DNA of 64,000 nt from Vicingus serpentipes. GTDB lineage: Bacteria > Bacteroidota > Bacteroidia > Flavobacteriales_E > Vicingaceae. Below, in pieces: positions 1-64,000 of the stretch. The stretch spans positions 275,501-339,500 of the forward strand of contig NZ_VOOS01000003.1 of NCBI RefSeq assembly GCF_007993035.1, written 5' to 3'. Numbering within the stretch: position 1 is the stretch's first letter; each line of letters begins with the position of its first letter. Made by a program: the position numbers and the translations under genes. Under the pieces are notes generated by a model. That model did not search any database and was not told the origin of the DNA. It saw only the letters and a program-made list of their open reading frames with translations.

Positions 1-628
1 CATCATGCCACATTTTGTTAAAACTTTGTTGTTTGGCTTGTTGCTGTTCTGGGTGTTTAACCCATCCATAGTGATAAATATAAGCATCAATTGCTTTTAC
101 TTTTAGTTTTTGATTATTAATTCTAAAACCTTGAGCATCTCTATAAGAACGTATTTTTTTATTGTTTTTTATGATTCTGATTTCATGTCTATACCATTTT
201 CTTGATATGCCAACATAGTCGTAAGAGCCATAAAAATGTTTGTATTTAAAGAGTAATCCATCAATTGAAGAATTATTAGCTTCAAGCTCCAATTGTTTTT
301 TAATTTCAGCGTGATATTTTTCGTGTACTATTTCGTCACTTTGGATATAAAAACACCAATCAAAATCTTCAGAAATTGCATCAAAAGCTTTATTTGTTTC
401 GTCTGCTAAAACTTTACCTCCAACTCTTAAATTATCGTCCCAAATAGTTTCAATAATTTTTATTTTAGGTGAATTAATGCTTTTTATGAGTTCAAGTGTA
501 TCATCATCAGAATTTCCGACAGCGACTACAAACTCATCACAAAGAGGTAGAATAGAGTTAATAGATTCAACTACTGGATAGTCAAATTTTAGAGCATTTC
601 TAATTATGGTAAAACCACAAACTTTCAT
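1..628 (-). CDS. Glycosyltransferase family 2 protein (partial, C-terminus beyond left edge)
   Basis: About 209 codons are visible, starting with ATG at 628 and staying open to the window edge; the C-terminus is missing. The translation begins MKVCGFTIIRNALKFDYP. It continues with a segment holding acidic residues (VGNSDDDTLELI) and later FYIQSDEIVHEK, which stands where GT-A fold enzymes carry the DxD-like metal/sugar-nucleotide site. This is the pattern of family 2 glycosyltransferases that act on the cytoplasmic side in surface polysaccharide or glycoprotein synthesis; the substrate cannot be told. The start codon overlaps the purB stop (TAATG shared at 626-630), so the two genes are probably co-transcribed and translationally coupled. 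Recognition of the family is by motif and overall pattern, not by search. Confidence 0.8.
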   Translation of the reverse strand, partial: MKVCGFTIIRNALKFDYPVVESINSILPLCDEFVVAVGNSDDDTLELIKSINSPKIKIIETIWDDNLRVGGKVLADETNKAFDAISEDFDWCFYIQSDEIVHEKYHAEIKKQLELEANNSSIDGLLFKYKHFYGSYDYVGISRKWYRHEIRIIKNNKKIRSYRDAQGFRINNQKLKVKAIDAYIYHYGWVKHPEQQQAKQQSFNKMWHD

Positions 629-1983
629 TAAAATAATTCTACTCCTGTAAAGTTATAAGGAGTGATTTTTTTTAATTCAGCTTTGATTTCATCGTTTACA
701 TTTAATGTTTCAATAAAATCTGCAATAGAGGAAGCTGTAATTTTAGAATTAGTTCTTGTTAATTCTTTTAGCGCTTCATATGGTTTCGGGTAACTTTCTC
801 TTCTTAATACAGTTTGAATAGCTTCTGCAACTACAGCCCAATTATTTTCTAAATCAGCAGCAATTTTATCTTCATTAATTAATAGTTTATTTAATCCTTT
901 TATTAAAGAAGCAAGAGCAATTACAGAATGGCCGATAGGTACCCCAACATTCCTTAAAACAGTAGAATCAGTTAAATCTCTTTGCAAACGAGAAATAGGA
1001 AGTTTAGCCGAAAGGTGTTCAAAAATAGCATTTGCAATTCCTAAGTTTCCTTCAGAATTTTCAAAATCGATTGGATTAACCTTGTGTGGCATTGCAGATG
1101 AACCTATTTCACCTTCTTTAATTTTTTGTTTAAAATAGTCCATAGAGACATAAGTCCAAACATCTCGATCTAAGTCAATTAATATGTTATTTATTCTTTT
1201 TAGACCATCAAATAATGCGGCTAAATTATCGTAATGTTCAATTTGAGTTGTTGTTTGAGAACGATCTAAACCTAATTTCTTGTTTACATAATTATTAGAA
1301 AATTCAATCCAATTGTATTCTGGATAAGCAACGTGATGAGCATTTAAATTTCCAGTTGCGCCACCAAATTTTGCTGAAAAAGGGACAGCTTTAACTTGAG
1401 CTAATTGTTTTTCGATACGCTCAACAAAAACATAAAATTCTTTCCCCAATTTAGTTGGAGAAGCAGGTTGCCCGTGAGTTTTTGCTAACATTGGAATGTT
1501 TTTCCAATCGTTTGCTTTTTGTTTTATTAAATTTAATGCTTCCTCCAATAATGGATAAAAAACATCATTTAAAGCCTCTTTCAAGGTTAAAGGTACAGAA
1601 GTGTTATTGATGTCTTGAGAAGTTAACCCAAAATGAACAAATTCCTTAAATGCAGGGTTAATATTTAATTTGTCGAATTTATCTTTAATAAAATATTCAA
1701 CAGCTTTAACATCGTGGTTGGTTACTTTTTCAGTTTCTTTAACTACTAAAGCATCTTCGTTAGAAAAATTGATGTAAATGTTTCTTAGATCAGAAAAACG
1801 ATTCTTATCAAAATCTTTTAGTTGTGGTAAAGGTAATTCACATAAAGCGATAAAATATTCAATTTCTACTCTTACTCGATATTTAATTAAAGCTTCTTCT
1901 GAAAAGTAAGCTGATAAACTATTTGTAACTCTTCCATATCTTCCATCAATTGGAGAAATAGCTGTTAAAGGAGATAAATTCAT
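628..1983 (-). CDS. purB: Adenylosuccinate lyase
   Basis: PurB splits SAICAR to AICAR plus fumarate and adenylosuccinate to AMP plus fumarate, in cytoplasmic purine synthesis. The 451-residue product has the usual length of the long (E. coli-like) form. The fumarase/lyase superfamily signature SSAMPHKVNP is at about residues 295-304 and carries the flexible catalytic loop serine. THGQPASPT (169-177) and TSQDINNT (121-128) are the other conserved substrate-binding blocks, with the catalytic His in the former. The ATG at 1983 gives the typical N-terminus with ISPIDGRYG. Upstream on this strand TACTTTTG (2013-2006) fits a -7 element. The downstream glycosyltransferase overlaps the stop codon. 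Identification is secure. Confidence 0.97.
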   Translation of the reverse strand: MNLSPLTAISPIDGRYGRVTNSLSAYFSEEALIKYRVRVEIEYFIALCELPLPQLKDFDKNRFSDLRNIYINFSNEDALVVKETEKVTNHDVKAVEYFIKDKFDKLNINPAFKEFVHFGLTSQDINNTSVPLTLKEALNDVFYPLLEEALNLIKQKANDWKNIPMLAKTHGQPASPTKLGKEFYVFVERIEKQLAQVKAVPFSAKFGGATGNLNAHHVAYPEYNWIEFSNNYVNKKLGLDRSQTTTQIEHYDNLAALFDGLKRINNILIDLDRDVWTYVSMDYFKQKIKEGEIGSSAMPHKVNPIDFENSEGNLGIANAIFEHLSAKLPISRLQRDLTDSTVLRNVGVPIGHSVIALASLIKGLNKLLINEDKIAADLENNWAVVAEAIQTVLRRESYPKPYEALKELTRTNSKITASSIADFIETLNVNDEIKAELKKITPYNFTGVELF

Positions 1984-2005
1984 TTCTTAAAAAATTATAA
2001 AAAAA

Positions 2006-2013
2006 CAAAAGTA
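2006..2013 (-). promoter_or_regulatory. Probable -7 promoter element of purB
   Basis: On the minus strand the sequence TACTTTTG matches the Bacteroidota consensus TAnnTTTG, and lies 23 bases upstream of the purB ATG. No good TTTG (-33) partner is visible at the usual 17-23 base spacing, so this is a moderate call. Confidence 0.4.
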
Positions 2014-2082
2014 ACCCTTTTAACTAGAATAAAAGGGGGTTTTATTACGTATATTTGATATAGTTTTTAATACGAAGTTGTT

Positions 2083-2919
2083 ATGTTTAAAAATTTCGGA
2101 ATAGGATTAAGTTCATATGGTAAAGCAATAGAATTATTGTTCTCTAAAGGCTTAATCTGGTATATGATTTTTCCAATTATACTAAATCTGTTGTTTTTAG
2201 TTTTGGGTTGGTTAGGTATTGGTTCATTAACTGATTTTGTAGGAAATTGGTTAGAAGATATTACTAAGATTGAAAAAGATTCTTTTTATGGAGCAGAATA
2301 TTTAACGCCTATTTCTACTTATTTATCAGGAATAGCAAGTGGCTTTGTTTGGGTGTTAATGAAGTTTATTTTCTTCTTCGTATTTGCATATTTTGGAGGT
2401 TATATTGTTGTTATTTGCCTTTCACCTGTTTTTGCATTTTTATCTGAGAAAACAGAAGAAATTTTAACAGGAAATAAGTATAAATTTGATGGAGATCAAA
2501 TGATGAGAGATGTTGTTCGTGGAGTTTTACTAGCATTAAGAAACTTATTTATCGAATTATTTTACATGATAATTATATTTATTTTAGGATTATTTATTCC
2601 TTTAATAGGAGGTATAATAGGTTCTTTTTTCTTATTCTTTATCAGCTCTTACTTTTATGGATTTTCATTTATTGATTATAATAATGAACGGCGAAGAATA
2701 AAATTAAAAGATAGTGTTCAATTTATGAGAGCTAATAAAGGAATGGCAATTGCAAATGGGATGGTTTTTTCAATTTTTTTATTAATTCCTTTTTGTGGAA
2801 CGACCTTAGCCGGTTTTGTTGCGATTATTTCTGTTATTGCGGCAACAGTTTCAACTCATAAAATAGTAGATTTGTCAAATAATCCATACGCTCAAAACTA
2901 CACACCCATTGAAGATTAA
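2083..2919 (+). CDS. EI24 domain-containing membrane protein
   Basis: A 278-residue integral membrane protein with several hydrophobic stretches, at about residues 22-45, 82-120, 145-190 and 222-255. The N-terminal pattern FGIGLSSYGKAIELLF and the later S-x-x-Y-x-x-x-F-I-D-Y-x-x-E-R block resemble the EI24/CysZ family (Pfam EI24). CysZ is a sulfate permease in some bacteria, but many Bacteroidota members of the family have no assigned substrate. No sulfate-assimilation gene lies nearby, so a sulfate role is not supported here. The last 11 bases overlap the next gene, mqnA, suggesting one transcript. TATATTTG at 2050-2057 is a candidate -7 element. Family assignment is fairly sure, function unknown. 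Confidence 0.75.
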   Translation: MFKNFGIGLSSYGKAIELLFSKGLIWYMIFPIILNLLFLVLGWLGIGSLTDFVGNWLEDITKIEKDSFYGAEYLTPISTYLSGIASGFVWVLMKFIFFFVFAYFGGYIVVICLSPVFAFLSEKTEEILTGNKYKFDGDQMMRDVVRGVLLALRNLFIELFYMIIIFILGLFIPLIGGIIGSFFLFFISSYFYGFSFIDYNNERRRIKLKDSVQFMRANKGMAIANGMVFSIFLLIPFCGTTLAGFVAIISVIAATVSTHKIVDLSNNPYAQNYTPIED

Positions 2920-3661
2920 AATCTCATTAGTATCTTACTTAAATACGTTGCCGTTTTTATACGGAATTAATAAAACAGCTTTTAATAACGAAACTGAATT
3001 ACAATCAGATATTCCTTCTGTTTGTGCACAAAAGTTAATAAATAAAGATGTAGATTTAGGCTTGGTTCCAGTAGCAACTTTACCTTACTTAAAGGATTAT
3101 CATATCGTTTCAGACTATTGTATTGGAGCAAAAGGAAAAGTAAATTCAGTGTTATTGTTAAGCGATGTCCCACTTAATGAAATAGAAGAAGTGTATTTAG
3201 ATTATCAATCTAGAACATCAATAAACCTAACAAAGGTTTTGGCTAAAAACTATTGGAATATTGCACCTAAATGGAAAAATTCTGAAGCAGGTTATGAAAA
3301 TCACATATTAGGAAAAACAGCAGGTGTAATTATTGGCGATAGAACTTTTAATTTAAATAAAGAATACAAGTTCAAATACGATTTAGCTGAAGAGTGGTTT
3401 AACTTCACTCAATTACCATTTGCCTTTGCATGTTGGGTATCTAATAAAGAATTAGATAAAAGTTTTATTGAAGAATTTAATAATGCTTTATCTTTTGGAG
3501 TTAGTCATATTCCAGAATCAATTTCACTAGCAAATAATGATCAAGTTCATGAAAAAGATTTGCTTAAATATTTAACTGAGGATATTGATTACAATTTAGA
3601 TAATGACAAAAGAAAGTCTATTCAATTATTCTTAGAATATTTAACAGAAATTACTGATTAA
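2909..3661 (+). CDS. mqnA: Chorismate dehydratase (futalosine pathway menaquinone synthesis)
   Basis: MqnA converts chorismate to 3-enolpyruvyl-benzoate, the entry step of the futalosine route to menaquinone. The 250-residue product has the family's periplasmic-binding-protein-like fold pattern: SLVSYLNTLPFLYGI near residues 6-20, SDIPSVCAQKL with the ligand-site serine, DLGLVPVATLP, and DYQSRTSINLTKVL around residue 98. The gene starts with TTG at 2909, inside the 3' end of the membrane-protein gene (11-base overlap). No ATG in frame would keep the conserved N-terminus, so the TTG start is well supported. The partner genes mqnD (44 kb) and a UbiA/MqnP-type prenyltransferase (55 kb) lie elsewhere in the window, which supports a working futalosine pathway. 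Confidence 0.9.
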   Translation: MKIKISLVSYLNTLPFLYGINKTAFNNETELQSDIPSVCAQKLINKDVDLGLVPVATLPYLKDYHIVSDYCIGAKGKVNSVLLLSDVPLNEIEEVYLDYQSRTSINLTKVLAKNYWNIAPKWKNSEAGYENHILGKTAGVIIGDRTFNLNKEYKFKYDLAEEWFNFTQLPFAFACWVSNKELDKSFIEEFNNALSFGVSHIPESISLANNDQVHEKDLLKYLTEDIDYNLDNDKRKSIQLFLEYLTEITD

Positions 3662-3723
3662 TAGCTTTTTATTAAACTCTTTTTTCCTTTCAATATTAGT
3701 TTTTATATTTAGACCTTATTCGC

Positions 3724-3731
3724 TATTTTTG
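3724..3731 (+). promoter_or_regulatory. Probable -7 promoter element for the TPR/beta-propeller gene
   Basis: TATTTTTG matches TAnnTTTG. It lies 71 bases upstream of the ATG at 3803, in the only non-coding gap before this two-gene unit. No clear -33 TTTG is seen. Confidence 0.35.
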
Positions 3732-3802
3732 TTTCGTTTCATCAAAATGGCATAAAATATGCAATTAGATTAAACACTATTAAAATTGAAATTACAACCC
3801 TT

Positions 3803-5434
3803 ATGAAAAATAAATTTACGCTACTACTTTCCCTAATCTTAAGCCTTAACTCATTTGTACTAAATGCCCAAGATAAAACAACCGGTAAAATTGGTTATAA
3901 AATGAAAATGAGCGAAGCTCGTCATGAATATTTGAATGGCAACATTAGAGGGGGGTTATTAATTTATAGAGAGTTGTTAAAAGAGTTTACCAACGATGCT
4001 ATGGTAAATTATAGAATGGGGGAATGTTATCTTGATTTAAAAGAATGGAGTTTAGCTGTTGAGTATCTTCAAAATGCTAAAAATATTGATGAAAATGTTG
4101 TTCCTGAATTATATTATCAATTGGGTGTTGCCTATCATAGAAACAATCAGTTAGATAACGCTTCTGAGGCATTCAATACTTATTTACCAAAATCTAAGAA
4201 AAGGGATAGAGAAGTTTACGATGTAAATACTATGCTCACCCAAGTTGACTTTGCTAAAAAAATGATTAACTCACCAGTTAAAGTTGAAATAACCAACTTA
4301 GGGAAAAATATTAACTCAAGAGGAGGAGATTATTCTCCGTCAATTTCTGCAGATGGAAAAACGTTAATATTTACTTCTAGACGTTCTGATACTAAAGGTG
4401 GAGGGGTTGATAAAGCTGGTGATTATAAATATTTTGAAGATATTTATTTATCAGAATGGGACTCAGCTAAAGGTGATTGGGGAAAAGCACAGCCAATCGA
4501 AGGAAAGTTAAATACAGAAGGACACGATGCTAGTTTAAGTATTTCTCCAGATGGTTCTCAAATATTTATTTATCGCAATGATGGTAAAATATATATAGGG
4601 GATATTTTTGTTTCTAAAAAACGAACTTCTGGCTCTTGGGGTAACCCTAAAGATATGGAGAAGCCAATTAACTCTTCATATTTTGAAAGTTCAGCATCTT
4701 TATCTGCAGATGGTAACAAGTTATATTTTGTTAGTGAAAGAGAAGGAAATAAAAATGGAGCTCAAGGTAGAGGTGATATATATGTCGTTGAAAAAATTAC
4801 TAAATCTACTTGGGGTGAACCTAAAAATTTAGGACCAATAATTAATACTCCTAAAGATGAAATTTCAGTATTTATTCATCCAGATGGTAAAACATTATTT
4901 TTTAGTTCAAAAGGTCATTTATCAATGGGAGGTTATGATATTTTTATGTCTAAATTACAAATGGACGGAACATGGTCTAAGCCAGAAAATTTAGGCTATC
5001 CAATTAACACTATTGATGATGATGTTCACTTTATATTAAGTACAGATGGTAGAATTGGCCACTATTCTACCGTAAGAACAGACGGGTTGGGTGAAAGAGA
5101 CATTTATAAAATAGATTTATCAAACTATGATTTATTAAAAGGTGTTCAGGTTAACTTATCAATTTTAAAAGGAAGAATTTCATCGACAAATAAGGATGAA
5201 TCAGTTCAAGGCGAAATTGAGTTTAAAAACGATAAAGGTGAAGTTGTAGCAAAAACAAATGCTGATGATGAGGGCAACTATTTCATAACCTTATCGGGTA
5301 ATCAAAAATATTCACTTTTAATTAACGCTGAAGGGTTTGAATCAAAGACTAGTGAAGTATCTCTTCCTTTAGGTGAAACTACTACACATATTCAAGTAGA
5401 AAACTATCAAATGACACCTGTAGTTGGTCAATAA
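3803..5434 (+). CDS. Secreted/periplasmic TPR plus WD40-like (PD40) beta-propeller protein, PorE-like without OmpA domain
   Basis: The 543-residue protein opens with a signal peptide ending near residue 23 (LNSFVLNAQ). Residues ~30-140 look like tetratricopeptide repeats (YRMGECYLDLKEWSLAVEYL). Residues ~160-435 hold repeated PD40 blades such as SPSISADGKTLIFTSRR, SLSISPDGSQIFIYRND, SASLSADGNKLYFVSERE and SVFIHPDGKTLFFSSKG. Residues ~455-535 form a carboxypeptidase-regulatory-like beta domain (GEIEFKNDKGEVVAKTNADD). This is the order seen in PorE-type T9SS/envelope proteins of Bacteroidota, but the C-terminal OmpA peptidoglycan-binding domain expected after it is absent and the protein ends at PVVGQ. 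The stop codon overlaps the next ATG (TAATG), so the following small gene is coupled. Cargo or partner is unknown. Confidence 0.8.
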   Translation: MKNKFTLLLSLILSLNSFVLNAQDKTTGKIGYKMKMSEARHEYLNGNIRGGLLIYRELLKEFTNDAMVNYRMGECYLDLKEWSLAVEYLQNAKNIDENVVPELYYQLGVAYHRNNQLDNASEAFNTYLPKSKKRDREVYDVNTMLTQVDFAKKMINSPVKVEITNLGKNINSRGGDYSPSISADGKTLIFTSRRSDTKGGGVDKAGDYKYFEDIYLSEWDSAKGDWGKAQPIEGKLNTEGHDASLSISPDGSQIFIYRNDGKIYIGDIFVSKKRTSGSWGNPKDMEKPINSSYFESSASLSADGNKLYFVSEREGNKNGAQGRGDIYVVEKITKSTWGEPKNLGPIINTPKDEISVFIHPDGKTLFFSSKGHLSMGGYDIFMSKLQMDGTWSKPENLGYPINTIDDDVHFILSTDGRIGHYSTVRTDGLGERDIYKIDLSNYDLLKGVQVNLSILKGRISSTNKDESVQGEIEFKNDKGEVVAKTNADDEGNYFITLSGNQKYSLLINAEGFESKTSEVSLPLGETTTHIQVENYQMTPVVGQ

Positions 5435-5784
5435 TGCTAGAATTAAAGACCTTATTAGTAGATAAAGAAGAAGGTAAGTTTAAAATCTATTCTAAGTTTC
5501 TTGGATTTAAGCTTGGTGAGTGGAATAATTTTAAAGAAATTAATTACGTTGCTATTTCTAAAGTTCGCTTTGCAAGAACAGTTGTTTCCCCTAAATTAAA
5601 CGGAAATCAAAAATGTACTTCTGATTTTACTGACTTTAAGTTTGTGGTTTTTATTTGTAAAGATTCAAGAATTAAACACCTAGTTTTTAAAGGGGAATAT
5701 GAAGATGCAAAGGTTGTAACTAAAAAAGTAGCAGAATATTTAGGAGTGGAAGTAGTTGATTATACAAAAGATAAAGAGATTTAG
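5434..5784 (+). CDS. Conserved-looking hypothetical protein (116 aa)
   Basis: I do not recognise this family. The ATG shares its A with the stop of the preceding beta-propeller gene, so the two are almost certainly translated from one message. The protein has no signal peptide or membrane segment. It starts MLELKTLLVDKEEGKFKIY and carries alternating hydrophobic/charged stretches (KFVVFICKDSRIKHLVFKG) that suggest a small beta-rich domain, followed by a C-terminal helix (EDAKVVTKKVAEYLGVEVV). It may be a cytoplasmic PH-like or similar small domain, but this is only a guess from the strand-rich pattern and final helix. The last four bases overlap the convergent YigZ gene. Confidence 0.65.
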   Translation: MLELKTLLVDKEEGKFKIYSKFLGFKLGEWNNFKEINYVAISKVRFARTVVSPKLNGNQKCTSDFTDFKFVVFICKDSRIKHLVFKGEYEDAKVVTKKVAEYLGVEVVDYTKDKEI

Positions 5785-6389
5785 ATAGTTCTCAAAAACT
5801 CAATTTTCACATTTTCAATTTTTTCAAATTCAGTTATTACTTGCTCAGCTTCTTTTGTTCTTATATTAAATTCTATTGAGCAATTATTTTCAAAAACTTG
5901 GTTGGTAACGTTTAGGTTATGGAGTTTTATAAAGTTCATTACATCACTCATAGCCGCGTAATCGAATTTAATCGTATAGAAATGATTAACTGTTCTTTTT
6001 ACAATTTTAGCATTATTAATGGCATCTCTTGCAGCTTCTTTATAAGCAGTTATTAATCCACCAACACCAAGTTTTGTTCCACCAAAATAGCGAATAACTA
6101 TAATTGTAACATTTGTAATATTACTAGATAATAACTGTCCATAGATAGGTTTTCCTGCAGAGTTGTTTGGTTCACCGTCATCACTATAACGATATTCATT
6201 TTCAGTAAGTCCTAGTCTAAAAGCATAACAATGATGACGAGCATCATGATAGTCTTTTTTTAGTTGAGTAAGATGTTCTTTAAATTCTTCTTCATTATAA
6301 ATAGGGTATGCAAAAGCAATGAATTTACTTCCTTTCTCTTTATAAACTCCTTCGCTTGGTTGTTTTATAGTAAAATAAGCATCAGTCAT
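5781..6389 (-). CDS. YigZ/IMPACT (UPF0029) family protein
   Basis: The 202-residue product has the IMPACT-type N-terminal domain. Its markers are KGSKFIAFAYPIYNEEEF near residues 20-37, the histidines of KKDYHDARHHCYAFRLG, the segment RYSDDGEPNNSAGKPIYGQL at about 67-86, and IRYFGGTKLGVGGLITAY at about 99-116. The C-terminal half is the DUF1949 domain. E. coli YigZ and the eukaryotic IMPACT/Yih1 proteins bind translation-related partners or nucleic acid; the bacterial role is not settled. It is the last gene of a ribD - DMT transporter - yigZ run, with its ATG abutting the transporter's stop codon. The 3' end overlaps the convergent hypothetical gene by four bases. Confidence 0.9.
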   Translation of the reverse strand: MTDAYFTIKQPSEGVYKEKGSKFIAFAYPIYNEEEFKEHLTQLKKDYHDARHHCYAFRLGLTENEYRYSDDGEPNNSAGKPIYGQLLSSNITNVTIIVIRYFGGTKLGVGGLITAYKEAARDAINNAKIVKRTVNHFYTIKFDYAAMSDVMNFIKLHNLNVTNQVFENNCSIEFNIRTKEAEQVITEFEKIENVKIEFLRTI

Positions 6390-7256
6390 CTAAGCAAAAG
6401 TAATGATGAATATTGCTATGATAGCGATTCCTAATCCTAACCAATTATATAACGACAAATGCTCTTTAAAAAGTAATTTGCCAACTATAGCTGAAATAAC
6501 AATAACTCCCATACTAACAACAGGAAAAACTTGAGAAGCTTCTAAGCCAGAACTTTCTAATGCATTAAAGAAAAATACTAGAGAAGCATAATTTGGAATT
6601 CCTAGAGCTATACCACCAATTACATTTTTAATAGACAGTTTTAGCTTTGATTTTATTGATTTGAAAAGAAGAATAACTAGACCAGAAAGTCCTGCCATCA
6701 TAAACAAAACAATAAAAAATAGTGTTTTTTCATTGTCGTTAACAGCAGTTTGTTGAGCATGATTAAAAATAGAGTCAGCAACACCTTGTCCTACAAAAAC
6801 AAGTATAATAAGCCACAAATATTTTTTATCAAAGTTTAATTTCTTGTTTTTTGTTGAAGACAAATAGATACTAATTGCAGCTAATCCAAAAGCGATTAGT
6901 TTCGATAAACTTATTTTTTCATTAGGATAAATTATTATGGCGACAGCAACAGGAATAAACAACGAAAGTTTATTGGCGACTGTAGTTATTGCAATGCCTA
7001 CCTTTTGAGTTCCAGTTGCATAGAAATTAAAAACAATAATAAATAAAAATCCAATTGCTATAGCATGGTATATAAAGTCAGAATGTAAAACTTCGCTTAC
7101 AACAATAGATTGTTTGGTGAATAATAAGGCACAAAATCCAGCCGTGATGTAATTAACAATTAACGCTTGTAAATTGTCAATTTTTAGTTTGTCAAAAAAC
7201 TTAAAAATTATGATTAAGATGTTAAACGCTAGGATAGTAAGTACAATATCAATCAT
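6390..7256 (-). CDS. EamA/DMT superfamily transporter
   Basis: A 288-residue polytopic protein with about ten hydrophobic segments spaced as two five-helix halves, as in EamA (drug/metabolite transporter) permeases. Conserved-type features are the glycine/proline-rich end of helix segments (GIALGIPNYASLVFFFNALE, about residues 214-233) and the C-terminal LGLGIAIIAIFIITFA. The substrate cannot be read from sequence. It lies between ribD, with which it overlaps by 8 bases, and yigZ, so it is in a single transcription unit. A link to riboflavin or precursor transport is only a guess from position. Confidence 0.85.
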   Translation of the reverse strand: MIDIVLTILAFNILIIIFKFFDKLKIDNLQALIVNYITAGFCALLFTKQSIVVSEVLHSDFIYHAIAIGFLFIIVFNFYATGTQKVGIAITTVANKLSLFIPVAVAIIIYPNEKISLSKLIAFGLAAISIYLSSTKNKKLNFDKKYLWLIILVFVGQGVADSIFNHAQQTAVNDNEKTLFFIVLFMMAGLSGLVILLFKSIKSKLKLSIKNVIGGIALGIPNYASLVFFFNALESSGLEASQVFPVVSMGVIVISAIVGKLLFKEHLSLYNWLGLGIAIIAIFIITFA

Positions 7257-8301
7257 TATAATAAATGCTTAGTTTATCCGTACTTATTTTTTGCTCAGTT
7301 GTTACAATTTTATTAACTAGAGGGGCTTTCAATCCATTACCAAATTGTTTTTGTCCAATAAAAATTCTAGCTTCATCCCATAAATCATTATCAATAAAAG
7401 TTTGAAGTAGTTGTTTACCACCTTCAATAATAATAGACTGTATATTTTTATTATAGAGCTCGGTTAAAATTTGGTCTATAATATTATTAGTAGAATCAAT
7501 TTTACAAAATTCAATATTTGGTTGATTCTCCTTTTCTAAAGTAGTAAAAAATAGAGTAGGAGTACTTTTGTCAAATATGTTTAAATTTTGTGGTAAACGA
7601 TTATTTAAATCTAGAACGATGCGCAAAGGGTTTTTACCAGCCCATTCTCTAACATTTAGTTTAGGATTATCGTTTATCGCTGTATTTGTTGCAATCATTA
7701 TAGCAGCCTCTTCACTTCTCCATTTATGAACTAACTTTTTACTTAGTGGAGTTGTAATCCAATTATCTATTTTGATATTATCAGGATAGTTGTTTGATCT
7801 TTCCACATCAATAAATCCATCTTTGGTTTCAGCCCATTTAAGAATTATATAGGGTCTTTTTTTATTGTGAAAAGTAAAAAATCGTTTGTTTAAAGCTAAA
7901 CTTTCTAATTCTAATATACCAATCACCACTTCAATTCCAACCGATTTTAATTTTTCAATTCCTTTGCCAGAAACTTTACTAAAACTATCAACACAACCAA
8001 TTACAACTTTTGGAATTTTGTATTCAACAATTAGGTTTGCACACGGAGGTGTTTTGCCATAATGTGCACAAGGTTCAAGATTAACATAAAGTGTACTATC
8101 TTTTAATAGTTCTTTATTTTTTACTGAATTAATTGCATTTACTTCGGCATGTGCTTCTCCATATTTTTGATGATAACCTTCGCCTATAATTTTATTTTTA
8201 TAAACGATTACACAACCTACCATTGGATTCGGGGCAACATTTCCTAAACCTTTTTTTGCTAACTCTAGGCAGCGTAGCATGTAAATTTTATCGATATTCA
8301 T
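7249..8301 (-). CDS. ribD: Bifunctional diaminohydroxyphosphoribosylaminopyrimidine deaminase / 5-amino-6-(5-phosphoribosylamino)uracil reductase
   Basis: RibD carries out the second and third steps of riboflavin synthesis: deamination of the pyrimidine ring, then NADPH reduction of the ribosyl side chain. The N-terminal deaminase domain shows the zinc site HAEVNAI and PCAHYGKTPPCA (about residues 47-85). The C-terminal reductase domain shows ILKWAETKDGFID and IIIEGGKQLLQTFID. Length (about 350) is normal. An ATG at 8310 is also in frame, but it lies inside the putative -7 element TACCTTTG (8315-8308), so I favour the ATG at 8301, which also gives the usual short N-terminus before YMLRCLELA. 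The stop overlaps the downstream transporter by 8 bases. Confidence 0.95.
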   Translation of the reverse strand: MNIDKIYMLRCLELAKKGLGNVAPNPMVGCVIVYKNKIIGEGYHQKYGEAHAEVNAINSVKNKELLKDSTLYVNLEPCAHYGKTPPCANLIVEYKIPKVVIGCVDSFSKVSGKGIEKLKSVGIEVVIGILELESLALNKRFFTFHNKKRPYIILKWAETKDGFIDVERSNNYPDNIKIDNWITTPLSKKLVHKWRSEEAAIMIATNTAINDNPKLNVREWAGKNPLRIVLDLNNRLPQNLNIFDKSTPTLFFTTLEKENQPNIEFCKIDSTNNIIDQILTELYNKNIQSIIIEGGKQLLQTFIDNDLWDEARIFIGQKQFGNGLKAPLVNKIVTTEQKISTDKLSIYYND

Positions 8302-8307
8302 CTTTAC

Positions 8308-8315
8308 CAAAGGTA
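8308..8315 (-). promoter_or_regulatory. Putative -7 element of ribD, deciding the start codon
   Basis: Minus-strand TACCTTTG matches TAnnTTTG. Transcription would begin around 8301-8303, at or beside the ATG chosen for ribD, implying a nearly leaderless message. The upstream ATG at 8310 would then not be transcribed. No strong -33 box is visible. Confidence 0.4.
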
Positions 8316-8369
8316 CTTTTTTTAATAAAAAATACTAACTTCATCTTTCTAAAAAATAAAGACAAAAAC

Positions 8370-9458
8370 ATGGCAAAAAAATCAATATTAAACGCTAAAT
8401 CATTAAAGTTTTTAGAGGCTTATATTAATAATCCTTCTCCTACTGGTTTTGAATCAGAGGGACAAAAAATGTGGTTAAATTATATTAAACCTTTTGTTGA
8501 TGATCATATGGTTGATACTTATGGCTCTGTAGCAGCAATTATAAATCCTAAAGCAGAATATAAAGTTGTTATTGAAGCTCATGCAGACGAAATTTCTTGG
8601 TTTGTTCATTATATTACAGATCAAGGGTTTATTTACTTGAGAAGAAATGGTGGTTCAGATCATCAAATTGCACCTTCCAAAAGAGTAAACATCCATACGG
8701 ATAAAGGAATTGTAAAAGCAGTATTTGGATGGCCAGCAATACATGTAAGAAAAGCAGCAGCTGAAGAAACTCCTAAATTGGATAATATATTTTTAGATTG
8801 TGGTTGCACTACAAAAGAAGAAGTTGAAGCTTTAGGTATTCATGTAGGATGTGTGATAACTTACGAAGATGAGTTTATGGTACTGAATGATAAATATTAT
8901 GTGGGACGTGCTTTAGATAATAGAATTGGTGGTTTTATGATTGCAGAAGTTGCTCGTTTGTTGCATGAAAACAAAGTGAAATTGCCATTTGGATTATACA
9001 TTACAAACTCTGTACAAGAAGAAGTAGGCTTAAGAGGAGCTGAAATGATGGTTCAAAATATAAAACCAAATGTTGCTATTGTTACGGATGTATGCCATGA
9101 TACGCAAACGCCAATGATGAATAAAATTGAAAGTGGAGATAATGCAGCAGGTAAAGGACCTGTGTTAACTGTTGGACCAGCTGTTCAAAATAATTTATTA
9201 AAGTTAATTCAAACAACAGCTGACAAGAAAAAAATACCTTTTCAACGTGCAGCAGCTAGTAGAGCTACAGGAACAGATACTGATGCGTTTGCTTATGCAA
9301 CTGGTGGGGTAGCTTCGGCTTTAATTTCTTTACCTTTAAAATATATGCATACAACTGTAGAAATGGTTCATAAAGAAGATGTAGAAAATGTAATTAAGTT
9401 GATTTACGAATCACTTCAGAACATTAAAAACAATCACGATTTTAGATATTTAAAATAG
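8370..9458 (+). CDS. M42 family metallopeptidase (aminopeptidase)
   Basis: M42 enzymes are cytoplasmic dinuclear-metal aminopeptidases that form tetrahedral shells and trim peptides. The 362-residue protein shows the expected ligands in order: IEAHADE (first His and catalytic Asp), RALDNRIGG (bridging Asp), SVQEEVGLRGAE (general base Glu and ligand Glu), VTDVCHD (Asp), and the C-terminal KYMHTTVEM (His). The open frame extends upstream to 8223, but that part runs antisense through the start of ribD and encodes no family sequence. The ATG at 8370 gives MAKKSILN and the normal length. Expression is divergent from ribD. A strong hairpin terminator follows directly. Confidence 0.93.
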   Translation: MAKKSILNAKSLKFLEAYINNPSPTGFESEGQKMWLNYIKPFVDDHMVDTYGSVAAIINPKAEYKVVIEAHADEISWFVHYITDQGFIYLRRNGGSDHQIAPSKRVNIHTDKGIVKAVFGWPAIHVRKAAAEETPKLDNIFLDCGCTTKEEVEALGIHVGCVITYEDEFMVLNDKYYVGRALDNRIGGFMIAEVARLLHENKVKLPFGLYITNSVQEEVGLRGAEMMVQNIKPNVAIVTDVCHDTQTPMMNKIESGDNAAGKGPVLTVGPAVQNNLLKLIQTTADKKKIPFQRAAASRATGTDTDAFAYATGGVASALISLPLKYMHTTVEMVHKEDVENVIKLIYESLQNIKNNHDFRYLK

Positions 9459-9462
9459 AAAT

Positions 9463-9490
9463 AAAAAAGGAGCCATTTGGCTCCTTTTTT
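9463..9490. terminator. Bidirectional intrinsic terminator after the M42 gene and DUF2797 gene
   Basis: GGAGCC-ATTT-GGCTCC (9469-9484) is flanked by a run of A on the left and a run of T on the right. It therefore works as an intrinsic terminator on both strands between these convergent genes. Confidence 0.85.
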
Positions 9491-9510
9491 ATTTCTATAA
9501 TTATTATTAA

Positions 9511-10308
9511 TCAAAATTCTAAGCTAACAACATATCCTTCATGTTTTCTAACATTTAAAACAATTCCGTTAGCAAACATTAAATACTGTCCTTTAATACC
9601 AGTAAGTTTTCCTGTATATTCTGGTACTTTATCAAAGCCAATACTTTTTAATTTTACAGGGTATTCTAGTACAGGGTAATTTAAAATAATGGGCTGGTCT
9701 TCTTTAGGAACATATTGTAAATACTCATCACCTAATAATTCCATTACTTTATGTTTTTCACTTATTAAATCCACATCAGGATAAACATTGGTTAACATTT
9801 GTCGCCAGTTGGTTTTGTCAGCCATATGCTCTTTTAAACTTACTTCTATCATTCCTGCCAAATAACGGTTTGGAGTTTCAGCTAACTTAATTGCTTTTAC
9901 TGCTCCTTGGTCAATCCATCTTGTTGGAACTTGTGTTCCTCTTGTAATACCAACTTTAATTCCGCTTGTTAATGACAAATAAACCACATGAGGTTTTAAT
10001 TGTACTGATTTTTCAAATTCTAAATCTCTATCCTCAATGCCTAAATGAGCTTTCGATAATTCTGGGTGAATTATCCAATCAGCAGCAGCAGGTGAGTTTT
10101 TAAAGCAAGTGTAGCAAAATCCTTGATTAAATGACTTTACTGTTTCTCTACCACATTCTTTACATAAAATTTGATGCTCATATTTTAGTGTAATTTCATT
10201 TCCAATTAGCTCATTCATGGAAACTAAATTATCGCCAATCGGTAAATTATAGCTAATTTCTTCCGTTAATTGAGCGTTCATTTTGCGTAAAGGACCAGTA
10301 TATATCAT
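9511..10308 (-). CDS. DUF2797 domain-containing protein
   Basis: The 265-residue product has the layout of the DUF2797 family: an N-terminal MIYTGPLRKM, a four-cysteine zinc-ribbon-like pair (CKECGRE at about 49-55 and CYTCFK at about 67-72), and a central HVVYLSLTSGIKVGITRGTQ. The last looks like a degenerate GIY-YIG-type core (VYL...KVGIT). It is followed by PTRWIDQGAVKAIKLAET. The biochemical role of the family is unknown. No signal peptide or membrane segment is present. It stands alone, convergent with the M42 gene and divergent from the GH3 gene. Confidence 0.85.
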   Translation of the reverse strand: MIYTGPLRKMNAQLTEEISYNLPIGDNLVSMNELIGNEITLKYEHQILCKECGRETVKSFNQGFCYTCFKNSPAAADWIIHPELSKAHLGIEDRDLEFEKSVQLKPHVVYLSLTSGIKVGITRGTQVPTRWIDQGAVKAIKLAETPNRYLAGMIEVSLKEHMADKTNWRQMLTNVYPDVDLISEKHKVMELLGDEYLQYVPKEDQPIILNYPVLEYPVKLKSIGFDKVPEYTGKLTGIKGQYLMFANGIVLNVRKHEGYVVSLEF

Positions 10309-10387
10309 TAAAGAGAAAGTTTATATTATTGAAGTTCGTAAAGTTACAAGTTTACTTTTAACTTTACTCTTTTAGTCTTTAACTCAA

Positions 10388-11896
10388 ATGGAAATAATTA
10401 ATTCAGTTTTTTCTTGGATTATCAAACAACGAATTCATCAAATGGAGTTGTTTATTAAATATCCGACTGAGGTTCAGAATGACTTATTGTTAGAATTAAT
10501 TAAAACCGCAAAGAATACAGAATGGGGTAAAAAGTACGATTATAACAATATTAAAACTTATAATGACTTTAAAAATAATGTTCCATTACAAGATTATGAG
10601 ACTTTAAAAACAGATGTTTTAAGAATAAAAGATGGTGAACAAAACATTTTGTGGCCTTCTGAAATAAAATGGTTTGCAAAGTCTTCAGGAACAGTTACAG
10701 GTAAAAGCAAATTTATTCCTGTAAGTAAAGAAGCATTAATTGATTGTCATTATAAAGGCGGAAAAGATTTATTATCTATTTATCATAATAATCATCCCGA
10801 ATCAAAATTAATTTTAGGGAAAGTATTGGTAGTTGGAGGAAGTAGTCAAATAAATAAACTTAATAGTGGTTCTTATACGGGAGATTTATCTGCTATAATA
10901 ATGAAAAATTTTCCGTTTTGGGTGGAGCAAAGAAGAGTGCCTAATATGGAGGTTGCTTTAATGGCCGAATGGGAAGAAAAAATAGAAAAAATGGCAATTT
11001 CTACAGCAAAAGAAGATGTTTCTAATATTTCAGGTGTACCCTCATGGACTTTGATTTTGATGCAAAAAATATTAGAAATTACTAAAGCGAATAATATTTC
11101 AGAAGTATGGCCAAATCTAGAAATGTATATGCATGGAGGTGTAAATTTTTTACCATATAAATCGCAGTTTAATAAATTACTTGGTGGTAATCATTTGAAT
11201 TATTATGAAAATTACAATGCTTCTGAAGGTTTTTTTGGATTACAAGATCAATATAATAGTGACGAAATGTTATTAATGTTGGACTATGGTATTTTTTATG
11301 AGTTTATTCCAGTAGAAAATACAGAAGAAGAACAGCCAGATACACTTTCTTTAGAAGAGGTTAAACTCAATAAAAATTATGAAGTGGTTATTTCAACTAA
11401 CTCTGGATTATGGAGATATAGAGTAGGTGATACAATAAAGTTTACATCTTTAAGTCCCTTCAGAATTCAGGTAACAGGTCGTACAAAACATTTTATTAAT
11501 GCTTTTGGCGAAGAATTGATTATTGAAAATGCAGAAATGGCATTAGCAATGGCTTGTAAAAAAACAGAGAGTTCAATAAGAGATTTTACTGTTGCACCTA
11601 TCTATATTGATGGGAAGAAGAATGGTAGGCATCAATGGCTAATTGAGTTTGAAAATGAACCAATTAATCTTGACTATTTTATTGAAATTTTAGATAATGG
11701 ATTAAAGAGCTTAAATTCTGATTATGAAGCAAAGCGATATAAAAACTTAATTCTAACTATTCCTGAAGTAATTTCATTACCTGAAAATACATTTTATATT
11801 TGGATGAAAGAAAATAATAAGTTAGGTGGGCAACATAAAGTTCCTCGTTTATCAAACAATAGAAATATAGTTGACCAAATCCTAAAAATGGTATAA
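10388..11896 (+). CDS. GH3 auxin-responsive promoter family protein (acyl-adenylate ligase)
   Basis: GH3 proteins belong to the ANL adenylating superfamily; plant members join amino acids to jasmonate or auxin. This 502-residue protein has the family marks: FAKSSGTVTGKSKFIPVS (about residues 96-113, phosphate-binding motif), YENYNASEGFFGLQ (about 274-287) and LWRYRVGDTIKF (about 341-352), then the hinge ITGRTKHFI-like VTGRTKHFINAFGEE. Bacteroidota commonly carry a copy, but its substrate there is not known to me. It is probably co-transcribed with the secreted hypothetical gene 14 bases downstream and perhaps the deoxynucleoside kinase. Family call is firm; substrate is not. Confidence 0.9.
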   Translation: MEIINSVFSWIIKQRIHQMELFIKYPTEVQNDLLLELIKTAKNTEWGKKYDYNNIKTYNDFKNNVPLQDYETLKTDVLRIKDGEQNILWPSEIKWFAKSSGTVTGKSKFIPVSKEALIDCHYKGGKDLLSIYHNNHPESKLILGKVLVVGGSSQINKLNSGSYTGDLSAIIMKNFPFWVEQRRVPNMEVALMAEWEEKIEKMAISTAKEDVSNISGVPSWTLILMQKILEITKANNISEVWPNLEMYMHGGVNFLPYKSQFNKLLGGNHLNYYENYNASEGFFGLQDQYNSDEMLLMLDYGIFYEFIPVENTEEEQPDTLSLEEVKLNKNYEVVISTNSGLWRYRVGDTIKFTSLSPFRIQVTGRTKHFINAFGEELIIENAEMALAMACKKTESSIRDFTVAPIYIDGKKNGRHQWLIEFENEPINLDYFIEILDNGLKSLNSDYEAKRYKNLILTIPEVISLPENTFYIWMKENNKLGGQHKVPRLSNNRNIVDQILKMV

Positions 11897-11910
11897 TTTT
11901 AGTAAGAATT

Positions 11911-12708
11911 ATGAATATGATAAAATCACTTCTTTTTACTTTTTCGCTTTTATTTTTATCGTTGGCTGGTTTTAATCAGATTTTAACTAAATCATTGGAT
12001 GGGAATCAGTTCACAACTGACCAGTTTGGAAATTTTTATGATATTTCTAGTCGGGAAGTAAAAAAATACAATAAAAAAGGGGAATTATTATTTACATACA
12101 GTAATAACATTTTAGGTGAAATCTCTAGTGTAGATGTTATCAACCCATTAAAAGTATTGATTTATTTTAGAGACTTTACTAAAATATTAACATTAGATGA
12201 CGCTATGTCTGTAAGAGGTGATGTGCTGAATTTAAATGATTTAAATTTAGAAGAAACATCTTTAGTTTGTAGATCTTATAATAATGGAGTTTGGTTTTAT
12301 AATCCGATTAAATATCAATTAACGCGAATTGAAAATAGACAAGTTATAAACGTTTCGAGTAACCTTTCAAACTTGTTAGGTGAAAACATACAACCTAACT
12401 ATTTACTCGAATTTAATGAAAAAGTATATTTAAGTGATATAAAATCTGGCATATTAGTTTTCGATATTTATGGTACTTACTTGAAGACAATACCTATATA
12501 TAATGTAAAAGCTTTCCAGGTAAAACAGAAATACATTTTATATGTAAATGCCAATCAACAAATAGAAATATATAATCTTTTTACTCTTGAAAAAAGTATA
12601 TATCAGGCTGAGAAATATGATGATGTAAAATCAGTAAGAATTGAAGGCTCTAATATTTATATATTATCTAAAAAAAATCAATTAATTATTGATAAAATTG
12701 AGCTTTAG
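11911..12708 (+). CDS. Secreted hypothetical protein, beta-propeller-like
   Basis: I do not recognise a named family. The 265-residue protein begins with a hydrophobic signal sequence (about residues 4-22, SLLFTFSLLFLSLAGF). It continues as strand-rich sequence with recurring short motifs such as DQFGNFYDISSREVKKYNKK, GVWFYNPIKYQLTRI and SGILVFDIYGTYLKTI. These resemble blades of a quinoprotein/NHL-like propeller in which a value is carried between strands. It has no T9SS sorting domain or lipobox, so periplasmic location is likely. It lies 14 bases after the GH3 gene and 54 bases before the deoxynucleoside kinase on the same strand. ATGs at codons 1 and 3 are both possible starts. Confidence 0.7.
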   Translation: MNMIKSLLFTFSLLFLSLAGFNQILTKSLDGNQFTTDQFGNFYDISSREVKKYNKKGELLFTYSNNILGEISSVDVINPLKVLIYFRDFTKILTLDDAMSVRGDVLNLNDLNLEETSLVCRSYNNGVWFYNPIKYQLTRIENRQVINVSSNLSNLLGENIQPNYLLEFNEKVYLSDIKSGILVFDIYGTYLKTIPIYNVKAFQVKQKYILYVNANQQIEIYNLFTLEKSIYQAEKYDDVKSVRIEGSNIYILSKKNQLIIDKIEL

Positions 12709-12762
12709 GCCTTAATCATTGTAATTTTTTGTATTTTTAATTCCTTAATAAAAATCAAAAAT

Positions 12763-13386
12763 ATGCTTGTAGCTGTTGCCGGAAATATAGGCTCTGGAAA
12801 AACCACATTAACCACTTTATTAGCAAAACATTATAATTGGGAAACTCATTTTGAAGATGTTGATGAAAATCCATATTTGAATGATTTTTATAACGACATG
12901 CAACGTTGGTCATTTAACCTTCAGGTTTATTATATGACAAGTAGAATTAGTAAAATTCAAGAAATTAATGCAAGTGGTAAAGCAACTATTCAAGATAGAA
13001 CATTGTACGAAGATGCTTATATTTTTGCACCTAACCTTCACTCAATGGGTTTAATGACAACAAGGGATTTTGAGACTTACTTTTCTTTATTTAAGTTGCA
13101 AGAAACTTTTATTCAACCCCCAGATTTATTAATTTACTTAAGAGCTTCTGTCCCTACACTAGTTAATCAAATACAAAAGAGAGGAAGAGATTATGAAGAA
13201 AGTATTCGTTTAGACTATTTAAAGCGTTTAAATGAACGTTATGAAGCTTGGATATCTACTTATGACCAAGGTAAAATTTTAATCGTTGATGTAGATAATA
13301 ATAACTTTTCAGAAAAGGCTGAAGATCTAGGTAAAATAATTAATGGTATTGATGCCGAACTTCACGGTTTGTTTGAAAGTAAATAA
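12763..13386 (+). CDS. Deoxynucleoside kinase (dNK family)
   Basis: This cytoplasmic kinase phosphorylates deoxynucleosides for salvage of DNA precursors. The 207-residue product has the P-loop GNIGSGKTTL (residues 7-16), the substrate-binding ENPYLNDFY segment, DRTLYEDAYIFA (about 86-97, the DRS-like motif) and the lid region KRGRDYEESIRL (about 145-156). Length matches bacterial dAK/dGK-type enzymes. Base specificity (dA, dG, dC) cannot be read with confidence. It follows the secreted hypothetical gene on the same strand and is followed by a hairpin terminator. Confidence 0.92.
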   Translation: MLVAVAGNIGSGKTTLTTLLAKHYNWETHFEDVDENPYLNDFYNDMQRWSFNLQVYYMTSRISKIQEINASGKATIQDRTLYEDAYIFAPNLHSMGLMTTRDFETYFSLFKLQETFIQPPDLLIYLRASVPTLVNQIQKRGRDYEESIRLDYLKRLNERYEAWISTYDQGKILIVDVDNNNFSEKAEDLGKIINGIDAELHGLFESK

Positions 13387-13410
13387 TTAATAACACTCTT
13401 ATTATATTTA

Positions 13411-13437
13411 AAGCATCTCATTGAGATGCTTTTTTTG
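13411..13437 (+). terminator. Intrinsic terminator of the deoxynucleoside kinase operon
   Basis: The nine-base stem AAGCATCTC / GAGATGCTT with loop ATT is followed by a T run, 24 bases after the kinase stop codon. Confidence 0.85.
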
Positions 13438-13691
13438 TACTCTAATATCCCTTTATGATTTTTAAATAACATTCTTATTATGTTTCATGATTGTAATTCT
13501 CATCATTTAGGACTTGACTTTTTCATGAATTCAAAACCATTTTAATTTTAGTTAGATTATTATTGAAGTAAAAATCTTTAATGATAGATAGGTTTATTAA
13601 GAATTTAAGTGATTATTTTTTTCTTTTTATTTTCAGAAGACTGTTGTAATTATCTATTCAAATGAATCTATTTATATAATTTAAAGCAAAA

Positions 13692-13719
13692 AAAATCCCG
13701 ACCATTGGTCGGGATTTTT
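13692..13719 (-). terminator. Intrinsic terminator of the outer-membrane protein gene
   Basis: The twelve-base stem AAAATCCCGACC / GGTCGGGATTTT with loop ATT lies 23 bases past the stop of the minus-strand gene. The A run on the left supplies the U tract. It can also act in the plus direction. Confidence 0.85.
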
Positions 13720-13741
13720 AATATATCTTATACTCTACTTC

Positions 13742-14590
13742 TTAGAAGTGGAAGTTTAAAGAAATGTTAGCTCCTGATAAACCAGTATCAATTCCGAAAG
13801 AACTTGATTTTCCAGTTTTAGCAGTATTTGTAACAATGTGGTTAGGGTTAGTAGCAACTTCACCTGGGTTAAGACCCCATGACTCAGAAGTAACTTCACC
13901 TTCACCTGTAGAAGACATTGCAAGACCCCAAGTATATTCAGCACCTAAAGATACTTTTGGAGCGAAGAACCATTCAACACCAATGAAACCAGCAATTCCT
14001 AATTGGAAAGTTGAACCAGCTTTAGTTTCTAAAGTTCTACCATTAACTAATCCAGGGTTAGCAGCGAAAGCTGAATCACTGTATGCTAAACCATAAGTGT
14101 TAGTAGTTTTTCCACCACCAAAACCGATGTTCATCATAGCTCCGTATACACCTTGAATTCTAGTGTTTCCTCTTCTTTTCTCAAGACCGAAACCTAAAGT
14201 TACATTGTTTCCAGATACTTTTACTTCATCAGTAAATTCTTGATCTTCAACATCACTTGGGTTAACAAAGTAGTTGTTAACTGTTCCAACTGTAGAGCTA
14301 GAAAAACCAATTCTTAACATTGCTCTGTAAGCAGTGTTTTCATCTTTAAAGTATTTACCAGTAATTGCGTTTGAACCATTAGTCCAAGCTGCATTTAAAG
14401 TACCAGCTCCGTTAGTACCAGCATTTGCCATGTTACCAACGTAGTTTAATAATGGTTGAGCATCAACGCTAATAGACCAATCACCAGCTTCTGGTAAATA
14501 AGCTTCACCTTTTTTAGATGTTAAACCATCTTGAGCGAAAGTTGTCGAAGCAGCTACGATAGCAGCAACAAATAATAATCTTTTTTTCAT
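13742..14590 (-). CDS. Outer-membrane beta-barrel protein
   Basis: The 282-residue protein has a signal peptide (MKKRLLFVAAIVAASTTFAQ, cut after residue ~20). The mature part is rich in Gly, Asn, Ser and alternating hydrophobics, typical of a transmembrane beta-barrel of the OmpW/porin-like superfamily. It ends in ANISLNFHF, with the terminal phenylalanine expected for recognition by the BAM machinery. No enzymatic motif is seen. It is a single gene with its own promoter (TAAGTTTG, 14652-14645) and terminator, and its codon use and compact leader suggest high expression. What it transports, if anything, is unknown. Confidence 0.85.
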   Translation of the reverse strand: MKKRLLFVAAIVAASTTFAQDGLTSKKGEAYLPEAGDWSISVDAQPLLNYVGNMANAGTNGAGTLNAAWTNGSNAITGKYFKDENTAYRAMLRIGFSSSTVGTVNNYFVNPSDVEDQEFTDEVKVSGNNVTLGFGLEKRRGNTRIQGVYGAMMNIGFGGGKTTNTYGLAYSDSAFAANPGLVNGRTLETKAGSTFQLGIAGFIGVEWFFAPKVSLGAEYTWGLAMSSTGEGEVTSESWGLNPGEVATNPNHIVTNTAKTGKSSSFGIDTGLSGANISLNFHF

Positions 14591-14644
14591 TTTTAATTGT
14601 TTTAGTTAAACTTTTTTAATTTTTGTTTTAATTTTTAGTTTGGA

Positions 14645-14676
14645 CAAACTTACAACATTTTTTTTAATGTATGCAA
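14645..14676 (-). promoter_or_regulatory. Promoter of the outer-membrane protein gene
   Basis: On the minus strand TTG (14676-14674), 21 bases, then TAAGTTTG (14652-14645) fits the Bacteroidota -33/-7 pattern. The predicted start near 14638 leaves a leader of about 48 bases. Confidence 0.55.
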
Positions 14677-14843
14677 GTTTTTTTTAAAATTATTAACAAT
14701 TGTTAATAGTTATCAACAACATGTTTATAACTCTAAGCCCTTTGTTTTTACTGTGTCAAATGTATATTATTCTTTAATATTGCATTTTATTGAATTAAAA
14801 AATAACACTTTTTTAACATAAGTACAATCAATATATTTCTTGA

Positions 14844-17594
14844 TTATAGCTCAGTATTAATGTTTAATTCTATTTCGTCATAAATAAATTTACCAGCAAT
14901 CTTTCCAACAATAGATTTAGAGCCATATTCAATTCCATAATCTGTTCTATCAATAGCAAAAGTAGTTTCTATATGAATTGCCCCCTCTTTTTGCTCAACA
15001 TAAACTGGGAACTCTATTCCATTAGTTACTCCTTTTATTGTTAATTCTGCAGTTACTTTGTACCAACCATCACTTTCTTCATCTTTAACTGAATTTATAA
15101 TCTTTATTGTTGCGGTAGGGTGAGCTTCAACTGCAAAGAAGTCATCATCTTTTAAGTGTCCTATTAAATTATCATTGTCTTCTCCAGGTTCGATATCTGT
15201 ACAAATCATTTTTGTCATATCTACAGTCACACTTCCTGAAAGTGCATTTTCTTCTAATTTAACAGTAGATTCAGAAATTGCAATTGTTCCCTCATGCATT
15301 CCTCCAACTTTTCTCCCTGTCCATTTTACAACTTTTTCATTTTTAATAACTGTAGGAGTATCTATAGTTTCAATTACTTCTTCAATAACAACTTCAGCTT
15401 CTTCTGCATGAGCATCATTTGTATGACCGCCTAATATAGGAGCTATAACTAATCCAATTAAACAAGTTAATTTGATTAAAATGTTCATTGAAGGTCCAGA
15501 AGTATCTTTAAAAGGATCACCAACAGTATCTCCAGTTACAGCAGCTTTATGAGCATCTGAACCTTTGTAAGTCATTTCACCATTAATTTCAACACCTGCT
15601 TCAAATGATTTTTTAGCATTATCCCATGCGCCACCAGCGTTGTTTTGAAAAATAGCCCAAAGAACACCACTAACAGTAACACCAGCCATATAACCACCTA
15701 ACATTTCAGCAACTAATAAGTTGTTATCAGGATAAACAATCATTCCAATAATTACAATTGCAATAGGGAAACCAATTGTTAAGATACCTGGCAACATCAT
15801 TTGTTTTAAAGATGCTTTAGTCGAAATATCAACACATTTCCCGTATTCAGGTTTACCAGTTCCTTCCATAATACCTGGAATTTCTCTAAACTGACGTCTA
15901 ACTTCTTCAACCATTTCCATTGCAGCTTTACCAACTGCATTCATTGCTAATGCTGAGAATACAACAGGAATCATACCTCCAACAAATAACATTGCTAATA
16001 CAGGTGCTTTAAAAATATTAATTCCATCAATTCCAGTAAATGTAACATAAGCAGCAAATAATGCTAAAGAAGTTAATGCTGCAGAAGCAATAGCAAAACC
16101 TTTACCAGTTGCAGCAGTTGTATTTCCAACTGAATCTAAAATATCTGTTCTTTCTCTAACGATTGGTTCTTGTTCACTCATTTCAGCAATACCTCCAGCG
16201 TTATCTGCTATTGGTCCAAAAGCATCAATTGCTAATTGCATAGCTGTAGTAGCCATCATTGCAGAGGCAGCTAAAGCAACACCATAAAATCCAGCAAAAG
16301 CATAAGAAGACCATATTGCAGCTGCAAATAGCAAAACAGAAGAGAATGTAGATATCATACCAGTTGCTAAACCAGCAATAATGTTTGTTCCTGCTCCAGT
16401 AGATGATTGTTGAACTATTTTTAAGATAGGTTTTTTACCTAAACCAGTATAGTATTCAGTAAATGAAGAAATACCAGCTCCAACAACTAATCCAACTAAT
16501 GTTGCATAAAATACTCTTAAAGAAGATATTTCTCTAGTTCCTTCACCAAAGAAATTCATTTGCATTGTTTCAGGTAACATCCAAGTTACTAAACCAAAAC
16601 AAGCACCTGCAACTAAAATAATAGAAGTCCAGTTACCAATATTTAATGCTTTTTGTACTTCAGCTTCTTTTGCATCGTTAGATGAAATTTTAACTAATAA
16701 TGTACCAATTATTGAAATAATAATACCAATACCAGCAATTGCCATAGGCAACAAGATAGGACCAATTCCGCCAAAAGCATCTTGAATTGCACCACCCATA
16801 TCTTGTATAACATAGTTTCCTAAAACCATAGCTGCTAATACTGTTGCAACATAAGAACCAAATAAGTCAGCTCCCATACCAGCAACATCACCAACGTTGT
16901 CACCAACGTTATCTGCAATTGTAGCAGGATTACGAGGGTCATCTTCAGGAATACCTGCTTCAACTTTACCTACTAAATCAGCACCAACATCGGCAGCTTT
17001 AGTATAAATACCACCACCAACTCTTGCAAATAAAGCAATTGATTCAGCACCTAATGAGAATCCAGCTAATGTTTCAAGAACAACAGTCATGTCAGCCGTA
17101 TTTGTCCAAACACCACCCATATATAAGTTAAAGAACAAAATAAAGAATGCAGTTAAACCTAAAACAGCTAATCCAGCAACGCCTAATCCCATTACAGTAC
17201 CACCACCAAAAGACACCTTTAAAGCGTTTGGTAAGCTAGTTTTTGCTGCTTGAGTAGTTCTTACGTTAGTTTGTGTTGCTATTTTCATTCCCATGTTTCC
17301 TGCTAATGCAGAAAAAATAGCTCCAATAATAAAAGCAACAATAATTAAATATTCAGTAGTAGGAACAACAAAAGCTACTCCAGCTAATACAATACTAGCA
17401 CCAACTACAAACATTGCAAGTAATTTATATTCAGCTTTTAAGAATGCTAATGCACCTTCATAAATATGATCGGCAATTTCTTTCATTTTACCATCACCAG
17501 CATCTTGCTTCATTACCCAACCTTTCTTTACCATCATGTAAAGAAGGCCTAATATTGCCATTGCTATTGGCATATAAATCATCATTGATTCCAT
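14844..17594 (-). CDS. hppA: Membrane-bound ion-pumping pyrophosphatase fused to a C-terminal YceI domain
   Basis: The enzyme hydrolyses cytoplasmic pyrophosphate and pumps H+ or Na+ out. Residues 1 to ~725 form the complete 16-helix pump, with [18 protein letters not shown] (195-212) and [19 protein letters not shown] (218-236) as the pyrophosphate/Mg site. [10 protein letters not shown] (490-499) has Ala494 and Gly497, the pattern of K+-dependent enzymes. The residue that is Glu in helix 6 of Na+-pumps is Gly246 (DLFGSY), while Glu184 sits in helix 5 (GAESIALF); this arrangement has been described for Flavobacterium-type H+-pumps. Residues ~750-916 are an in-frame YceI-like lipid-binding beta-barrel ([30 protein letters not shown]). 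Both termini of such pumps face the periplasm, so the fusion is topologically sensible. Length 916 against the usual ~700-800. Confidence 0.93.
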
Positions 17595-17639
17595 AACTTT
17601 TATTTAGTTTATTATTTAAATATAATTTTTTAAGGACGG

Positions 17640-17647
17640 CAAAAGTA
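17640..17647 (-). promoter_or_regulatory. Probable -7 promoter element of hppA
   Basis: Minus-strand TACTTTTG matches TAnnTTTG, 45 bases upstream of the ATG at 17594. No clear -33 element is seen. Confidence 0.4.
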
Positions 17648-17758
17648 TAAAAATTAATGTATAAAGAATAGTGAATACTAATTAATTTGGTTTTAGACGA
17701 CTAAAACCAAATATTCATCTAAACTTATTATACTTTCTTTTAGAGAAGAAAATATTTA

Positions 17759-18736
17759 TTATTTATACATTACTTGCTTTACAGCTTTCATTATTTTATC
17801 TACGTTTGGTAAGTAAGCTTCTATTAAAGGTACTGAGAAACTCATTGGCACATCCGCACCAGTAACTCTAACTATAGGAGCATCAAGATAATCGAAAGCT
17901 TCTTTTTGAACTTTGAATGTTAATTCAGAAGAAAATGAACCTAAAGGCCATGATTCTTCAACAAATACCATACGATTTGTTTTCTTAACAGATTTTATTA
18001 CTGTATCATAATCAATAGGTCTTAAAGTTCTTAAATCTATTGTTTCAGCTTTAATCCCTTCTTTTTCTAACTCAATTGCAGCTTGGTTTACTAATTTCAT
18101 CATTTTACCGAAGCTAACAATTGTAACATCAGTACCTTCTTTAGTTACATCAGCTAATCCAATTGGAATAATGTATTCTCCTTCAGGAACAGGTCCTTTA
18201 TCTCCGTACATTTGTTCCGACTCCATAAAGATTACTGGATCATTATCTCTGATTGCAGCTTTTAATAAGCCTTTAGCATCATATGGATTAGATGGTTGTA
18301 TTACTTTTAATCCAGGGCAGTTTGCGTACCAATTCGAAAAATCTTGTGAGTGAGTAGCTCCTAATTGACCTGCAGCACCAGTACCACCTCTAAATACAAC
18401 TGGTATATTAAGTTGACCACCAGACATGTTGTACATTTTAGCGGCATTATTAATTATTTGATCAATAGCTACTAAAGAGAAATTCCAAGTCATAAATTCT
18501 ACAATAGGTCTTAATCCATTCATTGAAGCTCCAATTGCAATACCTGTAAATCCATTTTCTGCAATAGGAGTATCAATAACTCTCTTTGCACCAAATTCGT
18601 CAAGCATACCTTTACTTACTTTATAAGCACCATTATATTCAGCTACTTCTTCACCTAACAATATAATGTTTTCATCTTTGCGCATTTCTTCGCACATTGC
18701 TTCATTTAAAGCTTCTCTAAATTGAATTTCTCTCAT
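17759..18736 (-). CDS. pdhB: Pyruvate dehydrogenase complex E1 component, beta subunit
   Basis: The E1 beta subunit pairs with E1 alpha to decarboxylate pyruvate with thiamine diphosphate and pass the acetyl group to lipoamide. The 325-residue protein has the transketolase central/C-terminal layout: MREIQFREALNEAMCEEM, LGEEVAEYNGAYKVSKGML (Glu of the ThDP site), RVIDTPIAENGFTGIAIGAS (about 52-71), RGGTGAAGQLGATHSQDFSNW, and the C-terminal TIDLRTLRPIDYDTVI with VEESWPLGSFSSEL. Neighbours are not pdhA or the E2 gene, so the complex is encoded in scattered loci. The alternative, a branched-chain 2-oxoacid E1 beta, is less likely given the close match to the pyruvate type. Confidence 0.92.
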   Translation of the reverse strand: MREIQFREALNEAMCEEMRKDENIILLGEEVAEYNGAYKVSKGMLDEFGAKRVIDTPIAENGFTGIAIGASMNGLRPIVEFMTWNFSLVAIDQIINNAAKMYNMSGGQLNIPVVFRGGTGAAGQLGATHSQDFSNWYANCPGLKVIQPSNPYDAKGLLKAAIRDNDPVIFMESEQMYGDKGPVPEGEYIIPIGLADVTKEGTDVTIVSFGKMMKLVNQAAIELEKEGIKAETIDLRTLRPIDYDTVIKSVKKTNRMVFVEESWPLGSFSSELTFKVQKEAFDYLDAPIVRVTGADVPMSFSVPLIEAYLPNVDKIMKAVKQVMYK

Positions 18737-18787
18737 AGTTCTATTATTAAATAGTCAATCAAAATATTTAGTATAACTATTGGATGC

Positions 18788-18795
18788 CAAAATTA
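18788..18795 (-). promoter_or_regulatory. Probable -7 promoter element of pdhB
   Basis: Minus-strand TAATTTTG matches TAnnTTTG, 51 bases upstream of the pdhB ATG, in the divergent gap. Confidence 0.4.
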
Positions 18796-18853
18796 TAAAA
18801 TAAATGTAGTTTTTTAATGTTTTTAATTATTAAAGCTATTTTTGAATTATATA

Positions 18854-19792
18854 ATGTTAAGCAATAAAGAAAAATACAAGAAGTTTTGTGAGATAAACAA
18901 TGATGTTCCTTTGTTTATGACTTATAATTGGTACAACTTTTTGTTTAATGATGTTGATTGGAATGTTGTATTGATTGAGAAAGGAGAAGAACTCGTTGGG
19001 TTTTTACCATATATATTATCAAAAAAGAAAACTTTTAATGTGATAAATCAGCCTTTACTTACACCTTACCAGGGTGTTTGGTTGAATTATCCAAAAGATC
19101 AGAAATATGCTAATAAGTTAGGCTTTGAAAAAGAAGTTATAACTGACTTAATAAAACAATTACCGAAGACTGATTTATTTCAACAAAAATTTAGTCCACA
19201 ATTTACAAATTGGCTGCCCTTTTATTGGAAAGGATTTGAACAAACTACTAGGTATACCTATATTATAAATGATTTATCTAGTTTGTCAGATGTTTTTTCA
19301 AATTTTAAGGAAAACATTAGACGCGAAATTAGAAAGGCTGAAAAAAAGCTTACTATTTCAACTATTACTGATGTAGAGTTATTATATCAAATGAAGAATG
19401 AAATATATACTGCTAATAAATCTACCTACCCAATTTCGTTAGATTTATTAACAATGGTATATGAGTTTTGTAAAGTAAATAACTCTGGAGAAATTCTAAC
19501 AGCAAAAGATGAAGAAGATAATATTCATTCGATTCTTTTTTATGTGTGGGATAATTCTTCTGCCTATTATTTACAAGGAGTAACTGCCGATAAATTTAAA
19601 ACCACTGGTTCTATGAGCTTATTACTTTGGGAAGCTATAAGTCGTTCCGCTTCAAAATCCAAAACTTTTAATTTTGAAGGAAGTATGATAGAGTCAATAG
19701 AGCGTTATTTTAGAGCTTTTGGAGGAGTACAAACTCCTTATTTTGAAATAAAGAAAACAAGTTCTAAATTTTTAAAATTGTTGAATTATTAA
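18854..19792 (+). CDS. FemAB/BioF2-like GNAT acyltransferase
   Basis: The 312-residue protein resembles the GNAT-fold BioF2-like/FemAB group, which moves acyl or aminoacyl groups in cell-envelope or exopolysaccharide synthesis. Marks are FKENIRREIRKAEKKLTIS (about 152-170), the SILFYVWDNSSAYYLQG beta strands, TTGSMSLLLWEAI and FNFEGSMIESIERYFRAFGG (about 275-294), which is the usual C-terminal block. The frame is also open from a TTG four codons upstream, at 18842; the ATG at 18854 is preferred. It overlaps or abuts the following polysaccharide deacetylase on the same strand, which supports a shared role in surface polysaccharide or peptidoglycan modification. Confidence 0.8.
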   Translation: MLSNKEKYKKFCEINNDVPLFMTYNWYNFLFNDVDWNVVLIEKGEELVGFLPYILSKKKTFNVINQPLLTPYQGVWLNYPKDQKYANKLGFEKEVITDLIKQLPKTDLFQQKFSPQFTNWLPFYWKGFEQTTRYTYIINDLSSLSDVFSNFKENIRREIRKAEKKLTISTITDVELLYQMKNEIYTANKSTYPISLDLLTMVYEFCKVNNSGEILTAKDEEDNIHSILFYVWDNSSAYYLQGVTADKFKTTGSMSLLLWEAISRSASKSKTFNFEGSMIESIERYFRAFGGVQTPYFEIKKTSSKFLKLLNY

Positions 19793-20723
19793 AACTTTTT
19801 TTCAAAATATAGCTTTTAGAGGAGCTAAATATTTTAGTCAACGACAGTTAATTAGCTTGACTAGGCAAAAACTTATTTTGCCTTTTTATCATATTGTTTC
19901 TGATGAAACACCTGTTCATATTAAAAATTTATATGAAGCTAGAACTATAGTTGAATTCAAAGAAGATTTAGATTTTTTACTTGATAACTATAAACCTATT
20001 TCTTTAAATCAGTTAATTGAAATACATAAGACTAAAAACAAGCCAGCTGAAAATTATTTTCATTTAACATTTGATGATGGTTTAAAGGAGTTGTCAAGCA
20101 TAGTAGCACCTATTTTAAAAGAGAAAAACATCCCTGCAACTTTTTTTATAAATACACACTTCTTAGACAATCAAAACCTTTTTTATCGATTTAAGGAAAG
20201 TATTTTAGCTGAAAAATATGCAGCAAAAGGATTGTTAGATTTTAGTGCTGAAAATGAGAGGGAAATAGATGAGTTGGCAATTCTATTGGGTGAAAATTTT
20301 GAAGAATATTTAAAAAACAATCAGCCTTATTTAACATCAGAGGATGTTAAAAGTTTAATTGAAGATGGATTTACAATTGGTGCACATAGTAAAAATCATC
20401 CTAAATATTTTGATATTTCTATAGATGAGCAAGTAGCTCAAACAATAGAAAGTGTAGATTTTTTAGTTCAAAAATTTAACTTAGAATATAAGGTGTTTTC
20501 GTTTCCATTTACTGATGACGGAATAGGGGTAGAGTTTTTTAAAAAAATTGAAGGGAAATTAGATTTAACTTTTGGTACTGCAGGTTTAAAAAATGATGTT
20601 ATACCAAATAATCTTCAGCGTATACCAATGGAAGAAAACAAAAAAGGTATTGAAATAATTAAATCGCAATACCTTTATTATCTTTTAAAGATGTTTGTTG
20701 GAAAGAATACTGTTAAGCGGTAA
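19788..20723 (+). CDS. Polysaccharide deacetylase family protein, apparently with ATT start
   Basis: This is a carbohydrate esterase 4 (NodB-like) protein that removes acetyl groups from polymeric N-acetylhexosamine. Visible motifs are FHLTFDDGLKEL (catalytic base and metal Asp), FTIGAHSKNHPKYF (metal His pair) and VFSFPFTDDGIG. No ATG or GTG lies in frame before the domain. The first conventional codon is TTG at 19857, giving TRQKLILPFYHIVSDE. The frame upstream back to 19785 encodes KTFFQNIAFRGAKYFSQRQ, which looks like a genuine N-terminus, and ATT at 19788 overlaps the previous stop as ATTAA. I list the longer form; the TTG start would give 288 residues. The 3' end overlaps the convergent dehydrogenase gene by 11 bases. 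Confidence 0.8.
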   Translation: MKTFFQNIAFRGAKYFSQRQLISLTRQKLILPFYHIVSDETPVHIKNLYEARTIVEFKEDLDFLLDNYKPISLNQLIEIHKTKNKPAENYFHLTFDDGLKELSSIVAPILKEKNIPATFFINTHFLDNQNLFYRFKESILAEKYAAKGLLDFSAENEREIDELAILLGENFEEYLKNNQPYLTSEDVKSLIEDGFTIGAHSKNHPKYFDISIDEQVAQTIESVDFLVQKFNLEYKVFSFPFTDDGIGVEFFKKIEGKLDLTFGTAGLKNDVIPNNLQRIPMEENKKGIEIIKSQYLYYLLKMFVGKNTVKR

Positions 20724-21924
20724 TTTCTCCATTTACATAATCTCTTAAGTATTCATATTTTGGCATTAGATTGCCATTTTTACAAATGGTTGCTCTTTCA
20801 ATTAGTTGTTCTTTATCATCAATTAAATGAGGTAATATTTTATCAATAAATTCTCTTCCAAAATCTGCAGAAGCATCTCTAGGAAGTTCACAAGGCAAAT
20901 TGTCAACTGCCATTACGGTAATTGCATTTTCATTGTCGAAATTAGTTTCTTTCTCATTATTTGCATCATAGCCATATAATGGATTGGCAATTGTAGATGG
21001 ACGAATAGTACATGCAACAGCAGTATCTATATCGCAGCTTACATCACCAACAACTTTAATTTTAAATTCAGAGTTTTTAGCATCTTCTCTATTAAAAATA
21101 TAAGGTGCTTTATTGTCCCAAAAATGACCAGAAATGTACATGTCGGCAATTTTTGCAAATTTCATAAAGTCTCTTTCAAACTTTTCTGGGGTTTTATAAA
21201 CATCTGATCTTTTGAAAGAAGAATCATCTTTCATTTTGTAATAATCATCAACTAAAAGTTGAGCATAAACAGGTTCGCTGTATGTATTGTTTAGTATTTC
21301 TTGAGCAGAAACTTTTTTAATATTTATTTTATTAAGTATTTCAATAATTCCAGTTGCAACTCTACCACCACCAGTTATTACAATCTTATAATCGTTTGGC
21401 AGGTTAATTTTAGGTATTTCAGCTTCCATCTCAGCTCTGTCAACACATTGGTAAGCTCTTTTTAAATCAAATTTTCCTGTTCGTTTACCATAAGCATAAA
21501 ATGAGTTGTAACAACCAACAATTCCTGCATACTTTCCAAAACCTATTAGTCTATTTCCTTTGGCATTAGTTAGGGTTTCATAATCTACCATAGTAATGTT
21601 TTTGTTTAACATTTCTAATAATAAATCTCTGTTGTAGGATTGTTTTTTTATAGTATGAGAAAAATAGAAGTAGGTTTTATTTGGTATTAAGTCTTTTTTA
21701 GGAACCTCTTTAACTCCAAGTATTATATCACAGTCATCAACGTTATCAACTAATTCTATTCCTTGTTCAATATATTCTTGTTCTGTAATTCTTCTTACAT
21801 CACTTTTTTGAACAACCAAATTTACATTTGGGTATTTGTCTATAATCTCTTTACATTGAATTGGAGATAATGGAACTCTCTCATCTGGTGGTATTTTACC
21901 TTCTTTTAATACTCCTATTTTCAT
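20713..21924 (-). CDS. Alanine dehydrogenase / saccharopine dehydrogenase-like NAD-binding protein
   Basis: The 403-residue product starts MKIGVLKEGKIPPDERVPLSP, the N-terminal signature of the AlaDH/PNT domain shared by alanine dehydrogenase, transhydrogenase alpha and NAD-dependent (lysine-forming) saccharopine dehydrogenase. Next come KEVPKKDLIPNKTYFYFSHT with the conserved His, a Rossmann loop ITGGGRVATGIIEIL (about 184-198), and a C-terminal DVSCDIDTAVACTIRPSTI block. The last two resemble the saccharopine dehydrogenase-like branch more than true alanine dehydrogenases. The substrate is therefore open. It is a lone gene upstream-divergent from tmRNA. Confidence 0.8.
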   Translation of the reverse strand: MKIGVLKEGKIPPDERVPLSPIQCKEIIDKYPNVNLVVQKSDVRRITEQEYIEQGIELVDNVDDCDIILGVKEVPKKDLIPNKTYFYFSHTIKKQSYNRDLLLEMLNKNITMVDYETLTNAKGNRLIGFGKYAGIVGCYNSFYAYGKRTGKFDLKRAYQCVDRAEMEAEIPKINLPNDYKIVITGGGRVATGIIEILNKINIKKVSAQEILNNTYSEPVYAQLLVDDYYKMKDDSSFKRSDVYKTPEKFERDFMKFAKIADMYISGHFWDNKAPYIFNREDAKNSEFKIKVVGDVSCDIDTAVACTIRPSTIANPLYGYDANNEKETNFDNENAITVMAVDNLPCELPRDASADFGREFIDKILPHLIDDKEQLIERATICKNGNLMPKYEYLRDYVNGEITA

Positions 21925-21967
21925 GCTTAAATTTTATTTAAACTCAAAAATATGAAAATGGATGAAA

Positions 21968-22003
21968 TTTGCCCTATAAATAGGTTGATAAGTTGTAACT
22001 TTG
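21968..22003 (+). promoter_or_regulatory. Promoter of the tmRNA gene
   Basis: TAACTTTG (21996-22003) is a perfect TAnnTTTG -7 element, with TTTG at 21968-21971 as -33 box at a slightly long spacing (24 bases). The predicted start near 22010 precedes the mature tmRNA 5' end at 22024, leaving a short leader for RNase P to remove. Confidence 0.55.
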
Positions 22004-22023
22004 CATAGTTCTTTGAATATTTT

Positions 22024-22423
22024 GGGGTCGTTTTTGGTTTTGACTGCAAGATGAAGTGGTAAGCAAGCATGTCGAGCGTTGTGAATTTGCTCGTAAATCT
22101 CGGTTCTCAAATCGCTAACTGGCGAAAATAACTATGCAATGGCTGCATAATCACGACTAAGTCGGATTATCTTAATACTTACTCTTAGAGGGTAAGCACC
22201 ATTAATCTCTCAACAGTTCTGTTCATTAATTGTTGTACTCGAGGTTTCAAAATTTTGAACTAGCTAAGTAAAATGCTTCGATTTACTGGCGAAACACAAG
22301 AAGCTTAAGCTTATGGTTGGATGCTTTTAACCTGCAATAAGCCTAACAATTAATTAAAAGCTAAGCATGTAGAAACCTTATTAGTTCCTTGTTTGGACGA
22401 GGGTTCGAATCCCTCCGACTCCA
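22024..22423 (+). ncRNA. ssrA: Transfer-messenger RNA (tmRNA, one-piece)
   Basis: tmRNA frees stalled ribosomes and adds a degradation tag. The 5' end GGGGTCG (22024-22030) pairs with CGACTCC (22416-22422), with a G-U at one position, to form the acceptor stem. A T arm with GAGGG-TTCGAAT-CCCTC stands just before it, and the D-like loop TGACTGCAAGATGAAGTGG just after the 5' end. The tag frame is GGC GAA AAT AAC TAT GCA ATG GCT GCA TAA at 22121-22150, encoding GENNYAMAA, close to the tags known in other Bacteroidota. The 3' CCA is not encoded (ACA follows), so it must be added. A terminator follows at 22431. Confidence 0.96.
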
Positions 22424-22430
22424 CAAATAA

Positions 22431-22459
22431 AAAAGCCAATCTAATGATTGGCTTTTTTA
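22431..22459. terminator. Bidirectional terminator between tmRNA and the efflux operon
   Basis: AAAAGCCAATC / GATTGGCTTTT (stem 11 bases) with loop TAAT and a T run after it. It ends tmRNA on the plus strand, and the A run lets it end the convergent TolC gene. Confidence 0.85.
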
Positions 22460-22467
22460 TTTTGTAA

Positions 22468-23913
22468 TTATCCTCCAATAATGGTTTTTGTTTCAAAATC
22501 ATAATGGGTTACTTTTCTAATGTTATAATACGATTGCCAAAAAGATCGATATGCATTAATATAACTTATTAATGCTCTGTCTTTTTCTTGTTGTGCTATT
22601 TGTAAATCGGTTACTAAAATTTTACCTATTAAATAACGTTGTTTTGTAACATAAAATCTTTTTTCTGCCACTTCTTGTGCCTTTTTGCTTACTTCTAATT
22701 GTTTTCTATTTAGATTGAATTCAGCTACTTTAACAAAAATATCTTGGTTGAAATCAATTTTTTGTTGTTCTACATTAGAGCGAACTAATTCAGCATTAGA
22801 TTGAGCTTGCCTAATGTAGCCTTTACCTAATCCCCACTGAATAATAGGAACTCTAATGCCTAAAGAAACATATTGTTGATCTTTAGGGGAAGTATAAACA
22901 TCTTTTAAATTTGCCGCTGTTTGTGTTAAACCAAAAGAAGCAGTTAAATTAAGGTTAAATCTATTTTCGCTTTTCACTTTAGCTACATTCATTTCAGCTT
23001 CAAAGATTTGTCGATCTTGCTGAATTAAATTTGAGTTATATTCGTTTGCATAGTTTAAAGCTTCTTCATAAACCACTTTAAAGTCAGGAATAATACTATC
23101 TAAAGTTAATTCAAATTTTTCTTGAGAGCTATACCCTAAAAATGTTGCTAATTTCTGACGACTCAATTCAAAATTTAATTTTTCTTGTTCGTAAGCCATT
23201 TCTGCATTCAATAAAGATAGTTCAAGCTGTAATAATTCATTTTCGGCAATTTTTCCGTACCTATATCTTCCTTTACCTATCAAGTAAATGGTATCGTTAT
23301 TTAAATAGTTGTTTTCAGCATTTTTCATGCTTAATTGTGCTTGTAATAAATCAAAATACTTATTTACTGCTAACATTGATAAATCTTCTATCTCTTCAGT
23401 TTTAAAAAGTTCAGCTTCTGTAAAATATAATGGTTCAATTTTTTTATCCCATTTAAATCTATTAAAACCAAACAGCGATTGAGTATACCCAAATTCAACA
23501 GGTCGGCTTAGGTAAGTTATTGTACTTGATTCACCAGTAAGTAAAATATTATCTAATCCAGTTCGAACAAAAATACTACCACCAGTTGCCGGAATAATTT
23601 GATTAAGGCTAAGATTAGAGCTATTTGAAATTAAATTTCTGTTAACAAATAGAGCTGAACCATCAGGTTGAGTAACACTAGATATTGTTCTTGAAAACTC
23701 AGGAATAGTTCCATCAAAAACTAGTGAGGGTAAAAATTGACGTTTGTATGAAAAGTTTCGCCAATATGAATTTTGAAATTTATTTTCAATTTGTTTACTT
23801 CTAATACTTTGTTGTTTTGCTAAGTTAATTACATCGTTTAACGAAAGATTTTGTTGAGCTTGAGTAAAGAAACTCAACAAAAAGCAAATAAATAATAAGT
23901 TATATTTTTTCAT
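22468..23913 (-). CDS. TolC family outer-membrane efflux protein
   Basis: The 481-residue protein is the outer-membrane channel of the exporter encoded upstream. It has a signal peptide (MKKYNLLFICFLLSFFTQAQ) and then long amphipathic helices with the repeat symmetry of TolC proteins. Examples are SLNDVINLAKQQSIRSKQ at the mature N-terminus, NAENNYLNNDTIYLIGKGRYRYG midway, and VAEKRFYVTKQRYLIGK near the C-terminus. An ATG at 23922 is also in frame, but the ATG at 23913 gives the cleaner signal peptide and leaves one base after the permease stop. It is the last gene of an ATPase - adaptor - permease - channel operon. Confidence 0.9.
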   Translation of the reverse strand: MKKYNLLFICFLLSFFTQAQQNLSLNDVINLAKQQSIRSKQIENKFQNSYWRNFSYKRQFLPSLVFDGTIPEFSRTISSVTQPDGSALFVNRNLISNSSNLSLNQIIPATGGSIFVRTGLDNILLTGESSTITYLSRPVEFGYTQSLFGFNRFKWDKKIEPLYFTEAELFKTEEIEDLSMLAVNKYFDLLQAQLSMKNAENNYLNNDTIYLIGKGRYRYGKIAENELLQLELSLLNAEMAYEQEKLNFELSRQKLATFLGYSSQEKFELTLDSIIPDFKVVYEEALNYANEYNSNLIQQDRQIFEAEMNVAKVKSENRFNLNLTASFGLTQTAANLKDVYTSPKDQQYVSLGIRVPIIQWGLGKGYIRQAQSNAELVRSNVEQQKIDFNQDIFVKVAEFNLNRKQLEVSKKAQEVAEKRFYVTKQRYLIGKILVTDLQIAQQEKDRALISYINAYRSFWQSYYNIRKVTHYDFETKTIIGG

Positions 23914-23914
23914 T

Positions 23915-25261
23915 TTAATCATGTCTTAAAGAATGAACAGGGTCTTGTTCGGCTGCTTTTTTTGCTGGAATATATCCAAAAATAATCCCTATTAAAGCAC
24001 TTACAAAAAATGAAATAATAACACTCCATACAGATATAATGGTTGGAGTTCCTGTTAGCCATTCAGCTAAATAGGATAAAATAACTCCTAATACTATTCC
24101 AATTATACCACCTATCAATGAAATTAGACCAGCTTCGTAAACAAATTGTTCTTTGATATCTTTCTTTTTTGCTCCAATAGACATTCTTAGGCCTATTTCA
24201 CGAATTCGTTCGTAAACTGAAGCAAGCATTATATTCATGATTCCTATTCCACCAACTAAGAGAGATATACCAGCTATAACACCAAGAAGAATATTAAAGA
24301 TATCATCAGTTTGTTTTTTTTGTTGTAGAATTTGTTCTGGTACCACAATTTCAAAATCCTCAACTTTATTATGTCTCCTAAAAAGTAATCGGTACAAAAT
24401 ATCTACACTTTGACTCATGTTATCCGTGTTTGATATGCCAATAATTATTTTTTCAATTTGATCGGTTATTTCGTTTTCGTCTTTTACAGGTTGGTTGTCA
24501 TCTTCATTGTTGTTGTTATTGTTTGTTTGAAGTAATTTTTCAGTAATTCTACCACGATCTTTATATCTTCTTAAAGCAGTGTTTACAGGAACAAAAATTT
24601 CATCATTATAGTTGTTCATACCTATATTTCGAAGAGATTCTCCAATATTTCCTCCAGGAGCAATAATGCCAATAATCGAAAGTTGTAATCGACTTGTTTT
24701 AAGTGTTTGTCCGATAGGATTTTTACCAGCAAAAAGTTTTACTGCTAAATTAGACCCAATTAAACATACAGCATCAGAATTTTTTTCTTGTAGTTCAGAA
24801 AAAATAGAACCCTTATCAAGTTTTAAGTTGTAGATATCAAAATAGCTTGCATTAACCCCAACCAAATTGCAGTTCTTCTTTTTGCCATTAGCTATTACAG
24901 ATGTTTCGTAACTAACAAAGGGCGTCATAATATCTATTTTGGGCAATATTGATGCAATCGATTTTGCATCAGCAATACTTAACTTAGGGCTATATTTTTT
25001 TGTTACATTATCTTCTTCTTCAACGTTTCCAATACTTTTTGGACGGATAATAATGTTTTTTGCACCAACTTGTTCAATTTGTTCAATTATTTGTTGTTGT
25101 GCACCATTACCAATTGCTAGCATTGTAATAACGGCTGCAACTCCAAAAATAATTCCAAGAGCAGTTAACCCAGATCGAAATTTGTTTTCGAAAAGGGCTT
25201 CTAAAGCGATGTTAATATTTGTACGATTAATTACCAATTTATCTCCAAGATATTGATTCAA
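23915..25261 (-). CDS. ABC transporter permease, MacB/FtsX-like
   Basis: The 448-residue permease has the MacB topology: one N-terminal helix (about 28-50, GLTALGIIFGVAAVITMLAIG), a large periplasmic domain (about 55-325) and three C-terminal helices (ILLGVIAGISLLVGGIGIMN, LISLIGGIIGIVLGVIL, ISFFVSALIGIIFGYIPA). The mechanotransmission-type motif GGIGIMNIMLASVYERIREIGLR is present. It has no ATPase domain; that is supplied by the separate gene at 26474. The periplasmic domain holds a poly-Asn stretch (LQTNNNNNNEDDNQP) unusual for the family. Its start overlaps the adaptor gene by 23 bases and its stop lies beside the TolC gene. Confidence 0.92.
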   Translation of the reverse strand: MNQYLGDKLVINRTNINIALEALFENKFRSGLTALGIIFGVAAVITMLAIGNGAQQQIIEQIEQVGAKNIIIRPKSIGNVEEEDNVTKKYSPKLSIADAKSIASILPKIDIMTPFVSYETSVIANGKKKNCNLVGVNASYFDIYNLKLDKGSIFSELQEKNSDAVCLIGSNLAVKLFAGKNPIGQTLKTSRLQLSIIGIIAPGGNIGESLRNIGMNNYNDEIFVPVNTALRRYKDRGRITEKLLQTNNNNNNEDDNQPVKDENEITDQIEKIIIGISNTDNMSQSVDILYRLLFRRHNKVEDFEIVVPEQILQQKKQTDDIFNILLGVIAGISLLVGGIGIMNIMLASVYERIREIGLRMSIGAKKKDIKEQFVYEAGLISLIGGIIGIVLGVILSYLAEWLTGTPTIISVWSVIISFFVSALIGIIFGYIPAKKAAEQDPVHSLRHD

Positions 25262-26471
25262 TATCCTCTGGTTTAACCATTAAGATTTCTTCTCCTTCGG
25301 TCAATCCTGATAAGATAATTACATGGTTGTCGTTTGTTTTTCCAAGTTCAACTTTTTGTCTTTCTAAACCCATTGTTGATTTTACAACAACATAACTAAC
25401 AGAATCGGTAACAAAAACGCTTTCCTGAGGAATGTAAATTACATCTTTAATTTCTTCAATAAGAATTTGATTGTTTGTTGTCATGGCAGGACGAAGCAGA
25501 GTGTCTTTTTCGTTAATTTCAACGGTAACTTCAAAAACTTTAGCATCACTATTTGGTAGCTGTTCCCCAACATTTGCTACTGCAACTACCTTCCCTGTAT
25601 AAGTTTTGTCAGGAAATGCATCTACTGTAAGATTTACTTTTAGATCTGTTTTAAGATTGCTAATGTCAATTTCATTTACATAAGTTTTAGTCACCATTTT
25701 TGACAAGTCAGGTAATGTAGCAACAGTTGGATCCCATACGCTTATTTGACTGCCAGAAGTTATTTTTTGGCCATCCCAAGAACGTTTATAAACAACCATT
25801 CCATCTTTAGGGGCATTAATTTTTAATTCTTGAACTAATTCTTCTAATCGGGTTAATTCACTTTGTTTTTGCCTTAGTGATAGTTCGGCTTGATGAACTT
25901 TGGCCATGTTTTGTTTCTTTTTAAGATTATAGCTACTAAGGTTTTGAGAATAGTTTCTATTTGCTTTTTCTAAATCAATTTCAGCTTGTCGCTGTATGGC
26001 TAAAGCTTCATATGAACTTTGCTCAGAAATTAATTTTTTTTCTTCTATTTCATATTTAAAGTTGAGAAGGTCATCTCTTATCTTCATCATTTCTATCGCT
26101 GTATCTAATTTAGCTTGATCATATTCAGAAGTGAATTTTTCAACTTCGGTTGATGCAGCAATTATTTTATTAGCAACTTCCGACTTATCTAGTTGAGCAA
26201 CATAATCACCCATTTTAACATAACTTCCTTCGGAAATGATATCTGTAATTTTAATTTGCCATATTCCATGTGCTCTTAGCCCGGTTGGACCTTTGATATC
26301 TTCGCTTTTTTTAGCTTGTAATTCTCCAGAAGTATTTACTTCTATTTTAAAGTTTCCTTTTTCAACTTTTACAAACAATTCTTCATTGCTAGCTGATGGC
26401 CAAAATATATAAGCCATTAACGCAACGATTGAAGCTATGACAGCTATTAGTTGTGGTTTTTTTAATTTCAT
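25239..26471 (-). CDS. Efflux periplasmic adaptor (HlyD/MacA-like membrane-fusion protein)
   Basis: The 410-residue protein links the inner-membrane permease to TolC. An N-terminal membrane anchor (about 7-25, LIAVIASIVALMAYIFWPSA) is followed by barrel and lipoyl halves (GSYVKMGDYVAQLDKSEV, INAPKDGMVVYKRSWDGQKI) around an alpha-helical hairpin rich in Glu, Lys and Gln (about 105-210). A beta-barrel domain then ends the protein (VFVTDSVSYVVVKSTMGLERQ). It sits in the expected place between ATPase and permease genes. Nothing in the sequence fixes the substrate; macrolides, lipids or peptides are all possible for this class. Confidence 0.9.
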   Translation of the reverse strand: MKLKKPQLIAVIASIVALMAYIFWPSASNEELFVKVEKGNFKIEVNTSGELQAKKSEDIKGPTGLRAHGIWQIKITDIISEGSYVKMGDYVAQLDKSEVANKIIAASTEVEKFTSEYDQAKLDTAIEMMKIRDDLLNFKYEIEEKKLISEQSSYEALAIQRQAEIDLEKANRNYSQNLSSYNLKKKQNMAKVHQAELSLRQKQSELTRLEELVQELKINAPKDGMVVYKRSWDGQKITSGSQISVWDPTVATLPDLSKMVTKTYVNEIDISNLKTDLKVNLTVDAFPDKTYTGKVVAVANVGEQLPNSDAKVFEVTVEINEKDTLLRPAMTTNNQILIEEIKDVIYIPQESVFVTDSVSYVVVKSTMGLERQKVELGKTNDNHVIILSGLTEGEEILMVKPEDIESISWR

Positions 26472-26473
26472 AT

Positions 26474-27151
26474 TTAATTGTTTGTTAGTATAAGACCATC
26501 TTGTAAACGAATTATGCGCTGAGTATAATTTGCAATATCGTCTTCATGAGTTACCATTAAAATAGTGTTTCCTTGTTGGTGTAACTCAGTAAAAAGATCC
26601 ATAATTTCATAAGAAGTGGTTGAATCTAAATTACCTGTAGGTTCATCAGCTAATAATAAACTTGGGTTATTTATTAGTGCTCTTGCTACTGCAACTCGTT
26701 GTATTTGTCCACCAGACATTTGACTTGGTTTTGATTCTGCTTTAGATTTTAAACCAACTTTGTCTAACATTGCTAAAGCTCGTTCAAATCTTTCATCTTT
26801 ATTTATATTAGCATAAACAAGTGGCAGGGCAACATTTTCCCAAGCTGATTTTTTATTTAAGAGATTAAATGTTTGAAATACAATTCCAATTTCATTATTT
26901 CTAACTAATGCTAAATCATCATCATTCATGCAAGAAACATCTTGCCCATTTAAAAAATAACTTCCTTCTGTAGGTGTGTCTAAGCATGAAATAATATTCA
27001 TTAATGTTGATTTGCCAGAACCAGAACTACCCATTAGTGCCACAAATTCATTTTTTTGAACCTGTAAAGAGACACCTTTTAGAGCATGAAATTCATTGTC
27101 TCCAAATCCGAAAGTTTTTCTAACATTACTGATATTGATGATTTCGCTCAT
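26474..27151 (-). CDS. ABC transporter ATP-binding protein (MacB/LolD type)
   Basis: The 225-residue ATPase powers the exporter encoded just downstream. Walker A is GSSGSGKST (about 42-50), the signature is MSGGQIQRVAVARAL, Walker B is LLLADEPTGNLDS and the switch His lies in VTHEDDIANY. The GNLDS D-loop and the extended N-terminus are those of the MacB/LolD/FtsE class. It is the first gene of the four-gene operon (gap of two bases to the adaptor). Confidence 0.93.
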   Translation of the reverse strand: MSEIINISNVRKTFGFGDNEFHALKGVSLQVQKNEFVALMGSSGSGKSTLMNIISCLDTPTEGSYFLNGQDVSCMNDDDLALVRNNEIGIVFQTFNLLNKKSAWENVALPLVYANINKDERFERALAMLDKVGLKSKAESKPSQMSGGQIQRVAVARALINNPSLLLADEPTGNLDSTTSYEIMDLFTELHQQGNTILMVTHEDDIANYTQRIIRLQDGLILTNN

Positions 27152-27381
27152 TTATTTACAACTCTTTTTCAATTGGATTATTGTAGAAATGTATTTTACA
27201 AGATTAGCCTATTGATGAACAAACTAATGAAAATAAAGTGTGAAAAAGTGTTAATGAAATGTAAATTATTACAATTTACAAAAGTTAATGACTAAAAAAC
27301 ATCAGGTTATAATTATTTAGAATTTTAATAGTTAGTTGGCTGTTAGTTTTTAACTATTAAACTAAATAACAAGTCAAAATA

Positions 27382-27762
27382 TTATTCTTGTTCTTTTTTT
27401 AATTCTTCTCGCATTTCTTTTGCCATTTCTCTAAAAGCAGCAACTTCAATTTTTTTCTGTTCTTTAACAGTTTCAAGTGCTTGGGCTACAATTTTATTTC
27501 GTTCTTCTAAATCTTTAATTTTTCCAGGTTTTTCAATTCGCATTTCTTCAGAAATACCTAGTTCATCAAGAATATCATCCATAAAAGTAATTTTGTCCAA
27601 GCCAAAATATATTTTAATCAATTCTTTATGCTTGTTCATTATTAAAATATCTTGTATTCTAATCTCTTTAATTTCTTTATAGCCAAATCCTAAACGAGAT
27701 TTGCGGGTTAATTTTCTTAAGTTAACACTATAGCTGCTATTAGCGAATTCTAAAATGTCCAT
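27382..27762 (-). CDS. Hypothetical protein with charged C-terminal helix (126 aa)
   Basis: I do not recognise this family. The protein has no signal peptide or membrane segment. The first ~75 residues look like a small mixed alpha/beta domain (YKEIKEIRIQDILIMNKHKELIKIYFG). From about residue 80 to the end it is a long, strongly charged helix (EERNKIVAQALETVKEQKKI then FREMAKEMREELKKEQE) likely to form a coiled coil. It stands alone between the efflux operon and a divergent T9SS gene. A real gene is supported by codon pattern and length, but no function can be given. Confidence 0.6.
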   Translation of the reverse strand: MDILEFANSSYSVNLRKLTRKSRLGFGYKEIKEIRIQDILIMNKHKELIKIYFGLDKITFMDDILDELGISEEMRIEKPGKIKDLEERNKIVAQALETVKEQKKIEVAAFREMAKEMREELKKEQE

Positions 27763-27952
27763 TTATTATGAATAAAGTATTGATTATTAATTTGCGAAGT
27801 TATAGAAATTAAATAGGTAGAAATAGTTATTTTAACAAAAAGGAGGCAAAATCTCTTTTTTATAATAACTGGGTTGCAATTTTATTTTGATTAGGTAGAA
27901 TTTAAAAAATAATTATACTTTTAAATCTTAAATATTTAAAAATTAACTGATT

Positions 27953-29041
27953 ATGAATAAAAATATACTTCTTTTATTATTTACATTATGTTTTAGTCAA
28001 TTTTATTATGCTCAAATTACAATTACTGACTCAGATATGCCAAATGTAAATGATGTAATTACTTATAGTATAACAACCGATCCACAAGGTCAAGATCCTG
28101 TATTAACTGGAGCTAATTATTCGTGGGATTATTCTTTGTTGCAATCTACAACTCAGCGTTCAGATACTTTTGTTTCAGTTATTTCAACACCAATTGCTTA
28201 TCAATTTTATTTTAACAATGGTATATTGTATTCTTCGTGGAAAGCTAGTTATGCTTTGAAAGGAGTTGATATTGGAATTCCTCAGGTACCTATTACAGAT
28301 GTATATAACTTTTATAAAAAATCTAGTGGAGAATATTCTAATGTAGGTTTTGGTTCTAATATAAACGGGATCCCATCATCTACCCGAAATATTCCTGTTG
28401 ATGTTGAGTATGTATTTCCATTGAACTATGGAAATACAAACGTTTCAAATTCTGAATTTGGAATATCAGTTCCTACTTTTGGGTTTTACGGGCAATCGTT
28501 AGAAAGAAATGATAGTGTTGATGGTTGGGGGACTTTAACAACTCCTTATGGAACATTTAATTGCTTAAGAGTAAAATCTGTATTATCTAAAATTGATACT
28601 ACTTATATTGATGTTGTTAGCTTTGGTACAACGATAGCTAGGCCAGAAGAGATTGAATATAAATGGTTAGCTAATGGGATGAGTACCCCTGTATTAAAAA
28701 TTGTTACAAATAATGGAAATATAACATCAATTGAGTATCAGGATAGTTTAAGTACTGTTGGGATTAATGAATTGGAGGAGTTAACTAATATATCGATTTT
28801 TCCTAATCCAACAAGAAATTATGTATCTATAACTTTAAACTCTAAATTATCTACTAAATCTTCAATGCTGGTTAAAGATAACCTTGGTAGGGTTGTAGCT
28901 GAACAAAATTATAACCTTGTTCATGGAAAAAACATTTTACTTATCGATTTTGTAAAGTATAATATTAATCCTGGTATTTACTTCATTGAAATTTTGGTTG
29001 ATGAAAAAATTTACACAAACAAGGTTTTATTTACCGAGTAA
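27953..29041 (+). CDS. Secreted protein with T9SS type A sorting domain
   Basis: The 362-residue protein has a signal peptide (NKNILLLLFTLCFSQFYYAQ) and a C-terminal type IX secretion sorting domain of the Por type (about 285-362). The latter has ISIFPNPTRNYVSITLNSK, then LVKDNLGRVVAEQ, then NPGIYFIEILVDEKIYTNKV. The middle ~260 residues begin ITDSDMPNVNDVITYSITTD, a stretch also met in other Bacteroidota T9SS cargos, but have no catalytic motif I recognise. It would be exported across the outer membrane and attached or released there. The 3' end overlaps the convergent M23 peptidase gene by 11 bases. Confidence 0.85.
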   Translation: MNKNILLLLFTLCFSQFYYAQITITDSDMPNVNDVITYSITTDPQGQDPVLTGANYSWDYSLLQSTTQRSDTFVSVISTPIAYQFYFNNGILYSSWKASYALKGVDIGIPQVPITDVYNFYKKSSGEYSNVGFGSNINGIPSSTRNIPVDVEYVFPLNYGNTNVSNSEFGISVPTFGFYGQSLERNDSVDGWGTLTTPYGTFNCLRVKSVLSKIDTTYIDVVSFGTTIARPEEIEYKWLANGMSTPVLKIVTNNGNITSIEYQDSLSTVGINELEELTNISIFPNPTRNYVSITLNSKLSTKSSMLVKDNLGRVVAEQNYNLVHGKNILLIDFVKYNINPGIYFIEILVDEKIYTNKVLFTE

Positions 29042-30749
29042 AAGGAATCTCAGTGATAGAAGTATTTCCAACATCATCAGTAACAGTAAGTTTAAATGTG
29101 TGATTACCTGCTAATAAATTGTCGAAAACATGAGTTAAATGTGATTTTTTAGATTCGAAATCCATAAGAACCCATTTACCATCAATCTCACCTCGGTAAG
29201 ATTTTATACCGCTTAAATTATCCGCAATAGAGATAATAATACTTGAGTTTTTGCTCATGTTTTTGTTTGCAAAAATATTATAAGGTTTAATTGTTGGAGG
29301 AATTGAATCAATCATAATTGTATAACCTCCAAATACTTTTGATTTAGCAGTTAAATAATTGTTTCGCCATTCACCACCTCTTGAATAGAGTCGACCATTT
29401 CTATCAATATTTACAATTACTGCTTTGCTTCTTAATTCTTCAGAAATTCGTCCTGGTTTTATAGATACTGTTATGTAATCATGTAAAGGGGTATAATCAT
29501 TGTGTAGATTATAAACGGGAGTAATGGCACCTCTTAATGTATCTTTAATTTGATATTCAAATTCAAGATTTTTATAAAGAGCATTTTTTGGTATTTCCAT
29601 AATGATGTTTTGCTTGTCAAAAATATTTTCGTCTTCATAAGAAAACACAGTGTCAATTTTTGATTTTAGTTTTGGGGAAATAGATGTTGGTTTTAATCCA
29701 TTAATTGTGAATTGAAGTGATGAACGATTTCCGTAACTATCAATAATTAAATAATCAAGTAAATTGTTTGTAGCATTCGAAACAGTTAGTATGCCTTTAT
29801 TTTTATGAGTAGTGTAAATACTTAAAGGATTATTATCTTCTATAAAACTTTTTTGAAACCTTGTCTTACTCCTTAAGTAGGTTTCGTAATCTATCAAGGA
29901 ATTAAGAGCTCTAGATTCATCAAAGCTAAATTTTTTCATTTCTGATTTATAAATGATTTCATTGTTATTGGAAAGTTGAATTGAATAAATACCATTTTGA
30001 TTGCTAACATCATTTAGTTTGTCAATGGTTTCAATACCTATACCTATTTGGCCGTATACGTTTATTGGTGAATTATATTTTAGTTGGTAATTGCCATTCG
30101 AACCAACAACATCAAATTTTTGCATCAAATTTTTGTTGTTCACATAACTGGTGTCATTTATTGGATAAACTGCAATTCTTTTTAAGGTTGGTTTAATATC
30201 ATCTTTAATGTCAAAGCCACATAATAAAGGATTAATAGGATGTTCAGTTTTAGTTTCTCTTATTTCAAAATGTAAATGAGGGCCACCAGAGCCACCAGAA
30301 TTTCCCGAAAGAGCAATAATGTCACCTTTTTTCACTTTCATTAAAGTGTCTGGTGGGTACCAATCTATTTCCCAAGATTCAATACTATATTGGTATTTTT
30401 TTATTTGCTCTGCAATATTTCCTTTATAAGTTTGTAAGTGAGCATAAACAGTAGTATACCCATTAGGATGATCGATATAAATTGTATTTCCATAGCCCCA
30501 AGGTGAAATTTTTACTCTTGATACATACCCATCAGCGGCTGCATAAATATTAAAACCCTCTCTGCCTTGAGTTTTCATGTCTAATCCAGAATGAAAATGA
30601 TTAGATCTTAACTCTCCAAAATTACCAGCTAAGTATAAAGGAATACCTAAAGGAGAACGAAAATAATTTATAGGTAAGCTATCTGTATTTTGACTTTTAA
30701 CTGAAATTAAAAAAGAAAAAAATAAGCTAAGAATTAATAAGTATTTCAT
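29031..30749 (-). CDS. M23 family metallopeptidase (LytM-type)
   Basis: The 572-residue protein has a signal peptide (MKYLLILSLFFSFLISVKSQ) and an N-terminal M23 zinc-peptidase domain: LRSNHFHSGLDMKTQG (first zinc His and Asp), TVYAHLQTYKGNI, and GPHLHFEIRETKTEHP (HxH). All metal ligands are present, so it is likely an active peptidoglycan endopeptidase in the periplasm. The remaining ~390 residues are beta-rich with a Ser/Gly-poor pattern ending in SITEIPFTR and have no named domain I can assign. An ATG at 30791 is in frame, but it falls inside the putative -7 element TAGCTTTG (30796-30789), so the start at 30749 is used. Confidence 0.9.
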   Translation of the reverse strand: MKYLLILSLFFSFLISVKSQNTDSLPINYFRSPLGIPLYLAGNFGELRSNHFHSGLDMKTQGREGFNIYAAADGYVSRVKISPWGYGNTIYIDHPNGYTTVYAHLQTYKGNIAEQIKKYQYSIESWEIDWYPPDTLMKVKKGDIIALSGNSGGSGGPHLHFEIRETKTEHPINPLLCGFDIKDDIKPTLKRIAVYPINDTSYVNNKNLMQKFDVVGSNGNYQLKYNSPINVYGQIGIGIETIDKLNDVSNQNGIYSIQLSNNNEIIYKSEMKKFSFDESRALNSLIDYETYLRSKTRFQKSFIEDNNPLSIYTTHKNKGILTVSNATNNLLDYLIIDSYGNRSSLQFTINGLKPTSISPKLKSKIDTVFSYEDENIFDKQNIIMEIPKNALYKNLEFEYQIKDTLRGAITPVYNLHNDYTPLHDYITVSIKPGRISEELRSKAVIVNIDRNGRLYSRGGEWRNNYLTAKSKVFGGYTIMIDSIPPTIKPYNIFANKNMSKNSSIIISIADNLSGIKSYRGEIDGKWVLMDFESKKSHLTHVFDNLLAGNHTFKLTVTDDVGNTSITEIPFTR

Positions 30750-30788
30750 AAAATAAATGACGGATAAGTGATGTAAACAACACAATAA

Positions 30789-30796
30789 CAAAGCTA
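30789..30796 (-). promoter_or_regulatory. Putative -7 element of the M23 peptidase gene, deciding its start
   Basis: Minus-strand TAGCTTTG matches TAnnTTTG. Transcription would start near 30783, after the upstream in-frame ATG at 30791, so only the ATG at 30749 can be used. Confidence 0.45.
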
Positions 30797-30863
30797 TCGA
30801 AGTAAGAACTTAAAAAAGCTAAATTTTAAATTTAATATTCACAAAATATGGTTTAAAAAATAT

Positions 30864-30871
30864 TATCTTTG
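30864..30871 (+). promoter_or_regulatory. Probable -7 promoter element of the zapB-like/zapA pair
   Basis: TATCTTTG matches TAnnTTTG, 38 bases upstream of the ATG at 30909. No clear -33 TTTG. Confidence 0.45.
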
Positions 30872-30908
30872 TATGAGTTGAATTTTTTATTGGTTTAACA
30901 ATTTTTTA

Positions 30909-31193
30909 ATGAAAGATTTATCTTCTCAAATAACAGGTCTCAAAAAAAAGGCCAAACAGTTGGTAGAAAATTACCAATCGGTAAAAAAAGAGAATAATAA
31001 ACTTAAAGAAGAAGTTGATAGGTTAGTAAAAAACTTAGACGAAAAAAATCAACAAGTAATGGAATTGACTAACAAGGTTAATGTGTTAAAAATTTCAGGA
31101 AGTGTTGGTAATGAAAGTACCAAAGATGTGAAGTTGAAAATAAACGAATTGGTACGGGAAATTGATAGTTGTATTGCTCAAATAAACAAATAA
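30909..31193 (+). CDS. Small coiled-coil protein, ZapB-like
   Basis: The 94-residue protein is almost entirely a predicted coiled coil: KKKAKQLVENYQSVKKENNK, then LKEEVDRLVKNLDEKNQQ and VMELTNKVNVLK with heptad-spaced Leu/Val. It has no signal or membrane segment. It lies 11 bases upstream of zapA and is surely co-transcribed with it. A short coiled coil next to ZapA suggests a Z-ring partner comparable to ZapB, but sequence identity to ZapB cannot be claimed. This placement before zapA is what I would expect in many Bacteroidota. Confidence 0.75.
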   Translation: MKDLSSQITGLKKKAKQLVENYQSVKKENNKLKEEVDRLVKNLDEKNQQVMELTNKVNVLKISGSVGNESTKDVKLKINELVREIDSCIAQINK

Positions 31194-31204
31194 TTAAATC
31201 CCAA

Positions 31205-31489
31205 ATGGGGGAATTATCGATAAAAATAAAAATTGCAAACCGAGTTTATCCATTAACGATAGACGCTAAAGAAGAAGAAGGTATTAGAAAAGCTGCGGAA
31301 CAAATTAATCATTCAATAAGCGAATTTGAAAGATTATATGCAGTTAAGGATAAGCAAGATCTTTTAGCAATGGTTGCTCTTAAAATTGCATCGCGTAATT
31401 CAGAACTAGAAGATAAAGGCATTTTAGCGAATGCAAATATTGAGGAAGATTTAATGGAGATTGAACAATTGTTTGATCTAAATTTGTAG
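31205..31489 (+). CDS. zapA: Cell division protein ZapA
   Basis: ZapA bundles FtsZ filaments at mid-cell. The 94-residue product begins MGELSIKIKIANRVYPLTID and continues EEEGIRKAAEQINHSISEFE, then the helix YAVKDKQDLLAMVALKIASR (about 51-70), which is the ZapA layout of a small N-terminal beta domain and a C-terminal coiled helix. The frame is open 12 codons further upstream (from 31169), overlapping the preceding gene, but the ATG at 31205 gives the normal N-terminus. The 6S-like RNA and rny follow on the same strand; the zapA - 6S neighbourhood is known from other bacteria too. Confidence 0.9.
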   Translation: MGELSIKIKIANRVYPLTIDAKEEEGIRKAAEQINHSISEFERLYAVKDKQDLLAMVALKIASRNSELEDKGILANANIEEDLMEIEQLFDLNL

Positions 31490-31821
31490 CGTTCTTTAAA
31501 ATAAATAGCAACATAACTGGTAATAATATTTTTTTAGAGTTTTCTAAAAAATAAAAACTCCCGTACAAATTTTTGTTTGATAAACTAACGTTTTACTTAA
31601 TTGGAGCATAGCTCATTAGTAATCGAAAACAGGCCCCTCGTAACTCCGTAAGGATATTCACAGATGTGAACATGGGAAGTTTGAAAATACTAGGCGGTTC
31701 CAATCATTTTTTATCTTGGGTTTATCCAAGCCACTTTGTGCGGGTTTTTTTATACCTAAAAAAATAGTAAAGCTGTTTTTCTCAATTTCATTTGTTATTA
31801 ATTTAAATAATTAAATAAAAA
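31490..31821. other. Intergenic region between zapA and rny
   Basis: The 332-base gap carries the probable 6S-like RNA (31600-31704) and, after it, a hairpin CTTGG-GTTTAT-CCAAG followed by a T run at 31744-31751 that may help end that transcript. The first ~100 bases and last ~60 are AT-rich with nothing else I can support. Confidence 0.6.
31600..31704 (+). ncRNA. ssrS: Probable 6S-like RNA (6S-Flavo type)
   Basis: A compact region, less AT-rich than its surroundings, is closed by ATTGGAGC (31600-31607) pairing with GTTCCAAT (31697-31704; seven pairs plus one G-U). Inside are further self-complementary stretches, including TTCAC-AGAT-GTGAA near 31657-31670. No open frame crosses it. 6S RNA mimics an open promoter and binds housekeeping RNA polymerase. 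Its size (about 105 bases), the long imperfect hairpin plan and the zapA/rny setting fit the 6S-Flavo family as I remember it. Exact ends are uncertain by several bases, and the family call needs a covariance-model match. Confidence 0.55.
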
Positions 31822-33363
31822 ATGGATTTACTAAGTATTATAATTGGACTTATTATTGGAGCAGGAGCTGCTGCTGTGATAGTTTCAATTATATTTAAAA
31901 AAGGAGGAGACAAGAAAAGTCAAGCCCTTATTGAAGATGCTAAAGCAGAAGCAGAAGTTCTTCGAAAAGAAAAAATTCTTCAAGCAAAAGAGAAATTTTT
32001 GCAATTAAAAGAAGAGCATGAAAAGGTTATTAATGAAAGAGAAAGAAAAATTGCAGATCTAGAAAATAGAGCAAAGCAAAAAAATGAATCTGCATCTAAG
32101 CAATTAGAAGAAGTTAAGCGTAAAGAAATTGATATTGACAAAATCAGAGAAAACCTTACACATCAATTAGATATAGTTGGTAAAAAGGAAACTGAATTAG
32201 AAAAAGCTCACCGTAAACAAGTAGAACAATTAGAAGTAATTTCTGGTTTAACAGCCGAAGACGCAAAATCACAATTAGTTGAGGCTTTAAAAGCTGAAGC
32301 TAAAACCGATGCATTAGCTCATATTAAAGATATTGTTGATGAGGCAAAAATTAATGCAAACAAAGAAGCTCGTAAAATAGTTGTTCAAACTATACAACGT
32401 GTTGCAACAGAGCAAGCAGTTGAAAATTCAGTTTCGGTATTTAATATTGAAAGTGATGAAATTAAAGGTAGAATTATTGGTAGAGAAGGTCGTAACATTA
32501 GGGCTTTAGAAGCTGCTACTGGAGTTGAAATTATTGTTGATGATACTCCTGAAGCTATTATTTTATCATGTTTTGATCCTGTGCGTAGAGAGATAGCTAG
32601 ATTGTCACTTCACCAATTAGTTACTGATGGAAGAATACATCCTGCTAGAATTGAAGAGGTAGTTAAGAAAACCAAAAAACAATTAGAAGAAGAAATTATA
32701 GAGGTTGGTAAAAGAACGACTATAGACTTAGGAATTCATGGATTACATCCAGAATTAATAAGAATGGTTGGTAGAATGAAATATCGTTCTTCATACGGTC
32801 AAAACTTATTACAACACTCTAGAGAAGTAGCAAACCTTTGTGCTACAATGGCTTCGGAATTAGGTTTAAATGCTAAGTTGGCTAAAAGAGCGGGGCTTTT
32901 ACATGATATTGGAAAAGTGCCAGATGATGAACCAGAATTGCCACACGCAATTTTAGGTATGAAAATAGCTGAAAAATATAAAGAGAAACCAGATATCTGT
33001 AATGCAATTGGTGCTCACCACGATGAGATTGAAATGACAACAATTATTTCTCCTATTGTACAGGTTTGTGATGCTATTTCAGGAGCTAGACCAGGAGCAC
33101 GTCGTGAAATTATGGAATCTTATATTCAAAGAATTAAAGATTTAGAAAACATAGGAATGACTTACCCAGGTGTTGAACAAGCTTATGCTATTCAGGCAGG
33201 TAGAGAATTAAGAGTTATTGTAGAAAGTGGAAAAGTAACTGATGCTGAAGCTGATACAATGTCGTTTGAATTAGCTCAAAAAATTCAAACTGAAATGACT
33301 TATCCTGGACAAGTAAAAGTAACTGTGATTAGAGAGAAAAGAGCAGTGAATTACGCGAAATAA
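31822..33363 (+). CDS. rny: Ribonuclease Y
   Basis: RNase Y is a membrane-anchored endoribonuclease that starts mRNA decay. The 513-residue product has an N-terminal helix (about 3-27, [22 protein letters not shown]) and a long Glu/Lys-rich coiled coil (about 30-145). Next is a KH domain with [19 protein letters not shown] (about 216-234), and then an HD domain with [17 protein letters not shown] and [14 protein letters not shown] carrying the metal-binding His-Asp. Length is normal. Its intrinsic terminator (33388-33423) lies inside the 3' end of the convergent acetyltransferase gene. Confidence 0.97.
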
Positions 33364-33366
33364 GAC

Positions 33367-34464
33367 TTAAGTAAAAATCATATCTCCATCCCCAGCTTCG
33401 AAAGATAGTTGGGGATTTTTTTTGAAATAATGTTCGAAGTTTTTACTGTAATAGAATCCTCTTTTTAATGTTTTTTTATAAATAAAGGGATTTGGATTAT
33501 TATTAATAAGGTTAATCAATTCTTGATTATAAACACTGAACGAGTTGGTTTTATCCTTTTTAATAATGTAATAAATATAATTTAACACATTCTCTGCTTG
33601 ACTTTTATTAAAATAAGCATGGAAAACAGATAAGTGCTTATCTATTATTTGGAGTGTAACAAAGCCTTCGATTACTTGGTTCTTGTTATAAAATTTTATA
33701 TTTATAAGCCTAAAATCTTTAGCTATACTTGAAAAATGATAGTTAGCACTAACGTGGTCAATAGTATTAGAAGAAAGCACCCATGGGTAATTTATTATCC
33801 AATTGAATTCTGATTTTGTTCTTTTAAATAAATTTGATGCTTGATGTTTTTGAATAAATTGAAATATTTCATCATCAATTTCAGTTATTACTTCAGTATT
33901 GTTTGGAGAATTTCTTTTTGAACTGAAGCTATCTACAAAAAAATTAAAAGCACCATCAGTGAGCTTGAATAAAAAAGAGAATGGTTTAAGGTTCGGTTTT
34001 TTTGAAGTAATAACTTCATTACTATCAAAGCGAGAATAAGCTCTTAAACCTGAAATAAATACCTCATTAAAAACATTAGTACTTGTGTACAAGTTTTTTG
34101 ACGCTGTAACTGGACCTTGAAAAATAATACTGTTACCCCAATCTTTTAGTGATAATTCAACTAGTTTTTTGGCAATACCACTACCTCTTTTTTGAGGGTG
34201 CACCCAAACACAACTGTACCAGCCAACCTTTTCAGATTGATTGTCAATGTTTATACTATCAACCATTATAAGCCGATAGCCAACTATTTTATTTCGTTCA
34301 AAAGCGATATAGAGTATTTTGTCTGTTTCACTACTTCTTGGATTATTTATGTGAGATAAAGCTCTATGACGAGTAATGGGATAATTTTCGAGGTGTTTAA
34401 ACTCTTCAGAATTAATAAATTCTAAAAGTTGAGGTGGAGTGTATGTTTTAATTTGAAAATTCAT
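33367..34464 (-). CDS. GNAT family N-acetyltransferase
   Basis: The 365-residue protein has a GNAT core in its first ~160 residues, with ILYIAFERNKIVGYRLIMVD (strands 2-3) and the acetyl-CoA motif CVWVHPQKRGSGIAKKLVEL (about 88-107; Q-x-x-G-x-A pattern). The C-terminal ~200 residues are unlike common GNATs and may be a second, degenerate acyltransferase half. Substrate unknown. It lies 17 bases downstream of a LolD-like ATPase gene and is probably co-transcribed. The last ~18 codons contain, on the opposite strand, the rny terminator. Confidence 0.8.
   Translation of the reverse strand: MNFQIKTYTPPQLLEFINSEEFKHLENYPITRHRALSHINNPRSSETDKILYIAFERNKIVGYRLIMVDSINIDNQSEKVGWYSCVWVHPQKRGSGIAKKLVELSLKDWGNSIIFQGPVTASKNLYTSTNVFNEVFISGLRAYSRFDSNEVITSKKPNLKPFSFLFKLTDGAFNFFVDSFSSKRNSPNNTEVITEIDDEIFQFIQKHQASNLFKRTKSEFNWIINYPWVLSSNTIDHVSANYHFSSIAKDFRLINIKFYNKNQVIEGFVTLQIIDKHLSVFHAYFNKSQAENVLNYIYYIIKKDKTNSFSVYNQELINLINNNPNPFIYKKTLKRGFYYSKNFEHYFKKNPQLSFEAGDGDMIFT
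33388..33423 (+). terminator. rny terminator embedded in the coding sequence of the convergent gene
   Basis: ATCCCCAGCT (33388-33397) pairs with AGTTGGGGAT (33407-33416; one G-U), then a run of eight T. It lies 25 bases after the rny stop and inside the last codons of the minus-strand acetyltransferase. Confidence 0.8.
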
Positions 34465-34481
34465 TGTTTGGTAAACTAAAA

Positions 34482-35135
34482 TTACTCAACAATATTGCCG
34501 TCTTTCATAACTAGTTTTTGGTCAGCCATGTTTGCCAAATCTTCGTTGTGTGTTACAATAATAAAAGTTTGGTTAAACTCTTTTCTAAGTTTAAAAAATA
34601 GTTCGTGCAAATCTTTTGCAGAAGCAGAATCTAAATTTCCAGAAGGTTCGTCAGCTAAAATAACAGATGGGTTATTAATTAACGCTCTACAAACTGCGAC
34701 ACGTTGTTGCTCTCCTCCAGATAATTCTGATGGTTTATGATTTGCTCTTTCTGATAATCCAAGAATAGCTAGGAGTTCAAATGCTTTCTTTTCAGCTTCA
34801 GGTTTTGGTGTTTTATGAATGTAAGCTGGAATACAAATGTTTTCTAAAGCAGTAAATTCTGGTAATAAATGATGGAATTGAAAGACAAAACCAATATTTT
34901 TATTTCTAAACAAAGAAAGTTGTTTATCATTTAATTTATTTGCAACGACCTCGTTAATCTTAACAGAACCTTCATCTGGTAAATCTAATGTGCCAATAAT
35001 TTGAAGTAAAGTAGATTTTCCTGCACCAGATGCACCAACAATTGAAACAATTTTTCCTTGCTCAATAGTTAAGTTTACTCCTTTTAAAACTTTTAAATCA
35101 CCATATGATTTATGTATGTTCTCAATGATAATCAT
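34482..35135 (-). CDS. ABC transporter ATP-binding protein (LolD-like)
   Basis: The 217-residue ATPase shows Walker [10 protein letters not shown] (about 33-41), Q-loop [17 protein letters not shown], signature [15 protein letters not shown], Walker [14 protein letters not shown] and switch [10 protein letters not shown]. The [15 protein letters not shown] stretch is very characteristic of LolD, the ATPase of the lipoprotein-releasing complex LolCDE. No LolC/E permease is adjacent, but in Bacteroidota the permease gene is often elsewhere. The downstream partner here is an acetyltransferase. Function as LolD is likely but not proven. Confidence 0.9.
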
Positions 35136-35283
35136 AGTTCAATGTTAAGAATACTAAGTTAGAATTAAAAATAGCTATCTAGTAATTTAGTTTGTAATTA
35201 ATTTTCTTGTTTTTTAAAAGTAGTGCAAGAAAATGAATATAAAATTTATTTCAAAAATATAGTAAAAGTTTATTGAAAACAGC

Positions 35284-35314
35284 TTTGAAAAACCTATCAA
35301 AAAAACTACTTTTG
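35284..35314 (+). promoter_or_regulatory. Promoter of sucC
   Basis: TTTG (35284-35287), 19 bases, then TACTTTTG (35307-35314): a near-ideal Bacteroidota -33/-7 pair. The predicted start near 35320 gives a leader of about 24 bases before the ATG at 35344. Confidence 0.7.
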
Positions 35315-35343
35315 GTTACTTAATTCACAAAATAACTATTGTA

Positions 35344-36555
35344 ATGAATATACACGAATATCAAGGGAAATCATTGTTAAAAGGATTTGGTGTTGCAATT
35401 CAAGAAGGAATTGTTGCTGATACACCTGAGCAAGCAGTTGAAGCTGCTAAAGAATTAAATAAACAAACAGGTACTGAATGGTTTGTTGTAAAAGCTCAAA
35501 TACATGCAGGTGGTAGAGGTAAAGGAACTGTTACTGAAACTGGATCTCATGGTGTTGTTTTGGCTAAAGGATTAGACAAAGTTGAAGATATTGCAAGAGG
35601 TATTTTAGGTGGTCACTTAGTAACTGCCCAAACTAATGCTAAAGGTAAAAAAGTAAACAAAGTGTTAATTGCACAAGATGTTTATTACCCAGGAGAGTCA
35701 GAAACTGAAGAGTTTTATATGTCAGTTTTAATGAACAGAGAGACAGGAAGAAATGTTATTATTTATTCTCCGGAAGGGGGAATGGATATTGAAGCTGTTG
35801 CAGAAAAAACACCTCATTTAATTTATAAAGAAGAAATCGATCCACAAATTGGATTGCAAGGATTTCAAGCAAGAAGAATAGCATTTAATTTAGGCTTATC
35901 AGGTCAAGCATTTAAAGAAATGACAAAATTTGTTTTTTCTTTATATGCAGCTTATGATGGTATTGATGCTTCAATGTTTGAAATTAACCCAGTATTAAAA
36001 ACTTCTGATAACAGAATTATTGCAGTTGATTCAAAAGTAAGTATTGATGAAAGTGCTTTATACAGACATAAAGATATTGCAGCAATGCATGATCCTTCTG
36101 AAGATAACCCAGTTGAATTAGAAGCTAAAGAGGCAGGTTTAAACTATGTTGATTTAGATGGTAATGTTGGTTGTATGGTTAACGGAGCAGGTTTAGCAAT
36201 GGCTACTATGGATATCATTAAACTGTCAGGTGGAGAGCCAGCAAACTTTTTAGATGTAGGTGGTACAGCCGATGCAGAAAGAGTAGAGAAAGCATTTAGA
36301 ATGATATTGAAAGATCCTAACGTTAAAGCAATTTTAATTAACATCTTTGGAGGTATTGTAAGATGTGATAGAGTTGCTCAAGGGGTTGTAGATGCTTACA
36401 AAAGCATTGGAAATATCCCTGTGCCAATTATTGTTCGTTTACAAGGTACAAATGCAGAAGAAGCTAAAAAGTTAATTGATGAGTCTGGATTAGATGTTCA
36501 TTCTGCAGTATTGTTAAAAGAAGCTGCACAAAAAGTAAGTGAAGTTTTAGCTTAA
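35344..36555 (+). CDS. sucC: Succinyl-CoA synthetase (ADP-forming), beta subunit
   Basis: SucC with SucD converts succinyl-CoA to succinate with ATP or GTP formation in the citric-acid cycle. The 403-residue product begins [17 protein letters not shown] and has the ATP-grasp features [13 protein letters not shown] (about 51-63), FEINPVLKT and AVDSKVSID. The C-terminal CoA-ligase half has [16 protein letters not shown] and [17 protein letters not shown] (about 332-348). Length is slightly above the usual ~388-398. sucD is not adjacent. It has its own promoter and terminator. Confidence 0.97.
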
Positions 36556-36597
36556 AAAATAATTCGAAGACAAGTTTTACTTGTAACAATTTAGCAT

Positions 36598-36637
36598 AAA
36601 AAAATCCCGAACCAATTTGGTTCGGGATTTTTTTATG
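36598..36637. terminator. Bidirectional terminator between sucC and the M43 protease gene
   Basis: AAAATCCCGAACC (36601-36613) pairs with GGTTCGGGATTTT (36619-36631), flanked by A and T runs, between two convergent genes. Confidence 0.88.
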
Positions 36638-36652
36638 CTTGCTGTTTTTAGC

Positions 36653-37987
36653 TTATTGATTTACAATTTTCTTCACTAAAGTTTCTTTTTCAGACGAAAA
36701 CTTTAGGAAGTAAATTCCTTTTGAAGGAAGTTGAAGTTGAGTTTTGCTTAAGAAATTAGGAATGATTTCTTGACCTAAATTATTGTAAACAGTCAATTTA
36801 AAATTAGCATTATCACTTTTTATGTTTACAAATCCACTAGAAGGGTTAGGGTAAACACTAATTGAATTTGCAAGACTATTTTCTTCAATTGATGTAGGGC
36901 AATCAAGGCCAGTTGATGTTAAAAGTCCAGCACGATTATTAACAATCACATCTCGCATAATAGAAACTTGACCTTGGGTAAAGCTGTTCTGACACGTTTG
37001 ATCGGAGTAATCCATGTAGTTTTCAACCATATCTGGTAAATCACCAATACCAGGAATAGTATCTGTACAAGAGTTTCTTGAAACATCACAGCCTTGAGCT
37101 GATTGGTCACAATTAGGAGTATCATTTAAGCCATCATCATCACCACAAATGCTTCCTAATAAACCTCCAAAAGTATTTTCTGCACAATGCCTTACTCCAA
37201 GGTAATGTCCAACTTCATGAGTAACTGTTCTACCATTCACAGGTATTCCAGTTATTAAATTTGGATTATTTCTACTAAAAGCATTGTATTGAATAATTGC
37301 TCCGTCTGTTAATTCAGCAGGAATAGAGCCAGCAGGCCAATTTGGTAAGCCAGCAGGAGGAGTAGCAATACCTAATAAAGAAGGGTCATTACCACTATTT
37401 ATGTCACCAACCCAAATATTTAAATATTCTGCTGTGTTCCATGCATCAGAACCACCTTGACTTGTGTATTGAATTTTACTAATTGAAGCCATATCAGGTA
37501 GTGCCCCACCACCAAAAGAAGAATCTGTTTGAACTCTTACTATTCCATTTGTAGGGTTACCGCTTGGATCTTTACACGCTAATTGAAATTGAATATCTGC
37601 AGTTCCAACTATAGGTAAGAATGCTGGTCTTAAGTTAGAAGTATCAGCATTAGTTCTTGAGTAATCTTCATTTAGTACATTTATTTGTTCAAATAAAACA
37701 CTATCTGCTAAATTTTGTGCTGGTACAGCTGAGTTCCAAACAACATGAAAAACAACGGGAATAGTATATGTTACACCAGCTTTTTTTTGATTTTCATTAT
37801 TTGAGTTTGCATTTTCAAGATGGTTTCTATAAATATTATTTGCCTGCTCTTTATAGTTAGGGTTTAAACTATTCTGGTATTCCATGGCGTGATTAAATCC
37901 GCAATGGTCACTAATTTGTTGTGCTTGAATAGTAATAAAGCTACCAACCAAATAAAATACGGAAAATAGTTTGATAAAGATTTTCAT
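36653..37987 (-). CDS. Secreted M43 family zinc metalloprotease with T9SS sorting domain
   Basis: The 444-residue protein has a signal peptide (IKLFSVFYLVGSFITIQAQ). Its pappalysin/cytophagalysin-type (M43) catalytic domain shows VTHEVGHYLGVRHCAENTF, the extended zinc motif HExxHxxGxxH, at about residues 255-273. The Met-turn VENYMDYSDQTCQNSFTQGQ follows at about 320-339. Cysteines around the motif (CGDDDGLNDTPNCD, GCDVSRNSC) are typical. The C-terminus (about 372-444) is a type A T9SS sorting domain, SISVYPNPSSGFVNIKS to GIYFLKFSSE. It is predicted to be secreted to the surface or medium and to digest protein. All catalytic residues are present. Confidence 0.92.
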   Translation of the reverse strand: MKIFIKLFSVFYLVGSFITIQAQQISDHCGFNHAMEYQNSLNPNYKEQANNIYRNHLENANSNNENQKKAGVTYTIPVVFHVVWNSAVPAQNLADSVLFEQINVLNEDYSRTNADTSNLRPAFLPIVGTADIQFQLACKDPSGNPTNGIVRVQTDSSFGGGALPDMASISKIQYTSQGGSDAWNTAEYLNIWVGDINSGNDPSLLGIATPPAGLPNWPAGSIPAELTDGAIIQYNAFSRNNPNLITGIPVNGRTVTHEVGHYLGVRHCAENTFGGLLGSICGDDDGLNDTPNCDQSAQGCDVSRNSCTDTIPGIGDLPDMVENYMDYSDQTCQNSFTQGQVSIMRDVIVNNRAGLLTSTGLDCPTSIEENSLANSISVYPNPSSGFVNIKSDNANFKLTVYNNLGQEIIPNFLSKTQLQLPSKGIYFLKFSSEKETLVKKIVNQ

Positions 37988-38152
37988 AGTTTGTTAGTTT
38001 TAAGTTTAGTTTGTTTAAATTTTAAGTTTAAAATTAATAAAGAAATATTAAGATGTGTTATTTGTTGAGTTTTTGATTAAAAAATAATTGGTTTGTTAAA
38101 TATTTAATTTAAACCTTTTCAATATCAGTTTAAATATATTAGATAGAAATAT

Positions 38153-38160
38153 TAGCTTTG
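38153..38160 (+). promoter_or_regulatory. Probable -7 promoter element of ffh-folD
   Basis: TAGCTTTG matches TAnnTTTG, 26 bases before the ffh ATG; a clear -33 box is not visible. Confidence 0.45.
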
Positions 38161-38185
38161 TAAGTACTTAAAAATACAACAAAAT

Positions 38186-39517
38186 ATGTTTGATAGTTTA
38201 TCCGATAAGTTAGAAAGAGCCTTTAAAGTATTAAAAGGACAAGGGCAAGTAACGGAAATTAATATTGCAGAAACTGTAAAGGAAATTAGAAGAGCATTAT
38301 TAGATGCCGATGTTAGTTATAAAGTAGCCAAACAATTTACCGACACTGTAAAAGAAAAAGCATTAGGACAAAATGTAATTAATGCAGTATCTCCAAATCA
38401 ATTAATGGTAAAAATAACTCACGATGAGTTAGCTAAATTGATGGGTGGAGGAATGGCTGATATTAATATTTCAGGTAATCCTGCTGTTATTTTAATTTCA
38501 GGACTTCAAGGTTCAGGTAAAACAACCTTTTCAGGAAAGCTAGCTAACTATTTAAAAACTAAAAAGGGAAAATCACCTTTATTAGTTGCTGGTGATGTTT
38601 ATCGTCCAGCAGCAATAGATCAACTGCATGTACTTGGTGAGCAAGTTGGGGTTGAAGTATGGAGTGATAAAGAAAATAAGAATCCTGTTGATATTGCTAA
38701 ACAAGCTGTAATTCATGCTAAAAGTAAAGGACATAATGTTGTAATTATAGATACAGCTGGACGTTTAGCTATCGATGAGCAAATGATGAATGAGATTGAG
38801 CAGGTTAAAAAAGCTGTAAACCCTCAAGAAACATTGTTTGTTGTAGATTCGATGACGGGACAAGATGCTGTTAATACTGCAAAAGCTTTTAATGATAAAT
38901 TAGATTTTGATGGAGTTGTATTAACTAAATTAGATGGTGATACAAGAGGTGGAGCAGCATTATCAATTAGAACAGTTGTTGATAAGCCAATTAAGTTTGT
39001 TGGTACAGGAGAAAAAATGGAAGCATTAGACATTTTTTACCCTGAGCGTATGGCAGACAGAATATTGGGAATGGGAGATGTTGTTAGTTTAGTTGAACGT
39101 GCTCAAGAACAATATGATGAAGAAGAAGCAAGAAAACTTCAAAAGAAAATTGCAAAAAATCAATTTGATTTTAATGACTTTATGAGTCAAATTGCTCAAA
39201 TCAAAAAAATGGGTAATGTAAAAGATTTGATGGGTATGATTCCTGGTGTTGGAAAAGCAATGAAAGATGTAGATATTGATGATGATGCATTTAAAGGTAT
39301 TGAAGCTATAATTCAATCAATGACTCCATACGAAAGAGAAAATCCAAAATCATTAACTGGTAGTAGAAGAAAAAGAATTGCAGGAGGAAGTGGAACATCT
39401 ATTCAGGAGGTTAATCGATTAATTAAACAATTTGACCAAACAAGTAAAATGATGCGTATGATGGGAGATAAGAAAAAGATGGCTCAGATGATGAAAAATA
39501 TGCCTAAACAACAATAA
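38186..39517 (+). CDS. ffh: Signal recognition particle protein (SRP54)
   Basis: Ffh binds signal sequences with 4.5S RNA and targets ribosomes to FtsY. The 443-residue product has the N domain (residues 1-90) and the GTPase G domain. The latter shows [14 protein letters not shown] (about 107-120), DTAGRLAID (about 188-196) and [15 protein letters not shown] (about 246-260). The methionine-rich M domain follows with [20 protein letters not shown] (about 376-395) and a Met-dense tail ([19 protein letters not shown]). Length is normal. folD begins 2 bases after the stop, so the two are co-transcribed. Confidence 0.97.
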
Positions 39518-39518
39518 T

Positions 39519-40400
39519 ATGATTAACCCAACAATAGTAAGCGGAAAAGAAGTTTCTAATAAAGTAAAAGAAGAAATTGCTTTAGAAGTAGAACAACTTA
39601 AAAAAAATGGAGGAAAAGTACCTCATTTAGCTGCTATACTTGTTGGTAATGATGGAGCAAGCACTACTTATGTAAATGCTAAAGTTAAAGCATGTGAAAA
39701 AGTAGGATTTGAATCTACTTTAGTTCAATTAGATTCAACTATTTCACAAGAATTATTATTAGAAGAGGTTGAAAAACTTAACAACAATAAAGTTATTGAT
39801 GGATATATTGTTCAACTTCCATTGCCAAAGCATATTGATGAACAAAAAGTAACTGAAGCTATTGATCCTTCTAAAGATGTTGATGGTTTTCATCCAGTTA
39901 GTCTAGGAAAAATGTTGTTGGATATACCAAGTTTTTTACCTGCAACACCATACGGTATTACTGAAATGTTAAAGCATTACAATATACCAACAGAAGGTAA
40001 GCATTGTGTTGTTATAGGTAGAAGTCATATCGTTGGTTCACCAATGAGTGTGCTTATGGCTCGTAATTCTTACCCAGGCAACTGTACGGTTACTCTTACA
40101 CATAGTAGAACTCAAAATTTAAAAGAAATTACATTACAAGCTGATATATTAATTGTTGCAATTGGAAAGCCTGAGTTTGTTACCGCAGATATGGTTAAAG
40201 AAGGGGCGACAGTTATTGATGTCGGTATTCATAGAATTGAAGACAACACTAAAAAATCAGGATATAGGTTATTGGGGGATGTTAACTTTGCTGAAGTAGC
40301 TCCAAAATGTGCTTTTATTTCTCCTGTTCCAGGAGGAGTTGGGCCAATGACTATTGCTAGTTTATTGAAAAATACATTATTAGCTGTTAAACTAAAGTAA
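39519..40400 (+). CDS. folD: Bifunctional methylenetetrahydrofolate dehydrogenase / methenyltetrahydrofolate cyclohydrolase
   Basis: FolD interconverts methylene-, methenyl- and formyl-tetrahydrofolate with NADP. The 293-residue protein shows [17 protein letters not shown] (about 50-66; catalytic Lys and Tyr region), [27 protein letters not shown] and the signature [17 protein letters not shown] (about 165-181), then [15 protein letters not shown] at the C-terminus. The usual PCTP substrate motif reads PATP here. It follows ffh in the same transcript. Confidence 0.96.
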
Positions 40401-40427
40401 AATACTTTTAAAATAGGCCTTTCAGTT

Positions 40428-41063
40428 TTATTGAGGCATAGGAAATGCTAACATTTCTCCCATGCCCAAAGTAAACAACCAACTTCCATATAAAGAATGT
40501 TCTATTGATGTTAGCATTACTGATTTACTTTTATTGTATGTTATCGCGAATATTAGACCACCAACTAAGGTTAATCCAAGTACTAGCCAATTTTTCATAA
40601 CAGAATGGGCTAAAGAAAACATAATTGCATTAACAGCAATAAGTATTGTAGTATTTGGAAACAAAGTTTTATAACGATAAAAAAAGAAAGTTCGATAAAT
40701 TAATTCTTGAGGATAAACAGAGAAAAGAGCATAGAAAAAACAAACACTAATCCACATCAATACATTTTTACGAACTACAATAAATAAATTTTCGGGGTTA
40801 AGAAAATACATTAATAAAGTTGATCCAATTATCATTATTGAAAATTTTATAACAATTGATTTCCATTGTTTTGATACACTTAATTTTAATAAACTTGATT
40901 TTCTAAGTTGTTTATTCTTAATCAAATTCCAGAAAATATAAACTACTCCTACCAATGCAACTGAAATTTTAATTATCAGCAAAATAGGTAATAAGAGGAG
41001 GAGTGGTAAGGCAATAAATAAAAGGATTAACTCAAGTGAAATATAAAGTTTACTTTTTGTCAT
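40428..41063 (-). CDS. CPBP family intramembrane glutamic endopeptidase homologue (possibly altered active site)
   Basis: The 211-residue membrane protein has about six hydrophobic segments. It carries the CPBP/Abi motifs, though motif 1, usually E-E-x-x-x-R, reads Q-E-L-I-Y-R here (within VYPQELIYRTFFFYRYK, about 117-133). Motif 2, F-x-x-x-H, is FSLAH and motif 3 is the final histidine of TSIEHSLYGS. These families include Rce1-like proteases and bacteriocin-immunity proteins. The Gln for Glu exchange in motif 1 may lower or change activity, or mark a PQE subfamily. The gene is single, convergent with folD. Confidence 0.8.
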   Translation of the reverse strand: MTKSKLYISLELILLFIALPLLLLLPILLIIKISVALVGVVYIFWNLIKNKQLRKSSLLKLSVSKQWKSIVIKFSIMIIGSTLLMYFLNPENLFIVVRKNVLMWISVCFFYALFSVYPQELIYRTFFFYRYKTLFPNTTILIAVNAIMFSLAHSVMKNWLVLGLTLVGGLIFAITYNKSKSVMLTSIEHSLYGSWLFTLGMGEMLAFPMPQ

Positions 41064-41148
41064 TCTTAGCTTTTAAATTTATGATGTCTTTAACAAAACA
41101 TTCATTTTAAAGTTTTTAATGTTTGCTAAAATTCACAAAATAGGGTAT

Positions 41149-42429
41149 CTAGTAGTTGTATTTATCTTTCCATTTATCTTTTAGGAAATTTCTAAAACTA
41201 GCTTCTTTAGGATTGTTCCCAGGTTCAAAAAGTGTAGTTCCTTTTATTTCATCTGGTAGATATTCTTGAACTTCAAAATTACCTTCATAACCATGAGAAT
41301 ATTTATAATTAGAACCGTAGCCGATATCTTTCATCAATTTGGTTGGTGCATTTCTTAAATGAAGAGGTATAGATAAATTACCAGTTTTTCGAACTAATTC
41401 TTGTGCTATATTAATAGCAGCATAAGAAGCATTACTTTTTGGTGAGGTGGCTAAATAAACAGCAGCTTGAGATAATATTATCCTTGCTTCTGGCATACCA
41501 ATTACATTTATGGCTTGAAAGCAATTATTTGCAATAACCAAAGCTGTAGGGTTCGCATTTCCAATATCTTCAGAAGAAAGTATTAATAGTCGTCGGGCAA
41601 TAAACTTAGGATCTTCACCACCTTCAAGCATTCGAGCTAACCAATAAACTGCAGCATTAGGATCACTTCCTCGTATTGATTTTATAAAGGCTGAAATAAT
41701 ATCGTAATGCTGGTCACCTGTTTTATCATAGCGAACCAAATTTTGCTGTACTGTATTTACAACGATATCGTTTGTTATTTCAATTATATCAGAAGAAAAA
41801 CTATTGATAACAATCTCTAAAGTATTCAATAACTTTCGTGCATCGCCACCAGACAGTTGCAGTAAAGATTCATATTCTTTAATTACTACTTTTTTCTTTT
41901 TAAGAAATTCGTCTTGAGTTAGGGCTATGTCAATTAATTTTAATAAATCTTCTTTGGTTTGTTCTTTTAGAATGTAAACCTGACAACGAGAAAGTAGTGC
42001 TGAGATTACTTCAAATGAAGGGTTCTCGGTAGTCGCACCAATCAACGTGATAGTTCCTTTTTCTACTGCTCCTAAAAGAGAATCTTGTTGAGATTTACTA
42101 AAACGGTGTATTTCATCAATAAATAATACAGGATTATTTGTGCCGAAAAATTGTTGTGATTTTGCTTTTTCAATTACCTCTCTAACATCTTTAACGCCAG
42201 AATTAATTGCACTTAGAGTATAAAAAGGTCGTTTTAAATAATTAGCAATTATGTTTGCTAAAGTAGTTTTTCCAACTCCGGGTGGGCCCCAAAATATCAT
42301 GGAAGGAATAATCCCTTTTTCGATAAAATTTCGCAAAGTACATCCTTCACCAATTAAGTGTTGTTGTCCAATATAATTTTCAAAAGTATTGGGTCTTAAT
42401 CGTTCTGCTAATGGAGTTAAATTGTCGAT
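41149..42429 (-). CDS. rarA: Replication-associated recombination protein A (RarA/MgsA) with no standard start codon
   Basis: RarA is an AAA+ clamp-loader-like ATPase that acts at stalled forks. Motifs are Walker A FWGPPGVGKTTLAN, Walker B VLFIDEIHRFSK, sensor 1 IGATTENPSFEV and the arginine-finger SALLSRCQVY, followed by the tetramer domain (SIRGSDPNAAVYWLARMLE). The first standard start codon is TTG at 42336, but that would drop the conserved N-terminus. Upstream in frame the sequence reads TPLAERLRPNTFENYIGQQ then HLIGEGCTLRNF, an unmistakable RarA opening. Between it and the in-frame stop at 42438-42436 there is no ATG, GTG or TTG; the best candidate is ATC at 42429, giving 426 residues, the normal length. 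A start-codon sequencing error is the main alternative. Confidence 0.88.
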   Translation of the reverse strand: MDNLTPLAERLRPNTFENYIGQQHLIGEGCTLRNFIEKGIIPSMIFWGPPGVGKTTLANIIANYLKRPFYTLSAINSGVKDVREVIEKAKSQQFFGTNNPVLFIDEIHRFSKSQQDSLLGAVEKGTITLIGATTENPSFEVISALLSRCQVYILKEQTKEDLLKLIDIALTQDEFLKKKKVVIKEYESLLQLSGGDARKLLNTLEIVINSFSSDIIEITNDIVVNTVQQNLVRYDKTGDQHYDIISAFIKSIRGSDPNAAVYWLARMLEGGEDPKFIARRLLILSSEDIGNANPTALVIANNCFQAINVIGMPEARIILSQAAVYLATSPKSNASYAAINIAQELVRKTGNLSIPLHLRNAPTKLMKDIGYGSNYKYSHGYEGNFEVQEYLPDEIKGTTLFEPGNNPKEASFRNFLKDKWKDKYNY

Positions 42430-42467
42430 GAGGTTTTATTTTATAATGTATATGTAAAAATAATTAT

Positions 42468-42505
42468 AAAAAAAGAAGTGAAGAATCTTTTAGAGACTTC
42501 ACTTC
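42468..42505 (-). terminator. Terminator after the small secreted hypothetical gene
   Basis: GAAGTGAAG (42475-42483) pairs with CTTCACTTC (42497-42505) around a 13-base loop, and the A run at 42468-42474 gives a U tract on the minus strand. It lies 24 bases after the stop at 42529, so rarA must have its own promoter. Confidence 0.75.
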
Positions 42506-42528
42506 AATATTAAATATAGATAAATGTA

Positions 42529-42891
42529 TTAGTTGCTAACTTTAATTTTAATCGGTTTTAAATTTTTCTCTTGATTGTTTGAATCAATTAGAACAATATC
42601 TTCGATATACAATAAATTAGGTTGATAAGTTTGAATGTTGTTTATAAATGTTTGAGGAATAGTATTTCCTGTAATAGTTTGTTCGTAGTAATTACCATTA
42701 ACCGTAAAGCCTATTTTTAGAGTTTGCACACTAAATGTTGCATTACTTACAACTAACTCGTTACAATTTAACAAGTCCGTTAGAGCTATAGTGTTTGAAG
42801 TATTCGCACAAAAATTTATTGTAGTGGGGTCAGAACAATAAGAACGAATTGAAAATATAGTAGTAAATAATAGTATTAAAAAAAGTTTCAT
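42529..42891 (-). CDS. Small secreted hypothetical protein (120 aa)
   Basis: I do not recognise this family. A signal peptide is clear (MKLFLILLFTTIFSIRSYCS). The mature ~100 residues are Asn/Thr/Ile-rich with two cysteines (FCANT, LNCNEL) that could form a disulfide, and alternating strand-like sequence (KIGFTVNGNYYEQTITGNTI) ending LKPIKIKVSN. There is no sorting domain or lipobox, so a periplasmic or outer-membrane-associated location is likely. It is a lone gene followed by a strong terminator; function unknown. Confidence 0.65.
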   Translation of the reverse strand: MKLFLILLFTTIFSIRSYCSDPTTINFCANTSNTIALTDLLNCNELVVSNATFSVQTLKIGFTVNGNYYEQTITGNTIPQTFINNIQTYQPNLLYIEDIVLIDSNNQEKNLKPIKIKVSN

Positions 42892-43000
42892 CTTTTTGAA
42901 ATTTAATTAGTTATAGCTAAAATAGGTAAAAAAAATGAAGACTCTAACTTTAGAATATTTACTTTTTAAAAAATGAATTAAATAGATAATATCTGTTACA

Positions 43001-43966
43001 TTAATAATATTTATTATCAATTAAATAATGTTTAACATAATCTTCAACACCTTCTTCCAGTGTATGGAATGGTTTGTTATAGCCAATAGATTTTAGTTTA
43101 GCCATATTTGCTTCAGTAAAATACTGGTACTTGTCTCTAATGTCTTCAGGAGTTGGTACAAAACTAATATCAGCTTCTTTGCCCATTGCTTTAAATGTGT
43201 TTTTAACTAAGTCTAAAAAGGTACGAGCCTTACCAGAACCTAAATTATACAAGCCAGAGTCTTTTCTGTGGTGTAAAAGGAACATACAAACATTTACCAC
43301 ATCTTTTACATATACAAAATCTCTTAATTGTTCACCATCTTTATAATTAGGATTATGAGAGGCAAATAATTTCATTTTACCAGTTTCAGTAATTTGTTTA
43401 AAAGCATGAAAAATAACCGAAGCCATTCGTCCTTTATGAAATTCGTTAGGTCCATAAACGTTAAAGAACTTTAAACCTGCCCAGAAATAAGGCTTTTTTT
43501 CTTGAGCTAAAGCCCATTTATCAAAATCATTTTTTGAATCACCGTATGGGTTTAAAGGTTTTAATTTATTTACTAAATCATGGCTATCTTCATACCCATA
43601 TTCTCCCAAACCATAGGTTGCAGCAGATGAAGCATAAACTAAAGGTAAACCATGTTCAACACAAATATTCCAGATGTCTTTCGTGTAATTTAAATTAAGT
43701 TTATCAAATATGGTTTTATCAAACTCAGTAGTATCGGTTCTTGCTCCAATATGAAAAATAAACTGAACCATTTGTTGATTCTCTTTTAGCCAATAAATAA
43801 ATTCTGCTCTATCAACTTTTTTAGTATAAGTTTTTCCTTCAAAGTTTTTATTCTTTTCAGTATTTGAGAAATCGTCTACTAAAACAATGTCTTTAAAACC
43901 TTCCTGGTTTAATTTACTTACTAAACAACTTGCTATAAATCCTGCAGCACCTGTAACTACTATCAT
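43001..43966 (-). CDS. hldD: ADP-L-glycero-D-manno-heptose 6-epimerase
   Basis: HldD (RfaD) turns ADP-D-glycero- into ADP-L-glycero-manno-heptose for lipopolysaccharide core. The 321-residue short-chain dehydrogenase-like protein has the NADP loop VTGAAGFIASCL (residues 4-15) and VDDFSNTEKNKNFEG, which is typical of this enzyme. The active-site pair is in YASSAATYG and NPYGDSKNDFD (Tyr and Lys of YxxxK, about 139-143). GANKFHEGRMASV-like NEFHKGRMASVIFHAF is the substrate loop. The gene follows mqnD with a 2-base gap on the same strand. A different UDP-sugar epimerase is unlikely. Confidence 0.92.
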   Translation of the reverse strand: MIVVTGAAGFIASCLVSKLNQEGFKDIVLVDDFSNTEKNKNFEGKTYTKKVDRAEFIYWLKENQQMVQFIFHIGARTDTTEFDKTIFDKLNLNYTKDIWNICVEHGLPLVYASSAATYGLGEYGYEDSHDLVNKLKPLNPYGDSKNDFDKWALAQEKKPYFWAGLKFFNVYGPNEFHKGRMASVIFHAFKQITETGKMKLFASHNPNYKDGEQLRDFVYVKDVVNVCMFLLHHRKDSGLYNLGSGKARTFLDLVKNTFKAMGKEADISFVPTPEDIRDKYQYFTEANMAKLKSIGYNKPFHTLEEGVEDYVKHYLIDNKYY

Positions 43967-43968
43967 AA

Positions 43969-44805
43969 TTAATCTATAAAAATATTCTTTTCTATTTTAG
44001 GGATTATCCCTTTTTCTTGTGCTAAGTTAAACATTTGAGTAATGGCATTTTTTCCTTCCTCTCCTAAATCAATAGAGTATTTATTTACATAAAGTTCAAC
44101 ATGTTGCATCATTACTTTTTTATCCATTTCTTGAGCGTTTTGTTGCATATAAGTTACAGGCGATTCAGGATTATTAAATGCATACTCTATACTTTTTCGA
44201 AGCAAACGATTTACTTTTTTAAGTATCTCTGAGGGTAATTCTCGTTTAATAATAATTCCGCCTAGAGGAATTAAAGTACCAGTAGCTTTTTCCCAATATT
44301 CTCCAAGGTCAATAATTTTCTCCAATCCTTTTTCTTGATAAGTAAATCTATTTTCGTGGATAATTAACCCAGCATCTACTTTGTTGCTTAAAACAGCATT
44401 TTCAATATCAGAAAATAACATTTCTTCTTTTTTTATTGCTTCAGGATGAGCAATACTTAATAAAAAGTTTGCTGTTGTATATTTCCCCGGAATAGCAATA
44501 CTCAATGCGTTGAGTGGTGATTTTTCAGTAGTTGGTTTACAAATCAATAAAGGCCCACAACCTTTTCCTAAGGCGCTTCCAGCATCTAATAAAACGTAAT
44601 TATTGGTTAGATACCCAAAAGCATGATAGCTTATTTTTGTGATATCTAATTCATTATTGAATGCTTTTTGGTTTAAATCTTCTACATCACCTAAATACAC
44701 ATCGAAATCTAATCCTTCATTATCTATTTTATGATTGACTAATGCATCAAAAATAAAAGTGTCGTTTGGGCAAGGTGAAAATCCAATGGTAAGTTTATTG
44801 TTCAA
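43969..44805 (-). CDS. mqnD: 1,4-dihydroxy-6-naphthoate synthase (futalosine pathway)
   Basis: MqnD acts late in the futalosine route, converting cyclic de-hypoxanthine futalosine to 1,4-dihydroxy-6-naphthoate. The 278-residue protein starts KLTIGFSPCPNDTFIFDALV, the clearest signature of the family. It continues with DVEDLNQKAFNNELDITKIS, LGKGCGPLLI and ADAGLIIHENRFTYQEKGL-like VDAGLIIHENRFTYQ (about residues 157-171), with the conserved His. It is the first gene of an mqnD-hldD pair. Together with mqnA at 2.9 kb and the prenyltransferase at 55 kb it shows how menaquinone is made here. Confidence 0.93.
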   Translation of the reverse strand: MNNKLTIGFSPCPNDTFIFDALVNHKIDNEGLDFDVYLGDVEDLNQKAFNNELDITKISYHAFGYLTNNYVLLDAGSALGKGCGPLLICKPTTEKSPLNALSIAIPGKYTTANFLLSIAHPEAIKKEEMLFSDIENAVLSNKVDAGLIIHENRFTYQEKGLEKIIDLGEYWEKATGTLIPLGGIIIKRELPSEILKKVNRLLRKSIEYAFNNPESPVTYMQQNAQEMDKKVMMQHVELYVNKYSIDLGEEGKNAITQMFNLAQEKGIIPKIEKNIFID

Positions 44806-44916
44806 AATATTTTAAGTTTTGGAGTATAGTTGATTAACTTCGCACTTCAAAATTAGAAACAAAAAAGTAAATAAGGTATTTATAAGCATATTTAATACCT
44901 TCTTAAAAATATTATT

Positions 44917-45543
44917 ATGGAAAAAAAGCCTAAAAATCAATTTCTACTTCACCCTTGGCATGGCATTGAAATAGGAGAAAATGCACCTAATATTGTGACT
45001 ACTTTTATTGAAATAACCCCATCTGATTCAGTAAAATATGAAATTGATAAGGCCTCAGGTTTTTTAAAAGTAGATCGGCCTCAAAAATTTTCGAATATAG
45101 TCCCTGCTTTATATGGATTTATTCCACAAACTTATTGTGCTGAAAATGTTGCTGAATTATGTATGGAGAAGTCAGAAAAAACAAATATTATTGGTGATGG
45201 AGATCCATTAGATGTTTGTGTATTGACAGAACGAAATATAACACACGGAAATATAATTGTACCAGCAATTCCAATTGGTGGATTTAGGATGATAGATAAT
45301 GGAGAAGCTGATGATAAAATTATTGCAATTTTAAAAGGCGATGAGGTTTATGATGATTGGAATGATTTAGATAAATGTCCAGAATCTTTGATAAGAAGAT
45401 TAAAACATTATTTTTTAACGTACAAAGGAATCCCTGGTGAAGGAGCTAAGCCTAATGTTGAAATTACTCATGTATATGGTAAAGAAGAAGCTATAAAAGT
45501 AATTATAGCAAGCCAAAAAGATTATCACAATCATTTTGAATAA
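44917..45543 (+). CDS. ppa: Inorganic pyrophosphatase (soluble, family I)
   Basis: This cytoplasmic enzyme hydrolyses pyrophosphate from biosynthesis. The 208-residue product has the family I signature GDGDPLDVCVL (about 90-100; Asp metal ligands) and VEIDKASGFLKVDRP-like YEIDKASGFLKVDRP (about 43-57). Further marks are FSNIVPALYGFIPQTYC, GGFRMIDNGEADDKIIAIL and HYFLTYK. The N-terminus (NQFLLHPWHGIEIGENAP) and length mark the larger form common in Bacteroidota. A membrane pump for the same substrate is encoded at 14.8-17.6 kb. It converges on bioD with a 4-base gap and no terminator. Confidence 0.95.
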   Translation: MEKKPKNQFLLHPWHGIEIGENAPNIVTTFIEITPSDSVKYEIDKASGFLKVDRPQKFSNIVPALYGFIPQTYCAENVAELCMEKSEKTNIIGDGDPLDVCVLTERNITHGNIIVPAIPIGGFRMIDNGEADDKIIAILKGDEVYDDWNDLDKCPESLIRRLKHYFLTYKGIPGEGAKPNVEITHVYGKEEAIKVIIASQKDYHNHFE

Positions 45544-45547
45544 AATG

Positions 45548-46159
45548 CTAAAAAGAATTGAAGTTATTTTTATAACTTAAAACAACATCTTTACTTATGT
45601 TCGAATGATTGTTTATTCTACCTAAATAGTTAATTCCTGTATAATTTAAAATATACTCTTCGGTCTCTTTGTTTTCATCACCATTAAAGATGATACCTTT
45701 AATTTTTAAACCTTTTTGTTTAATGGCTTCAATGCTTAATAGGGTGTGATTAATACTACCTAAGTAGTTTTGAGAAACTAAAATAGTTTCGACATCTAAT
45801 TTTTTAATTAAATCAATAATTAATTGGCTATTATTTAGAGGAACCATTAAGCCTCCTGCACCTTCTATAATTAAATTGTTGGTTGTTTTTGGAATTTGAA
45901 TTTGATTTAAATCAATATCAATTTTGTCAATTTTAGCAGCAGCATGTGGTGACATTGGTTGAGTTAATTGATAGGCTTCTTTATGAAAAACAGTTTTAGT
46001 ATTCGATACTAATCTTTGAACTTTTATAGTGTCTGAATTTTCTAAATCACCAGCTTGAACAGGTTTCCAATAATCAGCTTCTAGTGCTTCGGTAAGGATA
46101 GCGGAAGCTACTGTTTTACCTACATCAGTACCTATACCAGTTATAAAATAATTTTTCAT
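45548..46159 (-). CDS. bioD: Dethiobiotin synthetase
   Basis: BioD closes the ureido ring of dethiobiotin from 7,8-diaminopelargonate with CO2 and ATP. The 203-residue product has the P-loop ITGIGTDVGKTVASA (residues 6-20), WKPVQAGD (about 31-38), the PMSPHAAAK segment (about 68-76) and EGAGGLMVPLN (about 99-109), all characteristic. It overlaps the upstream bioF gene by 4 bases (ATGA-type), ending the bioB-bioF-bioD operon. Confidence 0.95.
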   Translation of the reverse strand: MKNYFITGIGTDVGKTVASAILTEALEADYWKPVQAGDLENSDTIKVQRLVSNTKTVFHKEAYQLTQPMSPHAAAKIDKIDIDLNQIQIPKTTNNLIIEGAGGLMVPLNNSQLIIDLIKKLDVETILVSQNYLGSINHTLLSIEAIKQKGLKIKGIIFNGDENKETEEYILNYTGINYLGRINNHSNISKDVVLSYKNNFNSF

Positions 46160-47250
46160 GAATTTAGAGATTTAATCAACGAATTTATTTGCTCGTGAGT
46201 ATTAAAGTTATGTAAGCAAATTCTTAAACGTTCTTGTCCTTTTGGTACAGTTGGACTTAAAATTGGTCGAACATCAAAACCATTATTTTGTATTTGAATA
46301 GCAATTTTTTTTACTTCATCATTACCAGAAATAATAATACATTGAATTGGACTATCTGAATTAGAAGTAGGAAGATTGGATGTTAGTTTTTGAAAATGAG
46401 TAACATTACTTTTAAGCTGTTCAATTCTATCTGTATTTTGTTTTAAGAAATTGTGTGCTTTACGAATGGTTAAAATACTATGTAAAGGAAGAGCTGTAGT
46501 ATAAATAAATGCCCTAGAATAGTTAATTAAATAATCTCTTAAGAGTTTGTTTCCTAATACAGCTGCTCCGTGACAGCCATAAGCTTTTCCAAAAGTTACA
46601 ACTCTAGCAAATACATTATCTTGCAAATTTAACTCAGTAACTAAACCTTTTCCATTTCCATAAATTCCAACGGCATGTGCCTCATCAACAATTAAAGCAG
46701 CACCATAGTTATCACATATTTTAACTAAGTTTTCTATAGGTGCGGCATCACCATCCATTGAATAAATAGATTCTACAGCAACATATACATTTCCTGTCGA
46801 TTTTTTTAATTTGGTTTCAAGGTGCTCAATGCTGTTATGTTTAAAAGAGTAGGAATTAGCATTGCTTAATTTTATGCCATCTCTAATTGAGGCATGTATT
46901 AATTCATCATAAATAATTACATCATTTCGCTGAGGAAGTGAAGAAAATATACCAATATTCGCGTTATATCCAGAATTAAAAATTAATGCTGATTCAGATT
47001 TGTAAAATTCAGCAAGAAAATCTTCAACTTCTTCTGTAATTTTATGATTACCAGAAATTAAACGCGAACCAGTTGCTCCGAAATTAGCTAACTCTTGGTC
47101 TAAAATGTGGATTTCTTTTTCAGCAGAAAAACCTAAATAATCGTTAGAGCAAAAATCAATTAATCCAGTGCTAATTTTTAAAGTCCGTAAAGCATTTTCA
47201 TCTTCACGATTTTTTAATTTTTTATGGATGTAATCGTTCTGTTTTTTCAT
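46156..47250 (-). CDS. bioF: 8-amino-7-oxononanoate synthase
   Basis: BioF joins pimeloyl-ACP/CoA with L-alanine, using pyridoxal phosphate. The 364-residue product shows DFCSNDYLGFS (about 34-44), GSRLISGNHKITEEVEDFLA, DAPIENLVKICDNYGAALIVD-like AAPIENLVKICDNY then IVDEAHAVGIYG with the PLP-contacting Asp/His, and the lysine loop VVTFGKAYGCHGAAVLG (about 228-244). The frame is open 35 codons upstream with a Lys/Arg-rich extension, but that part overlaps bioB; the ATG at 47250, eight bases after the bioB stop, is the start. The enzyme is slightly shorter than E. coli BioF (384). Confidence 0.94.
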   Translation of the reverse strand: MKKQNDYIHKKLKNREDENALRTLKISTGLIDFCSNDYLGFSAEKEIHILDQELANFGATGSRLISGNHKITEEVEDFLAEFYKSESALIFNSGYNANIGIFSSLPQRNDVIIYDELIHASIRDGIKLSNANSYSFKHNSIEHLETKLKKSTGNVYVAVESIYSMDGDAAPIENLVKICDNYGAALIVDEAHAVGIYGNGKGLVTELNLQDNVFARVVTFGKAYGCHGAAVLGNKLLRDYLINYSRAFIYTTALPLHSILTIRKAHNFLKQNTDRIEQLKSNVTHFQKLTSNLPTSNSDSPIQCIIISGNDEVKKIAIQIQNNGFDVRPILSPTVPKGQERLRICLHNFNTHEQINSLIKSLNS

Positions 47251-47258
47251 TAGAAGCT

Positions 47259-48374
47259 TTATTTTGTAGCTTCTTCTTTTAACGCTCTTCTTGCTGCTTT
47301 TCCTTTTTCTGTTGCTTCTACATTTCTTTCGATAATATGAGCTGGTCTGCTCCATTTTTCATTATCGTTTTCTCTAACCTCTTTGTAAGTTTCTTTTGTT
47401 TTTGGTTTCTCTCCATCAACAAAAGCTTCTTTTGGATTAATACCTAATAACTTAAACATTTCCATGTCTTCGTTATATTCAGGGTTTGGAGTAGTTAATA
47501 ACTTGTCTCCTGCAAAAATTGAATTTGCTCCTGCAAAGAAGCAAAGAGCTTGACCTTCTTTTGTCATATGAGTTCTTCCTGCAGATAATCTAACTTGTGC
47601 TTTAGGCATTACAATTCTTGCGGTAGCAATCATTCTTACCATTTCAAAAATAGAAACAGGGTTTTGCTCTTCTAAAGGTGTTCCAGGAACAGGAACTAAT
47701 CCATTTATTGGCACAGAACCAGGGTGTGGATTTAAGTTTGAAAGCGTATAAAGCATTCCAATTCTATCATCATCTGTTTCTCCCATTCCAATAATTCCTC
47801 CCGAGCAAACATGTATTCCTTCATTTTGAGCGTGCTCAATCGTTCTTAAACGATCATCATAGCCTCTAGTTGAAATAATTTCTTTGTAAAAATCTTCTGA
47901 TGAATCTAAATTATGATTGTAAGCATACAAACCAGCTTCTTTTAATCTTCTTGCTTGATCTTGTGACAACATTCCTAAGGTGCAGCAAACTTCCATATTC
48001 ATGTCGTTTACTTCTTTTACCATGTCTAACACATTATCAAAATCTTCATTATTAGTAACATTTCTCCAGGCTGCACCTAAGCATACTCTAGAAGCCCCAC
48101 CTTCTTTTGCATTAAGCGCCATTTGTTTTACGGTATCAACCGTCATTAAATCATTTTTTTCAATACCTGTATGATAACGAGCTGCTTGCGGACAATAACC
48201 ACAATCTTCAGAACAACCACCTGTTTTTATAGATATTAAAGAACTTACTTGAACTTCATTTGGATTATGGTTCGCACGATGCACTGTTGCTGCTTCGTAT
48301 ATTAATTCCATAAAGGGTTTGTCGTAAATTGCTTTTATTTCTTCTTTAGTCCAGTTGCTTCTAATTGCTGTCAT
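47259..48374 (-). CDS. bioB: Biotin synthase
   Basis: BioB inserts sulfur into dethiobiotin using S-adenosylmethionine radicals. The 371-residue protein has the radical-SAM cluster motif [17 protein letters not shown] (about 51-67), [34 protein letters not shown] and [15 protein letters not shown], and the C-terminal [20 protein letters not shown] with the auxiliary cluster Arg. The frame runs 41 codons upstream, but that segment is Phe-rich, non-homologous and overlaps the promoter TAAATTTG. The ATG at 48374 gives [13 protein letters not shown]. It is first in the bioBFD operon; bioA and bioC are not seen here. Confidence 0.95.
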
Positions 48375-48394
48375 AATGCTTATAATTTGAAAGA

Positions 48395-48402
48395 CAAATT
48401 TA
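48395..48402 (-). promoter_or_regulatory. Probable -7 promoter element of the bioBFD operon
   Basis: Minus-strand TAAATTTG matches TAnnTTTG, 20 bases upstream of the bioB ATG. It also argues against the longer bioB frame. Confidence 0.45.
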
Positions 48403-48508
48403 GTTATTAAAAAGTGGAAATTGAAAAGTTGAAAGTCGAAAGTTTGAGATAGTTTAACTTTGATAAAAAACTTTCCGAACTTTACAAGTTCAAACATTTG
48501 ACTCCTTT

Positions 48509-49183
48509 ATGAGAATTGACATTATAACTGTATTACCAGAATTATTAGAAAGTCCATTTAATGCTTCAATTTTAAAACGAGCTCAAGAAAAGGGCTTGGT
48601 TGAAGTTGTTGTTCATAATTTAAGAGATTATTCTACCAATAAACAAAAAAGTATAGATGATTATGCTTTTGGAGGTGGTGCTGGAATGGTTATGCAAATC
48701 CAACCTATTGCAGATTGTATTGAAAAATTACAAGCTGAAAGAGGTTATGATGAAATAATATATATGACTCCTGACGGAGAAACCATGAAGCAAGGAATGG
48801 TAAATACTCTTTCTTTAAAAGAAAATATTATCATTTTAGCAGGACATTACAAGGGGGTTGATGAAAGAGTGAGAGAGTTATTTATTACTAAAGAAATTTC
48901 AGTGGGAGATTTTGTATTAACAGGAGGAGAATTGCCTGCAGCAATATTAAGTGATGCAATTATAAGATTAATTCCTGGTGTAATTAGTGATGAAACATCA
49001 GCTCTTACAGATAGTTTTCAGGATAATTTATTAGCACCTCCAGTATATACAAGGCCAGAAGAATATAGGGGCAAAAAAGTGCCAGAAATACTATTAGGCG
49101 GTAATCATAAGGCAATTGAACAATGGCGTGAAGAAAAAGCCTTGGAGAGGACTAAAACTAGAAGACCAGATTTGTTAGATTAG
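48509..49183 (+). CDS. trmD: tRNA (guanine(37)-N1)-methyltransferase
   Basis: TrmD methylates G37 next to the anticodon to prevent frameshifting. The 224-residue protein has the trefoil-knot SPOUT features [15 protein letters not shown] (about 51-65), [13 protein letters not shown] (about 110-122) and [17 protein letters not shown] (about 130-146), with the catalytic Asp in [11 protein letters not shown]. Length is normal. Usual neighbours such as rpsP, rimM and rplS are absent. The stop codon overlaps the end of the convergent small membrane-protein gene by four bases. Confidence 0.97.
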
Positions 49184-49383
49184 GCAGCCTCAACTTCCTC
49201 TTTTTTACATTGCTCTTCAGGAGCAGCTCCACACAAACCACAAGGCTCTCCGTCTTTGTTTAAGACAGTATTTACACTTGCGCAAGTTTTGTCAAACTTT
49301 CCATCTTTTTTAAAAATAATTTTAACCGCCATTCCGAAAACGCCCATGGCTAATAAACCGATAACTAATAATGCTAACTTCAT
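49180..49383 (-). CDS. Small membrane-anchored cysteine-containing protein (67 aa)
   Basis: The protein has one N-terminal hydrophobic helix (residues 3-22, [20 protein letters not shown]), then about 45 hydrophilic residues with four cysteines: one in KTCASVN, two in [10 protein letters not shown] (CxxC) and one in EQCKKEE. The tail would hold a metal cluster or disulfides, most likely in the periplasm or cytoplasmic face depending on orientation. Short proteins of this plan are common in Bacteroidota and unassigned, as far as I know. It follows the trmD gene tail to tail. Confidence 0.7.
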
Positions 49384-49413
49384 ATTGAAAGGAATTAGAC
49401 TTCAAAATTAGGA

Positions 49414-50904
49414 TTATTTTTTCATTCTTAATTTCAATAAATACTTATCGATTAAAGAATTAATATCAGGAGAAATTTTAAAAAGATAAATTGAAGGAAC
49501 GTATAAAAGTATTATAGTTATAGATTTTAATGTTACGTTTAAAATGAGATTATTGAAATCTGGAAAAATGCTAACTATAAGATAAATGCTAACACTTATA
49601 ATAATGGTGAAAATGGATTTACTGGTAAATGGTAGAATCTTAAATTTTGAATAAAGAAAAACGAGATAAAATGTTACAATTAAAAATGTTGTAAATAAAG
49701 TAGCTAATGCTGCCCCTACAATTCCCATTGAAGGAATAAGTAAATAATCTGTTGAGATTAAGAGGAAAATTAATAGGAGATTTGTAAAAAATATTATCTT
49801 GAAATAATTAGAGAATTTAATAATCATACCATTTATTCCTACTGAAATTTCATAAATTTTTGCAATACATATAAATAACAAAACATATTTAGCTTGCGCA
49901 TAATCTGTAGGAACTAGTTGGAAAAAACTATCGACATTTAGCCAAATCCCCAAAAAGATTAACATACCAATAATTAATAAATTATTTGAACTTTTTTTAT
50001 AGATAACATTGATTTTATCAATGTCATTATTTTTCCAAGCTTCTGAAATAGATGTGTTTATGATTCTTAAAAGGGAGTAAAAAGGAATTACAATTAAAAA
50101 ACTTACATAATAGGCTACTGAATAAAAAGCTACACCAGCTAATCCATCTTTATCTAAAAAACCAATGAAAAGAGAATCAATAACTGCAGCTGTCCCAGTT
50201 ATACCAGCACCAAACATTGTGTAAAGTCCATAAGAAATTATTTTTTTTGTGGTTTTAATGTCAAATCTTTTAAAATTAGGTTTGATAAAGAACTCTTTAA
50301 TAGTAACTAAATACATGATTTCAATAAGTACTAATAAACCATAGGCGTTGACATAGCCAAAAATAAATTGATTAAAATTTAGATAATTAAAGTAATAGAG
50401 TATAATTAAACTTAGCCAGATAAGTTTTAAAACGATATTGTCTAAAAATGAAAAAACTACACTTTTATGAAGAGCTCTCAAATAACTATCAAATAGACTT
50501 AAATAGATAATATAGAGGGTTAGAATTATAAAATAAGGATAGTTTTCATTTATGAGTGGTGAATTTTTACTGTAATAGGAAATGATGTCGGTTCTAAAAA
50601 TAAAAGTTGAGAGTAAAAACAATAAGTACCCTAAAAAAGGGACCAACATTATGAAAAATAAAAAACCATTATGCTTTTTCTCTTTATTTTTAAATTGAGG
50701 GAAAAACTTTATGGTAATGTTATTAATTCCAAAAGAAAATAAGGAAGAAGTCAGCATTGCTGCAGAAACGATAATTCTCGTCAATCCAAATTCGGAAGCT
50801 GAAAAAATGTTTGGGAAAAGTAAAACAGTATTAACAGCTCCAATAATAACACCAATATATGATGTGACAAAATTTAAGATGCTTTGTTTCGAAACGACTC
50901 CCAT
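49414..50904 (-). CDS. Polysaccharide flippase-type membrane protein (Wzx/MATE-like)
   Basis: The 496-residue polytopic protein has twelve to fourteen hydrophobic segments in the order of the oligosaccharide flippase/polysaccharide export family. It opens KQSILNFVTSYIGVIIGAVN, with FPNIFSASEFGLTRIIVSAA (about 30-49) as the family's characteristic first-helix pair, and has DSLFIGFLDKDGLAGVAFYS midway. It would flip lipid-linked glycans or related precursors across the inner membrane. There is no glycosyltransferase nearby except the one at the left edge of the window. Substrate unknown. Confidence 0.85.
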   Translation of the reverse strand: MGVVSKQSILNFVTSYIGVIIGAVNTVLLFPNIFSASEFGLTRIIVSAAMLTSSLFSFGINNITIKFFPQFKNKEKKHNGFLFFIMLVPFLGYLLFLLSTFIFRTDIISYYSKNSPLINENYPYFIILTLYIIYLSLFDSYLRALHKSVVFSFLDNIVLKLIWLSLIILYYFNYLNFNQFIFGYVNAYGLLVLIEIMYLVTIKEFFIKPNFKRFDIKTTKKIISYGLYTMFGAGITGTAAVIDSLFIGFLDKDGLAGVAFYSVAYYVSFLIVIPFYSLLRIINTSISEAWKNNDIDKINVIYKKSSNNLLIIGMLIFLGIWLNVDSFFQLVPTDYAQAKYVLLFICIAKIYEISVGINGMIIKFSNYFKIIFFTNLLLIFLLISTDYLLIPSMGIVGAALATLFTTFLIVTFYLVFLYSKFKILPFTSKSIFTIIISVSIYLIVSIFPDFNNLILNVTLKSITIILLYVPSIYLFKISPDINSLIDKYLLKLRMKK

Positions 50905-51007
50905 AACACTACGAATCTAATAAAGAATTTTGACATTAGATGATTATTAAACAATATCATAGGTTATTTGAAGCTTTGAACTTAACTTTACTTAAAATTT
51001 TATTACT

Positions 51008-51649
51008 ATGAAGATATTTTTCACAACATTAATAATCCTTTCGTCTCTTTTTATTAATGCTCAAAGCGACAATGATATTATTAATTTTAATGGTGTTATA
51101 ATTGATGGAGATAGTATCACATCATTACCTTACACTCACGTTATAGTAAAAAGTACTAGAACAGGTACAGTAGCTGATTATTATGGTTTTTTCTCTATTT
51201 TAGCTCATAAAGGAGATACCATTTTATTTTCAAGAATAGGATATATTAGTGATCAGTATATCATTCCTGATACCTTAGTGGGACAAAATTATTCAGCTAT
51301 ACATTTAATGTATAAGGAAACTTTTGCATTAGAAGAAGTAAAAATTTATCCTTGGCCAAGTTTTGAAGAATTTAAAGAGTCTTTCACAACATTTAGTCAA
51401 AATGAGCACCTAAAGTCAATGCATGCTAATTTAGATAAAGCTACCCTAACTGAGTTGTCTGGAGATATTGCTATAGAGGGAAGTACAATATTTAAGAGAG
51501 AAGAAAACTTTCGTCACACAATGATTTATGGAACAAGCGGATATCCAGCATATGGTATTTTTAACCCTTTCGCTTGGCATAAATTTGTTAAAGATTGGAA
51601 AAGTGGAGCTTTAAAAAATAAAAAGAGTAATAATTATTTACCAAAATAG
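51008..51649 (+). CDS. Secreted carboxypeptidase-regulatory-like (CarboxypepD_reg) domain protein
   Basis: The 213-residue protein has a signal peptide (IFFTTLIILSSLFINAQ) and then a carboxypeptidase-D regulatory-like beta sandwich. Its marks are INFNGVIIDGDSITSLPYTH, VKSTRTGTVADYYGFFSILA and KGDTILFSRIGYISDQYIIP, the module that opens many TonB-dependent receptors. Here it is not followed by a plug or barrel; the last ~100 residues are Glu/Lys-rich with EVKIYPWPSFEEFKESF. A small envelope protein of unknown role. Its 3' end overlaps the convergent phosphatase gene by 16 bases. Confidence 0.8.
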   Translation: MKIFFTTLIILSSLFINAQSDNDIINFNGVIIDGDSITSLPYTHVIVKSTRTGTVADYYGFFSILAHKGDTILFSRIGYISDQYIIPDTLVGQNYSAIHLMYKETFALEEVKIYPWPSFEEFKESFTTFSQNEHLKSMHANLDKATLTELSGDIAIEGSTIFKREENFRHTMIYGTSGYPAYGIFNPFAWHKFVKDWKSGALKNKKSNNYLPK

Positions 51650-52422
51650 GTTTTTACCTTCGCTAAGAATTCCTCATTGATGTGGGGATTAATAGCGATT
51701 ATTTCTTCTCCAAAAAGGTAATTATTGCCTCCAGAAAAATCGCTTACTTTACCACCAGCCTGTTGTACAATAAAAGCTCCAGCGGCAACATCCCATGGAT
51801 TAAGACTGTATTCATAAAAAGCATCAAATCGTCCGCAAGCAACATAAGCTAAATCAACAGCAGCTGAACCTAATCTTCTTAAACCTCTTGTGTTTTTCAT
51901 TAAATCTTGAAAAAGATTCATGTATTCAGTTTGTTTTTTGTAGTTGTAATAAGGGAATCCAGTAGCAATTAAACTATCCTCTAAAGTGAGGGTAGGGGTA
52001 ACATTAATTTCTTTGCCATTCATGTATGCTTTACTACCTTCCCAAGCATAAAATAGTTCATCTAAGTTAATTTCATAAATAACGCCTAAAACTAATTCTT
52101 CATTTCGAATTAATCCTATACTAACACAATAACAAGGTATTCCGTGAATAAAATTAGTTGTGCCATCTAATGGATCAATAATCCAATTATAAACTTCTCC
52201 TTTTTTTGTTGAAGTTCCTTCTTCTGCAATAAAACCAGCTTCAGGAATTAATTTAGACAATTCGTTAACTAACTTTTTTTCAGCAGTTTTATCTACAAAA
52301 GTGACTAAACTGTTTTTGCTTTTTGTTTCAATATCAGCTACAGAAATTTGTTGTTTTTTAATAAATACTCCAACTTCTTTTGTTATAGAATTAACTTGCT
52401 GACAAATGGTTTCTAAGTTCAT
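51634..52422 (-). CDS. Inositol monophosphatase family protein
   Basis: The 262-residue enzyme has the Li-sensitive phosphatase motifs: EEGTSTKKGEVYNWIIDPLD continuing GTTNFIHGIP (about 65-95; metal Glu/Asp residues) and NPWDVAAGAFIVQQAGGKVS (about 209-228). Likely substrates are inositol-1-phosphate or related sugar phosphates; 3'-phosphoadenosine phosphate (CysQ) is possible. Its long C-terminus overlaps the convergent gene. It shares a direction with the PadR-PspC operon upstream, from which it is separated by a terminator. Confidence 0.92.
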   Translation of the reverse strand: MNLETICQQVNSITKEVGVFIKKQQISVADIETKSKNSLVTFVDKTAEKKLVNELSKLIPEAGFIAEEGTSTKKGEVYNWIIDPLDGTTNFIHGIPCYCVSIGLIRNEELVLGVIYEINLDELFYAWEGSKAYMNGKEINVTPTLTLEDSLIATGFPYYNYKKQTEYMNLFQDLMKNTRGLRRLGSAAVDLAYVACGRFDAFYEYSLNPWDVAAGAFIVQQAGGKVSDFSGGNNYLFGEEIIAINPHINEEFLAKVKTYFGK

Positions 52423-52447
52423 GCATCTATTTTTTTACAAAGATAAT

Positions 52448-52478
52448 AAAAAAGGCCGCTTTAAAAGCGACCTTTTTT
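52448..52478 (-). terminator. Terminator after the PspC gene
   Basis: AAAAAAGG / CCTTTTTT flanks an inner stem CGCTT / AAGCG with one mismatch. It lies about 110 bases past the PspC stop and just upstream of the phosphatase gene on the minus strand, with T runs on both strands. Confidence 0.7.
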
Positions 52479-52539
52479 CTGTTTTGCACTAACTAAACAG
52501 GAGGGTAAATTAAGGTGGGATACTAACTAAACTATTAAA

Positions 52540-52574
52540 TTACCTTTATATTTTGTTACCTTTTATTTTGTTAC
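52540..52574. repeat. Short imperfect tandem repeat in the pspC 3' region
   Basis: TTACCTTTATATTTTG (52540-52555) is followed directly by TTACCTTTTATTTTG (52556-52570) and TTAC. Two and a quarter copies of a 15-16 base unit stand between the PspC stop and its terminator. No function is evident; low complexity is enough to explain it. Confidence 0.5.
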
Positions 52575-52584
52575 ATCAATGGTA

Positions 52585-54222
52585 TTATTTAGAGATGATT
52601 GGTGACTCAATTTCTACATTATACAAACTAGGATATCTTATCATCAATTCATCAGAAGTTGCACCTTCAATATCTTTACAATCTAAACAAGTTAATCCAT
52701 CTTTAGTCATTACCCATTTTTTACTCATCATATCACTATCCCAAGTATTGGTAACGTTTGGAATATCATAAACCAATTCAGATATCGATTCATCAAGATA
52801 AACTGACTTACCTTCAGGAAGATATAGCTTAACTTTTATTCTTTGACCTCTTATTTTGTCCGTTTTTATATTAGAAAAGTAGTTATTTAAATTAATTGTA
52901 CTATCTGTAATTGCAAATGAGTAATTAATGTTCTTAGCCTTAGTAATGGCTCCTTTTTTCGATTCTCCATTGGTATGCTTAATAATAACAAGTTTAGCAC
53001 TATCTGTTTTGCTTTTGTAAATGTTTACACTCACATTGGCTTGATAAATGGAATCGTTGTCCAAAGAAATTGCAGAAAATTTACCATCTAATATTCCATT
53101 TCCGGGTATAGCAGTTGTATTAGCAGTTAAATTATAGTTATTATAATAAGCAGGTAAAGTGTGTGGTTCAGTAATGGTTTTTTGAGAAGATAATTCAGTG
53201 CCCATTTTAATACTAATTAAACCGCAAATAGATGCTCCAACTAACCAAAAAACAACCAATGCGATACCAAACGAAAAGTGAGTTTTTATATTAAATAATA
53301 TTTTAAGTCCACCATAAATTATTGCTATAATTGGTATCCCAAATAATAGAATTATGCCAAAAATTGCTAAATGAAATTGGTCTTCTGAAACAAAAATTAA
53401 ATTAAAAAAATCAGTTGATTCTATTGAAAAAACTCCATCTGAAGTTACAGCATAAATCATATCAGAGCCGCTTAGTCCAGCAATAAAACCAACAGCTAGA
53501 AACACACCTATTACTAAAAAAGCAAAACCAATAATGTTACCAAGAACATTAAAAACAGCTTTAAGAATCTGTCCTATAGCCTTGAAAAATTGCTCTAAGA
53601 AATAGCCGAATTTTTTGGTGTCAACTGTTTTTAATTTTTCGTTTACTTTTTTTGCTTCATCTTCAAATGTTCTTCCAATGTTCGTCACGTTTATTGGATC
53701 TCCTTTCATTTTTAATTTATCTGAAGCTGTTTTAGCTTCAGGCATTACTATCCATAAAATGATATAAAGGAAAGGTCCAAATCCTGCAAAAATAAAAGTT
53801 AATACAAAAAATAACCTTAACCAAACTGCATCTAACCCAAAATATGATGCAAGCCCTGAAGCAACACCACCTAAAATTCTATCGTCAGGATTTCTAAATA
53901 ACTTTTTGTCACTTTTAAGTTTTGATTCTTTTGGAGATTCAAATTCTTCTTCTGAATCTTCATCAAGATATTGCTCTGGTTTTCCCATTGTTTCAATAAC
54001 TGAAGTAACATTTTCTGATGTAATAACTTGATTTTTATCATCCATCATATTGCTAAATAATTCTGCAATACGCGATTCAATGTCAGTCATTATTTCTTCT
54101 CTTTCTTCAGAATTATTGAAATAACCTTTTATTTTATTCAAATAGTTTTTAAGTGTATCATAAGCATCTACTTCGATATGAAAAACTATTCCACTTATAT
54201 TTACTGTTACTGTTTTATTCAT
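52585..54222 (-). CDS. PspC domain-containing protein
   Basis: The 545-residue protein has a cytoplasmic N-terminal region of ~110 residues (KTVTVNISGIVFHIEVDAYD) with the HAAS-like pattern. A PspC domain (about 110-170) follows: KLFRNPDDRILGGVASGLAS, then YFGLDAVWLRLFFVLTFIFA with its membrane segment and PFLYIILWIVMPEA. There are further helices around residues 215-265 and 280-340 and a C-terminal ~170-residue extracytoplasmic beta domain. PspC-type proteins sense envelope stress and, in E. coli, activate Psp genes. Directly upstream is a PadR-type repressor, whose gene ends 23 bases before it; they form one operon controlled by the palindrome at 54616-54631. Confidence 0.9.
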   Translation of the reverse strand: MNKTVTVNISGIVFHIEVDAYDTLKNYLNKIKGYFNNSEEREEIMTDIESRIAELFSNMMDDKNQVITSENVTSVIETMGKPEQYLDEDSEEEFESPKESKLKSDKKLFRNPDDRILGGVASGLASYFGLDAVWLRLFFVLTFIFAGFGPFLYIILWIVMPEAKTASDKLKMKGDPINVTNIGRTFEDEAKKVNEKLKTVDTKKFGYFLEQFFKAIGQILKAVFNVLGNIIGFAFLVIGVFLAVGFIAGLSGSDMIYAVTSDGVFSIESTDFFNLIFVSEDQFHLAIFGIILLFGIPIIAIIYGGLKILFNIKTHFSFGIALVVFWLVGASICGLISIKMGTELSSQKTITEPHTLPAYYNNYNLTANTTAIPGNGILDGKFSAISLDNDSIYQANVSVNIYKSKTDSAKLVIIKHTNGESKKGAITKAKNINYSFAITDSTINLNNYFSNIKTDKIRGQRIKVKLYLPEGKSVYLDESISELVYDIPNVTNTWDSDMMSKKWVMTKDGLTCLDCKDIEGATSDELMIRYPSLYNVEIESPIISK

Positions 54223-54245
54223 TTTAGTATCTTTTGTTAGTGCTT

Positions 54246-54569
54246 TTATTTACTTGTTAATTCTACCGCTTTTACTAATTCGTCCCAAGTTGTTTTAAGT
54301 TCAGTTAAAAACTCTTTTCCTTTAGGGGTTAGCTCATAATATTTTCGAGGCGGACCTGATAAAGACTCTTCCCAACGATAAGTTAATATTTCAGCATTTT
54401 TTAATCGAGTTAGCAAAGGGTAAAGTGTTCCTTCTACAACAATTAGCTTAGCTTTTTTTAATTGATCTATTATTTCAGATGGGTAAGCTTCGCCATTGTT
54501 TAAGATAGAAAGAATACAGTATTCCAATACTCCTTTTCTCATTTGGGCTTTTGTATTTTCTATTTTCAT
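54246..54569 (-). CDS. PadR family transcriptional regulator
   Basis: The 107-residue protein is a winged-helix regulator of the PadR family. It shows KGVLEYCILSILNNGEAYPS, LIVVEGTLYPLLTRLKNAEI (about 45-64, recognition helix and wing) and GPPRKYYELTPKGKEFLTEL (about 78-97). Members with this short form often sit beside PspC-type membrane proteins and respond to drugs or cell-wall stress. The gene is first in a two-gene operon with PspC. A palindrome in its own promoter (54616-54631) makes autorepression likely. Confidence 0.93.
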   Translation of the reverse strand: MKIENTKAQMRKGVLEYCILSILNNGEAYPSEIIDQLKKAKLIVVEGTLYPLLTRLKNAEILTYRWEESLSGPPRKYYELTPKGKEFLTELKTTWDELVKAVELTSK

Positions 54570-54595
54570 ATTGTTATACCAGTTATATTACAATA

Positions 54596-54631
54596 CAAAG
54601 ATATATATAAAACATTGTATTGTGCAATACA
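54596..54631 (-). promoter_or_regulatory. PadR operon promoter with overlapping palindromic operator
   Basis: On the minus strand TATCTTTG (54603-54596) is the -7 element and TTG (54627-54625) the -33 element, spacing 21 bases. TGTATTG-TG-CAATACA (54616-54631) is a near-perfect palindrome lying over the -33 box. A second, weaker copy of the half site (CAATACA, 54591-54597) overlaps the -7/start region. This is the geometry of a repressor operator, and PadR encoded just downstream is the likely binder. Confidence 0.6.
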
Positions 54632-54683
54632 TAGTACTAATAAAAATTTTAAAACACTGATAATCAGTTAGTATTATTTTAAA

Positions 54684-55346
54684 TTAAAGATTTATAATCT
54701 CTTTTTCCCCTAAGAATTTAGGTTGAGTATTGAGAATGTAGAGGTCAATTATGGCTTTTGTTCTTGCAAAATATTCACGAACATTTGTTTTAAAAGAATA
54801 TTTCTCTGGTGGATCTTGTGCAGCAAAACCGATTGCATGAATATTAAATTTTTTAGCAATGTATAAGGCTCTTTCGAGATGAAATCGTTGTGATATAATA
54901 ATAAAGTTGTCCTGTCCGAATACTTCTTTGCATCTTACTACTGAATCCAAAGTTCTAAACCCTGCAAAGTCTAATGTTATCGAACTGTCAGGAATTCCGT
55001 TTGCAATTAGTGCTTTTCTCATTTCTCGAGGTTCATTGTATGAGCTCAAGCTATTATCTCCACTAACAATAATGTGTTTTATTTTACCTGATTTATAAAG
55101 GCTTGTTGTGGCTTCTATTCTATATTTAAAATATAAGTTGGTGTTTCCTCTAACAGTATATCTGCTTGTTCCTAATAAAAGTGCCACAGGTTTTTCAGGT
55201 GTGTCCTGTTCTTTACTAAATATCTTTTCTGTTGCATAATTAGCAATTAAAATATTGCTAAAAAGTACAAATCCAATTAAAACAATAGAAATACTTATAG
55301 TCCATTTATTAAGGATTAGGTTTTTTATGATGATTAGGAATTTCAA
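54684..55346 (-). CDS. SanA/YdcF-like DUF218 family protein
   Basis: The 220-residue protein has one N-terminal membrane helix (about 13-32, WTISISIVLIGFVLFSNILI) and a DUF218 domain facing the periplasm: VALLLGTSRYTVRGNTNLYF (about 53-72), IKHIIVSGDNSLSSYNEPRE, DFAGFRTLDSVVRCKEVFG and IIISQRFHLERALYIAKKF (about 149-167). This order is the SanA type, linked in E. coli to envelope permeability (vancomycin exclusion). It follows the prenyltransferase gene by 2 bases on the same strand. Confidence 0.88.
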   Translation of the reverse strand: MKFLIIIKNLILNKWTISISIVLIGFVLFSNILIANYATEKIFSKEQDTPEKPVALLLGTSRYTVRGNTNLYFKYRIEATTSLYKSGKIKHIIVSGDNSLSSYNEPREMRKALIANGIPDSSITLDFAGFRTLDSVVRCKEVFGQDNFIIISQRFHLERALYIAKKFNIHAIGFAAQDPPEKYSFKTNVREYFARTKAIIDLYILNTQPKFLGEKEIINL

Positions 55347-55348
55347 GT

Positions 55349-56203
55349 TTAGTTTAAGAATAAGTCCAATAAAACAAAAATTGAAAAAACAACACTAGCA
55401 ATACCATTAGTAGTGAAAAATGCTAAGTTTACTTTGCTTAAATCGTTTGGTTTTACCAATATATGCTGATAAATCAGTAACAAAATAAATATTCCACATC
55501 CTATCCAATAAATATAATTTAACCCTCCGTAATAACCAGCAAACAATATAAATGAAGCAGTTAAAACGTGCAAAAAGTTAGATAGCATTAAAGCGTTTTT
55601 AGTCCCTAATAAAACAGGTATAGAATGAAGCTTTTGTTTTTTATCAAACTCTTCATCTTGTAAGGCATAAATTATATCAAAACCACTCACCCAAAACAAA
55701 ACAGCAAAAGAGAAAAATAATGGAAGCCAATCAAATTTACCAGTAACTGCTAAATAGGCACCAATAGGAGCTAATGATAAACCAACACCTAAAACCAAAT
55801 GGCAAAGTGCAGTAAATCGTTTGGTTAAACTATATCCCAACACAACTAATAAAGCTATTGGAGATAAATAAAAACAAAGTGGATTAATAAAATAAGTTGT
55901 TGCAATAAAAAGTATGCAATTTATAATAACAAATAGTAAAGCAGATTTTGGTTGTATTGTTCCATTTGGGATTTCACGAACAGCAGCTGTTCTTTCATTT
56001 GCCTTATCAATGTCTCTATCTATGTATCTATTAAAAGCCATTGCTGCACTTCTTGCAAAGACCATACATAAAACCACATAAATTAATTTAATCCATTCAA
56101 TAGGTGTCTGAATTTGTATAGTTGCTAAGAAAAAACCAATAATTGCAAAGGGTAAAGCAAAAATGGTATGGCTAAATTTTACGAGTGATAAGTAGTTTTT
56201 CAT
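55349..56203 (-). CDS. mqnP: UbiA-type polyprenyltransferase, probably MqnP of the futalosine pathway
   Basis: UbiA-family enzymes attach a polyprenyl chain to an aromatic acid in the inner membrane. The 284-residue protein has about eight hydrophobic segments with the two Asp-rich prenyl-PP motifs: AMAFNRYIDRDIDKANERTA (about 55-74, NDxxD type) and GFDIIYALQDEEFDKKQKLH (about 174-193, DxxxD type). Since mqnA and mqnD show that this organism makes menaquinone through 1,4-dihydroxy-6-naphthoate, its likely acceptor is that acid, i.e. MqnP. It cannot be told from a 4-hydroxybenzoate enzyme by sequence inspection alone. The downstream sanA-like gene is co-transcribed; ettA is divergent. Confidence 0.85.
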   Translation of the reverse strand: MKNYLSLVKFSHTIFALPFAIIGFFLATIQIQTPIEWIKLIYVVLCMVFARSAAMAFNRYIDRDIDKANERTAAVREIPNGTIQPKSALLFVIINCILFIATTYFINPLCFYLSPIALLVVLGYSLTKRFTALCHLVLGVGLSLAPIGAYLAVTGKFDWLPLFFSFAVLFWVSGFDIIYALQDEEFDKKQKLHSIPVLLGTKNALMLSNFLHVLTASFILFAGYYGGLNYIYWIGCGIFILLLIYQHILVKPNDLSKVNLAFFTTNGIASVVFSIFVLLDLFLN

Positions 56204-56309
56204 GTTGTGATAAATCTCTTGACAAAATTAACAATACTAACTAAGTAATAAATTTAAAAATGAAACTTACTTTATTAACTTTACACTTTATAATATTTAA
56301 TTTACAAAA

Positions 56310-57992
56310 ATGAGCGACGATAAAAAAGTAATATTTGGGATGGAGAAAGTAGGCAAGACATTGCCTAATGGAAAAGTAATCTTAAAAGACATTTATTTGT
56401 CTTTCTTTTATGGAGCAAAAATTGGAATCATTGGTCTTAATGGTTCTGGTAAATCTACCGTAATGAAAATTATTGCAGGTGTTGAAGATGATTATAATGG
56501 AGAAGTTACATTTTCGCCAGGCTATACAGTTGGGTATTTAGAGCAGGAGCCAAAGTTAGATCCTACAAAAACAGTTAAGGAAATTGTTCAAGAAGGTGCA
56601 CAAGAAACAATAGATGTATTGGCTGAATATGAAGCAATTAATTTGAAATTCGGAGATCCTGAAGTATATGAAAATCCAGATAAAATGGATGAGTTAATGA
56701 AGCAACAAGCTGAATTACAAGATAAAATTGATGCTTTAGGAGCATGGGAATTAGATACAAAATTAGGAAGAGCAATGGATGCTTTAAATTGCCCTCCAGA
56801 AGATGCATTAGTAGCTAATTTATCAGGAGGAGAGTTAAGAAGGGTTGCACTTTGTCGTTTATTACTTAAACAACCAGATGTATTATTATTAGATGAGCCT
56901 ACTAACCACTTGGATACGGAGTCTGTTTATTGGTTGGAACAACATTTACAACAATACCCAGGAACTGTTATTGCTATTACTCACGATAGGTATTTCCTTG
57001 ATAATGTTGCAGGCTGGATATTAGAATTAGATAGAGGTCACGGTATTCCTTGGAAAGGTAATTATTCATCTTGGTTAGATCAAAAATCGAAAAGATTAGC
57101 ACAAGAAGAGAAGACAGAAAGCAAGCGTAAAAAGATTTTAGAGCGTGAGTTGGAATGGACTAAAATGAATGCAAAAGGCAGACAAACTAAATCTAAAGCT
57201 CGTTTAGCAAATTATGATAAGATGCTGAGCGAAAATGTAAACGAAAAAGAAGCAAGATTAGAGTTAATTATTCCTAACGGACCTCGTTTAGGAAACGAAG
57301 TATTAGATGTAGAAGGAGTAGCTAAAGGGTATGGAGATAAATTATTGTATGAAAATTTAACCTTTAAATTACCTCCTGCTGGAATTGTTGGTATTATTGG
57401 TCCTAATGGTGCTGGTAAAACAACTTTATTTAGAATGATTATGGGAGAAGAGACTCCTGATGCAGGTACATTTAAAGTAGGTGAAACAGTTAAATTAGGC
57501 TATGTTGATCAAACACATGAAGATTTAGACCCTGAAAAAACAATTTTTGAAGTATTTTCGGGGGGGACAGAAATGATGGAATTTGGAGGAAGAACGATTA
57601 ATTCTAGAGCATACTTATCTAAGTTTAATTTTGCTGGAGGTGACCAAAACAAAAAAGTAGGAATCCTATCTGGTGGAGAAAGAAATAGATTACACTTAGC
57701 AATGGCAATAAAACAAGAAGCTAACGTGTTGTTACTCGATGAGCCAACCAATGATTTGGACGTAAATGCAATTAGAGCTTTAGAAGAAGGATTGGAAAAT
57801 TTTGCAGGTTGTGCTGTAATTATTTCTCACGATAGATGGTTTTTGGATAGAATTTGTACTCATATTTTAGCATTTGAAGGTAATTCAGAAGTTTATTCTT
57901 TTGAAGGTTCTTATACTGAATATGAAGAGAATAGAAGAAAACGATTAGGTACTGAACCACAAAGATTTAAGTATAAGAAATTAGTTAAATAG
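56310..57992 (+). CDS. ettA: Energy-dependent translational throttle protein (ABC-F)
   Basis: EttA binds the ribosomal E site and gates elongation in response to ATP/ADP level. The 560-residue protein has two ABC domains: the first with GLNGSGKSTVMKI (about 43-55), LSGGELRRVALCRLL and DEPTNHLDTESVYWLEQHL, the second with GPNGAGKTTLFRM, LSGGERNRLHLAMAI and DEPTNDLDVNAIRALEEGL. Between them is the EttA arm/linker (KRKKILERELEWTKMNAKGR, then QTKSKARLANYDKM), diagnostic for this subgroup. A hairpin terminator follows the gene. Confidence 0.96.
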   Translation: MSDDKKVIFGMEKVGKTLPNGKVILKDIYLSFFYGAKIGIIGLNGSGKSTVMKIIAGVEDDYNGEVTFSPGYTVGYLEQEPKLDPTKTVKEIVQEGAQETIDVLAEYEAINLKFGDPEVYENPDKMDELMKQQAELQDKIDALGAWELDTKLGRAMDALNCPPEDALVANLSGGELRRVALCRLLLKQPDVLLLDEPTNHLDTESVYWLEQHLQQYPGTVIAITHDRYFLDNVAGWILELDRGHGIPWKGNYSSWLDQKSKRLAQEEKTESKRKKILERELEWTKMNAKGRQTKSKARLANYDKMLSENVNEKEARLELIIPNGPRLGNEVLDVEGVAKGYGDKLLYENLTFKLPPAGIVGIIGPNGAGKTTLFRMIMGEETPDAGTFKVGETVKLGYVDQTHEDLDPEKTIFEVFSGGTEMMEFGGRTINSRAYLSKFNFAGGDQNKKVGILSGGERNRLHLAMAIKQEANVLLLDEPTNDLDVNAIRALEEGLENFAGCAVIISHDRWFLDRICTHILAFEGNSEVYSFEGSYTEYEENRRKRLGTEPQRFKYKKLVK

Positions 57993-58011
57993 GCTATTCA
58001 GCTATAATTAT

Positions 58012-58046
58012 AAGCCCTACTATTAATTAATGGTAGGGCTTTTTTG
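58012..58046 (+). terminator. Intrinsic terminator after ettA
   Basis: AAGCCCTAC (58012-58020) pairs with GTAGGGCTT (58033-58041) around an AT-rich 12-base loop, and a T run follows, 20 bases after the ettA stop. Confidence 0.85.
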
Positions 58047-58182
58047 TTTAAAGGCTTGTTTTTTTAGGGTTTTAAGATTCTCTCAAATTTGTTAGTGAGA
58101 ATTTTTAAAGAAATGTATTTTCGTGCAACTTTTATTGCAAAACCATAGTCTTAAGAAAAAAAACATATATATATTTAAAAGA

Positions 58183-60588
58183 ATGAAAAGAGAATTATTT
58201 ATAGGATTACTTGTATTAATATCCATTAATATAAAAGCACAACTTGTTGTTAATACAGGCACTATGACTCCGACTCAATACGTACAAAATGTATTAGTAG
58301 GTGGTGGGGTTGCAGTTTCAAATGTTACTTTTTTCGGAGCTGCAGGTCAATTAGGAGATTTTGATAGTCAAAATGCAAATGTGGGTATTAACCAAGGTTT
58401 AGTATTGTCTTCTGGTAATGTTGTTAATTCTGTTGGCCCAAATAATGATAGTGGGTTTGGTACTTCTGATAATTTAAATGGCCCTGGAGATCCAGATTTA
58501 CAAGCTTTATCAGGGATAGGTATGAATGATGTTGCAATTTTAGAATTTGATTTTATTCCAAGCGGAGATAGTATAAAATTTAATTATGTTTTTGGATCTG
58601 AAGAATACATGGAATGGGTCGGAGGTGGAGTAAATGATGCTTTTGGATTCTTCTTAAGTGGCCCTGGAATTGCTGGTCCATTCTCTAACAGTGCTGTTAA
58701 TTTAGCTAAAATTCCAGGAACAAATACAGCAGTATCTATTGATGATGTTAATGCGTTTACAAATCAAGCATATTATATTGATAATGGAGATGGTAATTCA
58801 GCTCCATTTAACGCTGACCCTCAATATGTTCAATATGACGGGTTAACGGTTACTTTAGTTGCTGAAGCTCAGGTTCAATGTGGTCAATTATATCATATTA
58901 AAATTGCAATAGCTGATGGGGGTGATGGATCATTAAATTCAGGCGTTTTTCTTGAAGGAGGAAGTTTTTCTTCTAATGAAATAGCTATAGATATTTCTGT
59001 TCCAACTTTAGATGTTGTAAATGGAATGCCTGCTGTAATTGAAGGTTGTAGTGAGGCAATTATTAGTTTTACTAGGTCAGATATTTCAGATAGCTTAGTA
59101 ATAACTTTTAATATTTCTGGTGATGCAATTAATGGATCAGATTATGCTTTTATTCCTGATAGTATAAAATTTAATGCTGGAGAAGATTCTGTTGCAATTG
59201 TTATAACCCCTTTCATTGATGGGCCAGATGATTTTGGACAAGATACCGTTACAATTTCTTACATAAGTATAAATGCCTGTGGCGATACTCTATTTTCAAC
59301 AGGGTCATTTTTAATATTAGATGTACCAAATTTAGTTGTAGATGCTCCAGACTTATCAATCTGTCCAGTTTCAAATACTACTTTAACAGCCGAAGCTGCG
59401 GGAGCTGTGCCTCCTTTTGTTTATAATTGGGTAAATACATCAAACGATACGATTCAAACAGACTCAATTCATGGGATAAGTTCATTGTCTGTTCCAGGAC
59501 TAGTTTCCGATACATATTATTTATATGTAACAGATAGTTGTAATTTAATAACAACTACAGATACAATTAATATTTATGTTAATGATGATATGGCAAGTAT
59601 AAGCACAACTGGAGATACAACTTTGTTTTGTGCTGGACAAACAATTTCTATAGGAGCATTTCCTGATGATTTAGGAAATGTTTACGATTATGAGTGGTTT
59701 GATCAAATAGGAGGAGTTGGAATAGACAATGATAGTGTTTTAACTGTTTCTCCTGTAGCTACAATAACTTATTATGTTACTGCAACAAATGTTTGTAATG
59801 GGTCTACAGATACAGATACTGTTAATGTTATTGTGGATTATACTCCAATAGAAATTACATCAATAACAAATGATACTACGTTCCAATGTTTAGGTGTTGA
59901 TTATAATCTTGATTTATATTCAGTAGTTCAAAATGGAACTTTACCTTATTCATTTGGCTGGACTGGAGATGCTTCAAGTTCTGATAGTTTATTTCAAGTA
60001 ACTATGAATACACCATCAACTTATTATTTAGAAATTACAGATGCTTGTTCTTTAAAAGCTTACGATACAGTTGTGGTAACTTTTGCTCCATATGTTCCGA
60101 TGAGTCTTACAACACCTACAATGGATTCTATTTGTTCTGGTTCTGAAGCTGAGGTTTCAGTTAGAGTTTTTGATGGTTTAGCTCCATATACTATTAGTTG
60201 GAATAATGGTGATACAGGAGAAAATATTGTTATAGAAACTTCTGGTTCGTCAGCAATTCCAGTTGAAGTTAATGTAACCGATAATTGTGGTCAGCAAATT
60301 AGTACAGTAGTTGAAATTCCAATAAAACTATGTGATGTAATTCCTATGAATGTTATTACACCTAATGGAGATGGGATGAACGAGTTTGTGACATTTATTA
60401 ATTTAGAAAATTATGAAAACAGTAAATTAAATGTCTTTAATCGTTGGGGTAAATCAGTTTACAGTAGCGATAATTATAAAAATGATTGGGATGGAGGAAA
60501 ATTAAATGATGGTACATATTTTTATGTATTAGAAGTTAACGATTCTAAATCGACAATTCTTAAAGGAACATTTACATTACTTAAATAA
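58183..60588 (+). CDS. Choice-of-anchor L domain adhesin-like protein with T9SS type B sorting domain
   Basis: The 801-residue secreted protein has a signal peptide (ELFIGLLVLISINIKAQ) and an N-terminal choice-of-anchor L domain (about 20-270). The latter is seen in TPTQYVQNVLVGGGVAVSNV, FNYVFGSEEYMEWVGGGVND, AFGFFLSGPG and GQLYHIKIAIADGGDGSLNS, a frequent opening of Bacteroidota surface proteins. The middle is a series of Ig-like/PKD-type repeats with paired cysteines and the recurrent YYLYVTDSCN / YYVTATNVCN pattern. The final ~85 residues are the gliding-motility/type B sorting domain: VITPNGDGMNEFVTFINLEN, LNVFNRWGKSVYSSDNYKND and DGTYFYVLEVN. Type B domains send proteins through T9SS and attach them to the cell surface. 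A GTG at 58123 is also in frame; the ATG at 58183 gives the signal peptide. Confidence 0.92.
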   Translation: MKRELFIGLLVLISINIKAQLVVNTGTMTPTQYVQNVLVGGGVAVSNVTFFGAAGQLGDFDSQNANVGINQGLVLSSGNVVNSVGPNNDSGFGTSDNLNGPGDPDLQALSGIGMNDVAILEFDFIPSGDSIKFNYVFGSEEYMEWVGGGVNDAFGFFLSGPGIAGPFSNSAVNLAKIPGTNTAVSIDDVNAFTNQAYYIDNGDGNSAPFNADPQYVQYDGLTVTLVAEAQVQCGQLYHIKIAIADGGDGSLNSGVFLEGGSFSSNEIAIDISVPTLDVVNGMPAVIEGCSEAIISFTRSDISDSLVITFNISGDAINGSDYAFIPDSIKFNAGEDSVAIVITPFIDGPDDFGQDTVTISYISINACGDTLFSTGSFLILDVPNLVVDAPDLSICPVSNTTLTAEAAGAVPPFVYNWVNTSNDTIQTDSIHGISSLSVPGLVSDTYYLYVTDSCNLITTTDTINIYVNDDMASISTTGDTTLFCAGQTISIGAFPDDLGNVYDYEWFDQIGGVGIDNDSVLTVSPVATITYYVTATNVCNGSTDTDTVNVIVDYTPIEITSITNDTTFQCLGVDYNLDLYSVVQNGTLPYSFGWTGDASSSDSLFQVTMNTPSTYYLEITDACSLKAYDTVVVTFAPYVPMSLTTPTMDSICSGSEAEVSVRVFDGLAPYTISWNNGDTGENIVIETSGSSAIPVEVNVTDNCGQQISTVVEIPIKLCDVIPMNVITPNGDGMNEFVTFINLENYENSKLNVFNRWGKSVYSSDNYKNDWDGGKLNDGTYFYVLEVNDSKSTILKGTFTLLK

Positions 60589-60601
60589 AAGAAGATAAAA
60601 G

Positions 60602-61114
60602 ATGAGAAAAATTATATTAGTATTAGTCGCAATTATTTTTTCAGGAATTATAATTGCACAAGAAAAAGGACAACCAACTAAGATAAAAGGGAAAGATATT
60701 TATGCACTTTTGGTAAATAAAACTGAATTTAATAATGTTGGAACTGTTAAATTAACTGAAGAGCAGATTAATTCTACAATAAGTTTAGAAGAAAGAATAG
60801 AGTTGTTTATCAAAAATGCAGATTCAGACTTTGATTTAATAATGACTAGAAATGGATTGTCAGCTATTTTGATGAAGTATAAAGATGGAGTTGATATAGT
60901 GCCTGGAAGTGTGATTAAAATTCAAGGGAAAGATGTTTACTTGTTATCTTCTCCTCAAAAAAAATATGATGTTTTAGAATCTAAAAAAATATTAAATAAA
61001 GAGATTATAATGCCATTTAATAAAATAGTTGAAGAATCAATTAAATCAATGGATAAAGATTTTGATGCGGTGTTAATTAAAAATAATACTGTAGATTATA
61101 TTGTATATCAATAA
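60602..61114 (+). CDS. Small secreted protein with two diverged repeats (170 aa)
   Basis: The 170-residue protein has a signal peptide (KIILVLVAIIFSGIIIAQ). Residues ~27-93 and ~105-170 are diverged copies of one module of about 66 residues. Both start I-x-G-K-D-[IV]-Y-x-L-L (KIKGKDIYALL, KIQGKDVYLLS) and both end with an acidic Phe-Asp strand (NADSDFDLIMTRNGLSAIL, SMDKDFDAVLIKNNTVDYI). I do not recognise the family. It follows the adhesin gene by 13 bases on the same strand and is probably co-transcribed, so it may be a periplasmic partner. This is inference from position. A perfect 22-base inverted repeat follows. Confidence 0.7.
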   Translation: MRKIILVLVAIIFSGIIIAQEKGQPTKIKGKDIYALLVNKTEFNNVGTVKLTEEQINSTISLEERIELFIKNADSDFDLIMTRNGLSAILMKYKDGVDIVPGSVIKIQGKDVYLLSSPQKKYDVLESKKILNKEIIMPFNKIVEESIKSMDKDFDAVLIKNNTVDYIVYQ

Positions 61115-61125
61115 TTATAAAAGAA

Positions 61126-61172
61126 TTAAAATAAGAAAACCTCAAACATTGTTTGAGGTTTTCTTATTTTAA
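61126..61172. terminator. 22-bp perfect inverted repeat, bidirectional terminator overlapping the HD gene end
   Basis: A 22-base arm (61126-61147) is exactly matched by its complement (61151-61172) across the three-base loop ATT. The centre AACCTCAAAC / GTTTGAGGTT is followed by A/T-rich ends. It ends the plus-strand repeat-protein gene, and its right arm contains the last two sense codons and stop of the minus-strand HD gene (61164-61172). Confidence 0.88.
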
Positions 61173-61739
61173 TAACCTTAGTTGTTCGTAATATTCTAGT
61201 TTTTTTGGACGCCTAAGAGTTAGTGATGATTCTGTATAATATTGATGCTTTTTCAGGAATTTCACTTGAATTTCATTCCATTCTTCAAGGCTAAATTTAT
61301 GGTCGTATTCATGAAGTTCTTTGTAAAGTGTTTCTGCTATTTTAAAAAAATCATCACGACCTAAATAATCATAATCTGCATCACACATAATTTTTTCAAG
61401 CAATGTTTGAGGTCTCGCAGTTATTCGAGTTGTAAGAATAATGTTCCCAATTGCATTAACTTGTTTCTCATTATATTTAAATTTAGGAAGTATTTCTTTT
61501 GTTAAGGTAACTGCTAGTTCTTCATTGTTTTCATATTGATATATAAACCCGGAATCATGAAATAATGCAGCTGTATTTATAATTATTTTTTCTTCTTGAG
61601 ATAAGTTTTCTAATTCAGCAATTTTTATGGAAGCTTCATAAACATCCATTGTATGATGTATACCATGGTAATATAAATTAGGTTTTAACTCATTTTCTAA
61701 GCGAGTTAAAATATATTTTTTGGCATTTTTAAAGTCCAT
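61164..61739 (-). CDS. HD domain phosphohydrolase
   Basis: The 191-residue protein has an HD-superfamily metal-hydrolase core: YYHGIHHTMDVYEASIKIAE (about 23-42, first His), NTAALFHDSGFIYQY (about 56-70, the HD pair), NAIGNIILTTRI with the helical follow-on, and a last Asp in IMCDADYDYLGRDDF (about 122-136). All expected ligands are present. Such single-domain proteins hydrolyse nucleotides or phosphate esters; substrate unknown. Its stop codon and last two codons lie inside the bidirectional terminator at 61126-61172. Confidence 0.88.
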   Translation of the reverse strand: MDFKNAKKYILTRLENELKPNLYYHGIHHTMDVYEASIKIAELENLSQEEKIIINTAALFHDSGFIYQYENNEELAVTLTKEILPKFKYNEKQVNAIGNIILTTRITARPQTLLEKIMCDADYDYLGRDDFFKIAETLYKELHEYDHKFSLEEWNEIQVKFLKKHQYYTESSLTLRRPKKLEYYEQLRLLK

Positions 61740-61814
61740 AACTTAAAGTTAAGATATTTTGTTTTACTATTTACCTTTAATGTTAGATTAACTAACTTAG
61801 CGGTTCAATTTAGA

Positions 61815-63185
61815 ATGATGAGTAATAAGCCAAGCATACCAAAAGGGACAAGAGATTTTTCGCCAATAGAAATGGCAAGAAGAAATTATATTTTCGATAC
61901 CATTAAAAAGGTGTATAAAAAATATGGCTTTCAGCAAATAGAAACCCCTGCAATGGAGAACTTGAGTACATTGTTTGGTTCAGGAGGGGATGAGAGTGAT
62001 AAATTAATTTTCAAGATTTTAAATAGTGGCGATTATTTATCTAAAGCAGATGGAAAAGCTTTAGAAGAAAAAAACTCAACGGGATTAACAAAATCAATTG
62101 CTGAAAAAGCCCTTCACTACGATCTAACCGTTCCTTTTGCTCGTTATGTGGTACAAAATCAAAATGAGATTACTTTCCCATTTCGTCGATTTCAAATTCA
62201 GCCTGTTTGGCGTGCTGATAGACCTCAAAAAGGTCGCTACCGTGAGTTCTATCAATGCGATGCTGATATTATTGGTTCTGATTCGTTGTTAAATGAAGTT
62301 GATTTAATTAAAATTATTGATGATGTTTTTACTGAACTTTTTCAAGGAAAATTAAACTATACGGTATCAATTAATAATAGAAAGGTTTTAGCGGGAATTG
62401 CTGAAGCTATAGGAGAGACTGATAAATTAATTGATATTACTGTTGCAATTGATAAGTTAGATAAAATAGGGGTTGATAAAGTTTTGGAAGAATTGCAATT
62501 TAAAGGTGTTGATATTAAAGCACTAACTAAACTAAGACCTCTATTTGAATTAAAAGATGATTTAAATGAAAATCTAAAATTTTTAGAAAATCTATTATCA
62601 ACTTCAGAAATTGGTAAGAAAGGGATAGAAGAATTAAGAACAGTCTTTAATTATGTAAATCAATTAGGTTTAAAAACTTCAAACCTAAAACTTGATGTTA
62701 CATTAGCTCGTGGTTTAGGGTATTATACAGGAACAATTATCGAAGTTAAAGTAGATAACTTCCCGAGTATAACCGGTGGTGGTCGTTATGATGATTTAAC
62801 TGGTAAATTTGGATTAAAAGATGTTTCAGGTGTTGGTATTTCATTTGGAGCAGATAGAATCTATGATGTATTATTAGACAATAATTTATATCCAGAATTT
62901 AAAGGAGATTCAACGCAAGTGTTGTTTATCAACTTTGGAGATAAAGAACAAGATTACTGCCTGCCATTATTATTTCAATTAAGAGATGCAGGCGTAAATG
63001 CAGAGATTTATCCAGAAGCAGCAAAGATGAAAAAGCAGATGACTTTTGCTAACAACAAGAATATAAAATATGTGGTGATGGTTGGTAGCGATGAAATGGA
63101 AGCTGGAAAATTAACAGTGAAGAATATGGAAAGTGGAGAACAAGAGAGTTTAACAATAGAAGAATTAATAACTTTATTTAAATAA
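61815..63185 (+). CDS. hisS: Histidyl-tRNA synthetase
   Basis: HisRS charges tRNA-His. The 456-residue class II synthetase starts NKPSIPKGTRDFSPIEMARR. It has motif 2 FQIQPVWRADRPQKGRYREF ahead of YQCDADIIGS, the His A loop LARGLGYYTGTIIEV (about 300-314; the LxRGLxYY signature) and motif 3 SFGADRIYDVLL. The C-terminal anticodon domain ends NIKYVVMVGSDEMEAGKLTV. It is about 30 residues longer than E. coli HisS (424), with extra sequence after motif 1 (around SKADGKALEEKNSTGLTK), as in other Bacteroidota. Adjacent ATGs at 61815 and 61818 are equivalent. Confidence 0.97.
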   Translation: MMSNKPSIPKGTRDFSPIEMARRNYIFDTIKKVYKKYGFQQIETPAMENLSTLFGSGGDESDKLIFKILNSGDYLSKADGKALEEKNSTGLTKSIAEKALHYDLTVPFARYVVQNQNEITFPFRRFQIQPVWRADRPQKGRYREFYQCDADIIGSDSLLNEVDLIKIIDDVFTELFQGKLNYTVSINNRKVLAGIAEAIGETDKLIDITVAIDKLDKIGVDKVLEELQFKGVDIKALTKLRPLFELKDDLNENLKFLENLLSTSEIGKKGIEELRTVFNYVNQLGLKTSNLKLDVTLARGLGYYTGTIIEVKVDNFPSITGGGRYDDLTGKFGLKDVSGVGISFGADRIYDVLLDNNLYPEFKGDSTQVLFINFGDKEQDYCLPLLFQLRDAGVNAEIYPEAAKMKKQMTFANNKNIKYVVMVGSDEMEAGKLTVKNMESGEQESLTIEELITLFK

Positions 63186-63269
63186 TAACCACCATTGTGA
63201 ATTGATTGTCTTTTTTCTAAGGCAATTGATAAATTGATTCGTTCCTACAATGTTTTTAAAAGAATAACT

Positions 63270-64000
63270 ATGGACATTCATTACATCAACAAAAATTGGC
63301 TAACATTAGAAGCTATTGATGAAATTTTAAAAGGAAACAAACACATTGTATTATCGCAAGAAGCTGAAGAAGCAATTGTGAAATGTCGGGCTTATTTAGA
63401 TGAAAAATTAACACGACATGAAAAACCAATTTATGGTATAAATACTGGTTTTGGTTCGTTATGTAATACTGAAATATCTAAAGATGATTTAGAGGCTTTA
63501 CAGCGTAATCTAGTAATGTCTCACGCTTGTGGGTTGGGAAAGGAAGTTCCACAAGAAGTGGTTAAGTTAATGTTGTTATTAAAAATTCAAGGAATTTCTT
63601 ATGGTCATTCAGGAGTTCAGCTAGTAACTGTTCAACGATTAATCGATTTTTATAATAATGATGTTTTTCCTGTAGTTTATGAGCAAGGTTCGTTGGGTGC
63701 TTCTGGCGATTTGGCACCACTAGCACATTTATCTTTACCACTTTTAGGTTTGGGAGAAGTTAATTATCAAGGTAAAAAAATTACCTCAGAAGAATTAAAC
63801 AAAAAATTAGGGTGGAAACCAATTAGTTTACAATCTAAAGAAGGTTTAGCTTTATTAAATGGTACGCAGTTTATGAGTGCTTATGGTATTCATTCTCTAT
63901 TAAGAGCTAAAAAGCTGAGTAAATACCAAGACATAGTTACAGCAATATCTTTAGATGCTTACGATGGTAGAATAGAACCATTTAATGATTTAATCCATAA
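63270..64000 (+). CDS. hutH: Histidine ammonia-lyase (partial, C-terminus beyond right edge)
   Basis: HutH eliminates ammonia from histidine to give urocanate, the first step of histidine breakdown. The visible ~243 residues begin MDIHYINKNWLTLEAIDEIL. They contain YGINTGFGSLCN (about 55-66), NLVMSHACGLG (80-90), and the autocatalytic cofactor triad in GSLGASGDLAPLAHL (Ala144-Ser145-Gly146), followed by GLALLNGTQFMSAYG. About half of a typical ~500-residue enzyme is here. PAL/TAL relatives share the motif, but the SHACGLG and GHSGVQLVT pattern fits histidine lyases. The start at 63270 is the only ATG giving this N-terminus. Confidence 0.94.
   Translation, partial: MDIHYINKNWLTLEAIDEILKGNKHIVLSQEAEEAIVKCRAYLDEKLTRHEKPIYGINTGFGSLCNTEISKDDLEALQRNLVMSHACGLGKEVPQEVVKLMLLLKIQGISYGHSGVQLVTVQRLIDFYNNDVFPVVYEQGSLGASGDLAPLAHLSLPLLGLGEVNYQGKKITSEELNKKLGWKPISLQSKEGLALLNGTQFMSAYGIHSLLRAKKLSKYQDIVTAISLDAYDGRIEPFNDLIH

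Follow-up and report, generated by a model that had tools for sequence, protein, structure and literature searches.

AUU is an established start codon for infC and pcnB, and it lowers the expression of pcnB (PMC1780047). The E. coli infC begins with AUU (PMC1780047) and controls itself, and the S. aureus infC begins with AUA and has a predicted extended Shine-Dalgarno pairing (PMC13009471). AUU has also been proposed for lepA of Borrelia burgdorferi and Bacillus licheniformis, where full-length lepA needs it (PMC1780047). Starts mapped in S. aureus include AUU for cvfC1 and AUA for ccpN and citZ, with conservation for cvfC1 and ccpN. Their yield in poor medium is about 10% of that from AUG, and extended Shine-Dalgarno pairing is predicted for cvfC1 and ccpN (PMC13009471). 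Ribosomes of the Bacteroidia do not recognise Shine-Dalgarno sequences (PMC9976891). Gene pairs overlapping as ATGA or TGATG can be coupled by termination-reinitiation, and only 10% of such overlaps in Bacteroidetes carry a Shine-Dalgarno motif (PMC6728339).

We examined a polysaccharide deacetylase gene of Vicingus serpentipes with a putative AUU start, as in infC, pcnB and lepA. Unlike infC, it has no Shine-Dalgarno sequence that we could see, and its start codon overlaps the stop of the upstream gene; a stop/start overlap is not described for pcnB or lepA in the available part of PMC1780047. With cvfC1 and ccpN it shares a near-cognate codon, but those genes have the predicted extended pairing, to which ribosomes of the group hosting the deacetylase are blind (PMC13009471, PMC9976891). 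Like the ATGA and TGATG pairs it has sequence common to the start and the upstream stop, but the overlaps named in the available part of PMC6728339 use ATG, and the term AUU is absent there. The terms AUU and infC both gave no hit in the F. johnsoniae profiling paper (PMC6847099). Titles and abstract beginnings in the open-access literature, outside which most subscription papers lie, yielded no AUU starts in Bacteroidota and no AUU stop/start overlaps. AUU starts as such are known; what appears to be new here, judging from sequence, is a conserved AUU start with no visible Shine-Dalgarno sequence, placed at a stop/start overlap and with natural counterparts that carry ATG.

The window, as we call the whole stretch of 64,000 nucleotides analysed, comprises positions 275501-339500 of contig C3 in a draft genome of 2,918,678 bases (G000). 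A leader or promoter region at 18750-18853 on the plus strand precedes the two-gene unit and is divergent from the gene at 17759-18736, which we take to be pyruvate dehydrogenase E1-beta-like. The first gene of the unit, 18854-19792 on the plus strand, matches the FemAB/GNAT-like profile PF13480 and has its stop, TAA, at 19790-19792. A TGA at 19782-19784 closes the deacetylase frame upstream, and the frame opens at 19785 with ATT ATT AAA ACT TTT TTT CAA, so that ATT is present twice, at 19785-19787 and at 19788-19790. The last base of the second ATT is the first base of the FemAB TAA, a one-base overlap at 19790 reading ATTAA. Counted from this ATT the deacetylase spans 19788-20723 on the plus strand (311 residues). 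It scores 59.7 bits against PF01522, above the curated cut-off of 23.1, and thus belongs to that family. From 19785 on, no in-frame ATG, GTG or TTG occurs before the TTG at 19857-19859. A first-pass annotation had described the overlapping ATT and had named the TTG as the first standard start, and both descriptions hold.

To see how the start compares among relatives, we searched 46 genomes of the family, of which 34 had a deacetylase match at E ≤ 0.001. The closest set consists of 20 full-length loci (L002-L021, with the window as L002) from the genera g1, g4 and g13. They align over their whole length, and the identity of the relatives to the window is 48-62%. A FemAB relative lies directly upstream in 16 of the 20, window included, and the 15 relatives in this linked group are 48-60% identical to the window. 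The codon aligned with 19788-19790 is ATT in 15 of the 16 linked loci and ATC in one (L007), an invariance that is little informative in 12 of them, where the third base is fixed by the T of the overlapping stop. The first-pass annotation had proposed aligning the N-termini of deacetylases found directly after FemAB, and this alignment places ATT or ATC in one column in 16/16. A near-cognate codon therefore heads a conserved N-terminus that lacks a canonical start, with L008 as an exception in that a TTG three codons downstream of the column could serve as start. The start also overlaps or adjoins the upstream stop in the manner of coupled pairs. In 12 of the 16 loci the two form ATTAA, in L011, L015 and L016 the ATT lies 4 nt after the FemAB stop, and in L007 the ATC lies 3 nt after a TAA that is in frame with the deacetylase. 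One of these distances, in L005, was placed by hand as its FemAB is broken. The codon before the column varies (AGC in L004, AAC in L008, CTC in L011) and is ATT in only some loci. For this reason 19788 is the better start candidate on the alignment, and ATT 19785-19787 a less conserved alternative.

Translation could instead begin at the TTG at 19857, leaving the stretch before it (19791-19856, plus strand) untranslated. This TTG is the first canonical codon in the frame, and TTG holds the start column of another gene in the window, rarA, in 12 of 19 near-relative loci. In the relatives, however, the first canonical codon falls elsewhere. Counted from the start of the match it comes after 69 nt in the window, 42 in L004, 90 in L006, 189 in L014 and 216 in L021. 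L015 and L016, near copies of each other on the same contigs as L080 and L081, have no ATG, GTG or TTG within the first 120 codons, and their catalytic TFDDG motif comes after 97 codons; in G006, the genome of L015, the first canonical codon is number 210. For most of these species, starting at a canonical codon would mean losing conserved N-terminal sequence.

The stretch upstream of the TTG also evolves as coding sequence. We compared 18 of the 20 rows in a codon alignment, dropping the near copies L016 and L019 and keeping the rows without FemAB. Over the 22 codons from ATT to the TTG-equivalent position, single-base codon differences in frame were 558 synonymous and 559 non-synonymous, summed over all row pairs, which are not independent. 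In frame the synonymous share was 0.50, and the two other frames gave 0.26 and 0.08; the 18 rows contained no stop in frame, against 49 and 39 stops in those frames. Conservation is weaker in the extension than in the remainder of the gene: pairwise differences at codon positions 1, 2 and 3 were 0.45, 0.35 and 0.55, against 0.34, 0.22 and 0.53 from codon 61 on. An AlphaFold2 model built from the 20-row alignment had a mean pLDDT of 93.8, with block means of 88, 95 and 96 over residues 1-30, and helices were predicted at residues 2-13 and 18-25. A start at the TTG would cut away the first predicted helix and most of the second. Frames that open well ahead of a canonical start are, by themselves, not rare in the window's own genome: 101 of 354 scored genes (459 kb) have their first canonical start at least 8 codons after the frame opens. 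By summed hexamer score the deacetylase stretch ranked 6th of those 101 and rarA 1st, so the stretch is unusual because it looks coding and not because its frame is open. Taken alone, the extension has a coding score of 7.5, and stretches ahead of ordinary ATG genes reach 9.4. We regard initiation at the TTG as highly improbable, and 19857-19859 is probably an internal Leu codon. The earlier view that the upstream stretch is a real N-terminus is thereby supported, and the loss of conservation across 19788-19856 that would have spoken against it was not found. The deacetylase very probably starts at the AUU inside the FemAB stop, and that the product would be the complete 311-residue enzyme and not a TTG-started fragment is well supported.

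The absence of an ATG might also reflect a sequencing error or a pseudogene, the ATG having been lost in assembly. The relatives are draft genomes, and in G001, of the same genus as the window, the frame changes inside FemAB. Against this, ATT stands in 15 FemAB-linked loci, window included, from assemblies of different species, and the enzyme frame is unbroken with its catalytic motifs kept, in agreement with the first-pass view of an intact catalytic domain. We find an assembly error or pseudogene scarcely credible, and the alignment makes a sequencing or annotation slip very unlikely as the cause of the AUU start. In the G001 locus itself (L005, G001:C45:20157-21087), FemAB is split into two frames and the deacetylase is intact. 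Three other loci (L067, L078, L079) have two tandem FemAB copies ahead of the deacetylase.

No start codon would be needed if a programmed +1 frameshift at the FemAB stop produced a FemAB-deacetylase fusion. The deacetylase frame does open just ahead of the FemAB TAA, and 14 of the 15 linked loci whose FemAB is unbroken agree in the relative frame of the two genes, as a +1 shift would give. In L007, however, FemAB terminates in the deacetylase's own frame, and a +1 shift would not join them. The distance between start and stop is variable (overlap, or 3 or 4 nt after), we saw no common slippery sequence by eye, and the two genes are separate open reading frames in 16/16 linked loci. In the four loci of the closest set without FemAB (L003, L010, L012 and L020) the protein begins at the same column or one codon earlier. 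A prfB-like programmed frameshift, with a relative frame of +1 and an upstream frame always present, was rejected on L007 and these four loci. A fusion by frameshifting is thus very improbable, and the AUU at 19788-19790 remains the preferred start.

In the four loci without FemAB the leader, which aligns with the window's 18750-18853, and the divergent neighbour are both kept, and the deacetylase follows the leader directly; elsewhere in their genomes FemAB matches are weak or none. On a protein tree in which many forks are open, the FemAB-less label needs three changes, at least two of them on well-supported branches, and for this reason FemAB was probably lost more than once. An ATG is found at the start column in L012 and one codon earlier in L010 and L020, and L003 keeps ATT. 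This suggests that AUU is tolerated mainly when the ribosome arrives from FemAB (n=4, with one counter-case). The ATT of L003 would mean that coupling to FemAB is not strictly required.

We also examined 58 further loci (L085-L143 without L136), mostly from other Bacteroidota groups, of which 54 were resolved. Positions were counted relative to TFDDG, with the window's ATT at -93 and its TTG at -70. An ATG lies 84-98 codons before TFDDG in 35 of the 54, and homologues hence do not all start at the TTG-equivalent position, the outcome that had been named as evidence against the AUU start. Of the rest, 7 have only GTG or TTG in that range, 10 have canonical codons only at -83 to -71, and 2 have none in these ranges. 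Of these two, L120 carries an ATG farther upstream at -103, and L103, a deacetylase from a Flavobacteriaceae MAG, has ATC (L103:212-214) exactly where L086, L107 and L114 have ATG.

The first-pass annotation had also attributed a near-cognate start to rarA, and this proved sound, as no canonical start lies ahead of the RarA N-terminus and the inferred start codon is ATC at 42429-42427 on the minus strand (42427-42429). Matches to rarA were found in 46/46 genomes; 30 loci were fetched and 29 placed, L058 being cut. In the 19 loci from g1, g4 and g13, the three nearest genera (L036-L054 among them, window included), the start column always holds a start-capable codon: ATC in 4 (window included), ATT in 1, TTG in 12, GTG in 1 and ATG in 1. 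It was never TTA, CTN or ATA in these 19/19 loci; for comparison, TTG accounts for 138 of 701 Leu codons in the deacetylase rows. Three of the 12 TTG loci have an ATG directly before. The remaining 10 placed loci have an ATG nearby.

A scan of the whole genome for conserved N-termini extending past the first canonical start to an ATT or ATC had been proposed as well, and the part of the window's own genome covered here added infC (ATA) and a DUF4294 gene (CTG). A first scan by coding score covered 354 genes of G000, 300 of G001 and 323 of G006, and the best 22 of each were inspected; in G006 the deacetylase ranked 1st. Other coding-like G006 frames without an early canonical start are C9 255892-256455 and 248331-249869 (L176) and 15276-16343 (L164). 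A second scan covered 726 genes in 859 kb of the window's own genome, 339 of them with the first canonical start at least 5 codons in. Among the best 32 inspected, infC ranked 1st, the DUF4294 gene 7th, rarA 8th and the deacetylase 16th. The other candidates in the top 32 were set aside as antisense-looking or unexplained frames or as having an obvious ATG just downstream. The DUF4294 gene (L277:3960-4628, minus strand) has a signal-peptide-like N-terminus. It first gave the impression of an AUU start and was rejected as such, since the alignment column holds CTG where many near relatives have TTG, suggesting a CUG start. An ortholog pair scan of samples from three genomes flagged 54 genes among 318 with reciprocal partners, rarA being unpaired there. 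By eye most of the 54 were antisense shadow frames or chance similarity ahead of ordinary starts, and the sole case accepted was the deacetylase, in all three genomes. Near-cognate starts in the window's own genome thus look real but rare, and scans of this type would miss many. In a YbjQ-like gene (PF01906) an in-frame TAA occurs early (L144:16781-16783), and the start and N-terminal residues closely precede it without a change of frame; the gene may be broken, the TAA an error, or the stop read through.

The infC gene is essential. It had matches in 38 of 46 genomes, and 25 of the 30 loci fetched (L234-L263) were resolved. In 18 of these 25 the IF3 core is reached without any canonical start, and in the other 7 the stretch contains a canonical codon. 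By eye the 18 start with ATA (16) or ATC (2), and GGAGG stands shortly ahead in 14 of the 18, although Shine-Dalgarno use is rare in the phylum. The window genome's own infC (L271:8703-9269, G000:C1:148703-149269) reads AGGAGGATTTAGTC ATA GCT, has a GGAGG-type Shine-Dalgarno sequence, and reaches its first canonical codon 98 codons into the frame. Because an essential gene lacks a canonical codon until then, this genome must, on its sequence, use near-cognate codons elsewhere too.

By eye the window sequence has no GGAGG-like stretch before 19788, which places the deacetylase outside the Shine-Dalgarno-led class. Termination-reinitiation at the FemAB stop is the most likely route. A ribosome ending FemAB at the UAA would remain on the mRNA, meet the near-cognate AUU one base back and restart, with fMet placed at AUU 19788-19790 within AUUAA. 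Reinitiation of this kind would need neither a Shine-Dalgarno sequence nor an AUG, and the deacetylase yield would be low and tied to FemAB. We infer the use of the AUU codon, the coupling, the low yield and any IF3 dependence from the arrangement of the locus. A more tentative idea, which we hold as possible and somewhat doubtful, is that AUUAA has been retained as a signal for coupling, the ribosomes of this phylum being indifferent to Shine-Dalgarno sequences. Efficient initiation would then be reserved for ribosomes coming directly from termination on the upstream gene, which would tie the enzyme to its partner and maybe place it under IF3 control, and where the partner is missing the start would usually be AUG.

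Gene finders limited to ATG, GTG and TTG would truncate the window deacetylase, would yield, for L015 and L016, a fragment that lacks the catalytic motif, and would mis-start rarA and infC in the window's own genome. A near-cognate start that has persisted down to about 50-60% protein identity, in the apparent absence of a Shine-Dalgarno sequence, would let one ask in a natural system whether ribosomes become less strict about the start codon after termination, and the loci without FemAB that carry ATG would be ready-made controls.
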